The position numbers were made by a program, and so were the translations under genes. A DNA stretch of 64,000 nucleotides from Slackia sp. GTDB lineage: Bacteria > Actinomycetota > Coriobacteriia > Anaerosomatales > Anaerosomataceae. The notes beneath the pieces are model-generated. The model did no database searches. It saw only the letters and a program-made list of their open reading frames with translations, and was not told the origin of the DNA. Of the stretch, positions 1 through 64,000 are shown in pieces. The stretch covers positions 1 to 64,000 of the forward strand of contig DYEA01000009.1 in the NCBI GenBank assembly GCA_020725885.1. Reading direction: 5' to 3'. The first letter of the stretch is position 1; each line of letters opens with the position of its first letter.

Positions 1-346
<346 letters not shown>

Positions 347-577
347 AGATGTCACAGGCATTCGCCTGCGTTCTACGAAGCGTGGACCTGGCTGGTCCGG
401 ACGGCCCACCTTCGCCGGTCAAAGGAGCCCGACGTGGTTTGGGCCTTGGTTCGGTCGCACCGGTTTGGCCTGTTGACTGACCCTCTCGGTTCGACGGGAT
501 CCATGCGGTCCGACAAGCGGACCTTACTGGCTTCATCACAGTATCCGGTTTTCAAGGTTCAGGCGCAGCGACGCGAT
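347..577 (-). other. rRNA operon leader (non-coding)
   Basis: This is the stretch between the proximal rRNA promoter and the 16S 5' end, and I see no believable protein gene in it. It contains a small perfect hairpin (arms 507-512 and 518-523). A segment near 545-562 reads TTGAAAACCGGATAC on the minus strand and resembles the sequence often found in rRNA leaders close to antitermination boxA-type elements. Its role in processing or antitermination is inference. Confidence 0.5.
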
Positions 578-606
578 ACATTACGCATTGCTCGCCCCGC
601 TGTCAA
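578..606 (-). promoter_or_regulatory. rRNA promoter P2 (proximal)
   Basis: On the minus strand there is TTGACA (606-601), a 17-nt spacer, and TAATGT (583-578). This near-consensus sigma-70-type promoter points at the 16S gene about 230 nt downstream. It is the strongest promoter-like sequence in the window. Confidence 0.8.
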
Positions 607-792
607 CGCTTCTTTTCGACCTTTTTGGCTTCTCGAAAAGCCCCTCGAGGGACGCGAAACGCCTCCGATTCCGGAGGCGCTGGATGAGCGGGCAGGCGTG
701 CAGCCTGCTTGCGATCCCGCTATCCGATTGGCCTCGCCCTCACGTGGCTTTTCAAGACCGCGCTCCACTCGGTCGGTAGAAGCAGCCCCGTT

Positions 793-821
793 ACTCTAGC
801 ACCGCAGGACCCGGTGTGCAA
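793..821 (-). promoter_or_regulatory. rRNA promoter P1 (distal)
   Basis: The minus strand has TTGCAC (821-816), a 17-nt spacer and TAGAGT (798-793), pointing at the same rRNA operon and lying between it and the end of tyrS. It is about 215 nt upstream of P2. Tandem promoters are common for rRNA operons. The assignment rests on box matches only. Confidence 0.6.
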
Positions 822-828
822 GAGGAAC

Positions 829-854
829 CTCGGGGCGTTGGTTTGATACCCGAG
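829..854 (-). terminator. weak terminator-like hairpin after tyrS
   Basis: Just after the tyrS stop, the arms CTCGGG (minus strand 854-849) and CCCGAG (834-829) can pair across a loop of about 14 nt, followed by a modest T-rich run (TTCCTCTT). The stem is short and the loop long, so this is a weak candidate intrinsic terminator. It would separate tyrS transcription from rRNA promoter P1. Confidence 0.35.
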
Positions 855-865
855 ACGCCAAGTGC

Positions 866-2110
866 CTAAACGTCGTGCCGCCTCGCGCGCACGCGCGCGA
901 ACCTTCTCTTGCCGACTTGCAGAATGGCTCCGTCAACGTCTGAAGCCGGCACGTCGTATGTCTTCGGCGCCACCACCGTCCCTGAGATGCGGACGCCGCC
1001 CTGGTCGATCATCCGCCGTCCTTCGGCGTTCGATACGACGAGTCCAACGCTGCTGAGCAGTGCGGGCAGGTGCACCGTCTCTCCCATCTCGACGACGTGT
1101 TCGTCGACGTCCTCGGGCACTCGATGCTCCTTGAACACGCGGTCGAACGCGGCTTCCGCTTCTGCCGCAGCCTCCGCGGAGTGGTACAGCGCGACGATCT
1201 CGCGCGCGAGCCGGCGCTTCGCAGCGTTCGGGTGCTCGAGCCCTGCCGCAAGCCGCGCCTCGAGCTCGTCGATCTCGCTCACCGGCACGGCCGTGCACAA
1301 GCGGTAGTACTTGATCATGATCTCGTCGGGTATCGACATTATCTTGCCGAACATCTCGGACGGGTCTTCCGTAAGCCCGACGTAGTTGCCGTAGCTCTTG
1401 CTCATCTTCTGGACACCGTCCGTGCCTTCGAGCAACGGCAGCGTCAGGCAGACCTGCGGCTCCATGCCAAGGCGCTCCATGAGGTCGCGGCCGGCAAGGA
1501 GGTTGAAGAGCTGGTCGGTGCCCCCGATCTCGACGTCTGCCCGGATCGCGACCGAGTCGTACGCCTGCGCCACCGGATACAGAAGCTCGTGCAGGGAGAT
1601 GCCGACTCCGTCGCGGTACCGCTTCTGGAAATCGTCGCGCTCGAGGATGCGAGCCACGGTGAACTGGCTCGTCAGGCGGAGCAGGTCTTCGAACCTGAGA
1701 GGCGCGAGCCACTCGGAGTTCCGGCGCATCTCGGTGCGTTCGGGGTCGAGGACTTTGAACGCCTGCTCGATGTAGGTCGCAGCATTCGCCTCGACCTCCT
1801 CGCGCGTCAGCGGCGGACGCGTCGTGTTGCGGCCAGAGGGGTCGCCGATGAGCGCCGTGAAGTCGCCGATGATGAGCACAACGGTGTGGCCGAGGTCCTG
1901 GAACTGCCGGAGCTTGCGCAGCGGGACGGCGTGCCCGAGGTGCAGGTCGGGAGCGGTCGGGTCGACGCCGAGCTTCACGCGAAGCGGCCTGCCCGTCGCA
2001 AGCTTGCGGAGAAGATCGTCTTCGGGCACGAGGTCCGCGATCCCGCTCTTGATCACGTGCAGCTGTGCAGTGGCGTCCAATTCGCACGTCCTCCGCGCAT
2101 CGTCGTACAC
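866..2110 (-). CDS. tyrS: tyrosyl-tRNA synthetase (TyrS2/TyrZ type)
   Basis: Charges tRNA-Tyr with tyrosine in the cytoplasm. The 414-aa product has the class I signature HLGH at residues 57-60 and an intact KMSKS loop near residue 240. Its C-terminus is an S4-like RNA-binding domain (around residues 345-405). The KMSKS form and overall length fit the TyrS2/TyrZ subgroup rather than E. coli TyrS. The GTG at 2110 has AGGA 5 nt upstream. An in-frame TTG at 2080 has a stronger Shine-Dalgarno (GGAGG, 9 nt away) and could be the true start, removing 10 residues. It is divergent from the PBP gene at 2231 and lies immediately upstream of the rRNA promoters. I see no T-box leader here. Confidence 0.93.
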
Positions 2111-2230
2111 GATCGTCCTACAGATGTCGCCCCGGTTGGCTGCCGGGGCGGTCGACCGTCATACTAACACGACGGCGGGCAACCCCCGCGCCGGACACGA
2201 CGAGCCACGACAGGAGCACCACAGCGAGCT

Positions 2231-4852
2231 ATGAGCCCGCGCACAGGCGACACAGGACTCTCCGGCGCTGGCCGGCCGCGGCCGAGGCCGAGGCCGCGCC
2301 GCCGGACGACGGAAGCGACCCGAGGCGGCGCGTACCGCGAACCGAGCTCGCGGGCATCCCGAGCGGCCGGACGCGAGCAGCAGCCTCGAGCGCGCTCCAG
2401 CAGACCCTCGGCTGCACCTCGACGGCGGCAGCGCGGGAACCGCTGGCTCAAGCGGACCGCGGCGCTGCTCGGCATCGTCTCGGCCGCCGCAGTGCTGGCA
2501 GGAGGCATCACCTACGCGGCGATCGCTCGAGAGCTTCCCGACATCGGCGCTCCTCTCAAGGGACGAGACCAGACCACCGTCATCTACGATCGCAACGGCT
2601 CGGTGATCGCGAAGCTCTTCGCGGAGCAGAATCGCACGGACGTCCCTCTCGAGGAGATCCCGGCAGCGTTGAGACAGGCCGTCATCGCCACCGAAGACCA
2701 GCGCTTCTACCAGCACAAAGGCGTCGACCCGCTCGGCATCCTGCGAGCTTTGTGGGTCGACATCACACGACCGAACGTCCTGCACGGCGGCTCGACGATC
2801 ACACAGCAGTACGTGAAGGTCGCCATCGTCACTCCCGAGCGCACGCTCAAGCGCAAGGTCATGGAAGCGATGCTCGCGTACCGCCTGGAGCGCAGGTACT
2901 CGAAAGACCAGATCCTCGCGCTGTACCTGAACACCATCTACTTCGGTCACGGCGCGTACGGCGTAGAGGCGGCCGCGCAAACCTACTTCAACAAGCACGT
3001 CCGCGACCTCGACCTGGCGGAGTGCGCCATGCTTGCCGGAGTGATCAAGTCGCCGGGTCGCTACTCCCCCATCATCGACCCGACCGCAGCGAAGCAGCGC
3101 CGTGCGACGGTGCTGTCGCAGATGGTCGACCTGGGATTCATCTCGAAGCAGGAGGCAGACGACGCCGCCGCCTCTGAGATCGCGCTCGCCCCGCGCAAGG
3201 CCTCCAGCGCAGTCGCGCCGTACTTCGTCGAGTACGTCAAGCAACTCCTCACCGAGCAGTACGGCGCCGACATGGTGTACCGCGGCGGGCTGACGGTGAA
3301 GACGACGCTTGACCTCAAGGCGCAGAAGGCGGCCGAAACGGCCATCCGCTCGACGCTCGACCGCAAAGGCGACCCGTCTGCGGCCCTCGTCGCGATCGAA
3401 CCAGCCACCGGCGAGATCCGCGCGATGGTCGGCGGCCGCGACTTCGCGACCCAGCAGTTCAACGTGGCTGTCCAGGGGCTCCGGCAGCCGGGCTCCGCAT
3501 TCAAGCCCTTCGTCCTGGTGGCTGCGCTCGCCGAGGGCGTCTCCCCCGAACAGACCTACGAGTGCGGTCCGCGGACCTTCTCGCTTCCGAACGGCCAGAC
3601 CTGGAAGGTCACCGGCGCACCCGGCGGCCGCAAAGGGCCGATGCGGTTGCGTGAGGCGACCGAGAAGTCCGTGAACTCGGTCTACGCGGCTCTCGTGCTC
3701 GACGTCGGCGCCGACAAGGTGGCCGAGACCGCGAAGGCCATGGGAGTCACGACGCCGATCAAGCCCGTGCCGGCGATCGCCCTGGGCGGCCTGGACACGG
3801 GCGTGAGCCCCTTGGAGATGGCCGCCGCGTACGGCACCCTCGCAAACGGCGGCGTCCTCGTCGAACCTCACGCGATCCTCGAGGTCACGGATGCGAAGGG
3901 CAGCCGCCTGGCCTCCGCCAAACCCGCCTCCTCCCGCGCGATCCCGGCGGAGGTCGCGTACCTGGCGACCGACATCCTTAAAGGCGTCATCTCCAAGGGC
4001 ACGGGCACGGCCGCCCGCATCGGTCGCCCGGCCGCCGGCAAGACGGGGACCACGCAGCAGTACCGCGACGCATGGTTCGTCGGGTACACGCCGGATCTGG
4101 TCGCATCGGTGTGGGTCGGTTACCCGGACGCCCAGCGCGAGATGCTCTCGGTGCACGGCCGCAAGGTCACCGGCGGTTCGTTCCCCGCGGAGATCTGGGC
4201 CTCGTTCATGAAAGCCACGCTCAAGGGCACGCCAGAGCGGGACTTCACCAAGCCCGAGGGCCTGAAGAATGCATCGATCTGCCTGCAGTCCGGTCAGCTT
4301 GCGAGCGAGTACTGCACCCAGACGGCCCAGGCCCTGTTCCTCGCCGGCCGCCTGCCTGAGAAGTGCACGATCCACACCGCACCGGCTGAGATCGAGGTCC
4401 CGAACCTCATCGGCATGGCGAAAGAAGAGGCTCTCGCGCTCCTCAAGAAGCTCATGCTGCTGTTCAAAGTCGTCGAGCGCCCGAACGATTCCGTGCCCGT
4501 CGGCATCGTGTTCGACCAGAACCCGAAGGCAGGCAGCGTGGGCACCACCCAGACCGTCGTCACAATCGTCGTGTCGAAGGGCGCTCCGCCCAACCAACCT
4601 CCGCAACCAGCCTTCACCGTGACGCCAGCCAACCCGCGCGCGGGCGAGACGATCACGTTCGACGCGTCCGCATCGACCGATGACGGAACCATCGTCACCT
4701 ACGCGTGGGAGTTCGGCGACGGTAGCCCGATCGCCAACGGCAAAGTCGTGCAGCACGCATACACGGCGCCCGGGACCTACACAGTGACGCTGTGGGTCAC
4801 CGACGATCGGGGCGTCGCGCAGAGCAAGACGACCACGGTGCAAGTCAGGTGA
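2231..4852 (+). CDS. class A penicillin-binding protein with PASTA and C-terminal PKD domains
   Basis: Bifunctional peptidoglycan glycosyltransferase/transpeptidase anchored in the cytoplasmic membrane. The N-terminus (about 70 residues) is Arg/Pro-rich and cytosolic, then one membrane helix (about 76-97). A GT51 domain carries the catalytic Glu in EDQRFYQHKG (about residue 155). The transpeptidase domain has SAFK (about 421), SVN (about 480) and KTGTT (about 604). A PASTA domain follows (about 720-785), and the last 80 residues are a PKD-like Ig fold ending in repeats typical of PKD (WEFGDGS, GTYTVTLWVTD). The PKD tail is unusual for this family. A paralogue without PKD lies at 7406. An AGGAG lies 14 nt before the ATG, so the start is less certain than the family call. 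Confidence 0.92.
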   Translation: MSPRTGDTGLSGAGRPRPRPRPRRRTTEATRGGAYREPSSRASRAAGREQQPRARSSRPSAAPRRRQRGNRWLKRTAALLGIVSAAAVLAGGITYAAIARELPDIGAPLKGRDQTTVIYDRNGSVIAKLFAEQNRTDVPLEEIPAALRQAVIATEDQRFYQHKGVDPLGILRALWVDITRPNVLHGGSTITQQYVKVAIVTPERTLKRKVMEAMLAYRLERRYSKDQILALYLNTIYFGHGAYGVEAAAQTYFNKHVRDLDLAECAMLAGVIKSPGRYSPIIDPTAAKQRRATVLSQMVDLGFISKQEADDAAASEIALAPRKASSAVAPYFVEYVKQLLTEQYGADMVYRGGLTVKTTLDLKAQKAAETAIRSTLDRKGDPSAALVAIEPATGEIRAMVGGRDFATQQFNVAVQGLRQPGSAFKPFVLVAALAEGVSPEQTYECGPRTFSLPNGQTWKVTGAPGGRKGPMRLREATEKSVNSVYAALVLDVGADKVAETAKAMGVTTPIKPVPAIALGGLDTGVSPLEMAAAYGTLANGGVLVEPHAILEVTDAKGSRLASAKPASSRAIPAEVAYLATDILKGVISKGTGTAARIGRPAAGKTGTTQQYRDAWFVGYTPDLVASVWVGYPDAQREMLSVHGRKVTGGSFPAEIWASFMKATLKGTPERDFTKPEGLKNASICLQSGQLASEYCTQTAQALFLAGRLPEKCTIHTAPAEIEVPNLIGMAKEEALALLKKLMLLFKVVERPNDSVPVGIVFDQNPKAGSVGTTQTVVTIVVSKGAPPNQPPQPAFTVTPANPRAGETITFDASASTDDGTIVTYAWEFGDGSPIANGKVVQHAYTAPGTYTVTLWVTDDRGVAQSKTTTVQVR

Positions 4853-4870
4853 GCTGCTGACCGTGGCCGG

Positions 4871-7270
4871 TCACGTGATACGGCGGTAGTAGTGGCCCGT
4901 CGTCGCCTGCGCGAACAGGGGCGGGACGCGATCTGAGCCGTCCACAACCGCCCGAAGCGCCGATACGACCCGGCGGACCTCGTCTCCCTGCTCCACGCTC
5001 GCGTCGAACCGCACGGCGCTCGCCCCGCTCTCGACGATCTCGCCGATGACGCGCGACAGGTCGAGCGGCACGGCGTTGTACAGGTGCGTCCGGCCGCCTG
5101 AATCGACGACGAGCGGGAACTCGTAGCCCTTCCTGTCTTTCAGCACCACGGCCCGGCGACGCGTCGGACACGCATCGCACGAGGAGCCGCAGCGGCCAGC
5201 AGCCTGGATCACGCAGTGCTCGGCCACCATGAGCTCGAGGCGGCCAGCGACGAGAACCCCGGTTTGCGCCGGCGCGCGCCTCGCGGTCGTCGCGAGAAGC
5301 GCTCCGGGCAGCTCCGGCGACAGCCATACGCGCGCCGCTCCGAGGTCCGCGAGCGCAGCGACGCTCCACGGGTTGACCGCGTTGAGCGGCCAGTCCGCCT
5401 CGACCCGGCAACCAGCGTCAGCCAGAGCCGCAAGAAGACCGAGCGTCGCCGCCATGGAGCGCTCCGGCACGCCGTCCGCAAGCCACGCTCCGGGCACGTC
5501 ATCTTGCGGGGTGACGCGCGGGAAGGCAGGCCACGTCCCCGCCGGAAGCGTCGCGAGGTCGTCTGGGCGGGTGACGCGGACGAACACCGCGTCAGCGCCC
5601 GCTTCGAGCGCTCGCTGCGCCTGCTCGGCGCTCCAGACGACCGCGACGAGCTCCGGCGGCCCGGCCGGGCGCCCGACAGGTTGCAGATGCGGGACCGCCG
5701 GGTGCGCCTGGACCCGATCGCGCCACGGGCGAAGACGGGCCTCGTCGAGCGCCGCGAGCGCTTCTCGTCGCAGCCGGTGCAGCACTGAGAATCCGATCCC
5801 CGCCCCGGGGTCGAGGTCGATCGACCACGAGCCGGCGCGATAGCCGCTCCCGCCCATCCTGCCGACATGCTCGACGACGTCCTCGACCGTCACTGCTCGC
5901 GTGCGCGCGGGCTCGACGACCGACCCTTCGGCCGATGCCTCGTGCTCGCCGAGCCGGACGGTGATGCGCGCGGGCTCGCCGATGCGCAACCCGACAAGGA
6001 CCTGGACCTCCGCTGCTCGCAGGTCGACGGCGCTTGCCGGCTCGAAGGTGCGGCGTGCGGCGGCGGCGAGCGCCGCGTTCGAGACCCGGAACACCCGGTC
6101 TCCCTCGGCCACGGGCGCCTCGACAGCGATCCGGACGCGCTGGCCAGCAGCGGCCGCCTGCACGGCGTTCGGGCCTGCGAAGATGCGTCCGACGCGCTGG
6201 GCGTGCCGTCCGCGGGCGGTCCAGAACTCGATGGTGTCGTCCGCGTGCAAATCGCGGTCCAGGACGACCGTCGCGAAGCCGCCCGCCGCCTCCACGACCC
6301 GGCCGATAGGCACCCCCCGGTTGTTCGGCCGCGTGTATGACATCATGTCGTTGCCCGAACGCCCATCCAGATACGCGTCCGTGAAGCCTCTGCTGAACGC
6401 CTCTTCAAGCATCGAGAGCTCGGATGGCAGCACTGCCCACCGCTCTGGGTCTTCCGCGAACCGGTCCAGCGCCGCGCGGTAGGCTGCCGTCACGATCGCC
6501 ACGTACTCTGGAGCCTTCGCCCGGCCCTCGATCTTGAGCGCCGAAACGCCCGCGCGGACGAGGTCAGGAAGCCGCTCGATGGCCGCGAGGTCTTTCGGCG
6601 AGAGCAGGTGCTTGCCCGGAGTCTTCGCCTGGACGCCGTCGATGAGCAGGTCGTACGGAAGGCGGCACGGCTGGGCGCACATGCCGCGGTTTGCCGAGCG
6701 GCCGCCGACCGCGGAGGACAGCAGGCACTGACCTGAGTACGAGAAGCACAGCGCGCCGTGAACGAACGTCTCGACCTCGACCGTGCTGCTGTGAGCGATG
6801 GCAGCGATGCGCGCGAGCGGCGTCTCGCGAGCGAGCGTCACGCGCGAGAAGCCAAGGCGCTCCAGCTGTCTGACGGTCGCGGAATCGTGCGCATCGATCT
6901 GCGTGGAGGCGTGCAGGCGCACGTGAGGCAGCTGCTCGCGGATGATCCGGGCCAAGCCGACGTCTTGGACGATGACTGCGTCCACCCCTGCGGCCCATGC
7001 GTCGGCGACGGTGGCCAGGGCGTCCGGCGCCTCGTCCGGCAGCACGAGCACGTTGGCAGTCAGGTAGACCTTCGCTCCCCGCAGATGCGCGAAATCGCAG
7101 GCCCACGACAGCCCCTCGAGGTCGAAGTTCTCCGCGCCCCGGCGGGCGTTGAACGAGCGAAGCCCGAGGTAGACCGCATCCGCCCCGTTGTTGACGGCGG
7201 CGACGAGCGCCTTCCGGCCTCCAGCGGGGGCAAGGAGCTCAGGGATCTGTGGCTTCGGGCGAGAGGGCAT
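4871..7270 (-). CDS. U32 peptidase-family protein with DUF3656 (RlhA-like 23S rRNA hydroxylation protein)
   Basis: A 799-aa protein of the collagenase-like U32 family. The N-terminal barrel begins with ELLAPAGG and has HASTQ and FVHGALC motifs. It contains the family's conserved cysteines (CFSYSGQC, then GMCAQPCR), which in characterised members bind an iron-sulfur cluster. A long DUF3656-type middle region and a second Cys cluster near the C-terminus (CGSSCDACP) match the long U32 architecture. E. coli RlhA, which hydroxylates C2501 of 23S rRNA, has this layout, so rRNA modification is more likely than proteolysis; this is inference from architecture. The ATG at 7270 is the first methionine before the conserved start; no strong Shine-Dalgarno precedes it. 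It is convergent with the upstream PBP gene (18-bp gap). Confidence 0.85.
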   Translation of the reverse strand: MPSRPKPQIPELLAPAGGRKALVAAVNNGADAVYLGLRSFNARRGAENFDLEGLSWACDFAHLRGAKVYLTANVLVLPDEAPDALATVADAWAAGVDAVIVQDVGLARIIREQLPHVRLHASTQIDAHDSATVRQLERLGFSRVTLARETPLARIAAIAHSSTVEVETFVHGALCFSYSGQCLLSSAVGGRSANRGMCAQPCRLPYDLLIDGVQAKTPGKHLLSPKDLAAIERLPDLVRAGVSALKIEGRAKAPEYVAIVTAAYRAALDRFAEDPERWAVLPSELSMLEEAFSRGFTDAYLDGRSGNDMMSYTRPNNRGVPIGRVVEAAGGFATVVLDRDLHADDTIEFWTARGRHAQRVGRIFAGPNAVQAAAAGQRVRIAVEAPVAEGDRVFRVSNAALAAAARRTFEPASAVDLRAAEVQVLVGLRIGEPARITVRLGEHEASAEGSVVEPARTRAVTVEDVVEHVGRMGGSGYRAGSWSIDLDPGAGIGFSVLHRLRREALAALDEARLRPWRDRVQAHPAVPHLQPVGRPAGPPELVAVVWSAEQAQRALEAGADAVFVRVTRPDDLATLPAGTWPAFPRVTPQDDVPGAWLADGVPERSMAATLGLLAALADAGCRVEADWPLNAVNPWSVAALADLGAARVWLSPELPGALLATTARRAPAQTGVLVAGRLELMVAEHCVIQAAGRCGSSCDACPTRRRAVVLKDRKGYEFPLVVDSGGRTHLYNAVPLDLSRVIGEIVESGASAVRFDASVEQGDEVRRVVSALRAVVDGSDRVPPLFAQATTGHYYRRIT

Positions 7271-7405
7271 CGGTTTCGTTCCGGTTTCGACTTGGCCGGC
7301 CACGCGCGATGCGGGCCTGTATGCGGGTATGGTACTCGAATGCCGCCGCACGAACTGGCAGCTGCGGCGCTTTCCAGTCACAATGTTCCTGAAGAAAGGA
7401 GACCG

Positions 7406-9613
7406 ATGACGCGCAGGGCGCGGATACGCCGCCGCTCGCGACACGCGGCAGCACGAGTGATGCTGACCGTGGTCGCATCGGCCGCTGCGATGGTCCTGTT
7501 CACCGGCACCATCGCGGCAGCAGCCGGCTCCGCGCTGATCGGTTCGTGGCTCAAGGACCTTCCGAGCATCGACGACAAGAGCGCCTTTGCCGTCGCCCAG
7601 ACGACGCGCATCTACTCGGCTGACGGGAAGCTCCTCGCGAACCTGTACCTCGAGAACCGCCAGGTGGTTCCGCTCACGAAGATCTCGCCGCACCTCCAGA
7701 AGGCCATCATCGCCGTCGAGGACGAGCGGTTCTGGACCCACAAAGGGTTCGACACGATCGGCATCGTCAGGGCGGCCATTACCAACCTCAGGGCCGGTGG
7801 CGTGCAAGAGGGCGCGTCTACCATCACGCAGCAGATCGTGCGCAACACCGTGCTCGCCGACGAGCGCTTCGACATCTCGCTCAAGCGCAAGGTCCGGGAG
7901 GCGTACCTCGCCTACGAGCTCGAGAAGCGCATGTCGAAGACGGACATCTTGAGCATGTATCTGAACACGGTGTACTTCGGCGAGGGCGCGTACGGGGCCG
8001 AGTCCGCCGCGCTCACCTTTTTCGGCAAGCACGCTTCCGACCTCACGATCGCCGAGGCGGCGCTGCTCGCGGGACTCCCGCAGGGCCCCAGCAGGCTCAA
8101 CCCGTACGACAACCCCGATGCGGCGTTCGCACGGCGCCAGTGGGTGCTCAAACGGATGGCCGAGACTGGCGCCATCACGGCAGCCGAGTACGAGGCGGCC
8201 AAGGAGGAGCCTATCACGCTCAAGCGCGCGCCGCAGGTAGCGGAGACGGGCGTGTACCAGGCGCCGTACTTCGTGGCGCACGTCAAGAAGGTTCTGCAGG
8301 AGAAGTACGGCACGGCGCTGGTGTTCAAGGGCGGCTTGACGGTGTACACCACGCTCGACACCCGGATGCAGAGCATCGCTGAGAATGCGGTGCGCGGCGT
8401 GCTCGACCGGCCCGACGACCCCGATGCCGCTCTCGTGGCCATCGACCCCAACAACGGGCACATCAAAGCGCTCGTAGGCGGCAAGGACTGGGAGACCAAC
8501 AAGTTCAACTTCGCGACGCAGGCCCACCGGCAAGCGGGCTCGGCCTTCAAGGTCTTCACTCTCGTCACCGCGCTCGAAGAAGGGATGCCGCCGCACCGCA
8601 AGCTGGACTCGTCGTCGCCGGCCGTCATCCAGACCGGCGGGAAGCCGTGGGTCGTCAACAACGCGGAAGGCCACGGCAGGGGCTACATCACGCTGCAAGC
8701 CGCAACGGTCGGCTCCGTCAACACCTGCTACGCGCGGCTCATCAAGGAACTCGGAGCGGAGAAGGTCGTCAAGACGGCCAAGCGCATGGGCATCCGCAGC
8801 CCTCTGAGACCGTACCTGTCTATCACGCTCGGAACGCAAGGCGTGACGCCGCTCGAGATGGCATCGGCGTTCGGCACGCTCGCCGCGAACGGACGGCACT
8901 ACCCGCCCATCGCCGTGACGAAGATCAAAGACGCGAGCGGCAAGACGATCTTCGAAGCGAAGCCGGAGGCCGAGCAGGCCATCAGCCACTCGGTCGCCTA
9001 CGCCGCGACGAAGATCCTCAAGGGCGTCATCACGAGCGGCACCGCGACGCGGGCCCGGATCGGACGCCCGGCGGCAGGCAAGACGGGCACGACGCAGGAC
9101 TACCGCGACGCGTGGTTCGTGGGCTACACGCCCGAACTGGCCTGCTCCGTGTGGATGGGCTACACGCCTGAGCGTCCGATGCGCAACGTGCACGGCCGCC
9201 GGGTGTTCGGCGGCACCTTCCCCGCCCAGATCTGGCACGACTTCATGATCGAAGCGCTCAAGGGCCGGCCGGCGCGCGACTTCGCTCCTGCCCCCGCCCC
9301 CAAGTACACGTGGAAGAAGGAGTGGGACGTCCCGGACACCAAGGTCCCGGGCGTCGTCGGCATGACCGAGGCTGCTGCCGTCAAGGCGCTCGAAGACGCG
9401 AAGTTCGTGGTGGAGGTGGCGTACGCGTACAGCGCCACCGTCCCGAAAGGATCGGTCATCTCCCAGACTCCTGCCGCCGGGACGAAGCTCGCGCCCGGAG
9501 AGACGGTCACGATCGTCGTGAGCAAGGGGCCGGACCCGAACGCGCCGCCTCCGCCGCCTCCGCCGCCTCCGCCTCCGCCGACCGGCACTCCTGAGCCGAC
9601 GGCCACGCCGTAA
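7406..9613 (+). CDS. class A penicillin-binding protein with PASTA domain
   Basis: A 735-aa murein polymerase/cross-linking enzyme. A short basic N-terminus precedes a single membrane helix (about residues 15-45). The GT51 domain has EDERFWTHKG (catalytic Glu near residue 104). The transpeptidase has SAFK (about 379), SVN and KTGTT (about 559). One PASTA domain (about 645-709) is followed by a run of about a dozen prolines and a PT-rich tail, suggesting a flexible wall-spanning end. The start is the ATG behind AAAGGAG (7395-7401). The frame stays open far upstream because of GC bias, but that part overlaps the opposite-strand U32 gene and is not coding. It is a paralogue of the PBP at 2231, which adds a PKD domain. 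Confidence 0.93.
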   Translation: MTRRARIRRRSRHAAARVMLTVVASAAAMVLFTGTIAAAAGSALIGSWLKDLPSIDDKSAFAVAQTTRIYSADGKLLANLYLENRQVVPLTKISPHLQKAIIAVEDERFWTHKGFDTIGIVRAAITNLRAGGVQEGASTITQQIVRNTVLADERFDISLKRKVREAYLAYELEKRMSKTDILSMYLNTVYFGEGAYGAESAALTFFGKHASDLTIAEAALLAGLPQGPSRLNPYDNPDAAFARRQWVLKRMAETGAITAAEYEAAKEEPITLKRAPQVAETGVYQAPYFVAHVKKVLQEKYGTALVFKGGLTVYTTLDTRMQSIAENAVRGVLDRPDDPDAALVAIDPNNGHIKALVGGKDWETNKFNFATQAHRQAGSAFKVFTLVTALEEGMPPHRKLDSSSPAVIQTGGKPWVVNNAEGHGRGYITLQAATVGSVNTCYARLIKELGAEKVVKTAKRMGIRSPLRPYLSITLGTQGVTPLEMASAFGTLAANGRHYPPIAVTKIKDASGKTIFEAKPEAEQAISHSVAYAATKILKGVITSGTATRARIGRPAAGKTGTTQDYRDAWFVGYTPELACSVWMGYTPERPMRNVHGRRVFGGTFPAQIWHDFMIEALKGRPARDFAPAPAPKYTWKKEWDVPDTKVPGVVGMTEAAAVKALEDAKFVVEVAYAYSATVPKGSVISQTPAAGTKLAPGETVTIVVSKGPDPNAPPPPPPPPPPPPTGTPEPTATP

Positions 9614-9618
9614 GACGA

Positions 9619-9647
9619 CGCCGCCCCCGGAAGTGCCGGGGGCGGCG
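9619..9647. terminator. GC-rich hairpin between convergent genes
   Basis: A perfect 12-bp inverted repeat (arms 9619-9630 and 9636-9647, 5-nt loop) lies just after the PBP stop and before the end of the oppositely oriented NIF3 gene. No T tract follows on either side, so it may work only as a factor-assisted or weak bidirectional terminator for both transcripts. Confidence 0.6.
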
Positions 9648-9670
9648 CTGCGTTCACAGCACACGGGACG

Positions 9671-10624
9671 TCAGGTCCGGCGCACCCGCACCATGCCAGA
9701 GAGCGTGAACACCTCGACGCCTCGCTCCTCGATCTCGTCCAAGACGAGGTTCATGCCCAGCGCGTCCGATGAGACGTGGCCGGCGACGACGAGCGCGAGC
9801 TTGAGATCCTCGGCACGCTTGCGGTGCTCCTCCGAGTAGTGCATGCCGACCAGCGTGCCCACGCCGGCCTGCGCCAGCCGGTCGAGGGCATCCACGGGGC
9901 CTTCCGTGCCGCCGGTCATGTCCACCACGACCTTGCCGCACCGCTGCGATCCGCTTCCCTGGACGATCGTCGGGCCGTAGCCCTTCTTCGCGGCGTCCGC
10001 GTACTCCGGCACCGACCGCAGCGCCTTGACGACGTCGTCGAGCGTGCGAGGGGCCGCCTCGTCGAGGTGCCGCTGCACGAAGCGGTTCACGGCGTTGTCT
10101 GCCGGAGTATGGCAGGACATGAACGCAAGGCCGAGGGCAACGGCCGCATCCACCGCCCGGTAGTGGTTGACGGGCAGGATGCGGCGGCGGACCTCTTCGG
10201 CGCGGGGCGCGATGAGCGCGTCCGCTGCGCCGACGGGGACGCCTGCGCTCGCCCAGAGGTCGGCCTGCATCTGCATGACCCGATGCAAGTTTGCGTAACC
10301 CGGCCCCTCGGGATGGTGTGCGAAGACCAGGTCGATGGGAGCGCCCCGCTCTCGCAGACGGTCTGCGACGAGGACCTCCCCGACCTCCATGTCGATGCCG
10401 GCCACGAGGCCCCGGATCTCGGCGCCAGGGTCGCCGGCGCAGATGCGCGTGTCGTCGTACGGGTTGGTGAGCCGCTCGACGTCGAAGAACGCCCGCTCGG
10501 CCTCGTCCAGCTTCTCGTACTCCTTCTTGGCGTCCTCGAGCACCCTCGCGACGCCTTCCTCTCCCCGCTCGTCGTTGCGGACGCCGATCTCGACGCACGT
10601 GCGGTAGATGTCTTCGAGCTTCAT
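9671..10624 (-). CDS. NIF3-family (NGG1p-interacting factor 3-like) protein
   Basis: A 317-aa protein resembling the NIF3-like group, whose members are hexameric proteins with a dinuclear metal site. Visible metal-ligand-like segments are FAHHPEGPG (around residue 118), a His in MSCHTPADN, and HYSEEH with AGHVSSDALGMN near the C-terminus. The biochemical function of this family is unsettled. The ATG at 10624 overlaps the stop of the upstream mpg gene (ATGA), so translation is probably coupled. It is the last gene of the long arg-polX-mpg run. Family recognition is from motif memory and is moderately sure. Confidence 0.75.
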   Translation of the reverse strand: MKLEDIYRTCVEIGVRNDERGEEGVARVLEDAKKEYEKLDEAERAFFDVERLTNPYDDTRICAGDPGAEIRGLVAGIDMEVGEVLVADRLRERGAPIDLVFAHHPEGPGYANLHRVMQMQADLWASAGVPVGAADALIAPRAEEVRRRILPVNHYRAVDAAVALGLAFMSCHTPADNAVNRFVQRHLDEAAPRTLDDVVKALRSVPEYADAAKKGYGPTIVQGSGSQRCGKVVVDMTGGTEGPVDALDRLAQAGVGTLVGMHYSEEHRKRAEDLKLALVVAGHVSSDALGMNLVLDEIEERGVEVFTLSGMVRVRRT

Positions 10625-11277
10625 GCCTTCGCCTCTCTTCTCGTGGCGCGTCCCGGACGCCGTCGCCCCGGACGCGCCTTCGATACGAACGGGTTTCCCT
10701 CGAGGAAGAACCTGAGCTCGGCGTCGTGGCCTTCGGAAAGGCCGATGCGGCCGCTCGTACGGACGGGCTCCGGCGGCGGCGGCGCGTCGTAGCAGCACAA
10801 CGGCCCAGCCGGAGACAGGCGCGCGCCGTTGTGCTCGAGCGTCACGCCAAGCGCCGACGCGACCTTGCCGGGCCCGTTCGTGAGCTCCGGGCCCTCCTTG
10901 CCGTCGCGCCGCAACCGCATGGCCTCGATACCGAAGACCGGCTCGATCGCGCGGACGAGGACCGCCCCTGCCACGCCGTCGGGCTCCGTCACCAGGTTGA
11001 GCATGTGGTGGTTGCCGTACGTGAAATACACGTACGCGCAGCCAGGAGGGCCATACATGACGGCGTTGCGCTTGGTGATGCCCTTCGTCGCTGCATGGGA
11101 TCCGGGATCGTCGCGCCCGAGGTATGCCTCGGCCTCCACGATCCTGCCGCCGGCGACGACGCCGCCGATGCGGCTGACCAAGACCTTGCCGAGCAGGTCA
11201 CGGGCGACCTCGGCCGTGGGGCGCTCGAAGAACTCATGGCCGAGCGGGCGGGCCGTATGCAGGTCGAAGACGCTCAT
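10621..11277 (-). CDS. mpg: DNA-3-methyladenine glycosylase (AAG/Mpg family)
   Basis: Base-excision repair enzyme that removes alkylated purines such as 3-methyladenine. The 218-aa length fits the family. Characteristic segments are FFERPTAEVARDLLGK at the N-terminus, the catalytic Glu region IVEAEAY, the DNA-intercalating/active-site stretch MYGPPGCAYVYFTYG and NGPGK. The C-terminus ends in a basic Arg-rich tail. It overlaps the downstream NIF3 gene by 4 bp and follows polX by 34 bp, so it sits in a repair-flavoured tail of the arginine operon. Confidence 0.94.
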   Translation of the reverse strand: MSVFDLHTARPLGHEFFERPTAEVARDLLGKVLVSRIGGVVAGGRIVEAEAYLGRDDPGSHAATKGITKRNAVMYGPPGCAYVYFTYGNHHMLNLVTEPDGVAGAVLVRAIEPVFGIEAMRLRRDGKEGPELTNGPGKVASALGVTLEHNGARLSPAGPLCCYDAPPPPEPVRTSGRIGLSEGHDAELRFFLEGNPFVSKARPGRRRPGRATRREAKA

Positions 11278-11311
11278 GCTGGAGGATTATACGGGAGCGG
11301 ACGCGCTGCGC

Positions 11312-13054
11312 TCAGAATCGCGGAGGCCGGGAGCGCTTGAGCGCGCCCAGCATCTGGTCGAGGGACCGGGCGTTGAGCACGTGCTCCCGCGTGGCCCACC
11401 CGCGGCGGGCCTGCCACACGCCGTAGCGCATGAACGCCATCTGCGAGACCTCGTGCGCGTCGGTGTCGATCGAGATCAGCGCGCCGGCCTCGACCGCCAT
11501 CCGCACGATCGAATCGTCGATGTCGAGACGGTCTGGGTACGCGTCGAGCTCGAGCACGGTGCCGGTCTCTGCGGCCTTCGCGACGATCGCCTCGACGTCG
11601 AGAGCGATCGGTTCGCGGCGTCGAAGCACGCGACCCGTGAGATGGCCGATGACGTCGACGTACGGGTTCTCCATCGCCGAAAGCACCCGCGCAGTGGCCC
11701 GCTCCCGCGGCTGCCCCCAGCCGGTGTGGAGCGACGCGATGCACAGGTCGAACCGGGCGAGCACCTCTAGCGGGTAGTCGACCTCCCCATCCTCGCCGAT
11801 GTTGAGCTCGATTCCCTTGAGCAGCTGCGGTCCTCTGCCTTCTGCGTTCAGCCGGTCGATCTCGTCCCACTGGCGCTCCAGCGCGTCGAGGTCGAGCCCG
11901 CCGACCATGCGGAGCCCGAGCGCGTGGTCGGTGACCGCGACGTACTCGTACCCGAGCTCGGCGGCTCGCGCGCGGATCTGCTCAAGCGTCGAGCGCCCGT
12001 CAGTGGCTACGGAGTGCACGTGCAGGTCGCCGCGGATGTCGGAAAGCTCGACCAGGCGCGGCAGCATCCCCGCTTCAGCCGCCTCGATCTCGCCGGCGTC
12101 TTCACGGATCTCGGGCGGTGGAGTGGCCAGCCCGAGCGCGCCGTACACGTCCTGTTCGGTGGCGCACGCGAGCACCGCTCCGTCGGAGCGGCGCGCGAGC
12201 CCGTACTCGCTGACTTTGAGGCCCATGCGCTTGGCTCGCTCGCGGAGCGCGACGTTGTGCGCCGCAGAGCCCGTGAAGTGCTGCAGCGCCGCTCCCCAGC
12301 AGCGCGGTTCGACCACGCGCAGGTCGACCTCGATCCCGCTCGAGGTGAGCAGACGATGGAACGCCTCCCCGCTGGCGATCACGTCGCTCACGACGGGGAG
12401 ACCAGGCAGCGCGCGCGCCAGAGCAGCCGGCTCCTCGCTCGCCACGAGCAGGTCGACGTCGCCGACCGTCTCCTTGCGTCGCCGGATGCTGCCAGCTGGC
12501 TCGACGTGGACGACGCCAGGGACCGCCGCGATCTCTGCCGCCACCTTCTCGGCGAGCGGGAGCGCGTCCGATAGCAGCATGCGCTCGCCGAGGCGCCGGT
12601 AGCGCTCGATCCCTTCGAGCAGCGCGCGCACGGTCGCCTCGCCGAAGCCTGGCAGCGACCGCACCGTGCCGTCGGCGATGGCCCGCTCCAGGTCGTCGAC
12701 GGTGCTCACGCCCGCCGCGTCGTAGAGCGTGCGGGCGGTCTTCGGACCGACGCCGGGAATCTGCATGAGCGTCACGAGGGACGGCGGCAGCACGGCCGCG
12801 ACCTCGTCAAGCTCGGGGAACGAGCCGGTGGCGAGGATCGATTCGATGGCCGCCGCCAGCTTCGCGCCCACGCCGGGTATCTGCGTGAGGCGACCCTCGG
12901 CGGCCGTCTTCGACACGTCTTCAGGCCACGACCGCACGTTGCGGGCGGCCGTGCGATACGCCAGGAACCGGTACTTGTCCGCGCCGGAGATCTCGAGCAG
13001 GTCGGCTGCTTGCTCGAGCAGCCGAGCCACCGCCGCGTTGTCGAGCTCGGGCAC
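11312..13054 (-). CDS. polX: DNA polymerase X family protein with PHP domain
   Basis: Family X DNA polymerase of about 580 aa, probably acting in short-gap DNA repair. Order of parts: N-terminal 8-kDa-like helix-hairpin-helix region with two IPGVG motifs (about residues 59 and 98), a polymerase palm with GSIRRRKETVGDVDLL (nucleotidyltransferase GS and DxD metal ligands, near residue 190), then a C-terminal PHP metal-dependent phosphoesterase/exonuclease domain starting at GDLHVHS (about 345) with further His/Asp ligands (VTDHA, SIDTDAH). Bacterial PolX enzymes with PHP often have 3'-5' exonuclease activity. The start codon is GTG, 11 bp after argH. Confidence 0.93.
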   Translation of the reverse strand: MPELDNAAVARLLEQAADLLEISGADKYRFLAYRTAARNVRSWPEDVSKTAAEGRLTQIPGVGAKLAAAIESILATGSFPELDEVAAVLPPSLVTLMQIPGVGPKTARTLYDAAGVSTVDDLERAIADGTVRSLPGFGEATVRALLEGIERYRRLGERMLLSDALPLAEKVAAEIAAVPGVVHVEPAGSIRRRKETVGDVDLLVASEEPAALARALPGLPVVSDVIASGEAFHRLLTSSGIEVDLRVVEPRCWGAALQHFTGSAAHNVALRERAKRMGLKVSEYGLARRSDGAVLACATEQDVYGALGLATPPPEIREDAGEIEAAEAGMLPRLVELSDIRGDLHVHSVATDGRSTLEQIRARAAELGYEYVAVTDHALGLRMVGGLDLDALERQWDEIDRLNAEGRGPQLLKGIELNIGEDGEVDYPLEVLARFDLCIASLHTGWGQPRERATARVLSAMENPYVDVIGHLTGRVLRRREPIALDVEAIVAKAAETGTVLELDAYPDRLDIDDSIVRMAVEAGALISIDTDAHEVSQMAFMRYGVWQARRGWATREHVLNARSLDQMLGALKRSRPPRF

Positions 13055-13065
13055 GGCAGAGCTCC

Positions 13066-14499
13066 TTACGCCGCAGGATGCTCGGCGAGCCAGCGTTCGT
13101 CCGCGGCGAGCGCCGCCCCCGCCTCAGCGATCTGCTCGCGCACCCGCTCCGGCGCCGTGCCGCCCTCGCTCCTGCGCCGCGCGACCACCAGTGCGATGTC
13201 CACGGCATCGACCGCCTCGGGGCCCAGGTGCGGCGAGACGGCCGCGAAGTCCTCAGGGCCGAGGTCCTGCAGCCTCCTGCCAGAGCGCTCGCATTCCAGC
13301 ACGAGCCGTCCGACGATCTCGTGCGCCTCGCGGAAGGGAACACCCTTCGAGGCGAGAAGGTCCGCGAGGTCTGTGGCGGCCATGAAGCCGCCCTGCGCAG
13401 CCGCCGCCATGCGCTCCTCGTTCACCCGCATCGTCGAGAGCATCCCGTGGACCGCGACGAGCGAGTCGGCGTACGTGTCGAGCGCGTCGAACAGCGGCTC
13501 TTTGTCCTCTTGCATGTCTTTGTTGTACGCGAGCGGCAAGCCTTTCAGGGTCACGAGCAGCGAGACGAGGTCGCCGATCGCGCGGCCGGCCTTTCCACGC
13601 ACGAGCTCAGCGAAGTCGGGGTTCTTCTTCTGCGGCATGATGCTGGAGCCGGTGGACCATGCGTCATCGAGCGTCACGAAACCGAACTCCTCGGTCGACC
13701 AGAGCACGAGCTCCTCGCACAGGCGCGAGAGGTGCACCATCCCGACCGCGCACGCGTAGATCGCGTCCAGCGCGAAGTCGCGGTCGGACACGGCGTCCAT
13801 GGAGTTCGGGACGACGCTTGCGAAGCCGAGCTCGGCGGCGGCGGCACGGCGGTCGATCGGGAACGTCGTCCCGGCCAGCGCCGCCGACCCAAGCGGGCAC
13901 GCATCGGCGGCCGCGTGCGCGGCCTGCAGCCGGCGCACGTCGCGCGTGAGCATCCAGAAGTACGCGAGCAGGTGATGCGAGAACAGCACCGGCTGCGCCT
14001 TCTGCAGGTGGGTGTATCCGGGCATCACCACGCCCAGGTGTGACTCAGCAAGCTCAAGGATCGTGGCCCGCAGCCGGTTGGCCAGCGTCACGAGTTCGCG
14101 CGTCCGGCGCTTCGCGTACAGCCGTGTGTCCGTGGCCACCTGGTCGTTGCGTGAGCGGGCGGTGTGGAGGCGCTTGCCCGCGTCTCCGATCCTGCGAACG
14201 AGCTCGCCCTCGATGGCCATGTGCACGTCCTCATCGGCGACGTCGAACTCGAGCCGCCCTGCCTCGATGTCGTCGCGGATCGCTTCGAGACCGCCGACGA
14301 TCGCCTCGACGTCCTCGGACGAGAGCACGCCCTGCGCGCCGAGCATGCGCGCGTGCGCAATCGACCCGGCGACGTCCTCGGCGTACAGCCGCTTGTCCAT
14401 CGGAAGCGACGCGCCGAACCGCTGCTGGAAGCGCTCAGGCGTCCGCTCGAAGCGGCCCGACCACGGCGTGCGCTCCCGGGTATCGCCGGCGTCCGCCAC
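13066..14499 (-). CDS. argH: argininosuccinate lyase
   Basis: Last step of arginine synthesis: splits argininosuccinate into arginine and fumarate. The 477-aa protein has the fumarase/aspartase-superfamily signature GSSIMPQKKNPD, the HTARSRNDQ substrate-binding segment and the catalytic-region motif PGYTHLQKAQP. It starts at GTG, 3 bp after the argG stop. It is the eighth gene of argCJBDFRGH and is followed by polX. Confidence 0.97.
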   Translation of the reverse strand: MADAGDTRERTPWSGRFERTPERFQQRFGASLPMDKRLYAEDVAGSIAHARMLGAQGVLSSEDVEAIVGGLEAIRDDIEAGRLEFDVADEDVHMAIEGELVRRIGDAGKRLHTARSRNDQVATDTRLYAKRRTRELVTLANRLRATILELAESHLGVVMPGYTHLQKAQPVLFSHHLLAYFWMLTRDVRRLQAAHAAADACPLGSAALAGTTFPIDRRAAAAELGFASVVPNSMDAVSDRDFALDAIYACAVGMVHLSRLCEELVLWSTEEFGFVTLDDAWSTGSSIMPQKKNPDFAELVRGKAGRAIGDLVSLLVTLKGLPLAYNKDMQEDKEPLFDALDTYADSLVAVHGMLSTMRVNEERMAAAAQGGFMAATDLADLLASKGVPFREAHEIVGRLVLECERSGRRLQDLGPEDFAAVSPHLGPEAVDAVDIALVVARRRSEGGTAPERVREQIAEAGAALAADERWLAEHPAA

Positions 14500-14502
14500 G
14501 CG

Positions 14503-15729
14503 CTACACCTCCCCTTCCTTGCCGACCTTCCGGCGCTGGCGCGCCCAAACCTTCGTGGGAAGCCCCCACAGCTGGACGAAGCCGGCTGCGGCCGCGTGGT
14601 CAAAGGTGTCGGCGGCGTCGTACGTCGCCAGGCTGTAGTCGTACAGCGAGTACGGCGAGCGCCGGCCGACCGTGACGCACGAACCTTTGTAGAACCGCAC
14701 GCGGACGTCGCCCGTCACCAACTGCTGCGTGGTGTCGATGAAGCCGTCGAGCGCCTCCTTGAGCGGCGAGTACCACATGCCGTTGTAGACCAACTCCGCC
14801 CACTTCTGCTCGACGCCGAGCTTGTAGTGCAAGACCTCGCGCTCCAGGCACAGGTCCTCGAGCGCCTTGTGCGCCGTGATGAGCGTGAGCGCGCCCGGCA
14901 CCTCGTAGATCTCGCGGCTCTTCACGCCCACGAGGCGGTTCTCGATCATGTCGATGCGGCCGAACCCGTGGCGTCCGGCGATCTCGTTCATGCGGATGAT
15001 GATGTCGTGGAAGCTCATCGGCGCGCCGTCGAGCGCGACGGGCAGCCCCTGCTCGAAGGAGATCTCGACGTACTCTGGCTCGTCGCACGCCCCGCCGCGG
15101 GAATCGGCCGTCAACGTGTAGATGTCGGCCGGCGGCTCGACCCACGGGTCTTCGAGCACGCCGCACTCGATCGCCCGGCCCCACAGGTTGTCATCGATCG
15201 AGTACGGGCTCGCCTTCGTGGTCGGCACCGGGATCCCGTGCGCCTCGGCGTACTCCATCTCCTGCTCGCGCGTCTTGAGCTCCCACTCGCGCACGGGCGC
15301 GATGACCTCGATGTCGGGGTCGAGCGCGGCGATGCCGACCTCGAATCGCACCTGGTCGTTGCCCTTGCCCGTGCAGCCGTGGGCGATGTAGCGCGCGCCG
15401 TGCCGGTGGGCCTCCTCGACGAGGTGCTTGACGATGATCGGCCGCGAGAGGGCTGACACGAGCGGATACTTGTTCTCGTACAGCGCATTCGCGCGCAGCG
15501 CCTTTGCGAGGAAGTCCTCGACGAACTCCTCGCGCACGTCTTTGACGATGGACTCGACGGCGCCGATCGAAAGCGCCTTGGCGCGGACCATCTCGAGGTC
15601 CTGGCGCTCCTGCCCGACGTCTACCGCGAGTGCGATGACGTCTACGCCCTTGTTCTCGATCAGCCACCGGATGGCCACCGAGGTGTCGAGGCCGCCGGAG
15701 TATGCGAGCACGCACTTAGGTCTGGACAC
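14503..15729 (-). CDS. argG: argininosuccinate synthase
   Basis: Joins citrulline and aspartate with ATP to make argininosuccinate. The 408-aa product opens with the PP-loop ATP site VLAYSGGLDTSV and contains GCTGKGNDQVRFE. It has the family's full length. The start is GTG, 59 bp after argR, the largest gap within the arginine operon, so an extra promoter there is possible though I see no clear boxes. Confidence 0.97.
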   Translation of the reverse strand: MSRPKCVLAYSGGLDTSVAIRWLIENKGVDVIALAVDVGQERQDLEMVRAKALSIGAVESIVKDVREEFVEDFLAKALRANALYENKYPLVSALSRPIIVKHLVEEAHRHGARYIAHGCTGKGNDQVRFEVGIAALDPDIEVIAPVREWELKTREQEMEYAEAHGIPVPTTKASPYSIDDNLWGRAIECGVLEDPWVEPPADIYTLTADSRGGACDEPEYVEISFEQGLPVALDGAPMSFHDIIIRMNEIAGRHGFGRIDMIENRLVGVKSREIYEVPGALTLITAHKALEDLCLEREVLHYKLGVEQKWAELVYNGMWYSPLKEALDGFIDTTQQLVTGDVRVRFYKGSCVTVGRRSPYSLYDYSLATYDAADTFDHAAAAGFVQLWGLPTKVWARQRRKVGKEGEV

Positions 15730-15788
15730 AGAAGACCGCCTTCCTCGTTCGTCATGCGGCTCGACACGCCGAGCCGCTCCGATCTCCG

Positions 15789-16220
15789 CTACCGCCTGCC
15801 GCGATACCGCTCGATGCCCTCCACCACCGTCTGGGCGTCAGCGTCGCTCCGCGCGATGATCAAGATCGTGTCGTCGCCCGCGATCGAGCCGAGCACCTCG
15901 TCCAACTCCGCGCCGTCGATGGCCGCTGCCACGCCCTGGCCAGCGCCCGCCGTCGTCTTCACGAGCACCAGCTGGCCCGAGCGCACGACCGAGGTCACCA
16001 ACTCGGAGACCATCCGCTGCAGATGCAGGTCCTCAGCCAGCACGTAGAAGCCGTCGGGCAGCTTGCGAAGCCCCATGTCGGCGATGTCGCGCGACACGGT
16101 GGCCTGCGTGCAGTCGAAGCCGTGCTGGCTCAACCGCTCGACAAGCTCGCGCTGCGTCTTGATGTGCTCACGCCGGACGATCTTCCTGATCGCCTCTTGC
16201 CGCTGCTTCCGTTTCCGCAC
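15789..16220 (-). CDS. argR: arginine repressor ArgR
   Basis: Transcriptional regulator that senses arginine; ArgR proteins bind paired ARG boxes as hexamers. The product is 143 aa from the GTG at 16220 (the frame is open further upstream). The N-terminus is a winged helix with TQATVSRDI, the typical recognition-helix segment. The C-terminal oligomerisation/arginine-binding half has TTAGAGQ and AGDDTILI, matching the family. A GGAGGG lies 12 nt before the GTG, a rather long spacing. It lies inside the operon it presumably controls, between argF and argG. Confidence 0.94.
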   Translation of the reverse strand: MRKRKQRQEAIRKIVRREHIKTQRELVERLSQHGFDCTQATVSRDIADMGLRKLPDGFYVLAEDLHLQRMVSELVTSVVRSGQLVLVKTTAGAGQGVAAAIDGAELDEVLGSIAGDDTILIIARSDADAQTVVEGIERYRGRR

Positions 16221-16242
16221 GTGGATCGACCACCCTCCGTCT

Positions 16243-17175
16243 TCAGAGCACGAGCGAGAGCCACGCCCGCTGTGCGTGCAACCTGTTCTCGGCCTCGTCA
16301 AACACGACCGACTGCGCGCTGTCGATGACCTCGTCGACGACCTCCTCGCCCCGGTGCGCGGGCAAGCAATGCATGAAGATCGCGTCCGGCTTGGCGCGCG
16401 CCATGAGCTCCGGCGTCACCGTGTAGCCCGCGAAGGCCGCCACCCGCGCGTCGTGCTCGGCTTCCTGGCCCATCGAGGCCCAGGTGTCCGTCACGACGAC
16501 GTCGGCGCCCTCGACGGCGGCCTCGGGCGAACGCACCACGCTCACGGCCGCGCCCGTGCCGTACCGCTCGGCGAGCCCGACGGCGTCGTCGACGAACCTC
16601 TGCTTCGGCTCGAACCCTTCCGGTGAGGCCACCACGACGTCCATGCCCGCCAGCGCGCCGCCAAGCATGAGCGTGTTGGCCATGTTGTTGCCGTCGCCCA
16701 CGTACGCGAGACGAAGGCCGCTGAGCGCGCCCTTGTGCTCGACGATCGTGAGGAGATCGGCGAGAACCTGGCACGGGTGGTAGTCGTCGGTGAGCGCATT
16801 GACGACCGGAACCGACGCGTGCCTCGCGACCTCCTCCACGTCCGCCTGCGCGAACGTGCGGATGACGATGGCGTCCACGTAGCGCTCGAGCACCTTCACG
16901 GTGTCGTGGATGGTCTCGTTGCGGGAGAACGCGTCGCCCGGGCCCAGCACCACCGGATGGATGCCGAGATCGACGCACGCGAGCTCGAACGAGACCCTGG
17001 TGCGCATCGACGGCTTCATGAAGATGAGGGCCGCCGAGCGCCCGGTCGGCTGCGGCGGGTGTTTTGCCGTCGCCCGCATGCGCTTCTGCGCGGCCGCACG
17101 CTCGAGCACGGCGTGCAGTTCCTCGGGCGTCAGCTCGCCGAGGGTCAAGAGGTCTCTGCCTTTGAGGCTTTGCAT
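16243..17175 (-). CDS. argF: ornithine carbamoyltransferase
   Basis: Makes citrulline from ornithine and carbamoyl phosphate. The 310-aa protein has the carbamoyl-phosphate site FMKPSMRTRVSFE (an STRT-like variant, SMRT), HPCQVLADLLT and the HCLPAHRGEEV motif with the catalytic Cys. Its start overlaps the argD stop by one base (TGATG). It is followed 22 bp later by argR. Confidence 0.96.
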   Translation of the reverse strand: MQSLKGRDLLTLGELTPEELHAVLERAAAQKRMRATAKHPPQPTGRSAALIFMKPSMRTRVSFELACVDLGIHPVVLGPGDAFSRNETIHDTVKVLERYVDAIVIRTFAQADVEEVARHASVPVVNALTDDYHPCQVLADLLTIVEHKGALSGLRLAYVGDGNNMANTLMLGGALAGMDVVVASPEGFEPKQRFVDDAVGLAERYGTGAAVSVVRSPEAAVEGADVVVTDTWASMGQEAEHDARVAAFAGYTVTPELMARAKPDAIFMHCLPAHRGEEVVDEVIDSAQSVVFDEAENRLHAQRAWLSLVL

Positions 17176-18380
17176 CAGAACTCCCCCAGGATGTGCTCCA
17201 GAACGCCCATAAGTGTATCAATCTCAGATTCTGTGCATACCAGCGGCGGCAAGAAGCGGAGCACGTCGTCGCTCGTGGCGTTGAGCAGGATGCGGCGCTC
17301 GAGCGCCGCGTCTGCCACCTGGCGCGCAACAGGACGCGCGAGCGTGACGCCGACCATGAGACCGCGGCCCCGGACATCCGTGACGAGCCCGGTGCGCTCG
17401 CCGAGCGCACGCAGCGCGTCCGCAAGATATGCGCCCGCGCGCTCCGCATTCTCGCCCAGGTGCTCGCTTTCGAGCGCATCCAGCGTCGCGAGGGCTGCGG
17501 CACACACTACCGGGCCGCCCGCGAATGTCGAACCGTGGTCGCCCGGCTTGAGGATGTCCGCAACGTGGTCCCGCGCGAGCACGGCGCCGGCCGGCAGCCC
17601 ATTGGCGAGCGCCTTGGCGAGCGTCATCACGTCAGGCTCGACGCCGTACGCCCGGTGCGCGAAGACCGGCCCCGTGCGCCACAGGCCGCACTGCACCTCG
17701 TCGAAGATCAGCAGCGCCCCGCGCTCGTCGCAGAGCGCGCGGGCTGCACGCAGGTACTCAGGCGTGCACGGGTAGACCCCGCCTTCGCCCTGGACGGGCT
17801 CGAGCAGCACCGCGCACACATCCTCGCCGACGGCCTCCTCGAGCGCTGCGACGTCGTTGAGCGGCACGTGCGTGAATCCAGGCAGGAGCGGAGCGAACTT
17901 CTGCTGCTTGGCGCTCTGGCCGGTGGCCGAAAGCGCCCCATAGGTGCGCCCGTGGAACGAGCGCTCCGCCGCGACGATCCGGTAACACCCGTCGCCGCGG
18001 GCCTGCCTGCCCCACGCGCGAGCGAGCTTGATGGCGGCCTCGACGGCCTCGGTGCCCGAGTTGCAGAGAAACACGCGCGAGGGCTTGCCGAACAGCCGGC
18101 ACAGGCGCTCCTCCAGCTCGGCGCGGTGCTCGACGTGGTAGAGGTTGCTCACGTGCACGAGCCGTTCGACCTGCGTCCGGACGACACGCGCGACCGCTGG
18201 GTGCGCGTGTCCGAGGTTGACGACGCCGATTCCCGACACGAAGTCCAGGTATTCCGCACCGTCGTCGTCGTACAGCCGCATGCCAGAGCCGCGCACGAAC
18301 AGCACCGGCTTGCGCGCGTAGGTCGGCCACGCGTACTGCGCGTCGAGATCGAGAGCGTGCTGAAGCGCGTCGCTCATCAC
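17175..18380 (-). CDS. argD: acetylornithine aminotransferase
   Basis: PLP enzyme that converts N-acetylglutamate semialdehyde to N-acetylornithine. The 401-aa protein is a class III aminotransferase: GTEAVEAAIKLAR at the cofactor phosphate site, SFHGRTYGAL, the Asp in LLIFDEVQCG, and the Schiff-base Lys in TLAKALANGLP. Either the GTG at 18380 or the adjacent ATG at 18377 may start it; both overlap the argB stop. Confidence 0.95.
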   Translation of the reverse strand: MMSDALQHALDLDAQYAWPTYARKPVLFVRGSGMRLYDDDGAEYLDFVSGIGVVNLGHAHPAVARVVRTQVERLVHVSNLYHVEHRAELEERLCRLFGKPSRVFLCNSGTEAVEAAIKLARAWGRQARGDGCYRIVAAERSFHGRTYGALSATGQSAKQQKFAPLLPGFTHVPLNDVAALEEAVGEDVCAVLLEPVQGEGGVYPCTPEYLRAARALCDERGALLIFDEVQCGLWRTGPVFAHRAYGVEPDVMTLAKALANGLPAGAVLARDHVADILKPGDHGSTFAGGPVVCAAALATLDALESEHLGENAERAGAYLADALRALGERTGLVTDVRGRGLMVGVTLARPVARQVADAALERRILLNATSDDVLRFLPPLVCTESEIDTLMGVLEHILGEF

Positions 18381-19279
18381 ACGGCACCATCCTCAGCCGC
18401 GGTCACGCGCTCCCCGTTACGCGTGATCATCGTGCCGACGCCGGCGTCCGTGTAGACCTCGAGGAGCAGCGCGTGCGGGGTCGTCCCGTTCAGAATGTGG
18501 GCCCGCGAGACGCCTCCTTCCAGCGCGCGGACGCACGCCTGGACCTTCGGCAGCATCCCCTTCTCGACCTCGCCGCGCGCCACCATCGCGCGCGCCTGCT
18601 CGAGCGAAAGCGCGCTGATGAGCGAGCCCTTGTCGGCGAAGTCGGCGTACAGGCCGTCGACGTCGGTGAGGAAGATGATCTTCTCGGCGCCGAGCGCGGC
18701 CGCGATCTCGCCTGCCGCGGTGTCCGCGTTGATGTTGTACGACGCACCGTCCTCGCCCGCACCGACTGTGGCGATCACGGGGATGAAGCCGTCGGAAATG
18801 AGGTCGTCGACGACCGTCGTGTCCACGCCCGTAACCTCGCCCACCATGCCGAGCGCAGGGTCGAGCTGGCGCGCCCGGATGAGGTTGCCGTCGTCGCCCG
18901 AGATGCCGACAGCGTACCGTCCGTGGCTGTTGATGTCGCTCACGATGTCCTTGTTGTTCTTGCCGACGAGGACCATCTTGACGACTTCCATCGCCTCGGG
19001 CGGCGTGACGCGGAGCCCGTTGCGGAACTCGACCGGCATGCCGAGCCGCTCCATGTACGCGGTGATGTCGGGGCCGCCGCCGTGCACGATGACGGGATTC
19101 ACGCCCACCAGCTTCATCAGCACGATGTCGTCCGCGATGGACGCGCGCATGGCAGGGTCGGTCATCGCCGAGCCGCCGTACTTGATGACGACGGTGCGGC
19201 CCCAGGTCCGCTTGATCCACGGCAGCGCCTCCGTGAGCGTGAGCGCCTTGTCGAGCAGCGTCTGCATGTGCTCGTTCAT
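18377..19279 (-). CDS. argB: acetylglutamate kinase
   Basis: Phosphorylates N-acetylglutamate. A 300-aa amino-acid-kinase fold: VVIKYGGSAM at the ATP phosphate site, VIVHGGGPDI, the acetylglutamate site FRNGLRVT and the DVDGLY segment. The N-terminal helix before the first strand is like that of arginine-sensitive hexameric enzymes, so feedback inhibition by arginine is plausible but not shown. It overlaps argJ upstream (ATGA) and argD downstream. Confidence 0.96.
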   Translation of the reverse strand: MNEHMQTLLDKALTLTEALPWIKRTWGRTVVIKYGGSAMTDPAMRASIADDIVLMKLVGVNPVIVHGGGPDITAYMERLGMPVEFRNGLRVTPPEAMEVVKMVLVGKNNKDIVSDINSHGRYAVGISGDDGNLIRARQLDPALGMVGEVTGVDTTVVDDLISDGFIPVIATVGAGEDGASYNINADTAAGEIAAALGAEKIIFLTDVDGLYADFADKGSLISALSLEQARAMVARGEVEKGMLPKVQACVRALEGGVSRAHILNGTTPHALLLEVYTDAGVGTMITRNGERVTAAEDGAV

Positions 19280-20493
19280 GAGCGGTACTCCCCATTGATC
19301 CGCACGTACTCGTACGTCAAGTCGCAGGTCCAGACCGTGGCGGACGCAGTACCGACCCCGAGGTCGGCGACGATCTCGACCTCGGGTTCAGCAAGCGCAC
19401 GCGCCGCCTCTTCTTCCGAGAACGGCACGGCCGTGCCGTTCTCACACGTCAGCACGCCCGCGAAGACGATGCGGACGCGAGCGGGGTCGAGGGTGGCGCC
19501 CGACTTGCCGATCGCCATCGCTACTCGGCCCCAGTTGGCGTCGCCGCCGAAGATCGCCGTCTTGACGAGCGGGGATTCGGCGATCGCGAAGGCCGCGCGC
19601 TCGGCGTCTGCCTCGTCGCGCGCACCGGTGACGGTGACGGTGACGAGCTTGGTCGCGCCCTCGCCGTCGCGGGCGATCATCTTCGCGAGCTCGCCGCACA
19701 CGTGCTCGATCGCGGCGGCAAGCGGCTCGAAGCGAGGATCGCCAGGCGGGATGGGGGCGCCCCCGGCGGCACCGCTCGCCATGAGCGCGCACATGTCGTT
19801 GGTGGAGGTGTCGGAATCCACGGTGACGCGGTTGAACGTGCGCGCCACCGAGGCACGCAGCGCGACGTCGCACGCCGCCGCGCCGAGGGGCGCGTCCGTC
19901 GTCAGGAACGCGAGCATCGTCGCCATGTCCGGGCGGATCATGCCGCTGCCTTTCGCGACGCCGCCCACCGTGTACGTTCGGCCGTCGACTTCGAGCCGGA
20001 CAGCCAACTGCTTCGGGAAGGTGTCCGTCGTCATGATCGCTTCGGCAATCGCGTCGCCCGTCACCACGTCGAGGCCTTCGGCGGCCTCGGCGATGCCGCC
20101 CGTCACGAGGTCCATCGGCAGCGGCACGCCGATCACACCGGTCGACGCCACGAGGACGTCTGCCGCGTCGCATCCGAGCGCCGCCGCGACGGCCGCGGCC
20201 ATCTCGCGCGCGTCCGCGATCCCCTGCTCGCCTGTGCACGCGTTGGCGTTGCCGGCGTTCACGACGACGGCGCGCGCATGCCCGTCCGAGACGTTCTCGC
20301 GCGAGACGATGACGGGCGCTGCCGCCATCGCGTTGCGCGTGAAAACGGCTGCAGCCGGGCAGCGCTCCTCCGCGACGATGAGCGCCAGGTCGCGCTTGCC
20401 GGACCGCTTGATGCCCGCGCTCACCGCCGCCCCGAGGAATCCGCGCGGCGCAAGGACGCCTCCTTCGACGTACGTGAACGCCTCAGCTGCCAT
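19276..20493 (-). CDS. argJ: bifunctional glutamate N-acetyltransferase/ornithine acetyltransferase
   Basis: Transfers acetyl groups between acetylornithine and glutamate, giving a recycling arginine pathway; there is no argE or argA in the window, which fits. The 405-aa precursor contains the self-cleavage region KGSGMIRPDMATMLAF; in the family the chain is cut before the Thr of MATM, leaving Thr as nucleophile. The start is the ATG at 20493; the frame remains open far upstream inside argC but that is a shadow. Confidence 0.95.
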   Translation of the reverse strand: MAAEAFTYVEGGVLAPRGFLGAAVSAGIKRSGKRDLALIVAEERCPAAAVFTRNAMAAAPVIVSRENVSDGHARAVVVNAGNANACTGEQGIADAREMAAAVAAALGCDAADVLVASTGVIGVPLPMDLVTGGIAEAAEGLDVVTGDAIAEAIMTTDTFPKQLAVRLEVDGRTYTVGGVAKGSGMIRPDMATMLAFLTTDAPLGAAACDVALRASVARTFNRVTVDSDTSTNDMCALMASGAAGGAPIPPGDPRFEPLAAAIEHVCGELAKMIARDGEGATKLVTVTVTGARDEADAERAAFAIAESPLVKTAIFGGDANWGRVAMAIGKSGATLDPARVRIVFAGVLTCENGTAVPFSEEEAARALAEPEVEIVADLGVGTASATVWTCDLTYEYVRINGEYRS

Positions 20494-20501
20494 GCTCTCC
20501 C

Positions 20502-21539
20502 TCACACGACCGGTGCGGGCGAATCGAGGCCCGCTGTCTCTTCGTACCCGAGCGCGACGTTCGCGCACTGCACTGCTTGGCCCGACGCGCCCTTGCCGAG
20601 GTTGTCGATCGCGCAGGTGACGATGAGCGTGGATGCGCGCTCGTCGAACGCGAGGCCGAGGTGCGCCCGGTTGCTGCCTGCGACCTCGCGGGTCGAAGGC
20701 ATCCTGCCGGGAGGGTGCACAGTGACGAATGGCTCGCCCGCATACGCGTCCACGTACGCGGCGTGCGCGTCGGCAAGCGCGACGCCGTCTTCGCACCGCA
20801 AGTACACCGTGGCGAGCAGACCCCGCGTCATCGGCGTCAAGTGCGGCACGAACGTGACGACCGGCTCTTCCAGGCCGCAGCGGGCGAGGCCTTGCTCCAT
20901 CTCCGGCGTGTGACGGTGAGCAGCGGCCTTGTACGCAGCGATGCTCTCGTTCACGGCGACGAAGTGGGTGCCCGCGCTCGGCGTCCTGCCCGCTCCCGAA
21001 ACGCCGGACTTGGCGTCGACGACGACGTGCGGATCCGCGACGAGGCCGGCACGCACCGCAGGCGCGGCTGCGAGCAGCGTCGCAGTCGGGTAGCAGCCGG
21101 GACACGCGATCAGCCGCGCGCCCGGAAGTCCGTCCCGCCACAGCTCGGGAAGCCCGTACACCGCCTGCGGCAGCAACCCGGGAGCGGAGTGTTGAGCGTC
21201 GTACCAGCGCTCGAAGACCGCCGGGTCTTGCAAGCGGAAGTCCGCGGACAGGTCGACGACGAGAAGTCCCGCATCGAGCAGCGCCGGGACGAGCGGCATC
21301 GCGGCGGTGTGCGGAACCGCCAGGAAGACGACGTCCGCGACAGCCGCGATGCGGTCGGGCGACGGCTCCTCGAACACCAGGCCGCAGCCCGCGAGGCCAG
21401 GATAGAGGTCGGCGACGGGGCGCCCGGCGTCGGCGGCAGACGTCACCGCGACGAGATGCATGTGCGGATGGCCAAGCGCGAGCCGTATCAGCTCCGCACC
21501 CGTATACCCCGCGGCGCCGACGATAGCCGCCCGTGCCAT
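20502..21539 (-). CDS. argC: N-acetyl-gamma-glutamyl-phosphate reductase
   Basis: NADPH-dependent reduction of acetylglutamyl phosphate; first gene of the arginine operon. The 345-aa protein has the Rossmann start AIVGAAGYTGAELIRL and the catalytic Cys in CPGCYPTA. The ATG at 21539 is preceded by AAAGGAGCGGC, a clear Shine-Dalgarno, which decides it over an upstream ATG at 21566. A promoter and palindromic operator lie 37-77 bp upstream. Confidence 0.95.
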   Translation of the reverse strand: MARAAIVGAAGYTGAELIRLALGHPHMHLVAVTSAADAGRPVADLYPGLAGCGLVFEEPSPDRIAAVADVVFLAVPHTAAMPLVPALLDAGLLVVDLSADFRLQDPAVFERWYDAQHSAPGLLPQAVYGLPELWRDGLPGARLIACPGCYPTATLLAAAPAVRAGLVADPHVVVDAKSGVSGAGRTPSAGTHFVAVNESIAAYKAAAHRHTPEMEQGLARCGLEEPVVTFVPHLTPMTRGLLATVYLRCEDGVALADAHAAYVDAYAGEPFVTVHPPGRMPSTREVAGSNRAHLGLAFDERASTLIVTCAIDNLGKGASGQAVQCANVALGYEETAGLDSPAPVV

Positions 21540-21575
21540 GCCGCTCCTTTCAGATGCCGCGTCCATAGCCAGGCC

Positions 21576-21616
21576 AGACTACCGTATGAATCGCATATCG
21601 GTCAATGGGTATGCGA
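21576..21616 (-). promoter_or_regulatory. putative argC promoter with ArgR operator-like inverted repeats
   Basis: On the minus strand there is TTGACC (21605-21600), an 18-nt spacer and TAGTCT (21581-21576). Inside the spacer is TATG-N5-CATA (21585-21597). A larger inverted repeat TCGCATA (21591-21597) / TATGCGA (21610-21616) brackets the -35 box. TGAAT motifs typical of ARG boxes occur at 21587-21591 and 21623-21627. ArgR is encoded in this operon, so autoregulated repression here is likely; the box assignment is inference. Confidence 0.5.
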
Positions 21617-21675
21617 AAAATGTGAATCCTGGGCCCGCAGTATCCAATAATGCGGTGCTTGGAGCCGCCTTTCGG

Positions 21676-24108
21676 TCAGCCGCGCAGCGTCGCCCCCACC
21701 TCGGAGCATACCTTCGCGAGCACCCGTTCGTGGACCGCGCGCACTTCGTCGTCGGCAAGCGTGCGATCGGCCGCCCTGTACTCCAAGGAGAACGCCAGGC
21801 TCTTGGTGCCCTCAGGCAGACGGCGCTCTACGGCATCATCGGGGTCGACGTACACGTCGAACAGCCGCACGTCGGCCAGCAGCGGCTTGCCGTGCGCCCG
21901 TATGGCCGCAAGGACGCGCTCAGCCGGCACGTCGCGTGAGACGACGAACGCCACGTCGAGCTTCACCGCGGGGAACCGAGGGATCTCATCGTAGCGGCGC
22001 ACGCCGCCTGCCGCACGCACGATCGACTTGACGTCGAGCTCGAAGGCCGCCACGGCCCCAGCGACGTCGAACGCCTCGAGCAGGCGCGGCGCGACTTCCC
22101 CGATCCAGCCGACGACCTCCCCGCGGACGACGACGTCCGCTGCGCGCCCGGGCTGCAGCCACGCGTGCTCGGCGGCGTCCAGCCGCCACGGCTCGATGCC
22201 GAGATCGTCGAACAGCGACTGCACCACGCCTTTCGCGTCGAAGAAGTCGAGCGGACGGGGGCGCTCGTACCACTGCTGGCGGTCCCACGAGCCGGCAAGC
22301 GCGGCGCCCAGCACGAGACGCTCTTTCGGCAGCTTCCGGCCCGCGGAGGTGCGGAACACCCGGCCCATCTCGTACAGGTGCACATCGGTCACACCGTGGC
22401 GCTGATTGTGCGAGACCGCGTCGAGCAGGCCTGTGAGCGTGCTCACGCGCAGGTGGGACTGCTCGCTCGACATGGGATTGATGAGCTCGACGAGGGTCTC
22501 GTCCGGACCGAGCTCGAAGCCGCACAGCTCCACCCGGCGAGGATCCTCGAAGACCAGCCCGATGTGCTCGTTCAAGCCGCATGCCCTCATGACGGCGCCG
22601 ATACGCCGATGGATGCGCTGGACAGCATCGAGGCCGCCGACCCGCTCACGACCGCCGGGAAGGGTGGACGGCACGCGCTCCATGCCCCAGATGCGCACGA
22701 CCTCCTCGTACAGGTCGACTTCGCGCTCGAGGTCCGGCCGGAAGGTCGGGACTGTGCAGGTCAGCGCGTCGCCCGTCCCCTCGACGGCGATGCCGAGCCG
22801 GCGCAGGATGGCGGCGGTTTCGTCGGATGCGAGCGAGGTGCCGAGGAAGGCGTTCATGCGGCCGACCCGCACCGTGAGCACACGCGGGGTCGCCGGCCGC
22901 GGGTACATGTCGACGATGCCGGGAGCCACCTCTCCGCCGCCGAGCTCGGCGATCAGCTGCGCGGCGCGCTCAGAGGCGAGCGCCGCGAGCTCAGGGTCGA
23001 CGCCGCGCTCGAAGCGGAGCGAGGACTCGGAGATCAGCCCGAGCGCCCGGCTCGTCTTCGAGATGCACGCCCGGTCGAAGCACGCGGACTCCAGCAGCAC
23101 GTCGACCGTCGTCTCGGAGACCTCGGTCGCCTCGCCGCCCATGACGCCGGCGAGCGCGACCGGCCCGCTGGCATCGGCGATCACGAGCATGTCGGGGGAA
23201 AGCCGGCGCTCCTGGCCATCGAGCGTCGTCAGCGTCTCTCCCTCGCGCGCCCTGCGGACGACGACCTCCACCACTCCTTCGCGGCGCGCGAGCGTCGCCA
23301 GGTCGAACGCGTGCAGCGGCTGCCCGAGCTCGAACAGGACGTAGTTCGTCACGTCCACGACGTTGTTGATGGGACGCGCGCCTGCGGCGACGATGCGCTC
23401 GACGAGCCATTCGGGCGACGGCCCGATGCGCACCCCGCGGATCAGCCGCGCAGTGTAGCGCGGGCACAGGTCCGGGTCTTCGATCGTCACCGCGACGTCC
23501 CGCTCGACCGGAGCGCCGCTCGTCTCGAGGGCCCACTTCGGCGCGCGGAACTCGCGGCCCAGCACCGCCCCCACCTCGCGGGCGACGCCGACCATGGACA
23601 GGCAATCCGGACGGTTCGGCGTCACCTCGAGCTCGAGGATCGTGTCGGACAGGCCGGCGTACTCGGCGTAGGACAGCCCGACCGGAGCGTCGGGCGGCAG
23701 GACGAGCAGCCCGGAGGCGTCGGCGCCAGCGCCGAGCTCCGAAGCCGAGCACATCATGCCTTCCGACTCCAGGCCGCGCAGCTTCGCGCGCTTGATCGTG
23801 ACCCCGCCGGGAAGCGTCGCGCCGACCGTGGCGACGGGGACCTTGTCGCCGGGCGCGAAGTTGGTCGCGCCGCACACGATCTTCAGCGGCTCCCCGGCGC
23901 CGACGTCGACCTGGCAGTACGACAGCTTGTCTGCGTTGGGGTGCTGCTCCTTGGTGAGCACCTGCCCGACGATGACGCCTTCGAGAGCCGCACCGGTCTT
24001 GATGACCTGCTCGACTTTCGTGCCCGTCATGTCCAGACGGTCGCAGAGCTGCTCGACCGGCAGGTCGACGTCGACGAGCTCCTTCAGCCACTTCAGCGAG
24101 ACACGCAT
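21676..24108 (-). CDS. pheT: phenylalanyl-tRNA synthetase beta subunit
   Basis: Forms the heterotetrameric PheRS with PheS. The 810-aa subunit has the usual order: N-terminal tRNA-binding OB fold (about 40-150, with HPNADKL and CGATNF), B3/B4 editing domain with PNRPDCLS, B5 domain, a catalytic-like core, and a C-terminal ferredoxin-like anticodon-binding domain. The ATG at 24108 has AGGAG 8 nt upstream. It lies 31 bp after pheS and shares its T-box control. Confidence 0.96.
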   Translation of the reverse strand: MRVSLKWLKELVDVDLPVEQLCDRLDMTGTKVEQVIKTGAALEGVIVGQVLTKEQHPNADKLSYCQVDVGAGEPLKIVCGATNFAPGDKVPVATVGATLPGGVTIKRAKLRGLESEGMMCSASELGAGADASGLLVLPPDAPVGLSYAEYAGLSDTILELEVTPNRPDCLSMVGVAREVGAVLGREFRAPKWALETSGAPVERDVAVTIEDPDLCPRYTARLIRGVRIGPSPEWLVERIVAAGARPINNVVDVTNYVLFELGQPLHAFDLATLARREGVVEVVVRRAREGETLTTLDGQERRLSPDMLVIADASGPVALAGVMGGEATEVSETTVDVLLESACFDRACISKTSRALGLISESSLRFERGVDPELAALASERAAQLIAELGGGEVAPGIVDMYPRPATPRVLTVRVGRMNAFLGTSLASDETAAILRRLGIAVEGTGDALTCTVPTFRPDLEREVDLYEEVVRIWGMERVPSTLPGGRERVGGLDAVQRIHRRIGAVMRACGLNEHIGLVFEDPRRVELCGFELGPDETLVELINPMSSEQSHLRVSTLTGLLDAVSHNQRHGVTDVHLYEMGRVFRTSAGRKLPKERLVLGAALAGSWDRQQWYERPRPLDFFDAKGVVQSLFDDLGIEPWRLDAAEHAWLQPGRAADVVVRGEVVGWIGEVAPRLLEAFDVAGAVAAFELDVKSIVRAAGGVRRYDEIPRFPAVKLDVAFVVSRDVPAERVLAAIRAHGKPLLADVRLFDVYVDPDDAVERRLPEGTKSLAFSLEYRAADRTLADDEVRAVHERVLAKVCSEVGATLRG

Positions 24109-24139
24109 GCTTCGATCTCCTCGATCCGTCGATCCGACG

Positions 24140-25207
24140 TCAGAACTGGCGCAAGAAGCGCATGTCGCCCTCGATGAGCAGGCGCAGGTCCGGGATGCCG
24201 TGCTTGAGCGCCGCGATGCGCTCGGCGCCCATGCCGAACGCGAACCCGCTGTATCGCTCCGGGTCGATGCCGACGTACCGGAAGACGTTCGGGTCGACCA
24301 TGCCGCACCCGAGCACCTCGAGCCACCCCTCGCCACCGCACGAGCGGCACCCTTCCCCGCCGCACATCGCGCACGACACATCGACCTCGGCCGATGGCTC
24401 CGTGAACGGGAAGAAGTGCGGGCGCAGCCGTACCCGCCGATCAGGACCGAAGATCTCGTGGACGAAGCGCTCGAGCGTGCCTTTCAGGTCGCCGAACGTG
24501 ATGCCCTCGTCCACCACGAGCCCCTCGATCTGCGTGAACTGCGGCAGGTGGCTGGGGTCGGCGACGTCCCTGCGGAAGACCTTGCCTGGAGCCAGCACGT
24601 AGATGGGCGGGCGCTGCTTCTCCATCACGCGCACCTGCACGGGCGAGGTGTGCGTCCGGAGAAGGACTTCGGAGTCGAAAGCGTCGGGGGAGGACGCGCC
24701 CGTCATGTCCCGCACGTAGAACGTGTCGGTCGCAGCGCGGGCCGGATGCTCTGGCGGATGGTTGAGCGCGGTGAAGTTGTAGTAGTCGAGTTCGACTTCC
24801 GGCCCTTCGGCGATGCGATAGCCCAGGCCGACGAAAACGTCGACGATCTCGTCGACGATCTGGTGGATGATGTGCTGATGCCCAAGCACCCGCTGCCTGC
24901 CGGGCAGCGTCACGTCGACGGCTTCACGGGCGATGCGCCGCTCGAGCGCCTCCCGTTCGAGCGCCTGTTTCCGCTCGGCCAACGCACTTTCCAGCGCTTC
25001 TCGCACCTCGTTCGAGATGCGCCCTACCGCTGGCCGCTGTTGTGCGGGGAGCTCTCCGAGGCCGCGCAGCACCGCCGTCAGCGCGCCCTTCTTCCCGAGG
25101 TACGCGACACGGACCGACTCGAGCTCCTCGAGGTCTTTCGCCGAAGCGACTTTCGACAGCGCCTCGTCGCGCAGATCCACCAGCCGCTCTGTGATCTCCA
25201 TCCGCAC
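24140..25207 (-). CDS. pheS: phenylalanyl-tRNA synthetase alpha subunit
   Basis: Catalytic class II subunit. About 355 aa. An N-terminal coiled coil (residues about 5-95) precedes the class II core with the GHQHIIHQIVDEI segment, motif 2 (FRRDVADPSHLPQFTQIEG) and motif 3 (GFAFGMGAERIAALKHGI). A Cys-rich insert, CAMCGGEGCRSCGGEG, is present as in many bacterial PheS proteins and probably binds zinc. I prefer the GTG at 25207 because AGGAG lies 6 nt upstream; the ATG two codons later (25201) has poor spacing. A T-box riboswitch precedes it. Confidence 0.96.
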   Translation of the reverse strand: MRMEITERLVDLRDEALSKVASAKDLEELESVRVAYLGKKGALTAVLRGLGELPAQQRPAVGRISNEVREALESALAERKQALEREALERRIAREAVDVTLPGRQRVLGHQHIIHQIVDEIVDVFVGLGYRIAEGPEVELDYYNFTALNHPPEHPARAATDTFYVRDMTGASSPDAFDSEVLLRTHTSPVQVRVMEKQRPPIYVLAPGKVFRRDVADPSHLPQFTQIEGLVVDEGITFGDLKGTLERFVHEIFGPDRRVRLRPHFFPFTEPSAEVDVSCAMCGGEGCRSCGGEGWLEVLGCGMVDPNVFRYVGIDPERYSGFAFGMGAERIAALKHGIPDLRLLIEGDMRFLRQF

Positions 25208-25239
25208 TCTGCACTCCTCGCGTCTTCTAGCCACAAGAG

Positions 25240-25536
25240 GAAGGAGCCGCTCCCCCTCAGGAAACCCCAAGGACGGGAGCGGCTCCCGCGGTACCACCCT
25301 GGTTGGCGCTTGAAGCGCCCGCTCAGTGCGCGAATCCGCGCTGCTGGCCTCGCGCCAGCCGCCCGGTATCGGTGGGAACCGGCTCGCCTACTAGGGCTTG
25401 CACCCGTTCAACTCGCTGCTGATGGAGTGAACCGCGTCCGCTCGTCCGTCGAGCCCTTCCAGTCAGCGGGGCCCTTCCCTGGCCGGACCGCTGGCGGCCG
25501 CGCCTCTCCGTCATCGCGTTGCGCTCTTCGATTGGC
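25240..25536 (-). ncRNA. T-box riboswitch (Phe) controlling pheST
   Basis: The minus strand carries the T-box signature AACCAGGGTGGTACCGCG (25304-25287). Its UGGU would pair with an ACCA tRNA end. Immediately after comes a perfect 12-bp terminator stem (arms 25286-25275 and 25254-25243) followed by TTCCTCTT. The upstream region (about 25535 to 25410) can fold as Stem I. A UUC Phe codon followed by A at 25431-25429 (in GGTTCACTCC) is the likely specifier. This is the transcription-attenuation type: uncharged tRNA-Phe should favour read-through. Specifier placement is inferred by eye. No protein gene is seen in this leader. Confidence 0.9.
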
Positions 25537-25954
25537 GGTTGAGTATAGCACAACCCCTGATGCGCTCAGCCGCGTATTGCAACCACCTTCCGGTGGGTAC
25601 GACCGTGCATACCACGCCGCGAATCCTCGTGCGCGGAAGCGGGTCTCTGTCCGGAGCGGAGCAGGCATCGCCCTTCGTCTTCAGCAGCCCGCCTGGCAAC
25701 CGGGCGACCACCCGATGGAGGACGCCGCCGGGCCAGCCGTCGTGCTCGAACAGCACGACATCGCCCGCCTGCACGAAACCCGAACCTCGCACGTACACCG
25801 CGACGTCTCCGGGAACGAGAGCCGGCTCCATCGACGAGCCGCGCACGACCGTCGCTCCGTACTTGGTCAGCACGACGGCCCAAACCGCGAGCGCGCACAG
25901 CCCGAGCAACCGCCTGACCCACACGCCTGTCTGCCGAACGTCCCTTTCCGGCAT
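25511..25954 (-). CDS. SipW-type (ER-type) signal peptidase I
   Basis: Membrane serine protease that removes signal peptides. The 147-aa protein has one N-terminal helix (about residues 14-32), the nucleophile in GSSMEP (Ser41), and LHRVV (His80) in place of the general-base Lys of ordinary bacterial enzymes. This Ser/His arrangement and the TKGDACSAPD box mark the SipW/archaeal-ER class. It overlaps by 1 bp the TasA-like gene upstream, its probable substrate. Its 3' end contains the pheST promoter and start of the T-box leader. Confidence 0.88.
   Translation of the reverse strand: MPERDVRQTGVWVRRLLGLCALAVWAVVLTKYGATVVRGSSMEPALVPGDVAVYVRGSGFVQAGDVVLFEHDGWPGGVLHRVVARLPGGLLKTKGDACSAPDRDPLPRTRIRGVVCTVVPTGRWLQYAAERIRGCAILNRQSKSATR
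25524..25547 (-). promoter_or_regulatory. pheST promoter -10 and shared start-site element
   Basis: TATACT (25547-25542) is a good -10 box within the 3' end of the signal peptidase gene; no convincing -35 is seen. It continues as TATACTCA, 3 nt, then GCCAATCGAAGAG (25536-25524), which would be the first transcribed bases of the T-box leader. The same composite element precedes infC. Confidence 0.5.
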
Positions 25955-26442
25955 CAGTGCACCTGCTCCGCGTCGAAGTAGAGCGAAAGCTTCACGTAGT
26001 CCCCTGCGAGGTCGTTGCCAGCCGTCGCAGGAAGGCCGACGGCGAACGTCATCCGCGCACGCGCGCCGGGCGCGATCTCGAACGGCACGGTCCTCAGCTC
26101 GGCGAGCGGCCCGGTGTACACAGGGACTCCATCAACCGAGACGTCGCACGTCAGCGCGTTGTAGAAGTCGGTGATGCCCGCCTTCTTCGCACACGTGACG
26201 ACCACGGTGCTCGGAAGCGTGCCCGTGTTGGCCACCGCGACAGTCCGCTCGCACATTCCCCCTGGCGCAAGCGCATCGATCGTGAGCGCCGCCGAGGTCG
26301 GCTCGGTCGACACCGCGACCGTCCCGGCCCGGATCACGTTGTCGGGCACCTCCGCTCGGCTCGTGAAGAAGGCGCCGGCGCCTCCCAGGCACGCCAGGCC
26401 CGCCAACACTGCGCATGCCGCCATGACGATGGTCCGTTTCAT
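25954..26442 (-). CDS. TasA/CalY-like secreted protein with SipW-type signal peptide
   Basis: A 162-aa exported protein. Residues 1-26 form a signal peptide with a basic MKR start, a hydrophobic core and GGAGAFFTSRA around the cleavage region, as in SipW-dependent substrates. The mature part is a predicted beta-rich domain: TVAVANTGTLPSTVVV, two or three Cys residues that could form disulfides, and an IAPGARARMTFAVGLP segment like TasA/camelysin-family proteins. In Bacillus such proteins form biofilm matrix fibres. The coupled signal peptidase gene downstream supports this call. No TapA-like partner is visible. Confidence 0.75.
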   Translation of the reverse strand: MKRTIVMAACAVLAGLACLGGAGAFFTSRAEVPDNVIRAGTVAVSTEPTSAALTIDALAPGGMCERTVAVANTGTLPSTVVVTCAKKAGITDFYNALTCDVSVDGVPVYTGPLAELRTVPFEIAPGARARMTFAVGLPATAGNDLAGDYVKLSLYFDAEQVH

Positions 26443-26599
26443 GCTCCTCCCCTTTCGTCCGTGCCGACCGAGGGGAGGACGGCGTCTGCGTGTCCGGCCG
26501 CCCGACGCGGCCGAACGCAGTGTCGCACACGGCCCTTACCGGCGCCTTCCGCCGACCTGAACCGATGCGTACTATGCGTCGGGGCTGGCCTCGCGCACG

Positions 26600-26628
26600 A
26601 AGAAAGGGCCCCGCACCTGACGGGGCCC
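26600..26628 (-). terminator. intrinsic terminator of infC-rpmI-rplT
   Basis: On the minus strand GGGCCCCG (26628-26621), a 7-nt loop and CGGGGCCC (26613-26606) are followed by TTTCTT. The 8-bp GC stem plus T tract is a standard terminator, 27 bp after the rplT stop. Confidence 0.88.
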
Positions 26629-26654
26629 TCTTCAACAGCCGGAGCACCGCGCTC

Positions 26655-27014
26655 TTACGCGCTCAGCTTCTCCTTGGCGAGCTCGACGAGCTTGGCGAAC
26701 GCCGCGGGGTCGTTGACCGCCAGGTCCGAGAGCACCTTGCGGTCGAGGTCGACCTCCGCCCGCTTCAGGCCGTTGATGAATGCCGAGTACGACAGACCGT
26801 TCTGGCGCGCGCCGGCATTGATGCGCGCGATCCACAGACGCCGGATCTCGCGCTTCTTGTTGCGGCGGTCCCGGTACTGGTACTGGAGCGAGTGCTGCAC
26901 CTGCTCCTTGGCGGCGCGATACGAACGGCTCTTGGCACCGTAGTAGCCCTTAGCGCGTTCGAGGATAGTGCGGCGCTTCTTCTTGGCAGTGACACCACGC
27001 TTGACTCTAGGCAT
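26655..27014 (-). CDS. rplT: 50S ribosomal protein L20
   Basis: Binds 23S rRNA early in large-subunit assembly. The 119-aa sequence is nearly invariant in type: [15 protein letters not shown] at the N-terminus, the long basic helix with [25 protein letters not shown], and the globular C-terminus [17 protein letters not shown]. It lies 31 bp after rpmI. In other bacteria L20 represses this operon by binding its leader. Confidence 0.98.
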
Positions 27015-27045
27015 TGCTCATCACTCCTCAGGTGCGCGGCCCGGG

Positions 27046-27243
27046 TCACCCGATGCCGAGGTTCTTCTTGATCACCTTGGCGTCAGCGGCGCTCACGAGC
27101 GACGGCTGACGGAACGCCCGCTTCCGCTTCGGGCTCTTCTTCTCGAGGATGTGGCTCGAGTACGCATTGCCGCGGCGGATCTTCCCGCCGCCGGTGGCAC
27201 GGAACCGCTTCGCGGTCCCTTTGTGGGTCTTCATCTTCGGCAT
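27046..27243 (-). CDS. rpmI: 50S ribosomal protein L35
   Basis: A 65-aa, strongly basic large-subunit protein beginning [18 protein letters not shown], with the family's [17 protein letters not shown]. It lies between infC and rplT as in most bacteria. Confidence 0.97.
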
Positions 27244-27267
27244 GGCTTGCTCCTTCGTGCTGTCTCG

Positions 27268-27843
27268 TCAGCCGGCATCGACGCCTGCGCTGTCTTCCTC
27301 GCTCGCCTTCTGCTTGGACGTTTTCGCGTCGCGCTTGACAGGAGCGAGCACCATCAGCATGTTGCGGCCTTCCAGCTTCGGCTCGCTCTCGACCGTGCCG
27401 AGTTCCTTCACATCCTCGGCGAGGCGCTCCAAGATGGCGAGCCCTCGCTCGGCGTGAGCCATCTCCCGGCCGCGGAACATGATCGTCACCTTCACGCGAG
27501 CGCCGCCCTCGAGGAACCGCACGACGTGCCGCTTCTTCGTCTCGTAGTCGTGCGTGTCGATCTTCGGGCGGAACTTGATCTCCTTGACCTGCACCGTCGC
27601 CTGGTGCTTGCGCGCCTTCTTCGCCTTGATCGCCTGCTCGTACTTGTACTTGCCGTAGTCCATGATCTTGCAGACTGGCGGGTCGGCGTTCGGCGCGATC
27701 TCGACGAGATCCAGGCCCTGCTCGTCCGCGATCCTCAGCGCGTCCATCGTGTTGAAGATGCCGAGCTGCTCTCCTTCAGACGAGATGAGCCGGCACCGCG
27801 GCGTCCGGATCCTGTCGTTGATCCTCGGCTCGGTCGTGCTGAT
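27268..27843 (-). CDS. infC: translation initiation factor IF-3 (apparent ATC start)
   Basis: IF-3 binds the 30S subunit and checks start codons and initiator tRNA. The 191-aa protein begins [12 protein letters not shown] right after the start, has the N-domain ([25 protein letters not shown]), the linker KARKHQ and the C-domain ending [11 protein letters not shown], then a charged tail. No ATG, GTG or TTG lies in frame near the conserved N-terminus. An ATC at 27843 has GGAGGTGG 7 nt upstream, so it is the likely start; rare AUU/AUC/AUA starts on infC are known and allow autoregulation. The next upstream in-frame ATG (27918) would place the Shine-Dalgarno inside the gene. First gene of infC-rpmI-rplT. 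Confidence 0.95.
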
Positions 27844-27890
27844 AGGCGTTCCACCTCCATCGTCAGCGATCCTCGAAGATCGCCCCTGCA

Positions 27891-27924
27891 ACAGAAAGTC
27901 CCCGTGCGACGCATGCACAGGGAC
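27891..27924 (-). promoter_or_regulatory. transcription attenuator in the infC leader
   Basis: In the roughly 180-nt leader, GTCCCTGTGC (27924-27915) pairs with GCACGGGGAC (27907-27898) with one G-U, and TTTCTGT follows (27897-27891). This is an intrinsic-terminator shape located about 48 nt before the infC start, between promoter and gene, so it may be an attenuator. L20- or IF3-linked leader control of this operon is known in other bacteria; the mechanism here is inference. Confidence 0.6.
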
Positions 27925-28013
27925 AAGGCGCCCGGTGCTCCCGAGCGTTCTCCTCGACCGTACAGCTGCACGCGGCGCCGTAGGGTGGGGACGCGCTGCG
28001 TCCCGCTTGACCT

Positions 28014-28062
28014 CTCTTCGATTGGCTGCGTGAGTATACGCGGACCGGACGCTGCCTGTCTA
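28014..28062 (-). promoter_or_regulatory. infC-rpmI-rplT promoter and shared start-site element
   Basis: On the minus strand there is TAGACA (28062-28057), an 18-nt spacer and TATACT (28038-28033). It continues CA, CGCA, then GCCAATCGAAGAG (28026-28014), the same 13-mer found at the same place after the pheS -10 box. It lies in the gap after the histidine kinase gene. Confidence 0.7.
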
Positions 28063-28091
28063 GACTGGCTGCGCCTGCGGCGCGCAGCTCC

Positions 28092-30212
28092 TCAGCACGG
28101 GATCTCCAGCGTGAACGTGGAGCCCACCCCTGGCGTGCTCTCGACGAGCAGCCGCGCGCCCAGCAGCTCGGCAAGGCGCTTCGAGATCGCAAGCCCAAGG
28201 CCGGTGCCCGGCGAATCGCCCGGCGGCCGGAAGCGGGTGAACGCGTCGAAGGCGTGCTCGATCTGGTCCGATGCCATGCCTGGGCCGGTGTCGGCCACGG
28301 CGATGCGCGCTGCAGCGCCCGCGTCCTCCACGCTGACCGTCACAGAGCCTTGAGACGTGTACTTGATGGCGTTCGAAAGCAGATTCCAGACGATCTGGCG
28401 CACCAGCTGCGGGTCTGTGGCGCACCGAAGGCTCGGCTCGCCGCGAAGCTCCAGGACAAGCCCCTTCTCGTCCGCAAGCGGCTTGACGGCTGCGACGGCA
28501 TCTCGAGCCAGCACGCCGAGATCTACGTCGACCCTCTCGACCTTCACCCGTCCTTCCTCGATCCGTGAGAGATCGAGCACGTCATCGACCAGCGAGAGCA
28601 GGTGCATGCCCGAATCACGGATCATCCGGATCTGCTTCTTCTGCTCATCGTTGAGGGGGCCTGGCAGCTCCTGCTCGAGCAGCCGGGCGAATCCGATCAC
28701 CGAGTTGAGCGGCGTCCTGAGCTCGTGGCTCATGCTGCGCAAGAACTCTTCTTTCGCCCGGTTGGCGCTCTCCAGCTGCTCGTACGCCTCCTCGAGCTGC
28801 GCCGTCCGTTCGGCGACCTCGTCTTCGAGCCCACGGCGATAGCGCTCCAGCTCCCGTTCGACCTCTTTCCGCGCCGTCACGTCCATCACGACCGTGAAGA
28901 GCATTTGCTTGCCGCTGAACCACAACGGCGTCGCGTAGATCTCGACGTCCCGGATCTCGCCGGATGCGGTGCGGTGCTGGTACGCCCCGAAGTGCTGCCC
29001 GGCATGCAGCGCCTTGTCCACCTCGCTCAAGACGACGTCGAGCCCGTCGTGCGCGCTCAGGTCAGCGATGGATTTCGACTCCAGCTCGGCTTCAGTCCAG
29101 CCGTACAGGGCCGCGGCCGCCGCGTTCGCATCCACGATGCGTGCCCCAACCGGATCCACGAGCAGCATGGCCTGCTCGCTCTCCTCGAAGATGGTGCGGT
29201 AGCGCGCCTCGCTTTCCGCGAGAGCACGCTGCGCCGCTGCACGGTCGGTGACGTCGTGGACGATCGAGTACAGCCACGTCTGGCCCCCCTCTCCGACCAC
29301 AGGACCTGAGTACACGTCGACGTCCCTGATCTCTCCCCTCGCCAGCCGGTGCTTGAACTCGAAGTGGTTCTTCTGGAGCGTCCGGGCCCGCTCCATCTCA
29401 GCCTTGATCTCGTCAGGCGAGAGCGTGTTGATGTCGGAGACGCGCATCCGCACGAGCTCGTCGCGCGACCAGCCGTAGAAGCGCTCGGCCGCCTTGTTCG
29501 CGTCCTTGATCGACCCGTCCGCCGGGTCGATCAGCAGCATCACCGAGGCGCTGTCCTGGAACAGCGACCGATACCGCGCCTCGCTCACAGCGAGACGCGA
29601 CCGGACGTCGCTCAGATAGCTCATCACGGTCGCGAATGCGACGGTCACGACGAGCACCGAGCTGAGCAGATAGCCCGCATAGCCGAACCAGTCCGGGAAC
29701 ACCCACCTGAGCGGATAGTCGAAAGCGTGCAACCCCCATACGATGAACGCGATACCTGCGGCCGTGGGGAAGGCCCCCCTCTCGCGCTCAACCTTCAGCA
29801 ACGCAACCCCTGTCATGATGCGCGCGACGCCTTGAAGCGCGAACGAAGGCATTGCGACGATCGCCGGGTGAAGCTCCGTCTGGCCCAAGACGTACAGCGC
29901 GGCGACGGCCGCGAGACCGAACGCCAGGAAGATGCGCCACGGAGCCCGGGTTCCCACGAGCCGCGCCACGCCGCTCAGCATGAGGAGCGCAGACGCGACG
30001 GCCGCCACCTGTACCAGATACCAAATCCAGGGTGCCGCGGGAATCAGCAGCGCTACGGCTTCGAATGTGAGCCTCGAGGCGTACACGACCCACGACCACG
30101 CCAGGAGCGTCAGGGCCTTGTCCCGCTCCGAACGCGCGAACGCGAAGAACAGCACCGCCGTGATGATAGACGCGGACAGAGGAGCCGATATCGCGGCAAG
30201 CATCCACTCCAT
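28092..30212 (-). CDS. membrane PAS-domain sensor histidine kinase
   Basis: A 706-aa hybrid-less sensor kinase. The N-terminal 205 residues hold about seven hydrophobic helices (a 7TM-type sensor). Two PAS domains follow (about 212-330 and 340-455, each ending in an IVHDVTDR- or VVMDVTAR-type PAC motif), then a coiled coil. The dimerisation domain has the phospho-acceptor His in SMSHELRTPLNSV, and the ATPase has NLLSNAIKYT and DTGPGMA and GTGLGLAI boxes. No response regulator gene is adjacent, so it is an orphan kinase within this window. It lies 18 bp after thrS and is probably cotranscribed with it. The signal is unknown. Confidence 0.93.
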   Translation of the reverse strand: MEWMLAAISAPLSASIITAVLFFAFARSERDKALTLLAWSWVVYASRLTFEAVALLIPAAPWIWYLVQVAAVASALLMLSGVARLVGTRAPWRIFLAFGLAAVAALYVLGQTELHPAIVAMPSFALQGVARIMTGVALLKVERERGAFPTAAGIAFIVWGLHAFDYPLRWVFPDWFGYAGYLLSSVLVVTVAFATVMSYLSDVRSRLAVSEARYRSLFQDSASVMLLIDPADGSIKDANKAAERFYGWSRDELVRMRVSDINTLSPDEIKAEMERARTLQKNHFEFKHRLARGEIRDVDVYSGPVVGEGGQTWLYSIVHDVTDRAAAQRALAESEARYRTIFEESEQAMLLVDPVGARIVDANAAAAALYGWTEAELESKSIADLSAHDGLDVVLSEVDKALHAGQHFGAYQHRTASGEIRDVEIYATPLWFSGKQMLFTVVMDVTARKEVERELERYRRGLEDEVAERTAQLEEAYEQLESANRAKEEFLRSMSHELRTPLNSVIGFARLLEQELPGPLNDEQKKQIRMIRDSGMHLLSLVDDVLDLSRIEEGRVKVERVDVDLGVLARDAVAAVKPLADEKGLVLELRGEPSLRCATDPQLVRQIVWNLLSNAIKYTSQGSVTVSVEDAGAAARIAVADTGPGMASDQIEHAFDAFTRFRPPGDSPGTGLGLAISKRLAELLGARLLVESTPGVGSTFTLEIPC

Positions 30213-30230
30213 GCGCCGCTCCCTGCCCTC

Positions 30231-32147
30231 CTATGGCCGCTCGGCAGCCACCCGCTCTGCAAACGCCGGCACGCTCATCGCGCCGAGGTCGCCTGCGCTG
30301 CGCTCGCGCACGCCGACGGTGCCCCCCTCGACCTCGCGGTCGCCGACGACCAGCATGTACGGCACCTTCTGCTGCTGCGCCTTGGCGATCTTGATGCGCA
30401 TCGGCTCGTTCTCAGCATACACCTCTGCCCTGACGCCGTCGCGCCGGAGCGCAGCCGCGACCTCCTCGCAGTACGGCAGGTGGCGGTCGGCGATCGGCAC
30501 CAGCACCGCCTGGACGGGCGCGAGCCACGTCGGGAACGCGCCAGCGTAGTGCTCAATCAGGATGCCCAGGAACCGCTCCATGCTGCCGAGGATCGTCCGG
30601 TGCAGCATGAACGGAACCGCCTCGGTGTTCTCGGCCGTCCGGTACGTCAGCCCGAAGCGCGACGGGAAGTTGAAGTCGACCTGGATGGTCGAGCACTGCC
30701 ACGTCCGGCCGATGGCGTCCTTGAGCTTGATGTCGATCTTCGGCCCATAGAACGCGCCGTCGCCCTCGTTGATCTGGTACGGCAGGTCGTGCGCCTCGCA
30801 CGCCGACATGAGCGAGCGCGTCGCGTGCTCCCACATCGCGTCGTCACCAATCGACTTCTCGGGCCGCGTGGAGATCTCGGCGCTGTACTCGAAGCCGAAG
30901 ACGTCCTTGAGCACGTAGTCCACCAGGTCGAGCATCGCGACGACTTCGTCGTGCACCTGCTCCGGCATGCAGAAGATGTGCGCGTCGTCCTGCGTGAAGC
31001 CGCGCGCACGCATGAGCCCGTGCACGACGCCCGACATCTCGTGGCGGTACACGGTGCCGAACTCGAAGATGCGCATCGGCAGGTCGCGGTACGACCGCAC
31101 GTCGTTGGCGTAGATGAGCACGTGGCCCGGGCAGTTCATCGGCTTGACGCCGTACTCGTTAATCCGGCCGTCGCCTTCGTCGACCTCGAAGAAGTACATG
31201 TTCTCGCGGTAGAAGTCGTAGTGGCCGGAGATCTTCCAGACGTCGGCCTTATAGATGTGCGGCGTGATGGCCTCGACGTAGCCTCGCTCGTACAGCACGC
31301 CTCGCAGCCACTCCTGCAGGATGCGCAGGATTCGAGCGCCTTTCGGGTGGTACACCGGCAGCCCGGCGCCTGCGACCTCGTGGAAGCTGAAGAGGTCGAG
31401 CTCGCGCCCCAGCTTGCGGTGGTCGCGCCGCTCCGCCTCCTCGAGGCGCTCGAGGTATGCCTTCAGGTCCTTCTCGGAGAACCACGCCGTGCCGTAGATG
31501 CGCTGCAGCATCGGCTTCGACGAGTCGCCACGCCAGTACGCACCCGCGACCTTCATCAACTTGAACGCCTTGATCCAGCCCGTGTGCGGCACGTGCGGGC
31601 CCCGGCACAGGTCGGTGAACGATCCTTGGGTGTACACGGAGATCTGCTCGCCCTCGGGAAGCTCGGCGATGAGCTCCTGCTTGTACGGCTGGCCGGCGAA
31701 CTCGTCGAGCGCCTCAAGCCGGTCGAGCACGGCCCGCTCGAACACCTTCTCCTCGGCCACGATCTCGCGCATGCGCTCCTCGATGGCGGCGAGGTCCTCC
31801 GGAGTGAACGGGCGCTCGACGTCGAAGTCGTAGTAGAAGCCGTCTTCGATCGCGGGGCCGATGCCGAACTTCGCCATCGGGAACAGGTCCTTGACGGCCT
31901 CGGCCATCACGTGCGCCGCGGAGTGGCGCAAGACGTGCAGCGCGTCCGGGTCGCGCTCCGTCACGACCTGGACCTCGTCGCCGTCGCGCACGCGCGAGAA
32001 GACGTCGACGAGCGCGCCGTTCACGCGGCCAGCGACGGCCGCCTCGGCCAAGCGCGGACCGATGGCGCGGGCCACGTCGATGACGCGGGCGCCTTCGTCC
32101 ACTTCGATGGTGCTTCCGTCCGGGAGCCGGACGCTGATGCCAGGCAT
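30231..32147 (-). CDS. thrS: threonyl-tRNA synthetase
   Basis: Class II synthetase, 638 aa. N-terminal TGS domain (residues 1-60), editing domain with the HSAAHVMAEA metal-type motif, catalytic core with MNCPGHVLIYAN (zinc-ligand Cys) and motif 2 region FEFGTVYRHEMSGVVHGLMR, and a C-terminal anticodon-binding domain (APVQAVLVPIADRHLPY). It starts at ATG 40 bp after the zinc-ribbon gene. No T-box is seen upstream. In many bacteria thrS, infC, rpmI, rplT and pheST are neighbours; that order persists here with insertions. Confidence 0.97.
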   Translation of the reverse strand: MPGISVRLPDGSTIEVDEGARVIDVARAIGPRLAEAAVAGRVNGALVDVFSRVRDGDEVQVVTERDPDALHVLRHSAAHVMAEAVKDLFPMAKFGIGPAIEDGFYYDFDVERPFTPEDLAAIEERMREIVAEEKVFERAVLDRLEALDEFAGQPYKQELIAELPEGEQISVYTQGSFTDLCRGPHVPHTGWIKAFKLMKVAGAYWRGDSSKPMLQRIYGTAWFSEKDLKAYLERLEEAERRDHRKLGRELDLFSFHEVAGAGLPVYHPKGARILRILQEWLRGVLYERGYVEAITPHIYKADVWKISGHYDFYRENMYFFEVDEGDGRINEYGVKPMNCPGHVLIYANDVRSYRDLPMRIFEFGTVYRHEMSGVVHGLMRARGFTQDDAHIFCMPEQVHDEVVAMLDLVDYVLKDVFGFEYSAEISTRPEKSIGDDAMWEHATRSLMSACEAHDLPYQINEGDGAFYGPKIDIKLKDAIGRTWQCSTIQVDFNFPSRFGLTYRTAENTEAVPFMLHRTILGSMERFLGILIEHYAGAFPTWLAPVQAVLVPIADRHLPYCEEVAAALRRDGVRAEVYAENEPMRIKIAKAQQQKVPYMLVVGDREVEGGTVGVRERSAGDLGAMSVPAFAERVAAERP

Positions 32148-32187
32148 GACAGACCTCCGTTGCGGTCGAGCAGGCGCCCGGCGGCGC

Positions 32188-32625
32188 TTATTGCTTCGTC
32201 TTGCAGTACGGGCAGACCGTCCAATCGAGCTTCAAGGCCTTCCCGCAGCTGATGCACTCCTTCTTGAGCTTCTTCATACACGAGGGACAGATGAGGTAGT
32301 CGTCCTCCACCGGCTTGAAGCACGCCGGGCACGACGGGAACCGGCGCTGCAGCTCCGCTTCGCGCGCCCGGATCTCCAGCTCGCGCTCGCGCGCATCGGC
32401 CAGCAGCTCAGGCGGCCGAACCACCATGTACACGATCCACCCGGGAACGTTGAACAGGAGCACCACGAGCGCCCAGAACCACGACATGGCGCCGCGGCGG
32501 TCCGCGTCACGCCAGGTCCAGAACACCAGGGCGAGCGAGAAGATGACGAAGAACAGCCAGCACAAGCGTTGCGACAACTGCACGAGCGGGTGGTCGAGCA
32601 CCGGTTGGAGCAGCTCGTTGAACAT
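32188..32625 (-). CDS. membrane-anchored double zinc-ribbon protein
   Basis: A 145-aa protein of unknown role. Two hydrophobic segments (about residues 20-40 and 46-68, rich in Trp and Phe) are followed by a charged helix (about 74-93), then two zinc ribbons formed by CPAC, CPSC, CISCG and CPYC pairs. The double ribbon at the C-terminus presumably faces the cytoplasm and mediates protein or nucleic-acid contacts. It is 40 bp upstream of thrS and divergent from the glycosyltransferase; a TAGAAT -10-like box lies at 32691-32686. No functional name is justified. Confidence 0.75.
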   Translation of the reverse strand: MFNELLQPVLDHPLVQLSQRLCWLFFVIFSLALVFWTWRDADRRGAMSWFWALVVLLFNVPGWIVYMVVRPPELLADARERELEIRAREAELQRRFPSCPACFKPVEDDYLICPSCMKKLKKECISCGKALKLDWTVCPYCKTKQ

Positions 32626-32786
32626 CGGCTCCCTGCGCTTTCCCTGCGCGCGGCATTCGCGCGGACTTCGGCACGGTCACGGGCGATTCTAGCGCATCGG
32701 GCGGCGAGTCACACGCGGCGGCGGCGGGCAGCAACCTGTATGATTGCTGAGGCACGTCGAGAAAAGGCACGAGGGGAAACCTGGAC

Positions 32787-33836
32787 ATGAGCGACGACCG
32801 CCAGGGCCGGATCACGGTGAACCTGGTCTCTGAGACCGTCGGCGGCGCGACGGGGCACGGCGTGCACACCGCGTTCACGCAGACCCTCGAAGCGCTCCGC
32901 CGCGCCGGGATCGACGTGCGCGTCAACGAACCGGGCTGCTGCGACGTCGCGCACATCGAGACCATGGGGCCGCAGGGCCTGAAGGCGCTGCTGCAGGAGC
33001 GTGGCCACGTCGTGGTCACCGCTCACATCGTCCCCGAGTCCCTCGTCGGCAGCTTCGCGTTCGCCCGGCTGTGGCTGCCTATCGCGCGAGCCTACATGAG
33101 GTTCTTCTACTCCCGGGCAGACCTCGTGCTCGCCGTCTCGCCCGCCGTCGCCGAGGGGCTCGCACGCATGGGACTCCGCGTGCCAGTCCGGGTCGTGCCC
33201 AACGCCATCGACGTCCGTCGCTTCCGGCCGCGGGCCGGACAGCGCGACGAGGTGCGGCGCGAGCTCGGCATCCCGTCTGAGGCGTTCGTGGCCATCTCGA
33301 CGGGTCAGATACAGCCGCGCAAAGGCGTGGACACCTTCGTGCGAGTGGCGCGCGAATGTCCGGACGCGACGTTCTTGTGGCTCGGCGGCATGCCCTTCAA
33401 GATGCTCACTGCCGGTTTCCGGCGCATGATGCGCACGACGAAGCGGGTGCCGCCCAACTGCCGGTTCCTTGGCGAGGTGCCGCACGAGGAGGTCCCGCGA
33501 TACCTTGCGGCCGCCGACTGCCTGTTGTTCCCCTCGCGGCAAGAGACCTTCGGGTTCACCATCGTCGAAGCGGCCGCTGCGGGTCTGCCGCTCGTGCTGC
33601 GCGATCTCGACGTATACCGGCCGCTGTTCGACGACGCGTACCTCGCCTGCCACGAAAGCGGGTTCTCGACGGCGGTGCGGCGGCTCATGGTAGACCCTGC
33701 GCTCCGCGCGGAGTACGCCGCGCGCGCCGAGCGCATCGCCCAGCGCTACGGACTCGAGGCGCATGCCGAGGCGCTGCTCGACGCCTACCGCTCGGTCTTG
33801 CAGCGGAACGCCGCCAGCGCCTCGCCCGCCACGTAG
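32787..33836 (+). CDS. GT4-family glycosyltransferase
   Basis: A 349-aa GT-B fold transferase. N-terminal half: GHGVHTAF acceptor-side loop, then an AHIE segment and TAHIVPES. C-terminal half: STGQIQPRKGVDTFV, then the nucleotide-sugar site FPSRQETFGFTIVEAAAAGLP with the EX7E pattern of GT4. The N-terminal pattern recalls bacterial diacylglycerol glucosyltransferases, so membrane glycolipid synthesis is a reasonable guess, but acceptor and sugar cannot be read from sequence. It is the only plus-strand gene between the PBPs and 38 kb, and its 3' end overlaps the convergent folC gene by 52 bp. Confidence 0.88.
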   Translation: MSDDRQGRITVNLVSETVGGATGHGVHTAFTQTLEALRRAGIDVRVNEPGCCDVAHIETMGPQGLKALLQERGHVVVTAHIVPESLVGSFAFARLWLPIARAYMRFFYSRADLVLAVSPAVAEGLARMGLRVPVRVVPNAIDVRRFRPRAGQRDEVRRELGIPSEAFVAISTGQIQPRKGVDTFVRVARECPDATFLWLGGMPFKMLTAGFRRMMRTTKRVPPNCRFLGEVPHEEVPRYLAAADCLLFPSRQETFGFTIVEAAAAGLPLVLRDLDVYRPLFDDAYLACHESGFSTAVRRLMVDPALRAEYAARAERIAQRYGLEAHAEALLDAYRSVLQRNAASASPAT

Positions 33837-35119
33837 AGGCTCCCGGCGCACACCACTCCTGACTCCGACGCACGGATCGCCCGCTCGACCGCCGCAGGGA
33901 CGCTGGGCTCGACTGCGAGCACCTTCCCTCCCGCTTCGCGCACGATCTCCGCGAGCACTTCGGGATCGAGCGCGCACGGCGAGGCGCTCCGCGTGCACAC
34001 GAACCCGTCCGCGACCGGGACGAGCGCGCGGACGATGCCTGCGGCGTCCTTGTCGGCCATAACCCCCAGCACAACGGTGGGCTTGCCCGGCATCAGCTCG
34101 CGAACGGCCTCCGCGAGCACCGCCGCCGCTTCCGGGTTGTGTGCGCCGTCCACGACGAGCGGGATCGCCGGGTCGAGCACGTCGAAACGCCCCGGCAGCC
34201 GCAGGTCCGCGAAGGCCGCTCGCACCGCCGCTGCGTCGAACGGACCGAGCGCCGCCTCGGCGGCCGCGATGGCCGTCGCGACGTTCGGCGCCTGGTACGA
34301 GGGGGCGCGCAACGCGATCTCCCGGTACGTGCGCTCGGCGCCGAACACGTCTAGGACGAGCGGCTCTGCGAGCCCGCGGGGGCGCGACCGGACGAGCCAG
34401 GCGACGTCGTCCTCGCCTTGCCCCACGCGGACCGTCGGAGCGCCCACCATGCTCGCCCGCTCCAGCAGCACGTGCTCCACGCCGGCGCATCCCGGACCGA
34501 GCACCGCCACGCTTCCGGGCTTGATGACGTGCGCCTTGTCGGCCGCGATCTCCTCGCGAGTCGAGCCGAGACGGTCGGTGTGGTCCAGCGCCACGCCAGT
34601 CACGACGGCGACTTCGGGACTCGTCACGCTCGTCGCGTCCCAGCGCCCGCCCATGCCGACTTCCAGCACGGCCCACTCGGTTCCCTGGTCACGGAAGACC
34701 TGCAATGCAGCCGCCGTCAGCAGTTCGAACTCGGTGAACGACGTCGAGCCCGCTTCGACCCCGAGCGCCTCAGAGGCCGCCGCGTCGAGGCGCTCTGCAG
34801 CATCCAGCGCCGCCGACACGCCCGCAGCGAACACGGAGCGGGAGACCGGACGGCCGTCGACCTCCATGCGCTCCTCGTAGTCCACGAGGTGCGGGCTCGT
34901 GTACGTGCCCGTGCGGACGCCGTGCGCGCGCAGAAGCGCCGCGACCATGCGCGTGACCGAGGTCTTGCCGTTCGTGCCCGTCACCTGGACGACGCGAAAA
35001 GCGCCCTCGGGATGCCCGAGCGTCTCCGTGAGCGCACGGATGCCGTCGAGCGACGGGTTGATGCCGAACTTGAGCGCCCGGTCGAGCTCCTTGAGGACCT
35101 GCTCGTACGAACGCTCCAC
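33785..35119 (-). CDS. folC: folylpolyglutamate synthase/dihydrofolate synthase
   Basis: Adds glutamate to dihydropteroate/folates. The 444-aa Mur-ligase-like protein has the P-loop VTGTNGKTSVTRM (about residue 45), the omega-loop region TSPHLVDYEERM, GMGGRWDATS and the C-domain DGAHNPEAA. It follows valS by 8 bp, the common valS-folC arrangement. Its last 52 bp overlap the 3' end of the opposite-strand glycosyltransferase, so the two C-termini share DNA. Confidence 0.96.
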   Translation of the reverse strand: MERSYEQVLKELDRALKFGINPSLDGIRALTETLGHPEGAFRVVQVTGTNGKTSVTRMVAALLRAHGVRTGTYTSPHLVDYEERMEVDGRPVSRSVFAAGVSAALDAAERLDAAASEALGVEAGSTSFTEFELLTAAALQVFRDQGTEWAVLEVGMGGRWDATSVTSPEVAVVTGVALDHTDRLGSTREEIAADKAHVIKPGSVAVLGPGCAGVEHVLLERASMVGAPTVRVGQGEDDVAWLVRSRPRGLAEPLVLDVFGAERTYREIALRAPSYQAPNVATAIAAAEAALGPFDAAAVRAAFADLRLPGRFDVLDPAIPLVVDGAHNPEAAAVLAEAVRELMPGKPTVVLGVMADKDAAGIVRALVPVADGFVCTRSASPCALDPEVLAEIVREAGGKVLAVEPSVPAAVERAIRASESGVVCAGSLYVAGEALAAFRCKTER

Positions 35120-35127
35120 CGGCCGCC

Positions 35128-37803
35128 TCAGTCCACGAGCGCCGAGAGCTGTTCCGCCAGCCGGCCGACCGTGTGCGCGAGCTCCGCCGCGCGCGCCCGG
35201 TCTTTCTCAACCACCTGCGGATCCGCCTTGGCAAGGAACCCTTCGTTGGCAAGCTTCTTCGTGAGCCGGTCGAGTTCGGCTTCCGCCTTCTGCAGCTCGC
35301 GCGCGATGCGGTCTCGCTCCGCGGCCAGGTCGACGACGCCTTCGAGCGGCACGAAGACCTCCATGCCCGCGGCCACGGCGACCGCCGCGTGACGCGGACG
35401 CTCAGCCGCCGCGTCCACCACGAGCGTCTCGACGCCAGCGAGGTCGTGCAGGTAGCTTCGCTGCGACTCGACCAGCATCGCATCGGCGCCCGACGCGCGG
35501 ACGATCACCTCGATGCGGGCCTTCGGCGGGATCGCGTACCGCGCACGGATCGCCCGGACCTCGGTGACGAGCTCCTGCAGCACGCGCATGGACGCCTCGG
35601 CCTCCTCGTCCCGGAACCGCGCAAGCCCCGTCGGCCACGCCGCCACCATGAGGGCCGGCACGCCTTCGCCTTCCGGCAACGGCAGACGGCTCCAGATCTC
35701 CTCCGTGATGAACGGCATCATCGGGTGGAGCAGCCGAAGCGCCTTGTCGAGCACGAACACCAGGTTGCGTCGGGCCGTGAGCGCCGCCTCGCCGCCCGCT
35801 GCGAGCCGCGGCTTCGCCAACTCGATGTACCAGTCGCAGAACTCGCTCCAGAAGAAGTCGTAGAGCGCCCGCGCGACCTCGCCGAACTGGAACGGCTCCT
35901 CGCCCGCCGCCCGCGCCGCCTCGGAGTCCAGGCCACGGTCGACGGCCTCCGCGAGCGCGGCGAGCCGCGAGAGGATCCAGCGGTCAGCGACCGTCTCGGC
36001 AGCAGGCGGGCCCGGCTCGTAGTCCTCGCCGAGGTTCATCAGCACGAAGCGGCTCGCGTTCCAGATCTTGTTCGCGAAGTTGCGGCTGCTGGAAAGCTTC
36101 TCTTCCGCGAAGCGGATGTCTTGGTTGCCGGTCGTCTGCAGCATGAGCCCGAACCGCATGCCGTCGGCGCCGTACTTGTCCATCAGGTCGAGCGGGTCGA
36201 CGCCGGTGCCGAGCGACTTGCTCATGCGCTTGCCTTCGGCGTTGAAGACCGTCGGGTGGATGATGACTTCCGAGAATGGGATGTCGCCGGCGAACTTCAA
36301 CCCGCACATGATCATCCGGGCCACCCACAGGAACAGGATGTCGCGCGCAGTGGACAGGACGGTCGTCGGGTAGAAGTACCGGAGCTCAGGCGTGTCGTCT
36401 GGCCAGCCCAGCGTCGCGAACGGCCACAGCGCGGAGGAGAACCATGTGTCGAGCACGTCGGGGTCCTGGCGCACCGGCCCCCCGCACTGCGGGCACGACG
36501 AGAGGTCGTCCACGCTCGCCGTCATCGCGCCGCACGCGTCGCAGTAGAAGACGGGGATCTGGTGCCCCCACCACAGCTGCCGCGAGATGCACCAGTCGCG
36601 GATGTTCTCCATCCAGTGGAAGTAGACGTTCGCCCAGCGCTCGGGGCTGAACCGCACGAGCCCCTCGCGCACCGCGGCCACCGCAGGCTCGGCGAGCGGC
36701 TTCATGTCCACGAACCACTGATCGGAAAGCCACGGCTCGACCACGGTGTGGCACCGGTAGCAGTGCCCCACCGAGTGCACGTGGTCGTCGACCCGCACGA
36801 GCAGCCCCTGCGCCTCGAGGTCCTCGACCACCCTGCGGCGCGCCTCGAAGCGGTCGAGACCCGCGTACGGCCCGCCTGCCTCGGTGATGCGGGCATCGGC
36901 TGTGAGCACGTTGATCTTCTCGCAGCCGTGCCGCTCGGCGATCTCGAAGTCGTTGGGGTCGTGCGCGGGCGTGACCTTCACGGCGCCGGTGCCGAAAGAT
37001 GGGTCGACGTAGGCGTCCGCGACGATCGGGATCTCCCGGCCAAGCAGCGGCAGCACGACGGTGGCGCCGACGAGCTCGCGGTAGCGCTCGTCCTCGGGAT
37101 GCACGGCGACGCAGGTGTCGCCGAGCATCGTCTCGGGGCGCGTGGTGGCGACGACCACGTGGTCGCGCCCGCCGACCGGCTCCTTCAGCGGGTACTTGAT
37201 GTGCCACAGGTGGCTGTCCAGCTCCTCGTGCTCGACCTCGATGTCCGAGAGCGCAGTCGCGCACCGCGGACACCAGTTGATGATGCGCTTGCCGCGGTAG
37301 ATGAGCCCTTCGTTGAACAGGTCGACGAAGACCTTGCGCACCGCGCGCTGGTACTCCTCATCCATCGTGAAGTGCTCGTCAGAGTAGTCGCACGAGCACC
37401 CCATCGCTTTGAGCTGGCTGATGATGGTCGAGCCGTGCTCGGCGCGCCACTCCCAGCAGAGTTCGACGAAGCGCTCGCGACCGACGTCGTAGCGCGAGAG
37501 CCCCTCTTTCGCCAGCTTCTGCTCGACCTTGTTCTGCGTGGCGATGCCCGCGTGGTCCGTCCCGAGGATCCAGCGCGTCGGGCGGCCCGTCATGCGCGAG
37601 CGGCGAATCAGCACGTCTTGGATGGTGTTGTTGAGCGCGTGCCCCATGTGGAGCGAGCCGGTGACGTTGGGGGGCGGGATGGCGATCGTGAAAGGGCGCT
37701 CACACTCGACGATGGGCTGCCGGTAGTACTCGCCCTCGAACCAGCGCTCGAGCACGCGCGGCTCGACCGCTTTCGGGTCGTATGCCTTGGGCATCTCGCT
37801 CAT
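35128..37803 (-). CDS. valS: valyl-tRNA synthetase
   Basis: Class I synthetase of 891 aa. Signature PPPNVTGSLHMGHALNN near residue 45, a CP1 editing domain (about 190-350), Cys pairs in CDACGAM and CPQCGG (zinc binding), RMSKSLGTGVDP in place of KMSKS, an anticodon-binding helical domain, and a C-terminal coiled coil (about 820-885) typical of ValRS. The Arg in the KMSKS loop is a common variant. ATG start; a TAGAAT -10-like box is at 37838-37833, but no convincing -35. Confidence 0.97.
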   Translation of the reverse strand: MSEMPKAYDPKAVEPRVLERWFEGEYYRQPIVECERPFTIAIPPPNVTGSLHMGHALNNTIQDVLIRRSRMTGRPTRWILGTDHAGIATQNKVEQKLAKEGLSRYDVGRERFVELCWEWRAEHGSTIISQLKAMGCSCDYSDEHFTMDEEYQRAVRKVFVDLFNEGLIYRGKRIINWCPRCATALSDIEVEHEELDSHLWHIKYPLKEPVGGRDHVVVATTRPETMLGDTCVAVHPEDERYRELVGATVVLPLLGREIPIVADAYVDPSFGTGAVKVTPAHDPNDFEIAERHGCEKINVLTADARITEAGGPYAGLDRFEARRRVVEDLEAQGLLVRVDDHVHSVGHCYRCHTVVEPWLSDQWFVDMKPLAEPAVAAVREGLVRFSPERWANVYFHWMENIRDWCISRQLWWGHQIPVFYCDACGAMTASVDDLSSCPQCGGPVRQDPDVLDTWFSSALWPFATLGWPDDTPELRYFYPTTVLSTARDILFLWVARMIMCGLKFAGDIPFSEVIIHPTVFNAEGKRMSKSLGTGVDPLDLMDKYGADGMRFGLMLQTTGNQDIRFAEEKLSSSRNFANKIWNASRFVLMNLGEDYEPGPPAAETVADRWILSRLAALAEAVDRGLDSEAARAAGEEPFQFGEVARALYDFFWSEFCDWYIELAKPRLAAGGEAALTARRNLVFVLDKALRLLHPMMPFITEEIWSRLPLPEGEGVPALMVAAWPTGLARFRDEEAEASMRVLQELVTEVRAIRARYAIPPKARIEVIVRASGADAMLVESQRSYLHDLAGVETLVVDAAAERPRHAAVAVAAGMEVFVPLEGVVDLAAERDRIARELQKAEAELDRLTKKLANEGFLAKADPQVVEKDRARAAELAHTVGRLAEQLSALVD

Positions 37804-37920
37804 CTGCGTTCCCTTCTGTCTCGTGACAGCAGATTCTACGCGATGCGCTGACCGCTCGCAGCCGCTCGGAGCGCTGGACTGTCCGCACTACACGCCTCAC
37901 GCCCCGACAAGTCTCACTTC

Positions 37921-37964
37921 GTTCATGTGAACACTTGCTCAAGCGCGCCTGAAACGGGTATCTT
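37921..37964 (+). promoter_or_regulatory. promoter with palindrome upstream of the small Cys-rich gene
   Basis: TTGCTC (37935-37940), an 18-nt spacer and TATCTT (37959-37964) form a plausible promoter. Just upstream, GTTCATGTGAAC (37921-37932) is a near-perfect palindrome (GTTCA-TG-TGAAC) ending 2 nt before the -35 box, a likely regulator site. The regulator is unknown. Confidence 0.5.
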
Positions 37965-38006
37965 CTGCGGTGACGACTTCGCTGGCTGCATACATGGAGG
38001 TTCACC

Positions 38007-38228
38007 ATGGCCGACTGCCCACGGCTCGCTAAGTGCCCGTTCTTCAACGACCAGATGGCCGACATGCCCTCGATGGCCGGCATCATCAAGCAGCGCTACT
38101 GCCGCACCGACCACACCCAGTGCGCGCGGTTCATGGTGGCCGACGCGCTCGGACCTGAAGCGGTGCCCGCCGACCTGTATCCGAGCCAGGTCGACCGCGC
38201 TAAGGCGATCCTCGAAGGCCGCGCCTGA
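38007..38228 (+). CDS. small Cys-rich protein of unknown function
   Basis: A 73-aa protein starting at an ATG with GGAGG 6 nt upstream. Four Cys (residues 4, 10, 32 and 39) occur as CPRLAKCPFF and RYCRTDHTQCARF, suggesting one metal or Fe-S site. The rest is helical, ending with a YPSQVDRAKAILEG segment. No signal peptide or membrane segment. It has its own promoter with a palindromic site. I recognise the general Cys pattern from uncharacterised bacterial small proteins but no function. Confidence 0.75.
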   Translation: MADCPRLAKCPFFNDQMADMPSMAGIIKQRYCRTDHTQCARFMVADALGPEAVPADLYPSQVDRAKAILEGRA

Positions 38229-38277
38229 CGGCTTCGCCGTGACGGCGCCGCGCGGTCACCGCACCGGCGCTCGAGCG

Positions 38278-39534
<1,257 letters not shown>

Positions 39535-39540
39535 GCGCCC

Positions 39541-40155
39541 TTACGCCTCGACCTTCTTCTCGCGCGTCTCCATCACCGCGTCGACGATGCCGTACTCCTT
39601 GGCCTCGCTCGCGATCATGATGTTGTCGCGCTCGGTGTCCGTGTGGATCTTCTCGACCGGCTGGCCGGTGTGACGAGCCAGGATGTCGTCGAGCTGCGCG
39701 CGCATCCGCAAGAGCTCCTTGGCCTGGATCTCGATGTCGGTGACCTGGCCCTGCGCGCCGCCCCACGGCTGGTGGATCAGGATGCGGCTGTGCGGCAGCG
39801 CGTAGCGCTTGCCCGGCGCGCCGGCGGCGAGCAGCACGGCCGCCATCGACGCGCACTGGCCGATGCAGATCGTCGAGACGTCGCAGCGGATGTACTGCAT
39901 CGTGTCGTAGATGGCGAGCCCCGCCGTCACCGAGCCGCCCGGCGAGTTGATGTACAGGCTGATGTCCTTCTCCGGGTCTTCGCTTTCCAGGTGGAGCAGC
40001 TGCGCGATGACGAGGTTGGCGACGACATCGTCGATCTCGTGCCCGAGGAAGACCACGCGGTCGTTCAGCAGGCGCGAGAAGATGTCGAACGAGCGCTCCC
40101 CGCGCGCGGTCTGCTCGACGACGATAGGAACGAGCCCCTTGGCTTCCGGCGTCAT
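39541..40155 (-). CDS. clpP: ATP-dependent Clp protease proteolytic subunit
   Basis: Serine protease barrel, 204 aa from the ATG at 40155 that overlaps the tig stop (ATGA). The catalytic Ser103 lies in GQCASMAA and His128 in ILIHQP; the Asp follows in the [10 protein letters not shown] region or nearby. The N-terminus [20 protein letters not shown] is the normal processed-loop region. The frame is open upstream into tig but that is a shadow. Confidence 0.97.
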
Positions 40156-41531
40156 TCCTCGGATCCCTCCTTGTCGGCCGCCTTCTTCGTGCGCCGCTTC
40201 TTCGGCTTGTCTTCCGCTGGCTGCTCGGCCGGCGGCTCTTCGTCCTTCACCTCGACGTTCGCCATGAGCCACTCGAACGCCTTGGTCTGACGGATGCTCT
40301 CTTTGAGGATCGGGAGCGTGCCCGCGCTTTCGAGCTGCTCGCGAAGGCGGCGCGCCTGCTCGGCGTCGCCGTCGGCCATCTGCATGACGGCCTGCTCCAC
40401 GTCCTCGTCGGTAAGCGCAAGCCCGGCCGCCCGGAACAGCGCCTCGAGCGCCAACTCCTCGCGGACCCGCAGCTCCGCCTGGCGGCGGATGTCGGCTTGG
40501 ATCTGCTCGACCGTCACACCGGTCGCCTCGACGTAGTCCGGCAGCGTGATGCCGCGCTGCTCCAGGGTCTCGAAGAACTCGCGCGTCATCGAATTCACCC
40601 GGTTCTGCACCAGCTGCTCCGGCACCTCGCCTTCGAGGCGTGAGGAGAGCGCGTCGAGCGCGAGCACCTCGATGCGCTTCTGACGGCCGGTGGCCTTTGC
40701 GCCGTCGAGCTTCTGCCGGATGTCCTCGCGAAGCTCCTCGAGCGTGTCGAACCCGCCGACGGAGGTCGCGAACTCGTCGTCGAGCTCAGGCAGCACCTTC
40801 GCCTTGACCTCGTGCACGTCGATCTCGAACCGCGCCTGCTTGCCCACGAACTCGGGCACGGACGAGGTCTCGGGGATCTCGAACTCCGCGACGACCCTGT
40901 CGCCCGCCTTCGCGCCCACGAGCGCGCGCTCGAACTCCTCGGGCATCAGGCCGCGGCCGGTCTCGTACAGGTAGCGGTCGACGGTGTTGCCCTCGTACGG
41001 CTCGCCGTCGACGGTGCCCACGAACGACAGGTCGACGAAGTCGCCCGTCTGCACGCCGCGGTCGACCGGCTCGAGCGTGGCGAAGCGCTCGCGGTAGTGC
41101 TCGATCTGCGCGTCGATCTCCCGCTCGCTCGTCCTGGCCGGGCCGGCGTACACCACGAGGCCGTCGATGGAAGTGAGCGAGAGCTCCGGCCGCACCGCCA
41201 CCTCCGCCGTGTAAGTGTACGGCTGGCCGGGCTGGAGCGCGTCCAGCTCACCGGTGTCCGGCGGCTCCATCGTGTGCAGGTCTTCCATCGAGAGCGCCCG
41301 CATGTAGGTGTCGTCGATCAGCCGCTCGAGCGCGTCCGCAAGCACGGCCTCGCGGCCGACGTGCGTGTCGATGATCGGCCGCGGGATGCGGCCCTTGCGG
41401 AAGCCCGGGATCCTGAGCTTGTTCGAGAACTCCTTGTACGATGCGTCGATCGCCGCATCGACCGTCTCGGCCGGCACGGTGACGGTGAGCCGGACGCGGT
41501 TGCCTTCGAGGCGCTCTACGGTGGTCTGCAA
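40152..41531 (-). CDS. tig: trigger factor
   Basis: Ribosome-bound chaperone and peptidyl-prolyl isomerase, 459 aa. N-terminal ribosome-binding domain with [14 protein letters not shown] (the GFRxGxxP signature, residues about 42-55), a PPIase domain (about 160-245, with [14 protein letters not shown]), and a long helical C-domain. The last 40 residues are acidic then Lys-rich. The start is TTG at 41531, with AGGAGG 4 nt upstream; no ATG fits. The tRNA-Leu gene ends 35 bp upstream, with no terminator between. Confidence 0.96.
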
Positions 41532-41566
41532 TGGTCCTCCTGTCGTGCAGGGATGTCTTCTGGGCG

Positions 41567-41651
41567 TGGTGCGGGCGAGAGGGGTCGAACCTCCACGAGT
41601 CGCCTCACCGGGACCTAAACCCGGCGCGTCTGCCAGTTCCGCCACGCCCGC
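41567..41651 (-). tRNA. tRNA-Leu (anticodon TAG)
   Basis: The minus strand folds as a class II tRNA. Acceptor GCGGGCG pairs with CGCCCGC, followed by an encoded ACCA. The anticodon stem is CCGGG/CCCGG with loop TTTAGGT, anticodon TAG at 41617-41615. It has a long variable arm (TGAGGCGACTC) and a GTTCGACCC T-loop. It sits directly upstream of tig. Confidence 0.96.
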
Positions 41652-41685
41652 ACGCACCGGCGCAAAGCCGAGGAATCACTATAGC

Positions 41686-41714
41686 AAAAAGGCCGGGCGG
41701 TTTCCGCGCCGACC
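41686..41714 (-). terminator. intrinsic terminator after tRNA-Lys
   Basis: On the minus strand GGTCGGCGCGG (41714-41704), loop AAA, then CCGCCCGGCC (41700-41691) pair with one bulged base and one G-U, followed by TTTTT (41690-41686). A TATAGT -10-like box (41683-41678) follows at once, possibly for tRNA-Leu. Confidence 0.75.
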
Positions 41715-41724
41715 TTGTGTGCGC

Positions 41725-41800
<76 letters not shown>

Positions 41801-41812
41801 GAGTGCGTGGTT

Positions 41813-41840
41813 ATTCTAGCGCCTGCGCAGCGGAATGCAA
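41813..41840 (-). promoter_or_regulatory. tRNA-Lys promoter
   Basis: Minus strand TTGCAT (41840-41835), 16-nt spacer and TAGAAT (41818-41813), ending 12 nt before the tRNA 5' end. It overlaps the 3' end of the ParE-like gene. Confidence 0.6.
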
Positions 41841-42082
41841 GCAGGGCGGAAGAGCGGAGTCGGCGAGGGGCTCGCGGACTGCGCGCCGCCTCTTGGCATT
41901 CGGCACGCTATCTGACGCAGCTCAGCAACGATACGTCCGAGGTCGGGGAAGCGCACACGGGAGCGCACCCGCTCCATCGTCTCATCAAGCCGGCGCAGCG
42001 CGGAGGCCGACCGCTCTGCAGCCATGCAGTCGACCGCCTCATCAAGCATCGACTGCGCCTGGCGGGTCCAGACGACTCTCAC
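41816..42082 (-). CDS. RelE/ParE-like toxin with eroded C-terminus
   Basis: The first 50 residues look like a ParE/RelE toxin (MRVVWTRQAQSMLDEAVD, RFPDLGRIVAEL). After about residue 52 the sequence loses the expected family strands (no YRIVYRV-type or final HGRR-type segments) and ends in a low-complexity tail RGGAQSASPSPTPLF and RRR. It is therefore probably truncated or frameshifted and inactive; shifting frames does not obviously restore the family end. It starts at a GTG overlapping the stop of the upstream antitoxin (GTGA). The gene end overlaps the tRNA-Lys promoter, so insertion or deletion at the tRNA side may explain the loss. Confidence 0.6.
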   Translation of the reverse strand: MRVVWTRQAQSMLDEAVDCMAAERSASALRRLDETMERVRSRVRFPDLGRIVAELRQIACRMPRGGAQSASPSPTPLFRPACIPLRRR

Positions 42083-42360
42083 CGGGCGAGCCTCGCACGC
42101 ACGGGCGCCTCGACCTCGCCGTGCGGCGCAACGTCACCTTGGAGCATCTCCTGCTCGCCGGAGCGAACGGCCCGCAGGAGCGCGATCTCGTCGAGCGGCC
42201 CCTCGTACATTTCGACATCCATGAGCACAGCAGCGCTCCGACCATGCTGCGTCAAGATCACCGGCCGCTTGGTCGCGTGCAGCTGATCAAGCACGGCACA
42301 CGTGTTCGCGCGGAACTCAGTGACCGGTCGAACATCGGTCGATGGACGGAGTCGAGCCAT
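42079..42360 (-). CDS. Phd/YefM-like antitoxin
   Basis: A 93-aa protein from the ATG at 42360. TDVRPVTEFRANTCAVLDQL followed by KRPVILTQHGRSAAVLMD is the classic Phd/YefM DNA-binding fold. The C-terminal part (GPLDEIALLRAVRSGEQE) would bind the toxin. It overlaps the downstream ParE-like toxin by 4 bp. The frame extends upstream but without family similarity. Confidence 0.85.
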   Translation of the reverse strand: MARLRPSTDVRPVTEFRANTCAVLDQLHATKRPVILTQHGRSAAVLMDVEMYEGPLDEIALLRAVRSGEQEMLQGDVAPHGEVEAPVRARLAR

Positions 42361-42537
42361 GGGGCACCTCGGACACGATACGTTGCTACGGTCTACCGTG
42401 CTCTTAACGGACTCAAACCGCCTGGCATGGTTGGGGTAAACGTCTCGGCGCTTCACCAGCGGCGCGCCGGCGAGCGCGTGTCCCGAGTCTACCGCACGAG
42501 GCGCGCCGTCTGTGTGGAAGCGCTTGTCAGCCACTCC

Positions 42538-42912
42538 CTAACGCCTGGGGCGGAACTCGACGTTGTCCATTCCATCGAAGTGGGCGTCCTGCGTCCACAG
42601 CACGGCCTCGTGTGAGCGCGCAGTGGCAAGAATGATCGCATCCGCCATCGGAAGCCCCGTCTCGAGCGACAGCCGTGCGGCGTCCAACGAGAGCGAGGCG
42701 GAGAGTTCGACGACGGTGCCTTGCATCATCACGCCGACGGCATCAAGCGCCGTGCTCTCGCCTGCGATCTGGGATGTTCGCTTGAACACCTCGAACAGGG
42801 TCAGCGTGGGCACGACCAGGCTCTCCGGATCCTCGATCGCTGGTGCGAACTCCGCAGCGTTGGGGCCATCGCCGAAGTACTCGAGCCATGCCGAGGAATC
42901 AACGACGTTCAC
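42538..42912 (-). CDS. VapC-like PIN-domain toxin
   Basis: A 124-aa predicted RNase toxin. The PIN acidic residues are visible: Asp5 in VVDSSAWLEYF, Glu in TLFEVFK, Asp in GLPMADAIILATA, and Asp in LWTQDAHFDGM. Length and order fit VapC. The start is GTG overlapping the stop of the AbrB-type antitoxin gene. Complete, unlike the neighbouring ParE-like gene. Confidence 0.88.
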   Translation of the reverse strand: MNVVDSSAWLEYFGDGPNAAEFAPAIEDPESLVVPTLTLFEVFKRTSQIAGESTALDAVGVMMQGTVVELSASLSLDAARLSLETGLPMADAIILATARSHEAVLWTQDAHFDGMDNVEFRPRR

Positions 42913-43118
42913 ACCCGGTCCTCCCGGTCGCGCTCGAAGGTGGTGTCTAGGCCGCGCAGCATGCCGCGAAGCTCGCGTGCCGACTTCAGCGGGATGAACT
43001 CGATCCTATCGCCGTATGCGATGACCTGCACCTTCTGCCCAGGGACGAGGCGCAACTGTCTGCGCACCGACTTAGGGATGACGATCTGATACTTGGGAGA
43101 GATGGTCACCGTATCCAT
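42909..43118 (-). CDS. AbrB/VapB-like antitoxin
   Basis: A 69-aa protein with a swapped-hairpin AbrB fold: VTISPKYQIVIPKSVRRQL then PGQKVQVIAYGDRIEFIP. The C-terminal helix and acidic tail should cover the toxin. The ATG at 43118 has GGAGG 7 nt upstream, chosen over upstream in-frame starts. Partner of the VapC-like toxin, 4-bp overlap. Confidence 0.9.
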   Translation of the reverse strand: MDTVTISPKYQIVIPKSVRRQLRLVPGQKVQVIAYGDRIEFIPLKSARELRGMLRGLDTTFERDREDRV

Positions 43119-43145
43119 GGCGACGCCTCCAATCGACATACGAAT

Positions 43146-43174
43146 ACTATATCGATATGAGAATCGTACGACAA
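43146..43174 (-). promoter_or_regulatory. promoter and palindromic operator of the vapBC-like module
   Basis: Minus strand TTGTCG (43174-43169), 17-nt spacer, TATAGT (43151-43146). A perfect 10-bp palindrome ATATCGATAT (43149-43158) overlaps the -10 box, a probable site for autorepression by the antitoxin. This AT-rich patch contrasts with the GC-rich surroundings. Confidence 0.6.
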
Positions 43175-43248
43175 GAGCGAAGCTCCCGCGGAGGCAGAGT
43201 GACATGGGAAGTGGCTAACTAGGATCACGGCCATTCCGCCGGCAACGA

Positions 43249-43839
43249 TCATCCCGCTCGGATGACCAGGTACGGGTTCATGCTCACGGGGTCGGAAAGC
43301 TCGCCGGGGTGGATGTCGCGCGCAAGGAAGCGCGCGAGCCCAGGCGCGTAGTAGCGGTTCCAGCACCAATAGAGGCCGGTCGCCTCGTCGTAGCGGTAGG
43401 AGGCGTAGCGGTAGGGGTTGGGCACGGACTCGTGCGCAGAAAGCGGATTCCCCCACGGGTCGTAGGAGTACGCGTTGACGACGGCGCCCGCAGAGTCGGT
43501 AAGCGCCACCACGTCGCCCCGGGCGTTCAGGCAGTAGAAGTACGTCTGTCCTCCCCTCGTCATCGCAAAGAGCCTACCAGACGGATCGTAGGCGTACGAG
43601 GCGAGGATCGCGCCTTCAGCGTCGGTCTCGGCGATCACGCGCGCGCTTAGCCCGTCGTAGCGGTAGAAGACGGTCGCGGTGCCCTCGGTCGCGGAGATTC
43701 TGCGGTTGAAGGCGTCGTAGGCGTAGGCGGCGATCGTCGCGCCTGTGGATGCGTCTGCCACCGAGACCAGGCGCCCTGCGGCGTCGTAGGCGAACCGGCG
43801 CTTGCCGTCGCAGGTGAGGTTGCCTGCCGCGTCGTACAC
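43249..43839 (-). pseudogene. Rhs/YD-repeat protein C-terminal remnant
   Basis: The 196-residue frame has YD repeats (YDAAGNL, YDAAGRLVSV, YDAFNRRIS, YDPSGRLFAM, YDPWGNPLS) and the core-end motif RYYAPGLARFLARDI. Full Rhs proteins are usually over 1000 aa and continue past this point into a variable toxic tip. Here there is neither the long N-terminal part (a stop TGA lies just upstream of the frame) nor a toxin domain; the protein ends 23 residues or so after RFLARD. A remnant of a deleted Rhs gene is the simplest reading. No immunity gene is recognisable. Confidence 0.75.
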
Positions 43840-43955
43840 CGAGCAGGCCAGAACCTCGCGCTGTCACCGCATAGACCACTTCCGACGTTGGGGGGAGAGC
43901 GCGGCGTCCGAGCCACCGAGACGATTCCCGGGCCTACCCGATGAGGGTCTCGGGC
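43840..43955. other. no gene recognised
   Basis: The sequence between the start of the Rhs remnant and the small ORF at 43956 shows no believable gene. It includes the broken continuation of the Rhs frame (a stop near 43870) and a short C-rich stretch. It may be deletion debris. Confidence 0.4.
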
Positions 43956-44153
43956 TCACTCCTCGTCGAGACTCCGTGCACCGCCGTCGCTCGCGTCCGT
44001 CGCGTCGTCGAAGCGCCTGACTTCTCGCAGGATTTCCAGCCCTGGCCTTCGATCGAGCAGCGGGTACGCCTCGGTCATGGACTTCATCCGCTCCAGCGCG
44101 CCGAGGACGCGGCGCCGGCGCGCCTTGGTCTCTCGTCTCTCGCACGCAGTCAC
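43956..44153 (-). CDS. small hypothetical protein after rho
   Basis: A 65-aa frame (or 70 aa from the GTG at 44168) beginning GTG with GGGGAG 5 nt upstream, 20 bp after rho. The first half is Arg/Lys-rich and helical (RRETKARRRRVLGALERM); the second half has ILREVRRFDD and a Ser/Asp/Glu end. The shape recalls small antitoxins but no family is recognised. Being next to an Rhs remnant, it could also be a fragment. Confidence 0.35.
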   Translation of the reverse strand: MTACERRETKARRRRVLGALERMKSMTEAYPLLDRRPGLEILREVRRFDDATDASDGGARSLDEE

Positions 44154-44172
44154 GGCCGCTCCCCGCACGCCC

Positions 44173-45519
44173 CTACAAGTCGATGCCGTTGGTGACCCGC
44201 TTGTCCTCGGCGCGCTTGGCCATCTTGGTGAGGAACTCCATGTTCGACGAGGTCTGCTTCAAGCCCTTGATGAGCATCTCGAGCGCGCGCTCCGGCGAGT
44301 CCACACCGTGCAGGATGCGCCGCAGCCCCCACACGAACGGCGCCTCCATCGGATCGAGCAAGAGCTCCTCTTTGCGCGTGCCCGACGCGACCACGTCGAT
44401 CGCCGGGAAGATGCGGCGGTCGGCCATGTTCCGGTCGAGGCGGAGCTCCATGTTGCCGGTGCCCTTGAACTCCTCGAAGATGACCTCGTCCATCTTCGAG
44501 CCCGTGTCCACGAGCGCGGTGGCGAGGATCGTGAGCGAGCCGCCGTTCTCGATGTTGCGAGCCGCGCCGAAGAACCGCTTCGGCGGGTAGAGCGCCGTCG
44601 AGTCGACGCCGCCTGAAAGGATGCGGCCCGAGGCCGGCGTCGCGAGGTTGTACGCGCGCGCCAGGCGCGTGATCGAGTCGAGCAGGATGACGACGTCGTA
44701 GCCGCTTTCCACGAGCCGCTTTGCGCGCTCGAGCACCAACTCGGCCACGGCGATGTGGTTCTCGCTCGGCATGTCGAAGGTCGACGAGACGACCTCGCCG
44801 TGGATCGACCGCTCCATGTCGGTGACTTCCTCAGGCCGCTCGTCCACGAGCAGGCACATGAGGTACACCTCAGGGTTGTTCGCGGTGATCGCAGCGGCGA
44901 TGTCCTTGAGCACGGTCGTCTTGCCCGCCTTCGGCGGCGAGACGATCAGTCCGCGCTGGCCCTTGCCGATGGGCGCGACGAGGTCGATGACGCGCGCGGT
45001 GATGAACTGCGGCCCGTGCTCGAGACGCAGGCGCTGGTCGGGGTAGACCGGCGTCAAGTCGCGGAAGTCCTTGCGGCCCCTCGCCTCCTCGGCGTCGATG
45101 CCGTTGACGCGGTCGACCTTGATGAGCGCCGGGTACTTCTCCGACTCGCGCGGCGGCCGCACCTGGCCGTGCACCAGGTCGCCGCGGCGCAAGTCGTGCT
45201 TGCGGATGAGCGACATCGAGCAGTACACGTCCTTGTCGCCCGGCAAGTAGCCGCTCGTGCGCAAGAAGCCGTAGCCCTCAGGCAGGATGTCGAGGATGCC
45301 GTGCACCTCGACGAAGCCCTCGGCGCGCACCTTCGCCTCGTAGACGGCCTCGACGATCTCGTCCTTCTTCTTCAGCGCCTTGACGTCGAGCTCCAACTCG
45401 GCGGCCATCTGGCGGAGCTCCGCGACGGTCTTCGCGGCAAGCTCCTGGCGGGTGATGGACGGTGCGACTTCCTGCGGTGCGCCTCCGCGGCGCCCGCGCT
45501 TGCGGGGTCGTGCGCTCAT
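44173..45519 (-). CDS. rho: transcription termination factor Rho
   Basis: Hexameric RNA helicase that ends transcription. The 448-aa protein has a short basic N-terminus (RPRKRGRRGG), the Rho N-terminal helical domain (about 24-60), the cold-shock-like RNA-binding domain with GYGFLR (RNP1-like), and the RecA-like ATPase with PPKAGKTT (Walker A), LVDERPEEVTDM, LLDSITRLARAYN and the Q/R-loop region GGVDSTALYPPK. It is compact and lacks the long insert common in many actinobacteria. It starts in an ATGA overlap with tal and is the last large gene of the cDPG operon. Confidence 0.97.
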   Translation of the reverse strand: MSARPRKRGRRGGAPQEVAPSITRQELAAKTVAELRQMAAELELDVKALKKKDEIVEAVYEAKVRAEGFVEVHGILDILPEGYGFLRTSGYLPGDKDVYCSMSLIRKHDLRRGDLVHGQVRPPRESEKYPALIKVDRVNGIDAEEARGRKDFRDLTPVYPDQRLRLEHGPQFITARVIDLVAPIGKGQRGLIVSPPKAGKTTVLKDIAAAITANNPEVYLMCLLVDERPEEVTDMERSIHGEVVSSTFDMPSENHIAVAELVLERAKRLVESGYDVVILLDSITRLARAYNLATPASGRILSGGVDSTALYPPKRFFGAARNIENGGSLTILATALVDTGSKMDEVIFEEFKGTGNMELRLDRNMADRRIFPAIDVVASGTRKEELLLDPMEAPFVWGLRRILHGVDSPERALEMLIKGLKQTSSNMEFLTKMAKRAEDKRVTNGIDL

Positions 45520-46178
45520 GCGTTCTTCACTCTCTCCCAGTCGGCGAGGAAGGCCTCGAGGCCTCTGTCGGTCAGCGGATGCTTCACGAGTTTCTGCAGG
45601 ACGGCGAACGGCACCGTCGCGATGTCGGCGCCCATCAGCGCCGCGGCGACGACGTGCTGGTTGTGGCGGATCGAAGCGGCGATGACCTCGACGTCGTGCT
45701 CGAAGACGTAGTTGCGCAGCGCGGCCACGATGTTGCCGAGGTGCTCGAGGCCGTCTTCGGAGATGTCGTCGAAGCGGCCCACGAACGGCGAGACGTAGCG
45801 GGCGCCGGCGCGCGCCGCCATGAGCGCCTGCGGCACGGTAAAGCACAGCGTCATGTTCACCGCGATGCCGCGCTCAGCAAGCGTCTTGGTCGCGGCGAGC
45901 CCTTCGGGCATCACCGGCACCTTCACGACGACGTTCGGCGCGATGGCGGCCAGTTCCTCGCCCTCGCGCACGATGCCGTCGCGGTCAAGCGAGACCGTCT
46001 CAGCCGACACTGGGCCGTCGCAGATCTCGCAGATGCGCTTGATGTGCGCGTGGAAGTCGGAAAGCTTCCCGCCGATCTTCGCGTACAGCGTGGGGTTCGT
46101 GGTCACGCCGGCGAGCACGCCCCACGAAGCCGCTTCTTCGATCTCGCCGATGTCTGCCGTGTCCAGGAAGAACTTCAT
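45516..46178 (-). CDS. tal: transaldolase (small TalC/MipB-type)
   Basis: Pentose-phosphate enzyme, or a related fructose-6-phosphate aldolase, 220 aa. MKFFLDTADIGEIEEA and GVTTNPTLYAK are the family start; the Schiff-base Lys86 is in VVVKVPVM; ARYVSPFVGRFDD and ASIRHNQHV complete the barrel. TalC and FsaA cannot be separated safely by eye. It overlaps both 2-phosphoglycerate kinase upstream and rho downstream by ATGA. Confidence 0.93.
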   Translation of the reverse strand: MKFFLDTADIGEIEEAASWGVLAGVTTNPTLYAKIGGKLSDFHAHIKRICEICDGPVSAETVSLDRDGIVREGEELAAIAPNVVVKVPVMPEGLAATKTLAERGIAVNMTLCFTVPQALMAARAGARYVSPFVGRFDDISEDGLEHLGNIVAALRNYVFEHDVEVIAASIRHNQHVVAAALMGADIATVPFAVLQKLVKHPLTDRGLEAFLADWERVKNA

Positions 46179-47134
46179 GCCTCGTTCGCTCCTTCGTGCG
46201 ATTCGCCCGCTGCGCGGGGGCTTCCGTCCTCGTCGTGCCGTATCGCGGCGTTCACGACCAGCTCCAGCACCTCGGCCACCGTCCGGTCCAACTGGTGGCT
46301 GTGCACCACCGGCACCCCGTGCTCGACCGCCAGGTCCTCGATGTAGCGGCCGAGCAGCCGGATGTTGCCGAAGTTCGCCCGGTACTTCTCGAACGGCCGG
46401 GTGCCGTCCGTCTGTATCTCGCGGATGTAGAAGCGGCTCCTGTGCGCCTCTTCGTCGTCGACCGCGATGAGCAGCTGCACCACCACTGCGTTCGAGAACT
46501 GCGAAGGTTCGATGTACCCGGGGACGACGTGCACGCCTTCCACCACCAGGCTCTCGCCTTCGATGGTGGCGCGCTCGATGAGCGAGCGCACGCCGGTCAC
46601 GACGACGGCGGTCTGTTCCCGGAAGCCGACGATGACCGGATTCGCCCCGTGGGGCACAGGGACCCTGAGCCCGCGCCATGCGTTGAACGACGACTCGTAG
46701 ATCGCCGGCATGAGCTCGCGTGCAAAGATACCACGCATCACCTCGCGGATGGAATCCGTCGAGACGATGCGGGTAATGCCCAGCCGGTGCGCGATCTCGG
46801 TGGCGATCGTCGACTTGCCGACGCCGGTGGTGCCGCCGATCATGATGATGAGCGGCCGCTCGAGCTTCGAGAGCTCGATCAGCTTGACGTAGCGGTCCGC
46901 GTACTCGTCGCCGGCGTGCTGGCGCAAGATGCGCTCCGCCATCTGCTGGAGCTCTCGCAGCGTGATCTGCTTGATGCCGCGCTCGACGAGCTCGTCTTGG
47001 AGACGCTGCGCCGCGACGTAGGCGCGGGCAGGCGAAAGCCCCGTCGCGGTGAACGACTGCGTCATCAGCCCGCGGCTGTACGGCAGCCCGTGCTTCTCGT
47101 CCTTGATCAGGATCGGCGGGACCTGCGGCGCCAT
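46175..47134 (-). CDS. 2-phosphoglycerate kinase
   Basis: ATP-dependent kinase that makes 2,3-diphosphoglycerate from 2-phosphoglycerate, the first step toward cyclic 2,3-diphosphoglycerate. The 319-aa protein has an N-terminal ATP-cone-like segment (about 7-85, GLPYSRGLMTQSFTATGLSP), a P-loop GGTTGVGKST (100-109), STDSIREVMRG and GVHVVPGYIEP. This layout is known from methanogen enzymes. The downstream half is family-typical. Its start overlaps the stop of the synthetase gene (TGATG), so both pathway steps are coupled. The name rests on motif memory plus this pairing. Confidence 0.87.
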   Translation of the reverse strand: MAPQVPPILIKDEKHGLPYSRGLMTQSFTATGLSPARAYVAAQRLQDELVERGIKQITLRELQQMAERILRQHAGDEYADRYVKLIELSKLERPLIIMIGGTTGVGKSTIATEIAHRLGITRIVSTDSIREVMRGIFARELMPAIYESSFNAWRGLRVPVPHGANPVIVGFREQTAVVVTGVRSLIERATIEGESLVVEGVHVVPGYIEPSQFSNAVVVQLLIAVDDEEAHRSRFYIREIQTDGTRPFEKYRANFGNIRLLGRYIEDLAVEHGVPVVHSHQLDRTVAEVLELVVNAAIRHDEDGSPRAAGESHEGANEA

Positions 47135-48474
47135 CACGCACCAGCCTTCCCGCCGCGCGCGAGCGCGAGGGCGTGCGCCGCCTCGATGAGCCCATCGAGA
47201 TCGTCTCCCTCGACGGGCTGGGGCACGTTGTCGGCGAGCACGGTGCGGATGCCCAGCTCCTCGCCGAGCGCCGCCACGACGTCGATCGCGGCGGCTTTGA
47301 GCTCGGTCAGGAAGACGTCCGCCGTGCCCGCGGCCGCGGCGAGGTCCTCGCGGAGCCGCGCGCGGTTCGAGAGGTGCGGGCTTGCGGCCACGACGGTGCA
47401 GCCGTGCTCCGCTTCGAGATGGCGGACGAGGTGCTCGAGGAGCGCGGGCGGCGCGGTGGACGCGAACACCACGCGAGCGCCGTCGATCGGTTCGAGCGGC
47501 TTCGGGCGGAACACGGTGCGCACGACCGGCACGCCCGGTCGGATCCGCTCGATGGCCGCGACGAGCCCGCGCACCTCCTCGGGTGTCGCCACCGGCTCCT
47601 CGGCGCCGGCGATCACCACGCCGTCGGCGCGCGCCAGGCGGAACGGCCCGAAGTAGCCCTCGACGTAGCGGAGCCCTTGCCCTGCGCCGATCACGAGCAA
47701 CGTCGCGTCGGCCGCGACAGGCGGGATGGCCGCTCCAGAGCCCTCGAGGATCACCAGGTCCTTGCCGAGCGTGTCGGCGAGCCGAGCGCCTTCGGCGACG
47801 TTGCTGAAGAACGTCTCGCCGGCAAGGCCGCCGCCGCACCTTCGGCAACCCACAGTCGTCACGCGGCTCATCATCGCGTCCTCGTAGTTGTCCGAGGCCG
47901 CGTGCTTGCCCTGGCGCGCAAGCGCGAGCAGGTCAGCCGTGGTGAGCGCCACCTCGTCGCCGCGGATCAATTCGGGCGCGACCGGCCCTCCCCTGCCCAT
48001 CGCGACCACGACGACGTCCACGCCTCGGGCCTTCAGCCACCGCGCGACGTGCGCCGAGACCGCCGTCTTCCCGACCCGCTTGCCGGTGCCGATGATCGCG
48101 AGCGCGGGCGTCCTCAAGTCGAGCTTCGCGCGCGGCGGCGAGAAGACGAAGTCCGCGCCGCGGTACTCCACGCCGTGCGCGAGCGCGATAGAGGCGAGCC
48201 GGAACCGGTCGTCAGCGGTGAGGACCGGCTCGTCCGAGAGGTCGACGACCGCGTGCGGGCGGTATCGCTCGATAGCCGCCACGAGCGCCCGTTCGGCCGT
48301 CTCGCCGCGCACGACCGGGACGCCGTACACGTCGTCTTGACCGGCATCCACCTTCTCCGTGCCGCCGACGAACGCCGCCGTCACGATGTCGAACTCGGAG
48401 GCGAGGGCGGCGAGCGCCGAACGGACGACCGGCGGGTAGTGCTCGCCGTCGATGAGCGCCACCACGGTGCTCAC
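47134..48474 (-). CDS. cpgS: cyclic 2,3-diphosphoglycerate synthetase
   Basis: Closes 2,3-diphosphoglycerate to the cyclic form with ATP. The 446-aa protein has an N-terminal Rossmann-like half, a P-loop IIGTGKRVGKTA (about 128-138), a CRRCGGG Cys pair (about 209) and EGSGAAIPPV, matching methanogen cpgS as I remember it. In Methanothermus fervidus the product is a protein-stabilising solute. GTG start overlapping the phosphoesterase stop (GTGA). Both enzymes being adjacent strengthens the call. Confidence 0.87.
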   Translation of the reverse strand: MSTVVALIDGEHYPPVVRSALAALASEFDIVTAAFVGGTEKVDAGQDDVYGVPVVRGETAERALVAAIERYRPHAVVDLSDEPVLTADDRFRLASIALAHGVEYRGADFVFSPPRAKLDLRTPALAIIGTGKRVGKTAVSAHVARWLKARGVDVVVVAMGRGGPVAPELIRGDEVALTTADLLALARQGKHAASDNYEDAMMSRVTTVGCRRCGGGLAGETFFSNVAEGARLADTLGKDLVILEGSGAAIPPVAADATLLVIGAGQGLRYVEGYFGPFRLARADGVVIAGAEEPVATPEEVRGLVAAIERIRPGVPVVRTVFRPKPLEPIDGARVVFASTAPPALLEHLVRHLEAEHGCTVVAASPHLSNRARLREDLAAAAGTADVFLTELKAAAIDVVAALGEELGIRTVLADNVPQPVEGDDLDGLIEAAHALALARGGKAGA

Positions 48475-49274
48475 GAGGCGTCACCTCCGAGCACAGGCAC
48501 AGCCTCCCGCTTCGGCACATCCACGGTGCGCGTCGCCCGCGGGAAGTCAGCCACGACCTCCGGCGGGTCGAACGGCCGCTTCAAGACGACCTTCACGCGC
48601 TCCTCGTGGATCTCCACGATGTTGTAGCAGGCCTTGGCCTTGCCGCGCAGACGGTAGGTGCACGCAGTGCCGGCGTTGACGACCACCATCTGCTCGAGCC
48701 GCCACACGTTCGGCACGTGCTTGTGGCCGCACAGCACCATGTCGCAGCCGCAGTTCGTGAGGATGCGCAAGAGGTCGCCCGCGTCGTGCACGATGTTGCG
48801 CTCGCGTCCCGTGCCCGGCACCGGCAGCAGGTGGTGGTGCAGCGCCGCGATCTTGAACTCGTCCGGCTCAGAGAAGCGCTCCTCGATCCATCGGTACCGC
48901 TCGCGGCCGACGCGCCCGGTGTCCAGATCGGGCTCCGACGAGTCGAGCCCGAGGATGCGGATGCCGTCGAAGACGATCTCGTTCGAGCGCGCGCCGAACA
49001 GCTCCTCGAAGTGCATGTCGCCCACGTTGCGCGCGTCGTGGTTGCCCGGGAGCACCATCATGCGCGGCACGCGGATGCGCGACAGCAGCCGCTTGGCGGC
49101 CCGGAACTCCTGCCGGAACCCCATGTCCGTGAGGTCGCCCGTGACCACGACGGCGTCTGGCTCAAGCTCGTTGATCTCGTCGACGACGCGCGTGGCGAGG
49201 CTCGGTATGTGGTACTGCGAACCGAGGTGCAAGTCTGAGATCTGCACCACGATGCGGGGATAGCTGTCGCTCAC
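48471..49274 (-). CDS. calcineurin-like metallophosphoesterase
   Basis: A 267-aa cytosolic phosphoesterase with all binuclear-metal motifs: ISDLHLG (residues about 12-18), GDLTD, PGNHD, HHHLLP and CGHKHVPN. It is of the Icc/CpdA-like group, often cyclic phosphodiesterases. The GTG at 49274 has GGAGG 4 nt upstream; the ATG at 49292 has none. It is the first gene of the five-gene overlapping operon that makes cyclic 2,3-diphosphoglycerate, so a role in hydrolysing or recycling that compound is an attractive but untested guess. Confidence 0.9.
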   Translation of the reverse strand: MSDSYPRIVVQISDLHLGSQYHIPSLATRVVDEINELEPDAVVVTGDLTDMGFRQEFRAAKRLLSRIRVPRMMVLPGNHDARNVGDMHFEELFGARSNEIVFDGIRILGLDSSEPDLDTGRVGRERYRWIEERFSEPDEFKIAALHHHLLPVPGTGRERNIVHDAGDLLRILTNCGCDMVLCGHKHVPNVWRLEQMVVVNAGTACTYRLRGKAKACYNIVEIHEERVKVVLKRPFDPPEVVADFPRATRTVDVPKREAVPVLGGDAS

Positions 49275-49333
49275 GGGACCTCCCGGACGCATGCGGGATT
49301 CTGGCGACGTGCTCGGACAGGGGGTGTGCGCTT

Positions 49334-49364
49334 ATTGTTCCCAGAACGGGGGCGTGCAAGTCAA
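49334..49364 (-). promoter_or_regulatory. possible promoter of the cDPG-rho operon
   Basis: Minus strand TTGACT (49364-49359), a long 19-nt spacer and AACAAT (49339-49334). It lies in the only gap (108 bp) between the Wzz-like gene and the phosphoesterase. The spacing is poor, so low confidence. Confidence 0.3.
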
Positions 49365-49381
49365 GAGGGGCGCAGCGAACG

Positions 49382-50179
49382 TCAGTCCGGGTCGCTGGCT
49401 TCCCCGGCAGCCGTCTCGGAGCGGTCGCGGAGGAGCATCGCTTCGCGCAGCGCCGCAAGCACGACGCCAAGCGCCAGCCCGAGGATCGCTGCCGTCGCCG
49501 CAGATGCTCCCCGCCTGCGCGCCGGCGCGATGTCGTCGGTCGCGACGTTGCCGTTGTAGTAGTACGTCGAGCGCATCTGCCGGAGCGCGAGCTTGTCCTC
49601 GTACAGCTTCATGCGCATCTGCCACTGCGTCGCGACGATGTCGAGAGACAGCTGCGCGTCCCGCCGCCCAGAGGTCTGGTTGTCGATGCGCCGCACCGCG
49701 GTGAGGCTCTTCTCCGTGTCTTCGATCCGCTGTTCGAGCGCACGGATCTCGGCGCCGCCCATCTCCACCGCGCGCTCGACGAGCGCCCGCGCCATCGCGG
49801 TGACCACGCCCGCGGCTTGGCTCTCGTCGCGGGACTGGAAGCGCACGACGAGCCGGGACTGCGGATCGTCGAGCGTGTAGACGGACAGGCTTGCGCGCAA
49901 CGCTTCTGTCGTGGCGCCAGAGGCTTCGACGACCCGCGCTACGACGCCGTCCTTCTCGGCCTCCTGCATCATGTGATCGGGGCGCGGCAGGTCGGGGTAC
50001 TTCTGCAGGAACGACGCGTCGATGGCGATGACGGCCCGGGCCTCGAACAGCGGCTTGCCAGGCCGGCTCGCGAACGCGAGCGCTGCTGTCACTGCGAGCG
50101 CGGCGACCACGACGGGGACCCACCACTCCCGCCTCACGATGGCGTCCCAAGAGCGCGGCTCAGATCGCACTCGCCTCAC
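49382..50179 (-). CDS. Wzz-like polysaccharide chain-length/export protein
   Basis: A 265-aa protein with a membrane helix near each end (about residues 22-40 and 227-246) and a long extracytoplasmic region with coiled-coil parts (about 130-190, GAEIRALEQRIEDTEKSL). This topology and the Pro/Gly content near the second helix resemble Wzz/KpsE-like proteins. A short cytosolic tail follows; there is no tyrosine-kinase domain. GTG at 50179, 20 bp inside the end of the upstream ligase gene. Confidence 0.7.
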   Translation of the reverse strand: MRRVRSEPRSWDAIVRREWWVPVVVAALAVTAALAFASRPGKPLFEARAVIAIDASFLQKYPDLPRPDHMMQEAEKDGVVARVVEASGATTEALRASLSVYTLDDPQSRLVVRFQSRDESQAAGVVTAMARALVERAVEMGGAEIRALEQRIEDTEKSLTAVRRIDNQTSGRRDAQLSLDIVATQWQMRMKLYEDKLALRQMRSTYYYNGNVATDDIAPARRRGASAATAAILGLALGVVLAALREAMLLRDRSETAAGEASDPD

Positions 50180-51551
50180 CAAGCTCCATACACTCGCGAC
50201 CGCACGAAGCAGCGAAGAGGCCTGCGAAGATCCACAGGTACTCGAAGTACAGATAGTACTGGAACAGCGACTCGACGACGAGCACGAGCGCGCCGGCGGC
50301 AGCGGCCGCGGCGATCGGAGGCCAGCCCGCGCGGGCCGCGCGTCTGGCAGCGAGCGCCCCGGCAGCGGCGGCCGCGATCAGCGCGATCGCGCCGAGGACG
50401 CCCGTCTCCGCCACGAACGACAGCGGAACCTGGTGCGGATGCGTGATGCGAGGAAGCGCGCCGGGCAGCCGGTACTCGGGGTAGACCGCGTCGTGCGCGC
50501 CGAGCCCGATGCCGGCAGGAGCGCGATCCACGAACATGCGCAGGTCCGAGACGGCCATGAGGTAGCGGGTCGAGAGCGACGTCGCGGACGCGGGGCGCAG
50601 CAGCTGCGCCATCCGACCCCACACACCGCTCGGCACGAAGGGCGCCGACGCGACGACGAGCGCCACGAGCGCTGCCGCGATGGCAGCGCGCCGCTTCTTC
50701 GGCGCGGTCACGATGACGAACGCAGCTCCGGCTGCAAGCCCGACAAGCGCCGACCGCGAGGAGGTCACGACCACGCCGGCAGCGCATGCCATGCCGCCTG
50801 CGAGCCACGGCACGGCGTCACCAAGCCGCTTGGAGTGCACGGACAGCGCCGCGGCGGACACCGCAGCCGCAGAGAGGTAGCCGCCAAGGAAGTTCGGGTC
50901 GCGGAAGAACGCGGCCGGACGCACGACCTCTTCGAAGGCGCTCAGTCCTTGCACGGCCGCCCGCCCGATCTCGAGCTCCGGGACCAGCAGCTGCACGACT
51001 GCGACGCCGCTCATCGCGGCGCCCACGGCGACGAGCGCGCCGAGGATCGCCTTGGCGCGGCGAACGTCCGACGCCAGAGCCGCCACGACGGCCGCGATCG
51101 CCACCATCAGCGCGAGCCGCGCGCTCGCACCGAAGGCCGCGGCAGCATCAGGAGCGGCCGCAGCCGACACGAGCCCTGCTGCCGGCAGACCGGCGAGGGC
51201 TGCGAGCAGGGGCGCGGCAGAACGAGGGATGCCTGTCCCAGCGGCCGGCATGCGCACGATCCATCCGGCCAGCAGACCTGCGAGGGCGGCGTGCGCCGCG
51301 GTGAGCGGGACGCCAGGCGGCCCGACTGAAAGCGCGTCGAAGAACGGCAGCACGCACAGCCACGCCACGAGACCGCCGAACGGCCACGCGATCCCGAGCG
51401 CGAACAGCGCCAGCCCCGCAAGACCGGCCGTCGCCGCGGCGTACGGCTCCCACTGCGCTCCCGCCACGGCCGCCCAGCCGGCGAGAGCGGACGAAGCGAG
51501 CAGCGCGGCGGCGAACGCCCCGTTCCGCGTATGCGCGCTCCAGTCGGTCAC
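50160..51551 (-). CDS. O-antigen ligase/polymerase-like membrane protein
   Basis: A 463-aa polytopic protein with roughly 11-12 hydrophobic helices rich in Ala. The middle has the PAAFFRDPNFLGGYL and SSRSALVGL segments and a large loop with GIGLGAHDAVYPEY and HPHQVPL, typical of the Wzy/WaaL (O-antigen ligase) superfamily. It is paired with the Wzz-like gene (overlap) and no other sugar genes, so the polymer acted on is unknown. GTG start, 12 bp after thrB in transcription order. Confidence 0.82.
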   Translation of the reverse strand: MTDWSAHTRNGAFAAALLASSALAGWAAVAGAQWEPYAAATAGLAGLALFALGIAWPFGGLVAWLCVLPFFDALSVGPPGVPLTAAHAALAGLLAGWIVRMPAAGTGIPRSAAPLLAALAGLPAAGLVSAAAAPDAAAAFGASARLALMVAIAAVVAALASDVRRAKAILGALVAVGAAMSGVAVVQLLVPELEIGRAAVQGLSAFEEVVRPAAFFRDPNFLGGYLSAAAVSAAALSVHSKRLGDAVPWLAGGMACAAGVVVTSSRSALVGLAAGAAFVIVTAPKKRRAAIAAALVALVVASAPFVPSGVWGRMAQLLRPASATSLSTRYLMAVSDLRMFVDRAPAGIGLGAHDAVYPEYRLPGALPRITHPHQVPLSFVAETGVLGAIALIAAAAAGALAARRAARAGWPPIAAAAAAGALVLVVESLFQYYLYFEYLWIFAGLFAASCGRECMELGEASAI

Positions 51552-51563
51552 TTCGTCGCCCTC

Positions 51564-52484
51564 TCAGGCGACGCGCTCGACGACCGCTCCTCGGCGGTCG
51601 ACGGGCGCCACCAGCGCAGTCCTGCCGGAAGGCAGCGAGACCGCCCGGGCGGCCGCCTCGGCCCGCTCGAGCGCCTCGGCGTCGTCGTCACCGGTGAACA
51701 GCCCGAGCACCGTCGGGCCGGCTCCCGAGAGGACCGCGGCGGTCGCGCCAGCATCGAGCAACGCGCAGCGGGCCTGCTCGATGTCCGGCACGAGCGGCGC
51801 CCGGTAGGGTTCGTGGAGGTAGTCTCGCGCACCAGCCGCGATGAGCCCGTCCCGGCCCGTCACGATGCCGAGCGCGAACAGCGCCGCACGCGCCGCGTTC
51901 GCCGCGGCGTCGGCGTGCGGCACGGAATCGGGCAACGCCTGACGCGAGACCGCCGTCGGCAGCTCACGCTCGCTGATCGCGGCGACGACCGCGACGCCGC
52001 AGCCAGGCTCGAAACGCTCGACGGCCCACGCATCGCCCTCGCGGCGAGCCACCACGAAACCGCCGAGCAGCGCCGCGGCTGCATTGTCGGCATGGCCTTC
52101 GCCCTCGACGGCACGACGCACGATCTCCTCGCGCGACATGCCGCAACCGCACAGCGCATCGGCCAGCAGGACGCCGCCGACGATCGCAGCCGCTGACGAG
52201 CCGAGCCCCTTGCCGACCGGCACCCGGTTCTCGCAGCGGATGCGGAGCGCCCCGGCGAAGCCTGCTTCCTCGAACACGCGCCTCGCCGCCGCTGCCACCA
52301 GGTTTGTCGCGTCAGACGCAAGCCGGCCGACGCCTTCGCCTGCGACCTCGACGGACCACTCGTCGGCGACCTCGGCCTCGAAGACGTCCGCGACATCCAG
52401 CGCGAGCGCGAAGGAGTCGAACCCCGCGCCGAGGTTGGCCGAGGTCGCAGGGACCCGGACGACCGCTCGCCGTGGCAACGTCAC
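51564..52484 (-). CDS. thrB: homoserine kinase
   Basis: GHMP-family kinase that phosphorylates homoserine for threonine synthesis. The 306-aa protein has VPATSANLGAGFDSF at the start, the ATP motif PVGKGLGSSAAA (about residue 85) and SGAGPTVLG near the C-terminus. GTG start overlaps the hom stop (GTGA). No thrC occurs in the window. Confidence 0.96.
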   Translation of the reverse strand: MTLPRRAVVRVPATSANLGAGFDSFALALDVADVFEAEVADEWSVEVAGEGVGRLASDATNLVAAAARRVFEEAGFAGALRIRCENRVPVGKGLGSSAAAIVGGVLLADALCGCGMSREEIVRRAVEGEGHADNAAAALLGGFVVARREGDAWAVERFEPGCGVAVVAAISERELPTAVSRQALPDSVPHADAAANAARAALFALGIVTGRDGLIAAGARDYLHEPYRAPLVPDIEQARCALLDAGATAAVLSGAGPTVLGLFTGDDDAEALERAEAAARAVSLPSGRTALVAPVDRRGAVVERVA

Positions 52485-53770
52485 AAGCTCTCCACCCGGA
52501 TCATGTTCGCTACCGCGCGCACCTTCTCGAGAGCGCCGATGTCGTCCAGCGCGGCCTTGACCGCGCGCTCGGAAGCCTCGTGCGTGAGCCACACGATCTC
52601 AGCGACGCCGTCGCTCACGGAACGCTTCTGGATGACCGAGGCGAGCGACACGCCGTGGGCGCCGAACACCGCGGCGACCGACGCGAGCACGCCCGGCTCG
52701 TCGAGCACGTGGAGGCGCACGTAGTAGCCGGTGACGAGCTCGCCCATCTCGCGTACCGGCAGGTCCTCGGAGCACGTGCAGCCGACGAGCGCGACACAGC
52801 CCGTCTGCATGTGGCGCGCCACCTCGATCACGTCCCCGACGACCGCGGACGCCGCCGGAAGCGAGCCCGCCCCCTCGCCGAAGAACATCGTCTCGCCCAC
52901 CGAGTCGCCCACGACGTAGATCGCGTTGTAGACGCCGGAGACCTTCGCGAGCGGGTGGTCGGCGCGGATCATCGCGGGATGCACGCGCACGTCGATGCCG
53001 CGCTCCGTTCGCCGCGCCACGGCGAGCAGCTTGATCGCGTAGCCCATCTCGGCGGCGTACGCGATGTCGACCGGCTCGATGGCGCGGATGCCTTCGACCG
53101 GGACTTGCGAGAAGGTGACGCGCGAGTTGAACGCGATCGACGCGAGGATCGCGATCTTCGCAGCGGCATCGAGGCCGTCCACGTCGGCCGTCGGGTCGGC
53201 CTCCGCGTATCCGCGCTCCTGCGCTTCAGCGAGCGCGGTGGCGTAGTCGAGGCCGTCTTCGGCCATGCGCGTGAGGATGAAGTTGGTCGTGCCGTTCACG
53301 ATGCCGTACACGGCCTGGATCTCGTTGCTCACGAGCGAGCGCTTGAGCGGCAAGATGATGGGGATGCCGCCGCCGACGGCAGCCTCGAACATGATGTCGA
53401 CGCCAGCCTGCTCGGCCGCGTCCATGACCTCCTGGCCGTGCGTAGCCATGAGCGCCTTGTTCGCGGTGACGACGCTCTTGCCGGCGCGAAGCGCTGCGAG
53501 CACGACCTCGCGCGCGGCGCCCGTGCCGCCGATGAGCTCGATGACGACGTCGAGGGTGGGGTCGGCGACGAGCTCGGCAGCGTCTGTCGTGCACGCCTCG
53601 GGCGGCAGGCCGAGCTGCGCGAAGCGCTCAGGGTTGCGATCGGCGAAGCGCGCGAGCTCGACGTCGACGCCCGCCCGTTTCGCGAAGTCGCCCCGGTGGC
53701 GCCGGAAAATCTCGACGACGCCGCTGCCGACGGTGCCCAGGCCGACCAGGCCGACGCGGATGGTGCGCAT
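52481..53770 (-). CDS. hom: homoserine dehydrogenase
   Basis: Reduces aspartate semialdehyde to homoserine. The 429-aa protein has the NAD(P) motif GLGTVGSG (residues 10-17), the GTTNFILTRM region, KIAILASIAF with the catalytic Lys, and a C-terminal ACT domain (about 345-425), usually the threonine-feedback site. Followed by overlapping thrB. Confidence 0.97.
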   Translation of the reverse strand: MRTIRVGLVGLGTVGSGVVEIFRRHRGDFAKRAGVDVELARFADRNPERFAQLGLPPEACTTDAAELVADPTLDVVIELIGGTGAAREVVLAALRAGKSVVTANKALMATHGQEVMDAAEQAGVDIMFEAAVGGGIPIILPLKRSLVSNEIQAVYGIVNGTTNFILTRMAEDGLDYATALAEAQERGYAEADPTADVDGLDAAAKIAILASIAFNSRVTFSQVPVEGIRAIEPVDIAYAAEMGYAIKLLAVARRTERGIDVRVHPAMIRADHPLAKVSGVYNAIYVVGDSVGETMFFGEGAGSLPAASAVVGDVIEVARHMQTGCVALVGCTCSEDLPVREMGELVTGYYVRLHVLDEPGVLASVAAVFGAHGVSLASVIQKRSVSDGVAEIVWLTHEASERAVKAALDDIGALEKVRAVANMIRVESL

Positions 53771-53893
53771 GGGTGCCTCCTGGTGTGATGGTGTCTCGCC
53801 GGTATTGTACCGGAGCGCATCGGCGCTCCCCCACCGGAAGCCGGCGTCGCGAAGGGCGCAGCCCGGTCGCCGCGCACCGGCGCCGTTCCTGCC

Positions 53894-55258
53894 TCAGCCG
53901 AGGTCGGTCGCCATGAGGTCGTCGTACGTCTCGCGGCGCACCGACCAGCGCCAGGAGCCGTCGTTCACGAACACGATGCCGGGTCGCACCTGCTTGTTGT
54001 AGTTGCTCGACATCGAGTAGCAGTACGCGCCGGTCGCGCACACGCACACGACGTCGCCGACCTCCGGCTCCTGCAGCGGCGCGTCGCGAACCACCACGTC
54101 GCCGCTCTCGCAGTGCTTGCCGGCGATCGTCACCACCACCGTGCGCGGCTCGCTCGCCTTGTTCGCGATGAGCGCCTCGTAGTGGGCGTCATACAGCGAG
54201 GTGCGGATGTTGTCGCTCATCCCGCCGTCGACGGCCACGTAGGTGCGGATGCCGGGGATCTCCTTGATTGCTCCCACGGTATAGAGCGTCACGCCGGCGT
54301 TGGCGACGATGCTCCGCCCCGGCTCGACGGCCATGCGCGGCACCGGCAGACCGTGCTTCTCGCACTCCTCCTTGATGCCGTCGACGACGACCTTGCCGAA
54401 GTCCTTGATCGACGAGGGCTCGTCCGGCACGCCGTACTTGACGCCGAGGCCGCCGCCCACGTCGAGCATGCGCACGTCCACGCCCGTGCGGTCGCGGATC
54501 TCGCGCATGAACGCGACCATGACCTCGATGGCCTTCGCGAAGCTCTTGAGCGCGAAGATCTGGCTGCCGATGTGCATGTGCAGCCCCTCGAAGTCGACGC
54601 CCGGCAGCGCGATCGCGCGCTCGACCGCCTCCATCGCGAGCCCTTGGTTCAGCCCGAAGCCGAACTTCGAGTCCTCCGCGCCCGTCATGATGAAGTCGTG
54701 CGTGTCGGCGGCGATGCCCGGCGTCACGCGGATGAGGACCTTCTGCGAGACGCCGCGCTCGGCGGCCAGCCGCGACAGCCGGTCCAACTCGACGAAGTTG
54801 TCGACGACGATGCGCCCGACGCCGGCCTCCACGCACTCTGCGAGCTCCTGGGGCGTCTTGTTGTTGCCGTGCACCTGCACGCGCTCCATGGGAAAGCCCG
54901 CGCGCAGCGCGTAGGCGAGCTCGCCACCGGAGGCGCACAGCAGGCAGCAGTCCTCTTCCTCGACGATGCGCACCATCGCGAGCGTCAAAAACGCCTTGCC
55001 TGCGTACACCACGTCCACCTCGGGCCAGTGGTAGCGCGTCCAGCGGACGTACTCGCGCAATCGGTGGCGGATGGTCGCCTCGTCCATGACGTAGAGCGCC
55101 GTGCCCGCCTCGCGCGCCAGTTCCACGACGTCGACGCCGCCGATCCACAGATGGCCGTCGCGGACCTCCGCCGTCATCGGCAGCACCGCGGCCAGGTCGG
55201 CAGCGGTGCGCAGGTCGGGCGTTGCGGGCGGGCGGGGCGTCGATGGGCGGGCTGCCAT
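53894..55258 (-). CDS. lysA: diaminopimelate decarboxylase
   Basis: PLP enzyme that makes lysine from meso-diaminopimelate. The 454-aa protein has the cofactor Lys in VVYAGKAF (about residue 88), HMHIGSQI, GGGLGVKYG, EPGRSIVANAG and the active-site Cys in KHCESGD. It starts at ATG, 10 bp after argS, ahead of hom-thrB by 123 bp; the aspartate-family genes are grouped. Confidence 0.97.
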   Translation of the reverse strand: MAARPSTPRPPATPDLRTAADLAAVLPMTAEVRDGHLWIGGVDVVELAREAGTALYVMDEATIRHRLREYVRWTRYHWPEVDVVYAGKAFLTLAMVRIVEEEDCCLLCASGGELAYALRAGFPMERVQVHGNNKTPQELAECVEAGVGRIVVDNFVELDRLSRLAAERGVSQKVLIRVTPGIAADTHDFIMTGAEDSKFGFGLNQGLAMEAVERAIALPGVDFEGLHMHIGSQIFALKSFAKAIEVMVAFMREIRDRTGVDVRMLDVGGGLGVKYGVPDEPSSIKDFGKVVVDGIKEECEKHGLPVPRMAVEPGRSIVANAGVTLYTVGAIKEIPGIRTYVAVDGGMSDNIRTSLYDAHYEALIANKASEPRTVVVTIAGKHCESGDVVVRDAPLQEPEVGDVVCVCATGAYCYSMSSNYNKQVRPGIVFVNDGSWRWSVRRETYDDLMATDLG

Positions 55259-55268
55259 GGCTGCTCCT

Positions 55269-56969
55269 TCACATCCGCACGGGCGCGCTCACGCCGAGCA
55301 GACGGAGCGCCGCCGCGATCACGAGACGGGTTGCGTCGCACAGCGCGAGCCGTGCCGCGGTGAGCGCAGGCTCGTCAGGATCGATGACGCGGCAGACGGT
55401 GTAGAACTGGTGGAACGCGGTCGCCAGATCCTCGGCGTACCGCGTCAGACGGTGCGGCGCACGCTGCTCGGCAGCGGCAGCCGCCACATCCGGGAACTCA
55501 GCGATCTTCCGCACGAGCGCGAGCTCGGCGTCCTCGGCGAGCAGCGAAAGGTCGGTGTCCTCAGGGACGAGCCGGGCGGCGAGCGCGTCGACGTCGTCCG
55601 AGTCGGAGTCCGCCGCCTTGCGCAGGATCGAGCAGATGCGGGCGTGCGCGTACTGGACGTAGAAGACCGGGTTCTCGTTCGTCTGCTGCTTGGCAAGGCC
55701 GATGTCGAAGTCGAGCGACTGGTCAGTGGAGCGCCTCAAGAAGAAGTAGCGCACCGCGTCCGCGCCGACCTCGTCGAGCAGCTCCTCGAAGGTCACCATC
55801 TCGCCGGTGCGCTTGCTCATCCGCACGACCTCGCCGTTGCGGAACAGGTTCACCATCTGGCCGATGATGACCTCGAGCTGCCCCGGGAAACCGAGTGCGG
55901 CCACAGCCGCCTCCATGCGCTTGACGTAGCCGTGGTGGTCGGCGCCCCACAGGTCGATGACGCGGTCGAAACCGCGCACGCCGAACTTGTCCCAGTGGTA
56001 CGCGACATCGGCCGCGAAGTACGTGTACGAGCCGTCGGCCTTGACGAGCACGCGGTCCTTGTCGTCGCCGAACGCGGTCGAGCGGAACCACACGGCGCCC
56101 TCGTGCTCGTAGACGTGGCCCGCCTCGCGCAGGCGCGCGATCGCGCGCTCGATCTCGCTCGGGCCGCCGTCGGGGCCAGGCGCGTGCAGCGTGCGCTCGG
56201 AGAACCAGACGTCGAAGTCCACCCCGAAGGCGTGCAAGACGCGCTTCAGGTGCTCGAGCACCTGCTGGTAGGCCTTCTCCTTGAAGTGCGCCTCGCGCTC
56301 GTCCGCGGGCCGGTCGGCCCACGCGTCGCCTTCCTCGTCGAAGATCTCGCGCGCGATGTCGGTGATGTACGCGCCGCGGTAGCCGTCCTCCGGGAACTCG
56401 ACGTCGCGGCCGCACAGTTCCATATAGCGGGCAGAGACGCTCGCGGCGAAGATGTCCATCTGGACGCCCGCGTCGTTGACGTAGAACTCGCGCTCGACCG
56501 TGTAGCCCGCATGCTCGAGCAGCCGGGCGATGCTGTCCCCGAGCGCCGCCCAACGGCCGTGCCCGACGTGCATCGGCCCGACGGGGTTGGCCGAGACGAA
56601 CTCCACCTGGATGCGCTCGCCCAGCGGCGGCTTCGCGCCGTAGCGCTCGCGCGCGCGGCGGACCCGCGCGACCTCCCGCTGGAAGACCGCAGGCGCGAGG
56701 CGCACGTTGATGAATCCGGGGCCAGCGACTTCCACGGAGGCGATGTCGGGATGCTCGGCCACGCGGCGCGCGATGATCTCCGCGAGGTCGCGCGGCTTCA
56801 TGCCGGCAGAGCGTGCCGACTTCAGCGCGACGTTTGTCGCCCAGTCGCCGTGCGAGGGGTCCCGCGGCCGCTCGACCTCGACGACCGGCGCTTCCGAGAA
56901 CGCGGCCTCGCCCGCTTCGATCGCTTCGTTGATGGCTTGCGCGAGCAGCTGCTCGACGACGTCACGCAC
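55269..56969 (-). CDS. argS: arginyl-tRNA synthetase
   Basis: Class I synthetase, 566 aa. N-terminal Add-1 domain, the signature SANPVGPMHVGHGRW (about residue 120; HVGH), a MSKRTGEMVTFEELL loop in place of KMSKS, and the DALR anticodon-binding C-terminus ending LLGVSAPVRM. GTG start. The argS-lysA-hom-thrB order is common in high-GC Gram-positives. Confidence 0.97.
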   Translation of the reverse strand: MRDVVEQLLAQAINEAIEAGEAAFSEAPVVEVERPRDPSHGDWATNVALKSARSAGMKPRDLAEIIARRVAEHPDIASVEVAGPGFINVRLAPAVFQREVARVRRARERYGAKPPLGERIQVEFVSANPVGPMHVGHGRWAALGDSIARLLEHAGYTVEREFYVNDAGVQMDIFAASVSARYMELCGRDVEFPEDGYRGAYITDIAREIFDEEGDAWADRPADEREAHFKEKAYQQVLEHLKRVLHAFGVDFDVWFSERTLHAPGPDGGPSEIERAIARLREAGHVYEHEGAVWFRSTAFGDDKDRVLVKADGSYTYFAADVAYHWDKFGVRGFDRVIDLWGADHHGYVKRMEAAVAALGFPGQLEVIIGQMVNLFRNGEVVRMSKRTGEMVTFEELLDEVGADAVRYFFLRRSTDQSLDFDIGLAKQQTNENPVFYVQYAHARICSILRKAADSDSDDVDALAARLVPEDTDLSLLAEDAELALVRKIAEFPDVAAAAAEQRAPHRLTRYAEDLATAFHQFYTVCRVIDPDEPALTAARLALCDATRLVIAAALRLLGVSAPVRM

Positions 56970-57077
56970 CGTGGCGGCTCCTTCGTGCCGGGTCCTGTGT
57001 GGCGTTCCAGGATACCGCAGCGCGCATCGCGAACCAACCGCTGATGCACAGACGCGTGTGGAGCGGCGGCCAGCCGC

Positions 57078-57538
57078 CTACCAGTGGTACGGCTCGCCGC
57101 GGATGATGCGGAACGCGCGGTAGACCTGCTCCAGCAGCACGACGCGCGCCAGCTGGTGCGGCAGCGTCATGGCACTGAGCGAGAGCGTCTCGTCCGCCCG
57201 GGCGAGCACCCGCTCGTCGAGCCCCGCTGTGCCGCCGATGACGAACGCGACGGTCGATCGGCCGGCGACTGCGAGCTCTTCGAGACGGGCGGCGAGCTCC
57301 TCCGAGCTCCGCTGACGCCCCCGCACGTCGAGCACGACGACGTGAGCGCCGTCCGGCAGCGCGCGCAGCAACCCGTCGGCCTCGGCCTGCCGCGCGCGCT
57401 CGGCGCCCTTCGCGAGATCCTGGTCGGGCACCTCCACGACGCGCACCTCCGCATACGGACGCAGCCGCTTGAGGTACTCCTCGGCCGCTGCCCGGAAGTA
57501 CGGCTCTTTGAGCCGCCCGACGGCTGCGACGACGATCC

Positions 57539-57542
<4 letters not shown>
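57078..57542 (-). CDS. rlmH: 23S rRNA pseudouridine(1915) N3-methyltransferase RlmH
   Basis: SPOUT-class methyltransferase, 154 aa. FVIGGTAGLDERV forms the SAM knot with LSLSAMTLPHQLARVVLLEQ, and the chain ends with the conserved EPYHW. The start is an ATG overlapping the htrA stop (ATGA). Confidence 0.97.
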
Positions 57543-58759
<1,217 letters not shown>

Positions 58760-58939
58760 TCCACACCTCCGAGACGGACAGGAACGCACATCGCACCGGC
58801 GATGATACCCCCGCCGTCACGGTACACCGACGGCCTTCCCAGGCTCTTCACAGAATCTTCGCTGCTGCTGCGCGTCGCACGCCAGCACCCCGCTGATCGC
58901 GCAGACGCAGGCTTCCCGCGCGCACGGGCCGACCGCGAC

Positions 58940-60301
58940 CTACAGACGGAGGCCAGAAAGCGTCTGAAGCGCCCTTAGACCCAGCGGCAGCAGCAACGTG
59001 AGCGCAGTGGCGATCGCGATGGCCGCGCCAGACGTCCACGCCCGCCGCTGGACCCCTTCGGCCGCTTCCAGCACGCCCTCGGCGAAGAACGCCGGCCTCA
59101 AGAGCCTGAAGTAGTAGCCCGCGGACACCACGCTCATCAGCACGGCGACCACGACGAGCGCCGTCCTGCCGGCATCCAGCGCCGCCCCGAAGACCGCCAG
59201 CTTGCCGAAGAAGCCGACCATCGGCGGCACGCCGACGAGCGACAGGAGGAGCGCCACTAGCGCCCACGCGACGGCCGGACGTCGCTGAACGAGCCCGGCC
59301 CAGTCGTCGACCGCAGTCCCCTCTTCCGCTGCGACGAGCATCACCGCGAGCGACGGGATCGCGTAGATGATCGCGTACGCAAGCCCGTTCGCGCTGCCTG
59401 CGCCGAGCGCCAGCAGCACGTAGCCGCTGTGCGCGATGCCCGAATACGCCATGAGGCGCCGGATGTCGCGCTGCGGATACGCGCCGAGGTTGCCGAGCAG
59501 CATCGACGCGAGCGCGGCCGCTCCGAAGAACAGCGGCACCACCTCGCCCGCGCTGACGCCCGTCGCCAGGCGCAACAGCGCGGCCGTGCCCGCGATCTTC
59601 GGCGCGGTCGACACGAACGCCACCGCCGAGGCCGGCGCGCCCGCGTAGGCGTCCGGCGTCCAGAAGTGGAACGGCGCCGCCGACAGTTTCGCGAACAGCC
59701 CGGCGAGCGCGAAGACCGCGGCGAACGCGCCGAGCAACCCCTGCGGAGCCAGAGCGCCGGCGTGGTCGAACCGCGTCGTGCCCGTCAGCCCGAACAGCAA
59801 TGAGAACCCGTACAGCATCACGAGGCTCGTCGTCATCGAAAGCAGGTAGTACTTGAGCGAGCCTTCGAGCGTGCGCGCGTCGCCGCGCTCGTACCCCATC
59901 ATCACGTACGCGGGCATCGTGCCGAGCTCGATCGCGATGAAGAGCGCCATCAGGTCCTGCGCTGATGCCATGAGCATCCCGCCGAGCGCGGCGAACAGCG
60001 CGAACGCGGCCATCTCGCGCACCCGCTCGAGGTCCGCGCCCGAAAGCCACAGCAGGTAGAGCGCCGTCAGCCCGGCCACCGCAAGCCGCGCGTCGCGCGC
60101 GATCGCGTCGTAGGCGAGCGCACCTCCCGCGATCGGCGATGCCGTGCCGATGGCGGCGACCGAAAGCGCCGCGACGAAGGCGAGCGCCGACCCAAGCCGC
60201 GCCGCGGTGCGGTCGCCGCCGGGCAGCCGCTCGGCGAAGAGCGCCGCGAGCGCGCCGATGATGACGAGCGCCTCAGGCAGCAGGACGGCGAGCTCGGTCA
60301 C
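58940..60301 (-). CDS. nuoN: NADH-quinone oxidoreductase subunit N
   Basis: Antiporter-like proton-channel subunit of complex I, 453 aa with about 14 membrane helices. LSKYYLLSM-like region (EGSLKYYLLSMTTS), KLSAAPFHFWTPDAYAGAP and SGIAHSGYVLLAL carry the family Lys/His residues. GTG start overlaps the nuoM stop (GTGA). Last gene of the nuo set; 180 bp of non-coding DNA separate it from htrA. Confidence 0.95.
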   Translation of the reverse strand: MTELAVLLPEALVIIGALAALFAERLPGGDRTAARLGSALAFVAALSVAAIGTASPIAGGALAYDAIARDARLAVAGLTALYLLWLSGADLERVREMAAFALFAALGGMLMASAQDLMALFIAIELGTMPAYVMMGYERGDARTLEGSLKYYLLSMTTSLVMLYGFSLLFGLTGTTRFDHAGALAPQGLLGAFAAVFALAGLFAKLSAAPFHFWTPDAYAGAPASAVAFVSTAPKIAGTAALLRLATGVSAGEVVPLFFGAAALASMLLGNLGAYPQRDIRRLMAYSGIAHSGYVLLALGAGSANGLAYAIIYAIPSLAVMLVAAEEGTAVDDWAGLVQRRPAVAWALVALLLSLVGVPPMVGFFGKLAVFGAALDAGRTALVVVAVLMSVVSAGYYFRLLRPAFFAEGVLEAAEGVQRRAWTSGAAIAIATALTLLLPLGLRALQTLSGLRL

Positions 60302-61764
60302 GACCCCACCGCCCTCTTCGCGAGCTCAGCGGCCACCGGCGCCACGTAGCGCAAAAGCGAGTCCCACCACACGCCGACGACGAGCGTGAGCGCCACAAGC
60401 GGCACGAGCACGCCGACCTCGCGAAGCGAAAGGTCGGAGATGCCCGCCACCGCCTTCGACGGCTCGCCGAGCACCACGCGCTGCACCACCGAGAGCATGT
60501 AAGCCGCAGCGAGCAGCACGCCGACCGCCGAGACCACGACCCACCCGGCCGGCACGAGCTCGGACTTCCACGCGCCGAGCAGGCTCAAGAACTCACCGAC
60601 GAACCCCGACAGGCCCGGCAGGCCGAGCGATGCGAACGACGCGAACGCGAGCAGCCCGCCCGCCACCGGGGTCTGCACCGACAGGCCCGACACGTCCTCG
60701 ATCATGCGCGTGTGCGTGCGCTCGTACACCATGCCCACGAGCAGGAACAGCATGCCCGTGATGACGCCGTGCGAGAACATCACCGCAACGGCGCCCGAGA
60801 TCCCCTCGGCCGTGCCGGCCGCGATGCCGAGCATGACGAACCCCATGTGCGACACGCTCGAGTATGCGACCAGCTTCTTGAGGTCCTTCTGCGCGAACGC
60901 GAGCGCTGCGCCGTACACGATCGAGACCGCCGCGAGCGCCGCGACCGCAGGCGCCCACGCGCGCGACGCTTCCGGCAGGATCGGGAGCGTCACGCGGATG
61001 AAGCCGTAGGTGCCCATCTTGAGCAGGATGCCCGCGAGCAGCACGGAGGCCGCCGTCGGCGCCTCGACGTGCGCGTCAGGCAGCCAGGTGTGCAGCGGGA
61101 AGACCGGCACCTTCACCGCGAAGCCCAAGAAGAACGCCGCGAACGCCCACATCTGGAACTGCGCCGGGAACCCGCGGCCCGCAAGCGCCGTGATGTCGAG
61201 CGTCCCGCCCGCCGGGTGCAGGTAGAGCGCGATGATGCCGACGAGCATGAACACCGAGCCGAACAGCGTGTACAGGAAGAACTTGATCGACGCGTACTGC
61301 CGGCGAGGGCCGCCCCACCACGCGATCAGGAAGTACATCGGGACGAGCACGAGCTCCCAGAACACGTAGAACAGCACGAAATCGAGCGCCACGAACACGC
61401 CGTTCATGCCCACCGCGAGCAGCATCAGCAGCGCGAAGTAGGTCTTCGGGCGCTCGGAGACGTTCCACGAGGCCACCACGGCGAGCAGCGTGAGCAGCGC
61501 CGAGAGCGCGAGCATCGGCAGCGAGATCCCGTCCACGCCGAGGTGGTACTCCGCGCCGATCTGCGGGATCCACCGCGCGCGCTCGACGAACTGCATGCCG
61601 GCGCCCGGCTCGAACGCGGCCACGAGCCACACGGCCAGCGCGAGCACGACGCCGGAGACCGCAAGCGCAAGCGCCCGCGACGCCCGCGCGCTCGGCGCGA
61701 GCGCGCACGCCACCGCGCCCGCAAGCGGCACAAAGACGATCGCAGTCAGAAGATGGGAGGCCAC
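60298..61764 (-). CDS. nuoM: NADH-quinone oxidoreductase subunit M
   Basis: Proton-channel subunit, 488 aa, polytopic. Diagnostic segments: EYHLGVDGISLPM, FYVFWELVLVPMYFLIAWWG (with the key Glu), KVPVFPLHTWLPDAHVEAPT and KKLVAYSSVSHMGFV (with the key Lys/His). GTG start, 3 bp after nuoL. Full length. Confidence 0.97.
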   Translation of the reverse strand: MASHLLTAIVFVPLAGAVACALAPSARASRALALAVSGVVLALAVWLVAAFEPGAGMQFVERARWIPQIGAEYHLGVDGISLPMLALSALLTLLAVVASWNVSERPKTYFALLMLLAVGMNGVFVALDFVLFYVFWELVLVPMYFLIAWWGGPRRQYASIKFFLYTLFGSVFMLVGIIALYLHPAGGTLDITALAGRGFPAQFQMWAFAAFFLGFAVKVPVFPLHTWLPDAHVEAPTAASVLLAGILLKMGTYGFIRVTLPILPEASRAWAPAVAALAAVSIVYGAALAFAQKDLKKLVAYSSVSHMGFVMLGIAAGTAEGISGAVAVMFSHGVITGMLFLLVGMVYERTHTRMIEDVSGLSVQTPVAGGLLAFASFASLGLPGLSGFVGEFLSLLGAWKSELVPAGWVVVSAVGVLLAAAYMLSVVQRVVLGEPSKAVAGISDLSLREVGVLVPLVALTLVVGVWWDSLLRYVAPVAAELAKRAVGS

Positions 61765-61767
61765 CGC

Positions 61768-63672
61768 TCAGACCCCTTTCACGACCAGCAGAAGCATGAC
61801 GAGCACGATCGCGCCGAACATCAGCGCCTGGTACGCCTGCACGCGCCCGACCTGGATGGCGCGGACGCGCTCGCCGCTCGCGACCACGGCCGCAGCGGCG
61901 CCGTTCACCGCGCCGTCGACCGCCCGCGTATCGAACCACGATCCGGCAGCCGACAGCGCCTGCCAAAGCCGTCCGGCCCCGTTCACGACCCCGTCGATCA
62001 CGCCGAGGTCGAAGCGGGCGAGCCACGCGGCCAGCCGCGCGTACGGCTTCACGACGAAGTTGTCGTAGGTGAGGTCGAAGTACAGCTTGAGCGAAAGCGC
62101 CGTGTACAGCACGCCGAAGCGCTCCTTGAGCGGCCGGGTGTTGAGCACGACCGTCCTGCGGCCGTACACCCACCAGCCCGCGGCGAGGCCGGCCGCCGCC
62201 ACGCCGACCGAGAGCGCCGCCACGCCCGGCTCCGGCCACGGAATCTCGTGCCCGAGGAACTCCCCGAGCGCCGGCCCGGCGAACCCCACGACCGCCGTGA
62301 TCGCCGCGAGCACCACCATCGGGGCGAGCATCTCGACGTGCGCCTCTTTCAGGTGCTCGGTCTGCGGCGGGCCTGTGAACACGCGGAAGAACAGCCGCGC
62401 CACATAAAACGCGGTCACGAACGCCGCCGCGAGCGCGATGGCGAGCGCCGCGTACTGGTGCTCGTGCACGAGCACCGTCAAGATCTCGTCCTTGCTGAAG
62501 AAGCCTGCCATCGGCGGCACGCCAGCGAGCGCGAGCGCGCCTGCGCCGAACGCGGCCGTGGTGACCGGCATGTGTTTCGCCAGGCCGCCCATCTCGCGCA
62601 TGTCCTGCGTGTGCGCCGCGTGGATGATCACGCCCGCCCCGAGGAAGAGCAGCGACTTGAAGAAAGCGTGCGTCACGAGGTGGTACATGCCGGCGACGAA
62701 CCCGCCCGCGCCCAGCGCCACGAACATGTAGCCGAGCTGGCTGATCGTCGAGTACGCGAGCACCTTCTTGACGTCGTGCTGCACCGCCGCGAGCAGGCCG
62801 CCCACAAGCGCCGTGAGCGCCCCGACTATGAGCGTCACCGTGAGCGCGACGCCGCTCGCCTCGAAGATCGGCATCGCGCGCCCGACGAGGTACACGCCCG
62901 CCGCCACCATCGTCGCCGCGTGGATGAGCGCGGACGCGGGCGTCGGGCCCGCCATCGCGTCAGGCAGCCAGACGTGCAGCGGCAGCTGCGCGGACTTGCC
63001 CATCGCGCCGAACAGCAGCAGGAGCGCCACCGCCGTCGCCGCAGCAGGCTGCCAGGCGTGCTCGTGCAGCACCGCCGCGAAGTCGAACGAGCCCACGTTC
63101 GCGTACATCACGAGCAGCCCGAGCGCGAAGCCGACGTCGCCCACGCGCGTCGTCAAGAACGCTTTCATCGACGCCGCGCGTGGCCCGGGCTGCTGGTGCC
63201 AGAAGCCGATGAGCAGGTACGAGCACAGCCCCATGACCTCCCAGGCCATGTACAGCTGCAAGAAGTTGTCGGCGAGCACGAGCGTGAGCATCGCGGCGGT
63301 GAACAGCGACAGCGCCGCGAAGTACCAGCCGATGCGCTCCTCGCGGTGCATGTAGCCGACCGAGTACACCTGCACCGCGGTGCCGACGAGCGTCACCACG
63401 AGCGCCATAAGCGCCGAGACCGGGTCGACGACGAGCCGGAACGCGAGCTCCGCGCCGCCGATGTGCGCGAAGACCGCCTCGAACGCCGTCTGCGCGTGCG
63501 CCTCGTGCCCGCCCGGCCACGTGGCCGCGAACGCCGCGACCGACAGCCCGAGCGAGGCCACGACCGCCGCGACCGAGACCGGCACGAGCCAGTTGCGCCA
63601 CGCGCGCGGAAGCGGCGCGAGCACCGCGAACGACAGCGCCGGCAGGAGCGGTATGAGCGCGACGTAGCCCAC
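61768..63672 (-). CDS. nuoL: NADH-quinone oxidoreductase subunit L
   Basis: Largest proton-channel subunit, 634 aa. FRLVVDPVSALMALVVTLVG, MAWEVMGLCSYLLIGFW, KSAQLPLHVWLPDAMAGPTP and KKVLAYSTISQLGYM are conserved; the C-terminus includes the long lateral-helix region that braces NuoM and NuoN, ending in a final membrane segment. It lies 3 bp after nuoK. Confidence 0.97.
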   Translation of the reverse strand: MGYVALIPLLPALSFAVLAPLPRAWRNWLVPVSVAAVVASLGLSVAAFAATWPGGHEAHAQTAFEAVFAHIGGAELAFRLVVDPVSALMALVVTLVGTAVQVYSVGYMHREERIGWYFAALSLFTAAMLTLVLADNFLQLYMAWEVMGLCSYLLIGFWHQQPGPRAASMKAFLTTRVGDVGFALGLLVMYANVGSFDFAAVLHEHAWQPAAATAVALLLLFGAMGKSAQLPLHVWLPDAMAGPTPASALIHAATMVAAGVYLVGRAMPIFEASGVALTVTLIVGALTALVGGLLAAVQHDVKKVLAYSTISQLGYMFVALGAGGFVAGMYHLVTHAFFKSLLFLGAGVIIHAAHTQDMREMGGLAKHMPVTTAAFGAGALALAGVPPMAGFFSKDEILTVLVHEHQYAALAIALAAAFVTAFYVARLFFRVFTGPPQTEHLKEAHVEMLAPMVVLAAITAVVGFAGPALGEFLGHEIPWPEPGVAALSVGVAAAGLAAGWWVYGRRTVVLNTRPLKERFGVLYTALSLKLYFDLTYDNFVVKPYARLAAWLARFDLGVIDGVVNGAGRLWQALSAAGSWFDTRAVDGAVNGAAAAVVASGERVRAIQVGRVQAYQALMFGAIVLVMLLLVVKGV

Positions 63673-63675
63673 GGC

Positions 63676-63999
63676 CTACCCCTTCAGCTCTTCCATCGCC
63701 TCGAGCTCGACGGTCTTCTTCTGGCGGTAGATCGCGAGCACGAGCGCGAGCCCGAGCCCGATCTCGGCCGCCGAGACCACCATCGAGAACACCGCGAAGA
63801 ACTGGCCCGTCATCGCCGCCGGGTCGACGAACCGCGTGAGCGAGACCAGGTTCAGGTTCACGGCGTTGGCCATGAGCTCCAGCGACATGAGCACCATCAC
63901 CGCGTTCTTGCGCGAGAGCGCCCCGTACAGCCCGAGCGAGAACAGCACGGCCGACAGCGCCATGAACTGCGCGGCGCCAGCAGGCGCGCCGATCGTCAT
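63676..63999 (-). CDS. nuoK: NADH-quinone oxidoreductase subunit K
   Basis: Three-helix membrane subunit of complex I, 107 aa. MSLELMANAVNLNLV carries the conserved Glu of helix 2, and AAEIGLGLALVLAIYR that of helix 3. The ATG lies at the window edge, so a start farther upstream cannot be excluded. Presumably nuoJ and the rest of the operon lie to the right, so the electron donor cannot be read here. Confidence 0.95.
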   Translation of the reverse strand: MTIGAPAGAAQFMALSAVLFSLGLYGALSRKNAVMVLMSLELMANAVNLNLVSLTRFVDPAAMTGQFFAVFSMVVSAAEIGLGLALVLAIYRQKKTVELEAMEELKG

Positions 64000-64000
64000 C

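What the first reader, a model, noticed from the sequence alone, without database searches (positions are those of the whole stretch)
44173..49274. Five-gene overlapping operon pairing cyclic 2,3-diphosphoglycerate synthesis with transaldolase and rho in a bacterium
The order phosphoesterase, cDPG synthetase, 2-phosphoglycerate kinase, transaldolase, rho is joined by four consecutive stop/start overlaps (48471, 47134, 46175, 45516). Cyclic 2,3-diphosphoglycerate is known as a thermoadaptation solute and phosphate/energy store of some methanogens; both synthetic enzymes in a high-GC bacterium, coupled to a putative cyclic phosphodiesterase and rho, suggest a regulated pool of this compound. The phosphoesterase is a candidate for the missing hydrolase. 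Function as a system is inference.
Basis: partly seen in the sequence, partly recalled or inferred. Interest (0 to 1): 0.75.

Follow-up and report, generated by a model that had tools for sequence, protein, structure and literature searches.

The report
Bacterial cyclic diphosphoglycerate gene module
A little-known actinobacterium and many distant relatives carry side by side genes that look fit to make cyclic 2,3-diphosphoglycerate, a compound known from methane-making archaea, together with a phosphoesterase that may be the unidentified enzyme that breaks it down again.

Summary
The five genes and four overlaps are real. The synthetase is 47% identical to the solved Methanothermus fervidus enzyme, with its substrate and Mg residues intact. 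The kinase is 2-phosphoglycerate-kinase-like, below NCBI's equivalog cut-offs. The first gene is a GpdQ/Rv0805-type metallophosphoesterase with an unusual set of invariant arginines. The full order phosphoesterase-synthetase-kinase-transaldolase-rho recurs in 20 of 30 further Actinomycetota families examined. Of 396 sampled genomes, 199 have the synthetase; 194 of these also have a 2PGK homologue and 192 a phosphoesterase of this family (some only a paralogue). In three families of the window's order one genome each lacks the first three genes together while transaldolase-rho stays; in another family the three sit away from rho. So the unit is three genes. Transaldolase and rho are old neighbours in an argS-lysA-hom-thr-rho-rpmE-prfA cluster. 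Best reading: a bacterial cDPG module, two synthetic enzymes plus a candidate cDPG hydrolase, feeding a mobilisable phosphate/carbon/energy store rather than a purely thermal protectant. No product or activity was measured. My searches of the held open-licence papers found none on native bacterial cDPG.

The parts
48471..49274 (-). Metallophosphoesterase (MPE), 267 aa, GpdQ/Rv0805-like; candidate cDPG hydrolase; core part
   Evidence: Pfam Metallophos 66 bits; model pLDDT 88.8, nearest folds GpdQ Z 27.8 and Rv0805 Z 27.5; metal ligands conserved, R124 R157 R159 R210 42 of 42
47134..48474 (-). Cyclic 2,3-diphosphoglycerate synthetase, 446 aa; core part
   Evidence: PDB 8oru E 8e-121 over residues 4-423; E40 K41 K132 R133 T137 D195 E391 match the ligand residues of the M. 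fervidus enzyme
46175..47134 (-). 2-phosphoglycerate-kinase-like kinase with N-terminal ATP cone, 319 aa; core part
   Evidence: NCBIfam PRK12337 310 bits, PRK04220 304 bits, both below cut-off; ATP-cone 25.9 bits; P-loop GGTTGVGKST in the translation
45516..46178 (-). FSA/TalC-type transaldolase; positional neighbour, not part of the unit
   Evidence: TIGR00875 268 bits, cut-off 246; stays with rho when the triplet is lost
44173..45519 (-). Transcription terminator Rho; positional neighbour, not part of the unit
   Evidence: TIGR00767 643 bits, cut-off 509; in many relatives it precedes rpmE-DUF1385-prfA-prmC
51564..56954 (-). Upstream cluster: GHMP kinase (thrB-like), homoserine dehydrogenase, lysA-like decarboxylase, argS: the frame of the rho region

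Best explanation
The first three genes form a cDPG module. The kinase makes 2,3-bisphosphoglycerate from 2-phosphoglycerate and ATP. The synthetase closes it with a second ATP into cyclic 2,3-diphosphoglycerate. The metallophosphoesterase opens or dephosphorylates the product so that phosphate and carbon return to gluconeogenesis. The pool most likely serves as a mobilisable phosphate/carbon/anhydride store and counter-ion, with protein protection as a bonus in warm-living members. Transaldolase and rho are old neighbours, not partners. Shown: sequences, conserved ligand residues, gene order, co-occurrence, joint loss. Inferred: the reactions, the hydrolase role, the physiology.
For: Synthetase: 47% identical to the M. 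fervidus enzyme; E45, K46 (62 of 63) and K145, R146, T150, D208, E404 (63 of 63) kept in the bacterial sequences aligned, window included (residues from PMC10690619 passages). Co-occurrence in 396 Actinomycetota: synthetase 199, with 2PGK homologue 194, with MPE family 192, all three 187. Window's order: synthetase in 65 of 69; linked-type MPE (over 300 bits) in 59 of those 65. Three cassette-less genomes (G059, G087, G129) have no strong kinase match (G087 one marginal, E 3e-4) and no MPE at E <= 1e-20, and show sppA-transaldolase-rho with the triplet gone on a continuous contig; a rho tree places each with cassette-bearing members of its own family (supports 0.88, 0.69, 0.99), so three separate joint losses. 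Family f29 (one genome) keeps the triplet away from rho. Where family f36 lacks the linked kinase, an unlinked one exists in 4 of 4 genomes searched, and the one scanned passes NCBI's 2PGK cut-off (387 against 343 bits). MPE: R124, R157, R159, R210 in 42 of 42 and R82, K185, R208 in 41 of 42; at the five of these seven that the alignment covers, GpdQ has D, Q, D (for R124, R157, R159), K (R82) and N (K185), which suits a highly charged substrate. Own genome shows no cofactor-dependent mutase (TIGR01258), and cultured relatives use the independent one (PMC9686372, passages), so 2,3-BPG is not needed as mutase cofactor.
Against: No metabolite or activity was measured. The kinase misses NCBI's curated 2PGK cut-offs. 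MPE is not always present: families f26, f27, f8 and f15 have the synthetase without adjacent MPE (L016 and L018 taken as f15 and L025 as f8 by matching contig positions), and 7 of 199 genomes lack any MPE at E <= 1e-30. The 192 include f26 genomes, of which the two I inspected have only a ~45% paralogue. All six distinct paralogues that I read carry TGRER and an RxRG motif, four of them in genomes where no synthetase was found (G051, G358, G509, G579). The hydrolase activity described in M. thermautotrophicus is membrane-bound (PMC1224877, passages). The module is patchy: 197 of 396 genomes lack a strong synthetase, as do all 227 sampled genomes of the class outside the order. Co-occurrence counts are not phylogenetically independent.
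Confidence: 0.6

Rival explanations
1. cDPG is made, but the phosphoesterase acts elsewhere in the route or on another substrate: as a 2,3-bisphosphoglycerate phosphatase, a glycerophosphodiesterase or a cyclic-nucleotide phosphodiesterase.
For: Nearest folds are GpdQ and Rv0805. The paralogue with a similar pocket exists in genomes without a detected synthetase. Some synthetase-bearing families have no linked MPE.
Against: Linkage to the synthetase in 28 of 30 families outside the order and joint loss in three families; basic residues that GpdQ lacks at four of five compared positions.
Confidence: 0.3
2. The module sets a low-level signal or regulator (2,3-BPG or cDPG) rather than a bulk store or solute.
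For: Spread through an order whose cultured members differ in temperature optimum; a dedicated phosphoesterase would suit turnover.
Against: No receptor or effector gene among the conserved neighbours that I annotated; in methanogens the pool reaches 0.3-1.1 M (PMC10690619, passages).
Confidence: 0.15
3. One reading: one five-gene system tying cDPG to transaldolase and Rho.
For: Four overlaps in the window; the full order is kept in 20 of 30 families outside the order; transaldolase draws on the same sugar-phosphate metabolism.
Against: Transaldolase-rho stays when the triplet is lost; the triplet exists without both; rho sits in a wider conserved cluster.
Confidence: 0.06
4. The synthetase and kinase homologues do something other than make cDPG.
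For: I saw no assay of a bacterial enzyme of the pair in the listings and passages seen; the kinase is below the equivalog cut-offs.
Against: The 2,3-DPG, Mg and most nucleotide residues are conserved; near-constant pairing of the two enzymes; an unlinked kinase over the 2PGK cut-off where the linked one is missing.
Confidence: 0.08

Closest known systems
cDPG biosynthesis of Methanothermus fervidus and relatives (2PGK + cDPG synthetase)
   Same: Same two enzyme families; synthetase 47% identical with the same ligand residues
   Different: Bacterial; genes adjacent and joined by a phosphoesterase; kinase below the 2PGK equivalog cut-offs; in an order with a cultured mesophile. Archaeal gene neighbourhoods could not be compared here.
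GpdQ / Rv0805 (class III cyclic-nucleotide-type metallophosphoesterases)
   Same: Fold (Z 27.8 / 27.5) and metal-ligand pattern
   Different: About 20-26% identity; extra invariant Arg/Lys/His, including GTGRER and an R-x-R-G motif
Actinobacterial argS-lysA-hom-thrC-thrB-rho-rpmE-prfA-prmC region (name of the arrangement recalled)
   Same: The genomic frame in which the module sits
   Different: Module plus transaldolase lie between thrB/sppA and rho

Membership tests
Cyclic 2,3-diphosphoglycerate synthetase | Full-length two-domain similarity to the characterised enzyme | tested here: met
   Residues 4-423 of 446 align to 8oru, E 8e-121
Cyclic 2,3-diphosphoglycerate synthetase | 2,3-DPG and Mg ligands E45, K46, K145, R146, T150, D208; nucleotide residues E305, T353, E404 | tested here: met
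   All present in the window protein
Cyclic 2,3-diphosphoglycerate synthetase | Nucleotide residue P335 of the paper | tested here: inconclusive
   Position 335 is F in both the M. fervidus chain and the window protein under my numbering
Cyclic 2,3-diphosphoglycerate synthetase | ATP-dependent ring closure of 2,3-BPG | not testable with these tools
   Needs an assay
2-phosphoglycerate kinase (NCBIfam PRK04220 / PRK12337) | Score over the curated equivalog cut-off | tested here: not met
   304.4 of 343 and 310.2 of 603 bits; so called 2PGK-like, not filed as that equivalog
2-phosphoglycerate kinase (NCBIfam PRK04220 / PRK12337) | Full-length match with ATP cone and P-loop kinase domain, better than to sister kinases | tested here: met
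   8-301 on 6-296 of 306; mevalonate-3-phosphate 5-kinase model only 89 bits
Class III metallophosphoesterase (GpdQ/Rv0805) | Metallophos fold with D-x-H, GD, GNH, H, GHxH ligands | tested here: met
   (D14 in 41 of 42, the rest 42 of 42)
cDPG hydrolase | Hydrolysis of cDPG | not testable with these tools
   Needs an assay; no sequence of the methanogen hydrolase was found in the passages read

The most novel reading that the evidence does not exclude
Actinomycetota ancestrally possess a complete cDPG cycle, synthesis plus a dedicated hydrolase whose archaeal gene I found named nowhere in the passages read. cDPG would then be an old bacterial phosphate/energy store rather than a methanogen heat protectant.
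Probability: 0.45. Interest if true: 0.78.

Novelty: new variant of a known kind. Interest (0 to 1): 0.62.

Why it matters
A 2023 paper states that cDPG is found only in hyperthermophilic methanogens (PMC10690619, abstract and passages); a 2005 review adds Methanobrevibacter smithii (PMC1224877, passages). Here 194 of 396 sampled Actinomycetota genomes carry homologues of both synthetic genes, and the ligand residues are intact in nearly all of the 63 synthetases aligned. This makes two open questions testable with cultured bacteria: what cDPG is for, and which gene encodes its hydrolase.

Tried and rejected
Rho/transaldolase coupling: rejected as above. Cofactor supply for dPGM: rejected (TIGR01258 absent in the own genome; iPGAM in relatives). 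Plasmid spread: no match to the synthetase among 72,556 plasmid records. MPE signature as proof of cDPG specificity: rejected, because all six distinct paralogues that I read share TGRER and an RxRG motif, four of them in genomes without a detected synthetase (my regular expressions there were stricter than the motif, so I went by the printed sequences). Joint loss in G051, G358 and G579: not used, because rho itself was not found there, so the region may be unassembled. Recent transfer from methanogens: only two non-actinobacterial sequences were at hand (8oru and 9sxb, whose organism I do not know); they pair together (0.94) and under midpoint rooting attach beside five of the bacterial families (f74, f29, f69, f55, f39). 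This settles neither the direction nor the number of transfers. Distance correlations between the five gene trees were all positive (r 0.47-0.84, 0 of 999 permutations as high), consistent with shared descent but not proof. Paper searches for bacterial cDPG found none that I could see from titles and abstract starts; they cover only the open-licence PubMed Central library. One paper made cDPG in Thermus with transplanted archaeal genes (PMC12136491, passage).
Full report
WHAT IS THERE. The five frames, their coordinates and the four overlaps are as described. Proteins in transcription order: a metallophosphoesterase (Pfam Metallophos 6e-18); a cDPG synthetase (8oru E 8e-121, 9sxb E 2.4e-107); a 2PGK-like kinase (310 and 304 bits to the two NCBIfam 2PGK models, both under their cut-offs); an FSA/TalC-type transaldolase and Rho (both over cut-off). 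The window lies in a 1.83-Mb genome. Its nearest named relatives among the loci are EMTCatB1 (L003) and isolate SKW301 (L004), both at 87% in the synthetase; EMTCatB1 comes from a 55 C biocathode (PMC7943316, passages). The order is Anaerosomatales/OPB41, judged from the titles of its relatives; the temperature preference of the window's own organism is not known to me.

SYNTHETASE. The residues that the crystal paper names for 2,3-DPG, Mg and nucleotide (PMC10690619, passages) were mapped through an alignment of 63 bacterial proteins, window included, with the M. fervidus chain. E45 and K46 are kept in 62 of 63 (one gap); K145, R146, T150, D208 and E404 in 63 of 63; E305 in 60; T353 in 62. 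The paper's P335 did not fall on a proline under my numbering in either protein. Identity of the window protein to M. fervidus is 46.7%; the bacterial members range from 38 to 52%.

KINASE. It matches the PRK04220 2PGK model end to end, including the ATP cone, and scores far lower against the mevalonate-3-phosphate 5-kinase model. All 55 linked kinases long enough to show it have a GKS P-loop (seven of them read from the printed sequence). In family f36 the linked kinase is missing. I take f36 to be Rubrobacteraceae because one contig length, 3,225,748, equals that of R. xylanophilus DSM 9941 as I recall it. In L072 a glpX-type fructose-1,6-bisphosphatase stands between synthetase and rho, and the other five f36 loci hold a frame of similar size there. 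An unlinked kinase with 35-38% identity to the window's was found in 4 of 4 f36 genomes searched for it, and the one scanned passes the NCBIfam 2PGK cut-off (387 of 343 bits). Two f36 genomes with the synthetase (G570, G578) gave no kinase match.

PHOSPHOESTERASE. The AlphaFold model has pLDDT 88.8, pTM 0.87. The closest solved folds are GpdQ (3d03, Z 27.8, 2.0 A over 225) and Rv0805 (3ib7, Z 27.5, 2.4 A over 232). The metal ligands are conserved in 41-42 of 42 linked homologues. Beyond them R124, H148, R157, R159 and R210 are invariant, and R82, K185 and R208 are in 41 of 42; at the positions of R82, R124, H148, R157, R159 and K185 GpdQ has K, D, P, Q, D and N. cDPG carries a net charge of -3 (PMC1224877, passages), so such a pocket fits, but this is inference. 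A ~45% paralogue family shares the TGRER and RxRG pattern.

SPREAD. Class search: synthetase in 65 of 69 genomes of the window's order at E <= 9e-99, and only two marginal partial matches among 227 other genomes of the class. Phylum search: 202 of 396 at E <= 0.001, of which 199 have E <= 3e-11 after dropping three marginal ones (G080, G317, G534). 2PGK homologue at E < 1e-10: 199; both: 194; synthetase only: 5; kinase only: 5. MPE family at E <= 1e-30: 197; with synthetase 192; synthetase without it 7; MPE without synthetase 5; all three 187. These are counts of related genomes, not independent events, and the MPE count includes paralogues.

NEIGHBOURHOOD. Of the 40 chosen regions 39 lie outside the order, in 30 families. 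The linked MPE is present in 28 of the 30 (not f26, f27), the linked kinase in 28 (not f36; f89 ends at the contig) and all five genes in order in 20. Upstream lie members of argS-lysA-hom-thrC-thrB-sppA and downstream rpmE-DUF1385-prfA-prmC-tsaC in those that I annotated, a frame that I recognise from memory as common in actinobacteria. In the window a Wzz-like frame and a Wzy_C ligase stand where sppA stands in many relatives.

WHAT BELONGS TOGETHER. Three cassette-less genomes of the order (G129 f14, G087 f2, G059 f4) have sppA followed by transaldolase and rho, with nothing matching MPE, synthetase or kinase between. The spaces between the matched stretches are 344, 239 and 575 bases; that of G087 holds no open frame of 60 aa, the other two only short ones (83 aa; 111 and 129 aa). 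In a rho tree each sits with cassette-bearing members of its own family (supports 0.99, 0.69, 0.88). One f1 sequence (L148) is misplaced in that tree, at low support, so it is not faultless. I read this as three joint losses that spare transaldolase and rho. One f29 genome has the triplet at one place and rho-rpmE-DUF1385-prfA at another; in one f65 genome (single contig) the triplet is present and no rho was found at E <= 1e-60. The MPE is the looser member: within the order a linked-type MPE (over 300 bits) is in 59 of 65 synthetase-bearing genomes; three more (G081, G135, G143) have only the paralogue and three (G091, G119, G147) none (several of these are incomplete). That cassettes without a linked MPE often keep the paralogue (f8, f15 in part, the two f26 genomes inspected) may mean that it takes over; f27 (G297) has neither.

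MECHANISM. 2-PG + ATP to 2,3-BPG (kinase); 2,3-BPG + ATP to cDPG (synthetase); cDPG back towards phosphoglycerate by the phosphoesterase. A hydrolase activity is described in M. thermautotrophicus as membrane-bound, and the review discusses a carbon and phosphate store (PMC1224877, passages). The two cultured members of the order are a mesophile and a thermophile, lack phosphofructokinase, have fructose-1,6-bisphosphatase and use the 2,3-BPG-independent mutase (PMC9686372, passages). This fits a side branch of gluconeogenesis and speaks against a mutase-cofactor role; the own genome shows no TIGR01258 match. A store is therefore my preferred physiology, with protein protection possible in the warm members. 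It is inference.

NOVELTY. The 12 held papers with 'diphosphoglycerate synthetase' are listed; none shows native bacterial cDPG in its title or the abstract start printed. Term pairs with Coriobacteriia and Rubrobacter gave none and variant spellings nothing relevant. One 2005 paper notes COG2074 (2PGK) in Thermus and Deinococcus (PMC1274311, passage), and a paper on ammonia-oxidising archaea infers the synthetase in their thermophilic ancestors (PMC7554672, passages). Database annotations of bacterial proteins under this name may well exist; I could not check them.

VERDICT. Real, old and widespread, though patchy, in Actinomycetota; a new bacterial variant of a known archaeal route with a plausible candidate for the missing hydrolase; the rho and transaldolase links are positional.

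Noticed in passing
window 43249-43839: An RHS-repeat frame lies just downstream of rho, and no rpmE, DUF1385 or prfA match was found in the window, although these follow rho in many relatives.
   Followed up: partly
window 49382-51551: A Wzz-like frame (by eye; no Pfam match) and a Wzy_C O-antigen ligase sit between the thrB-like gene and the module, where relatives often have an S49 peptidase.
   Followed up: partly
L103-L106 (family f36): The unlinked 2PGK has P-loop GATGVGTST in 4 of 4, with T in place of the usual Walker A lysine, yet the one scanned passes the NCBI 2PGK cut-off.
   Followed up: partly
G456 (L083, single contig), G358, G579, G051: No Rho was found at E <= 1e-60 in these genomes, listed as 97-98% complete.
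   Followed up: no
L026 8001-8345: Weak, partial (31%, residues 6-114) match to the synthetase N-terminal part in a Rhizobiales contig.
   Followed up: no
L110-L115, L128, L129: A second, ~45% identical phosphoesterase family with the same TGRER motif and unknown role, with or without the synthetase in the genome.
   Followed up: partly
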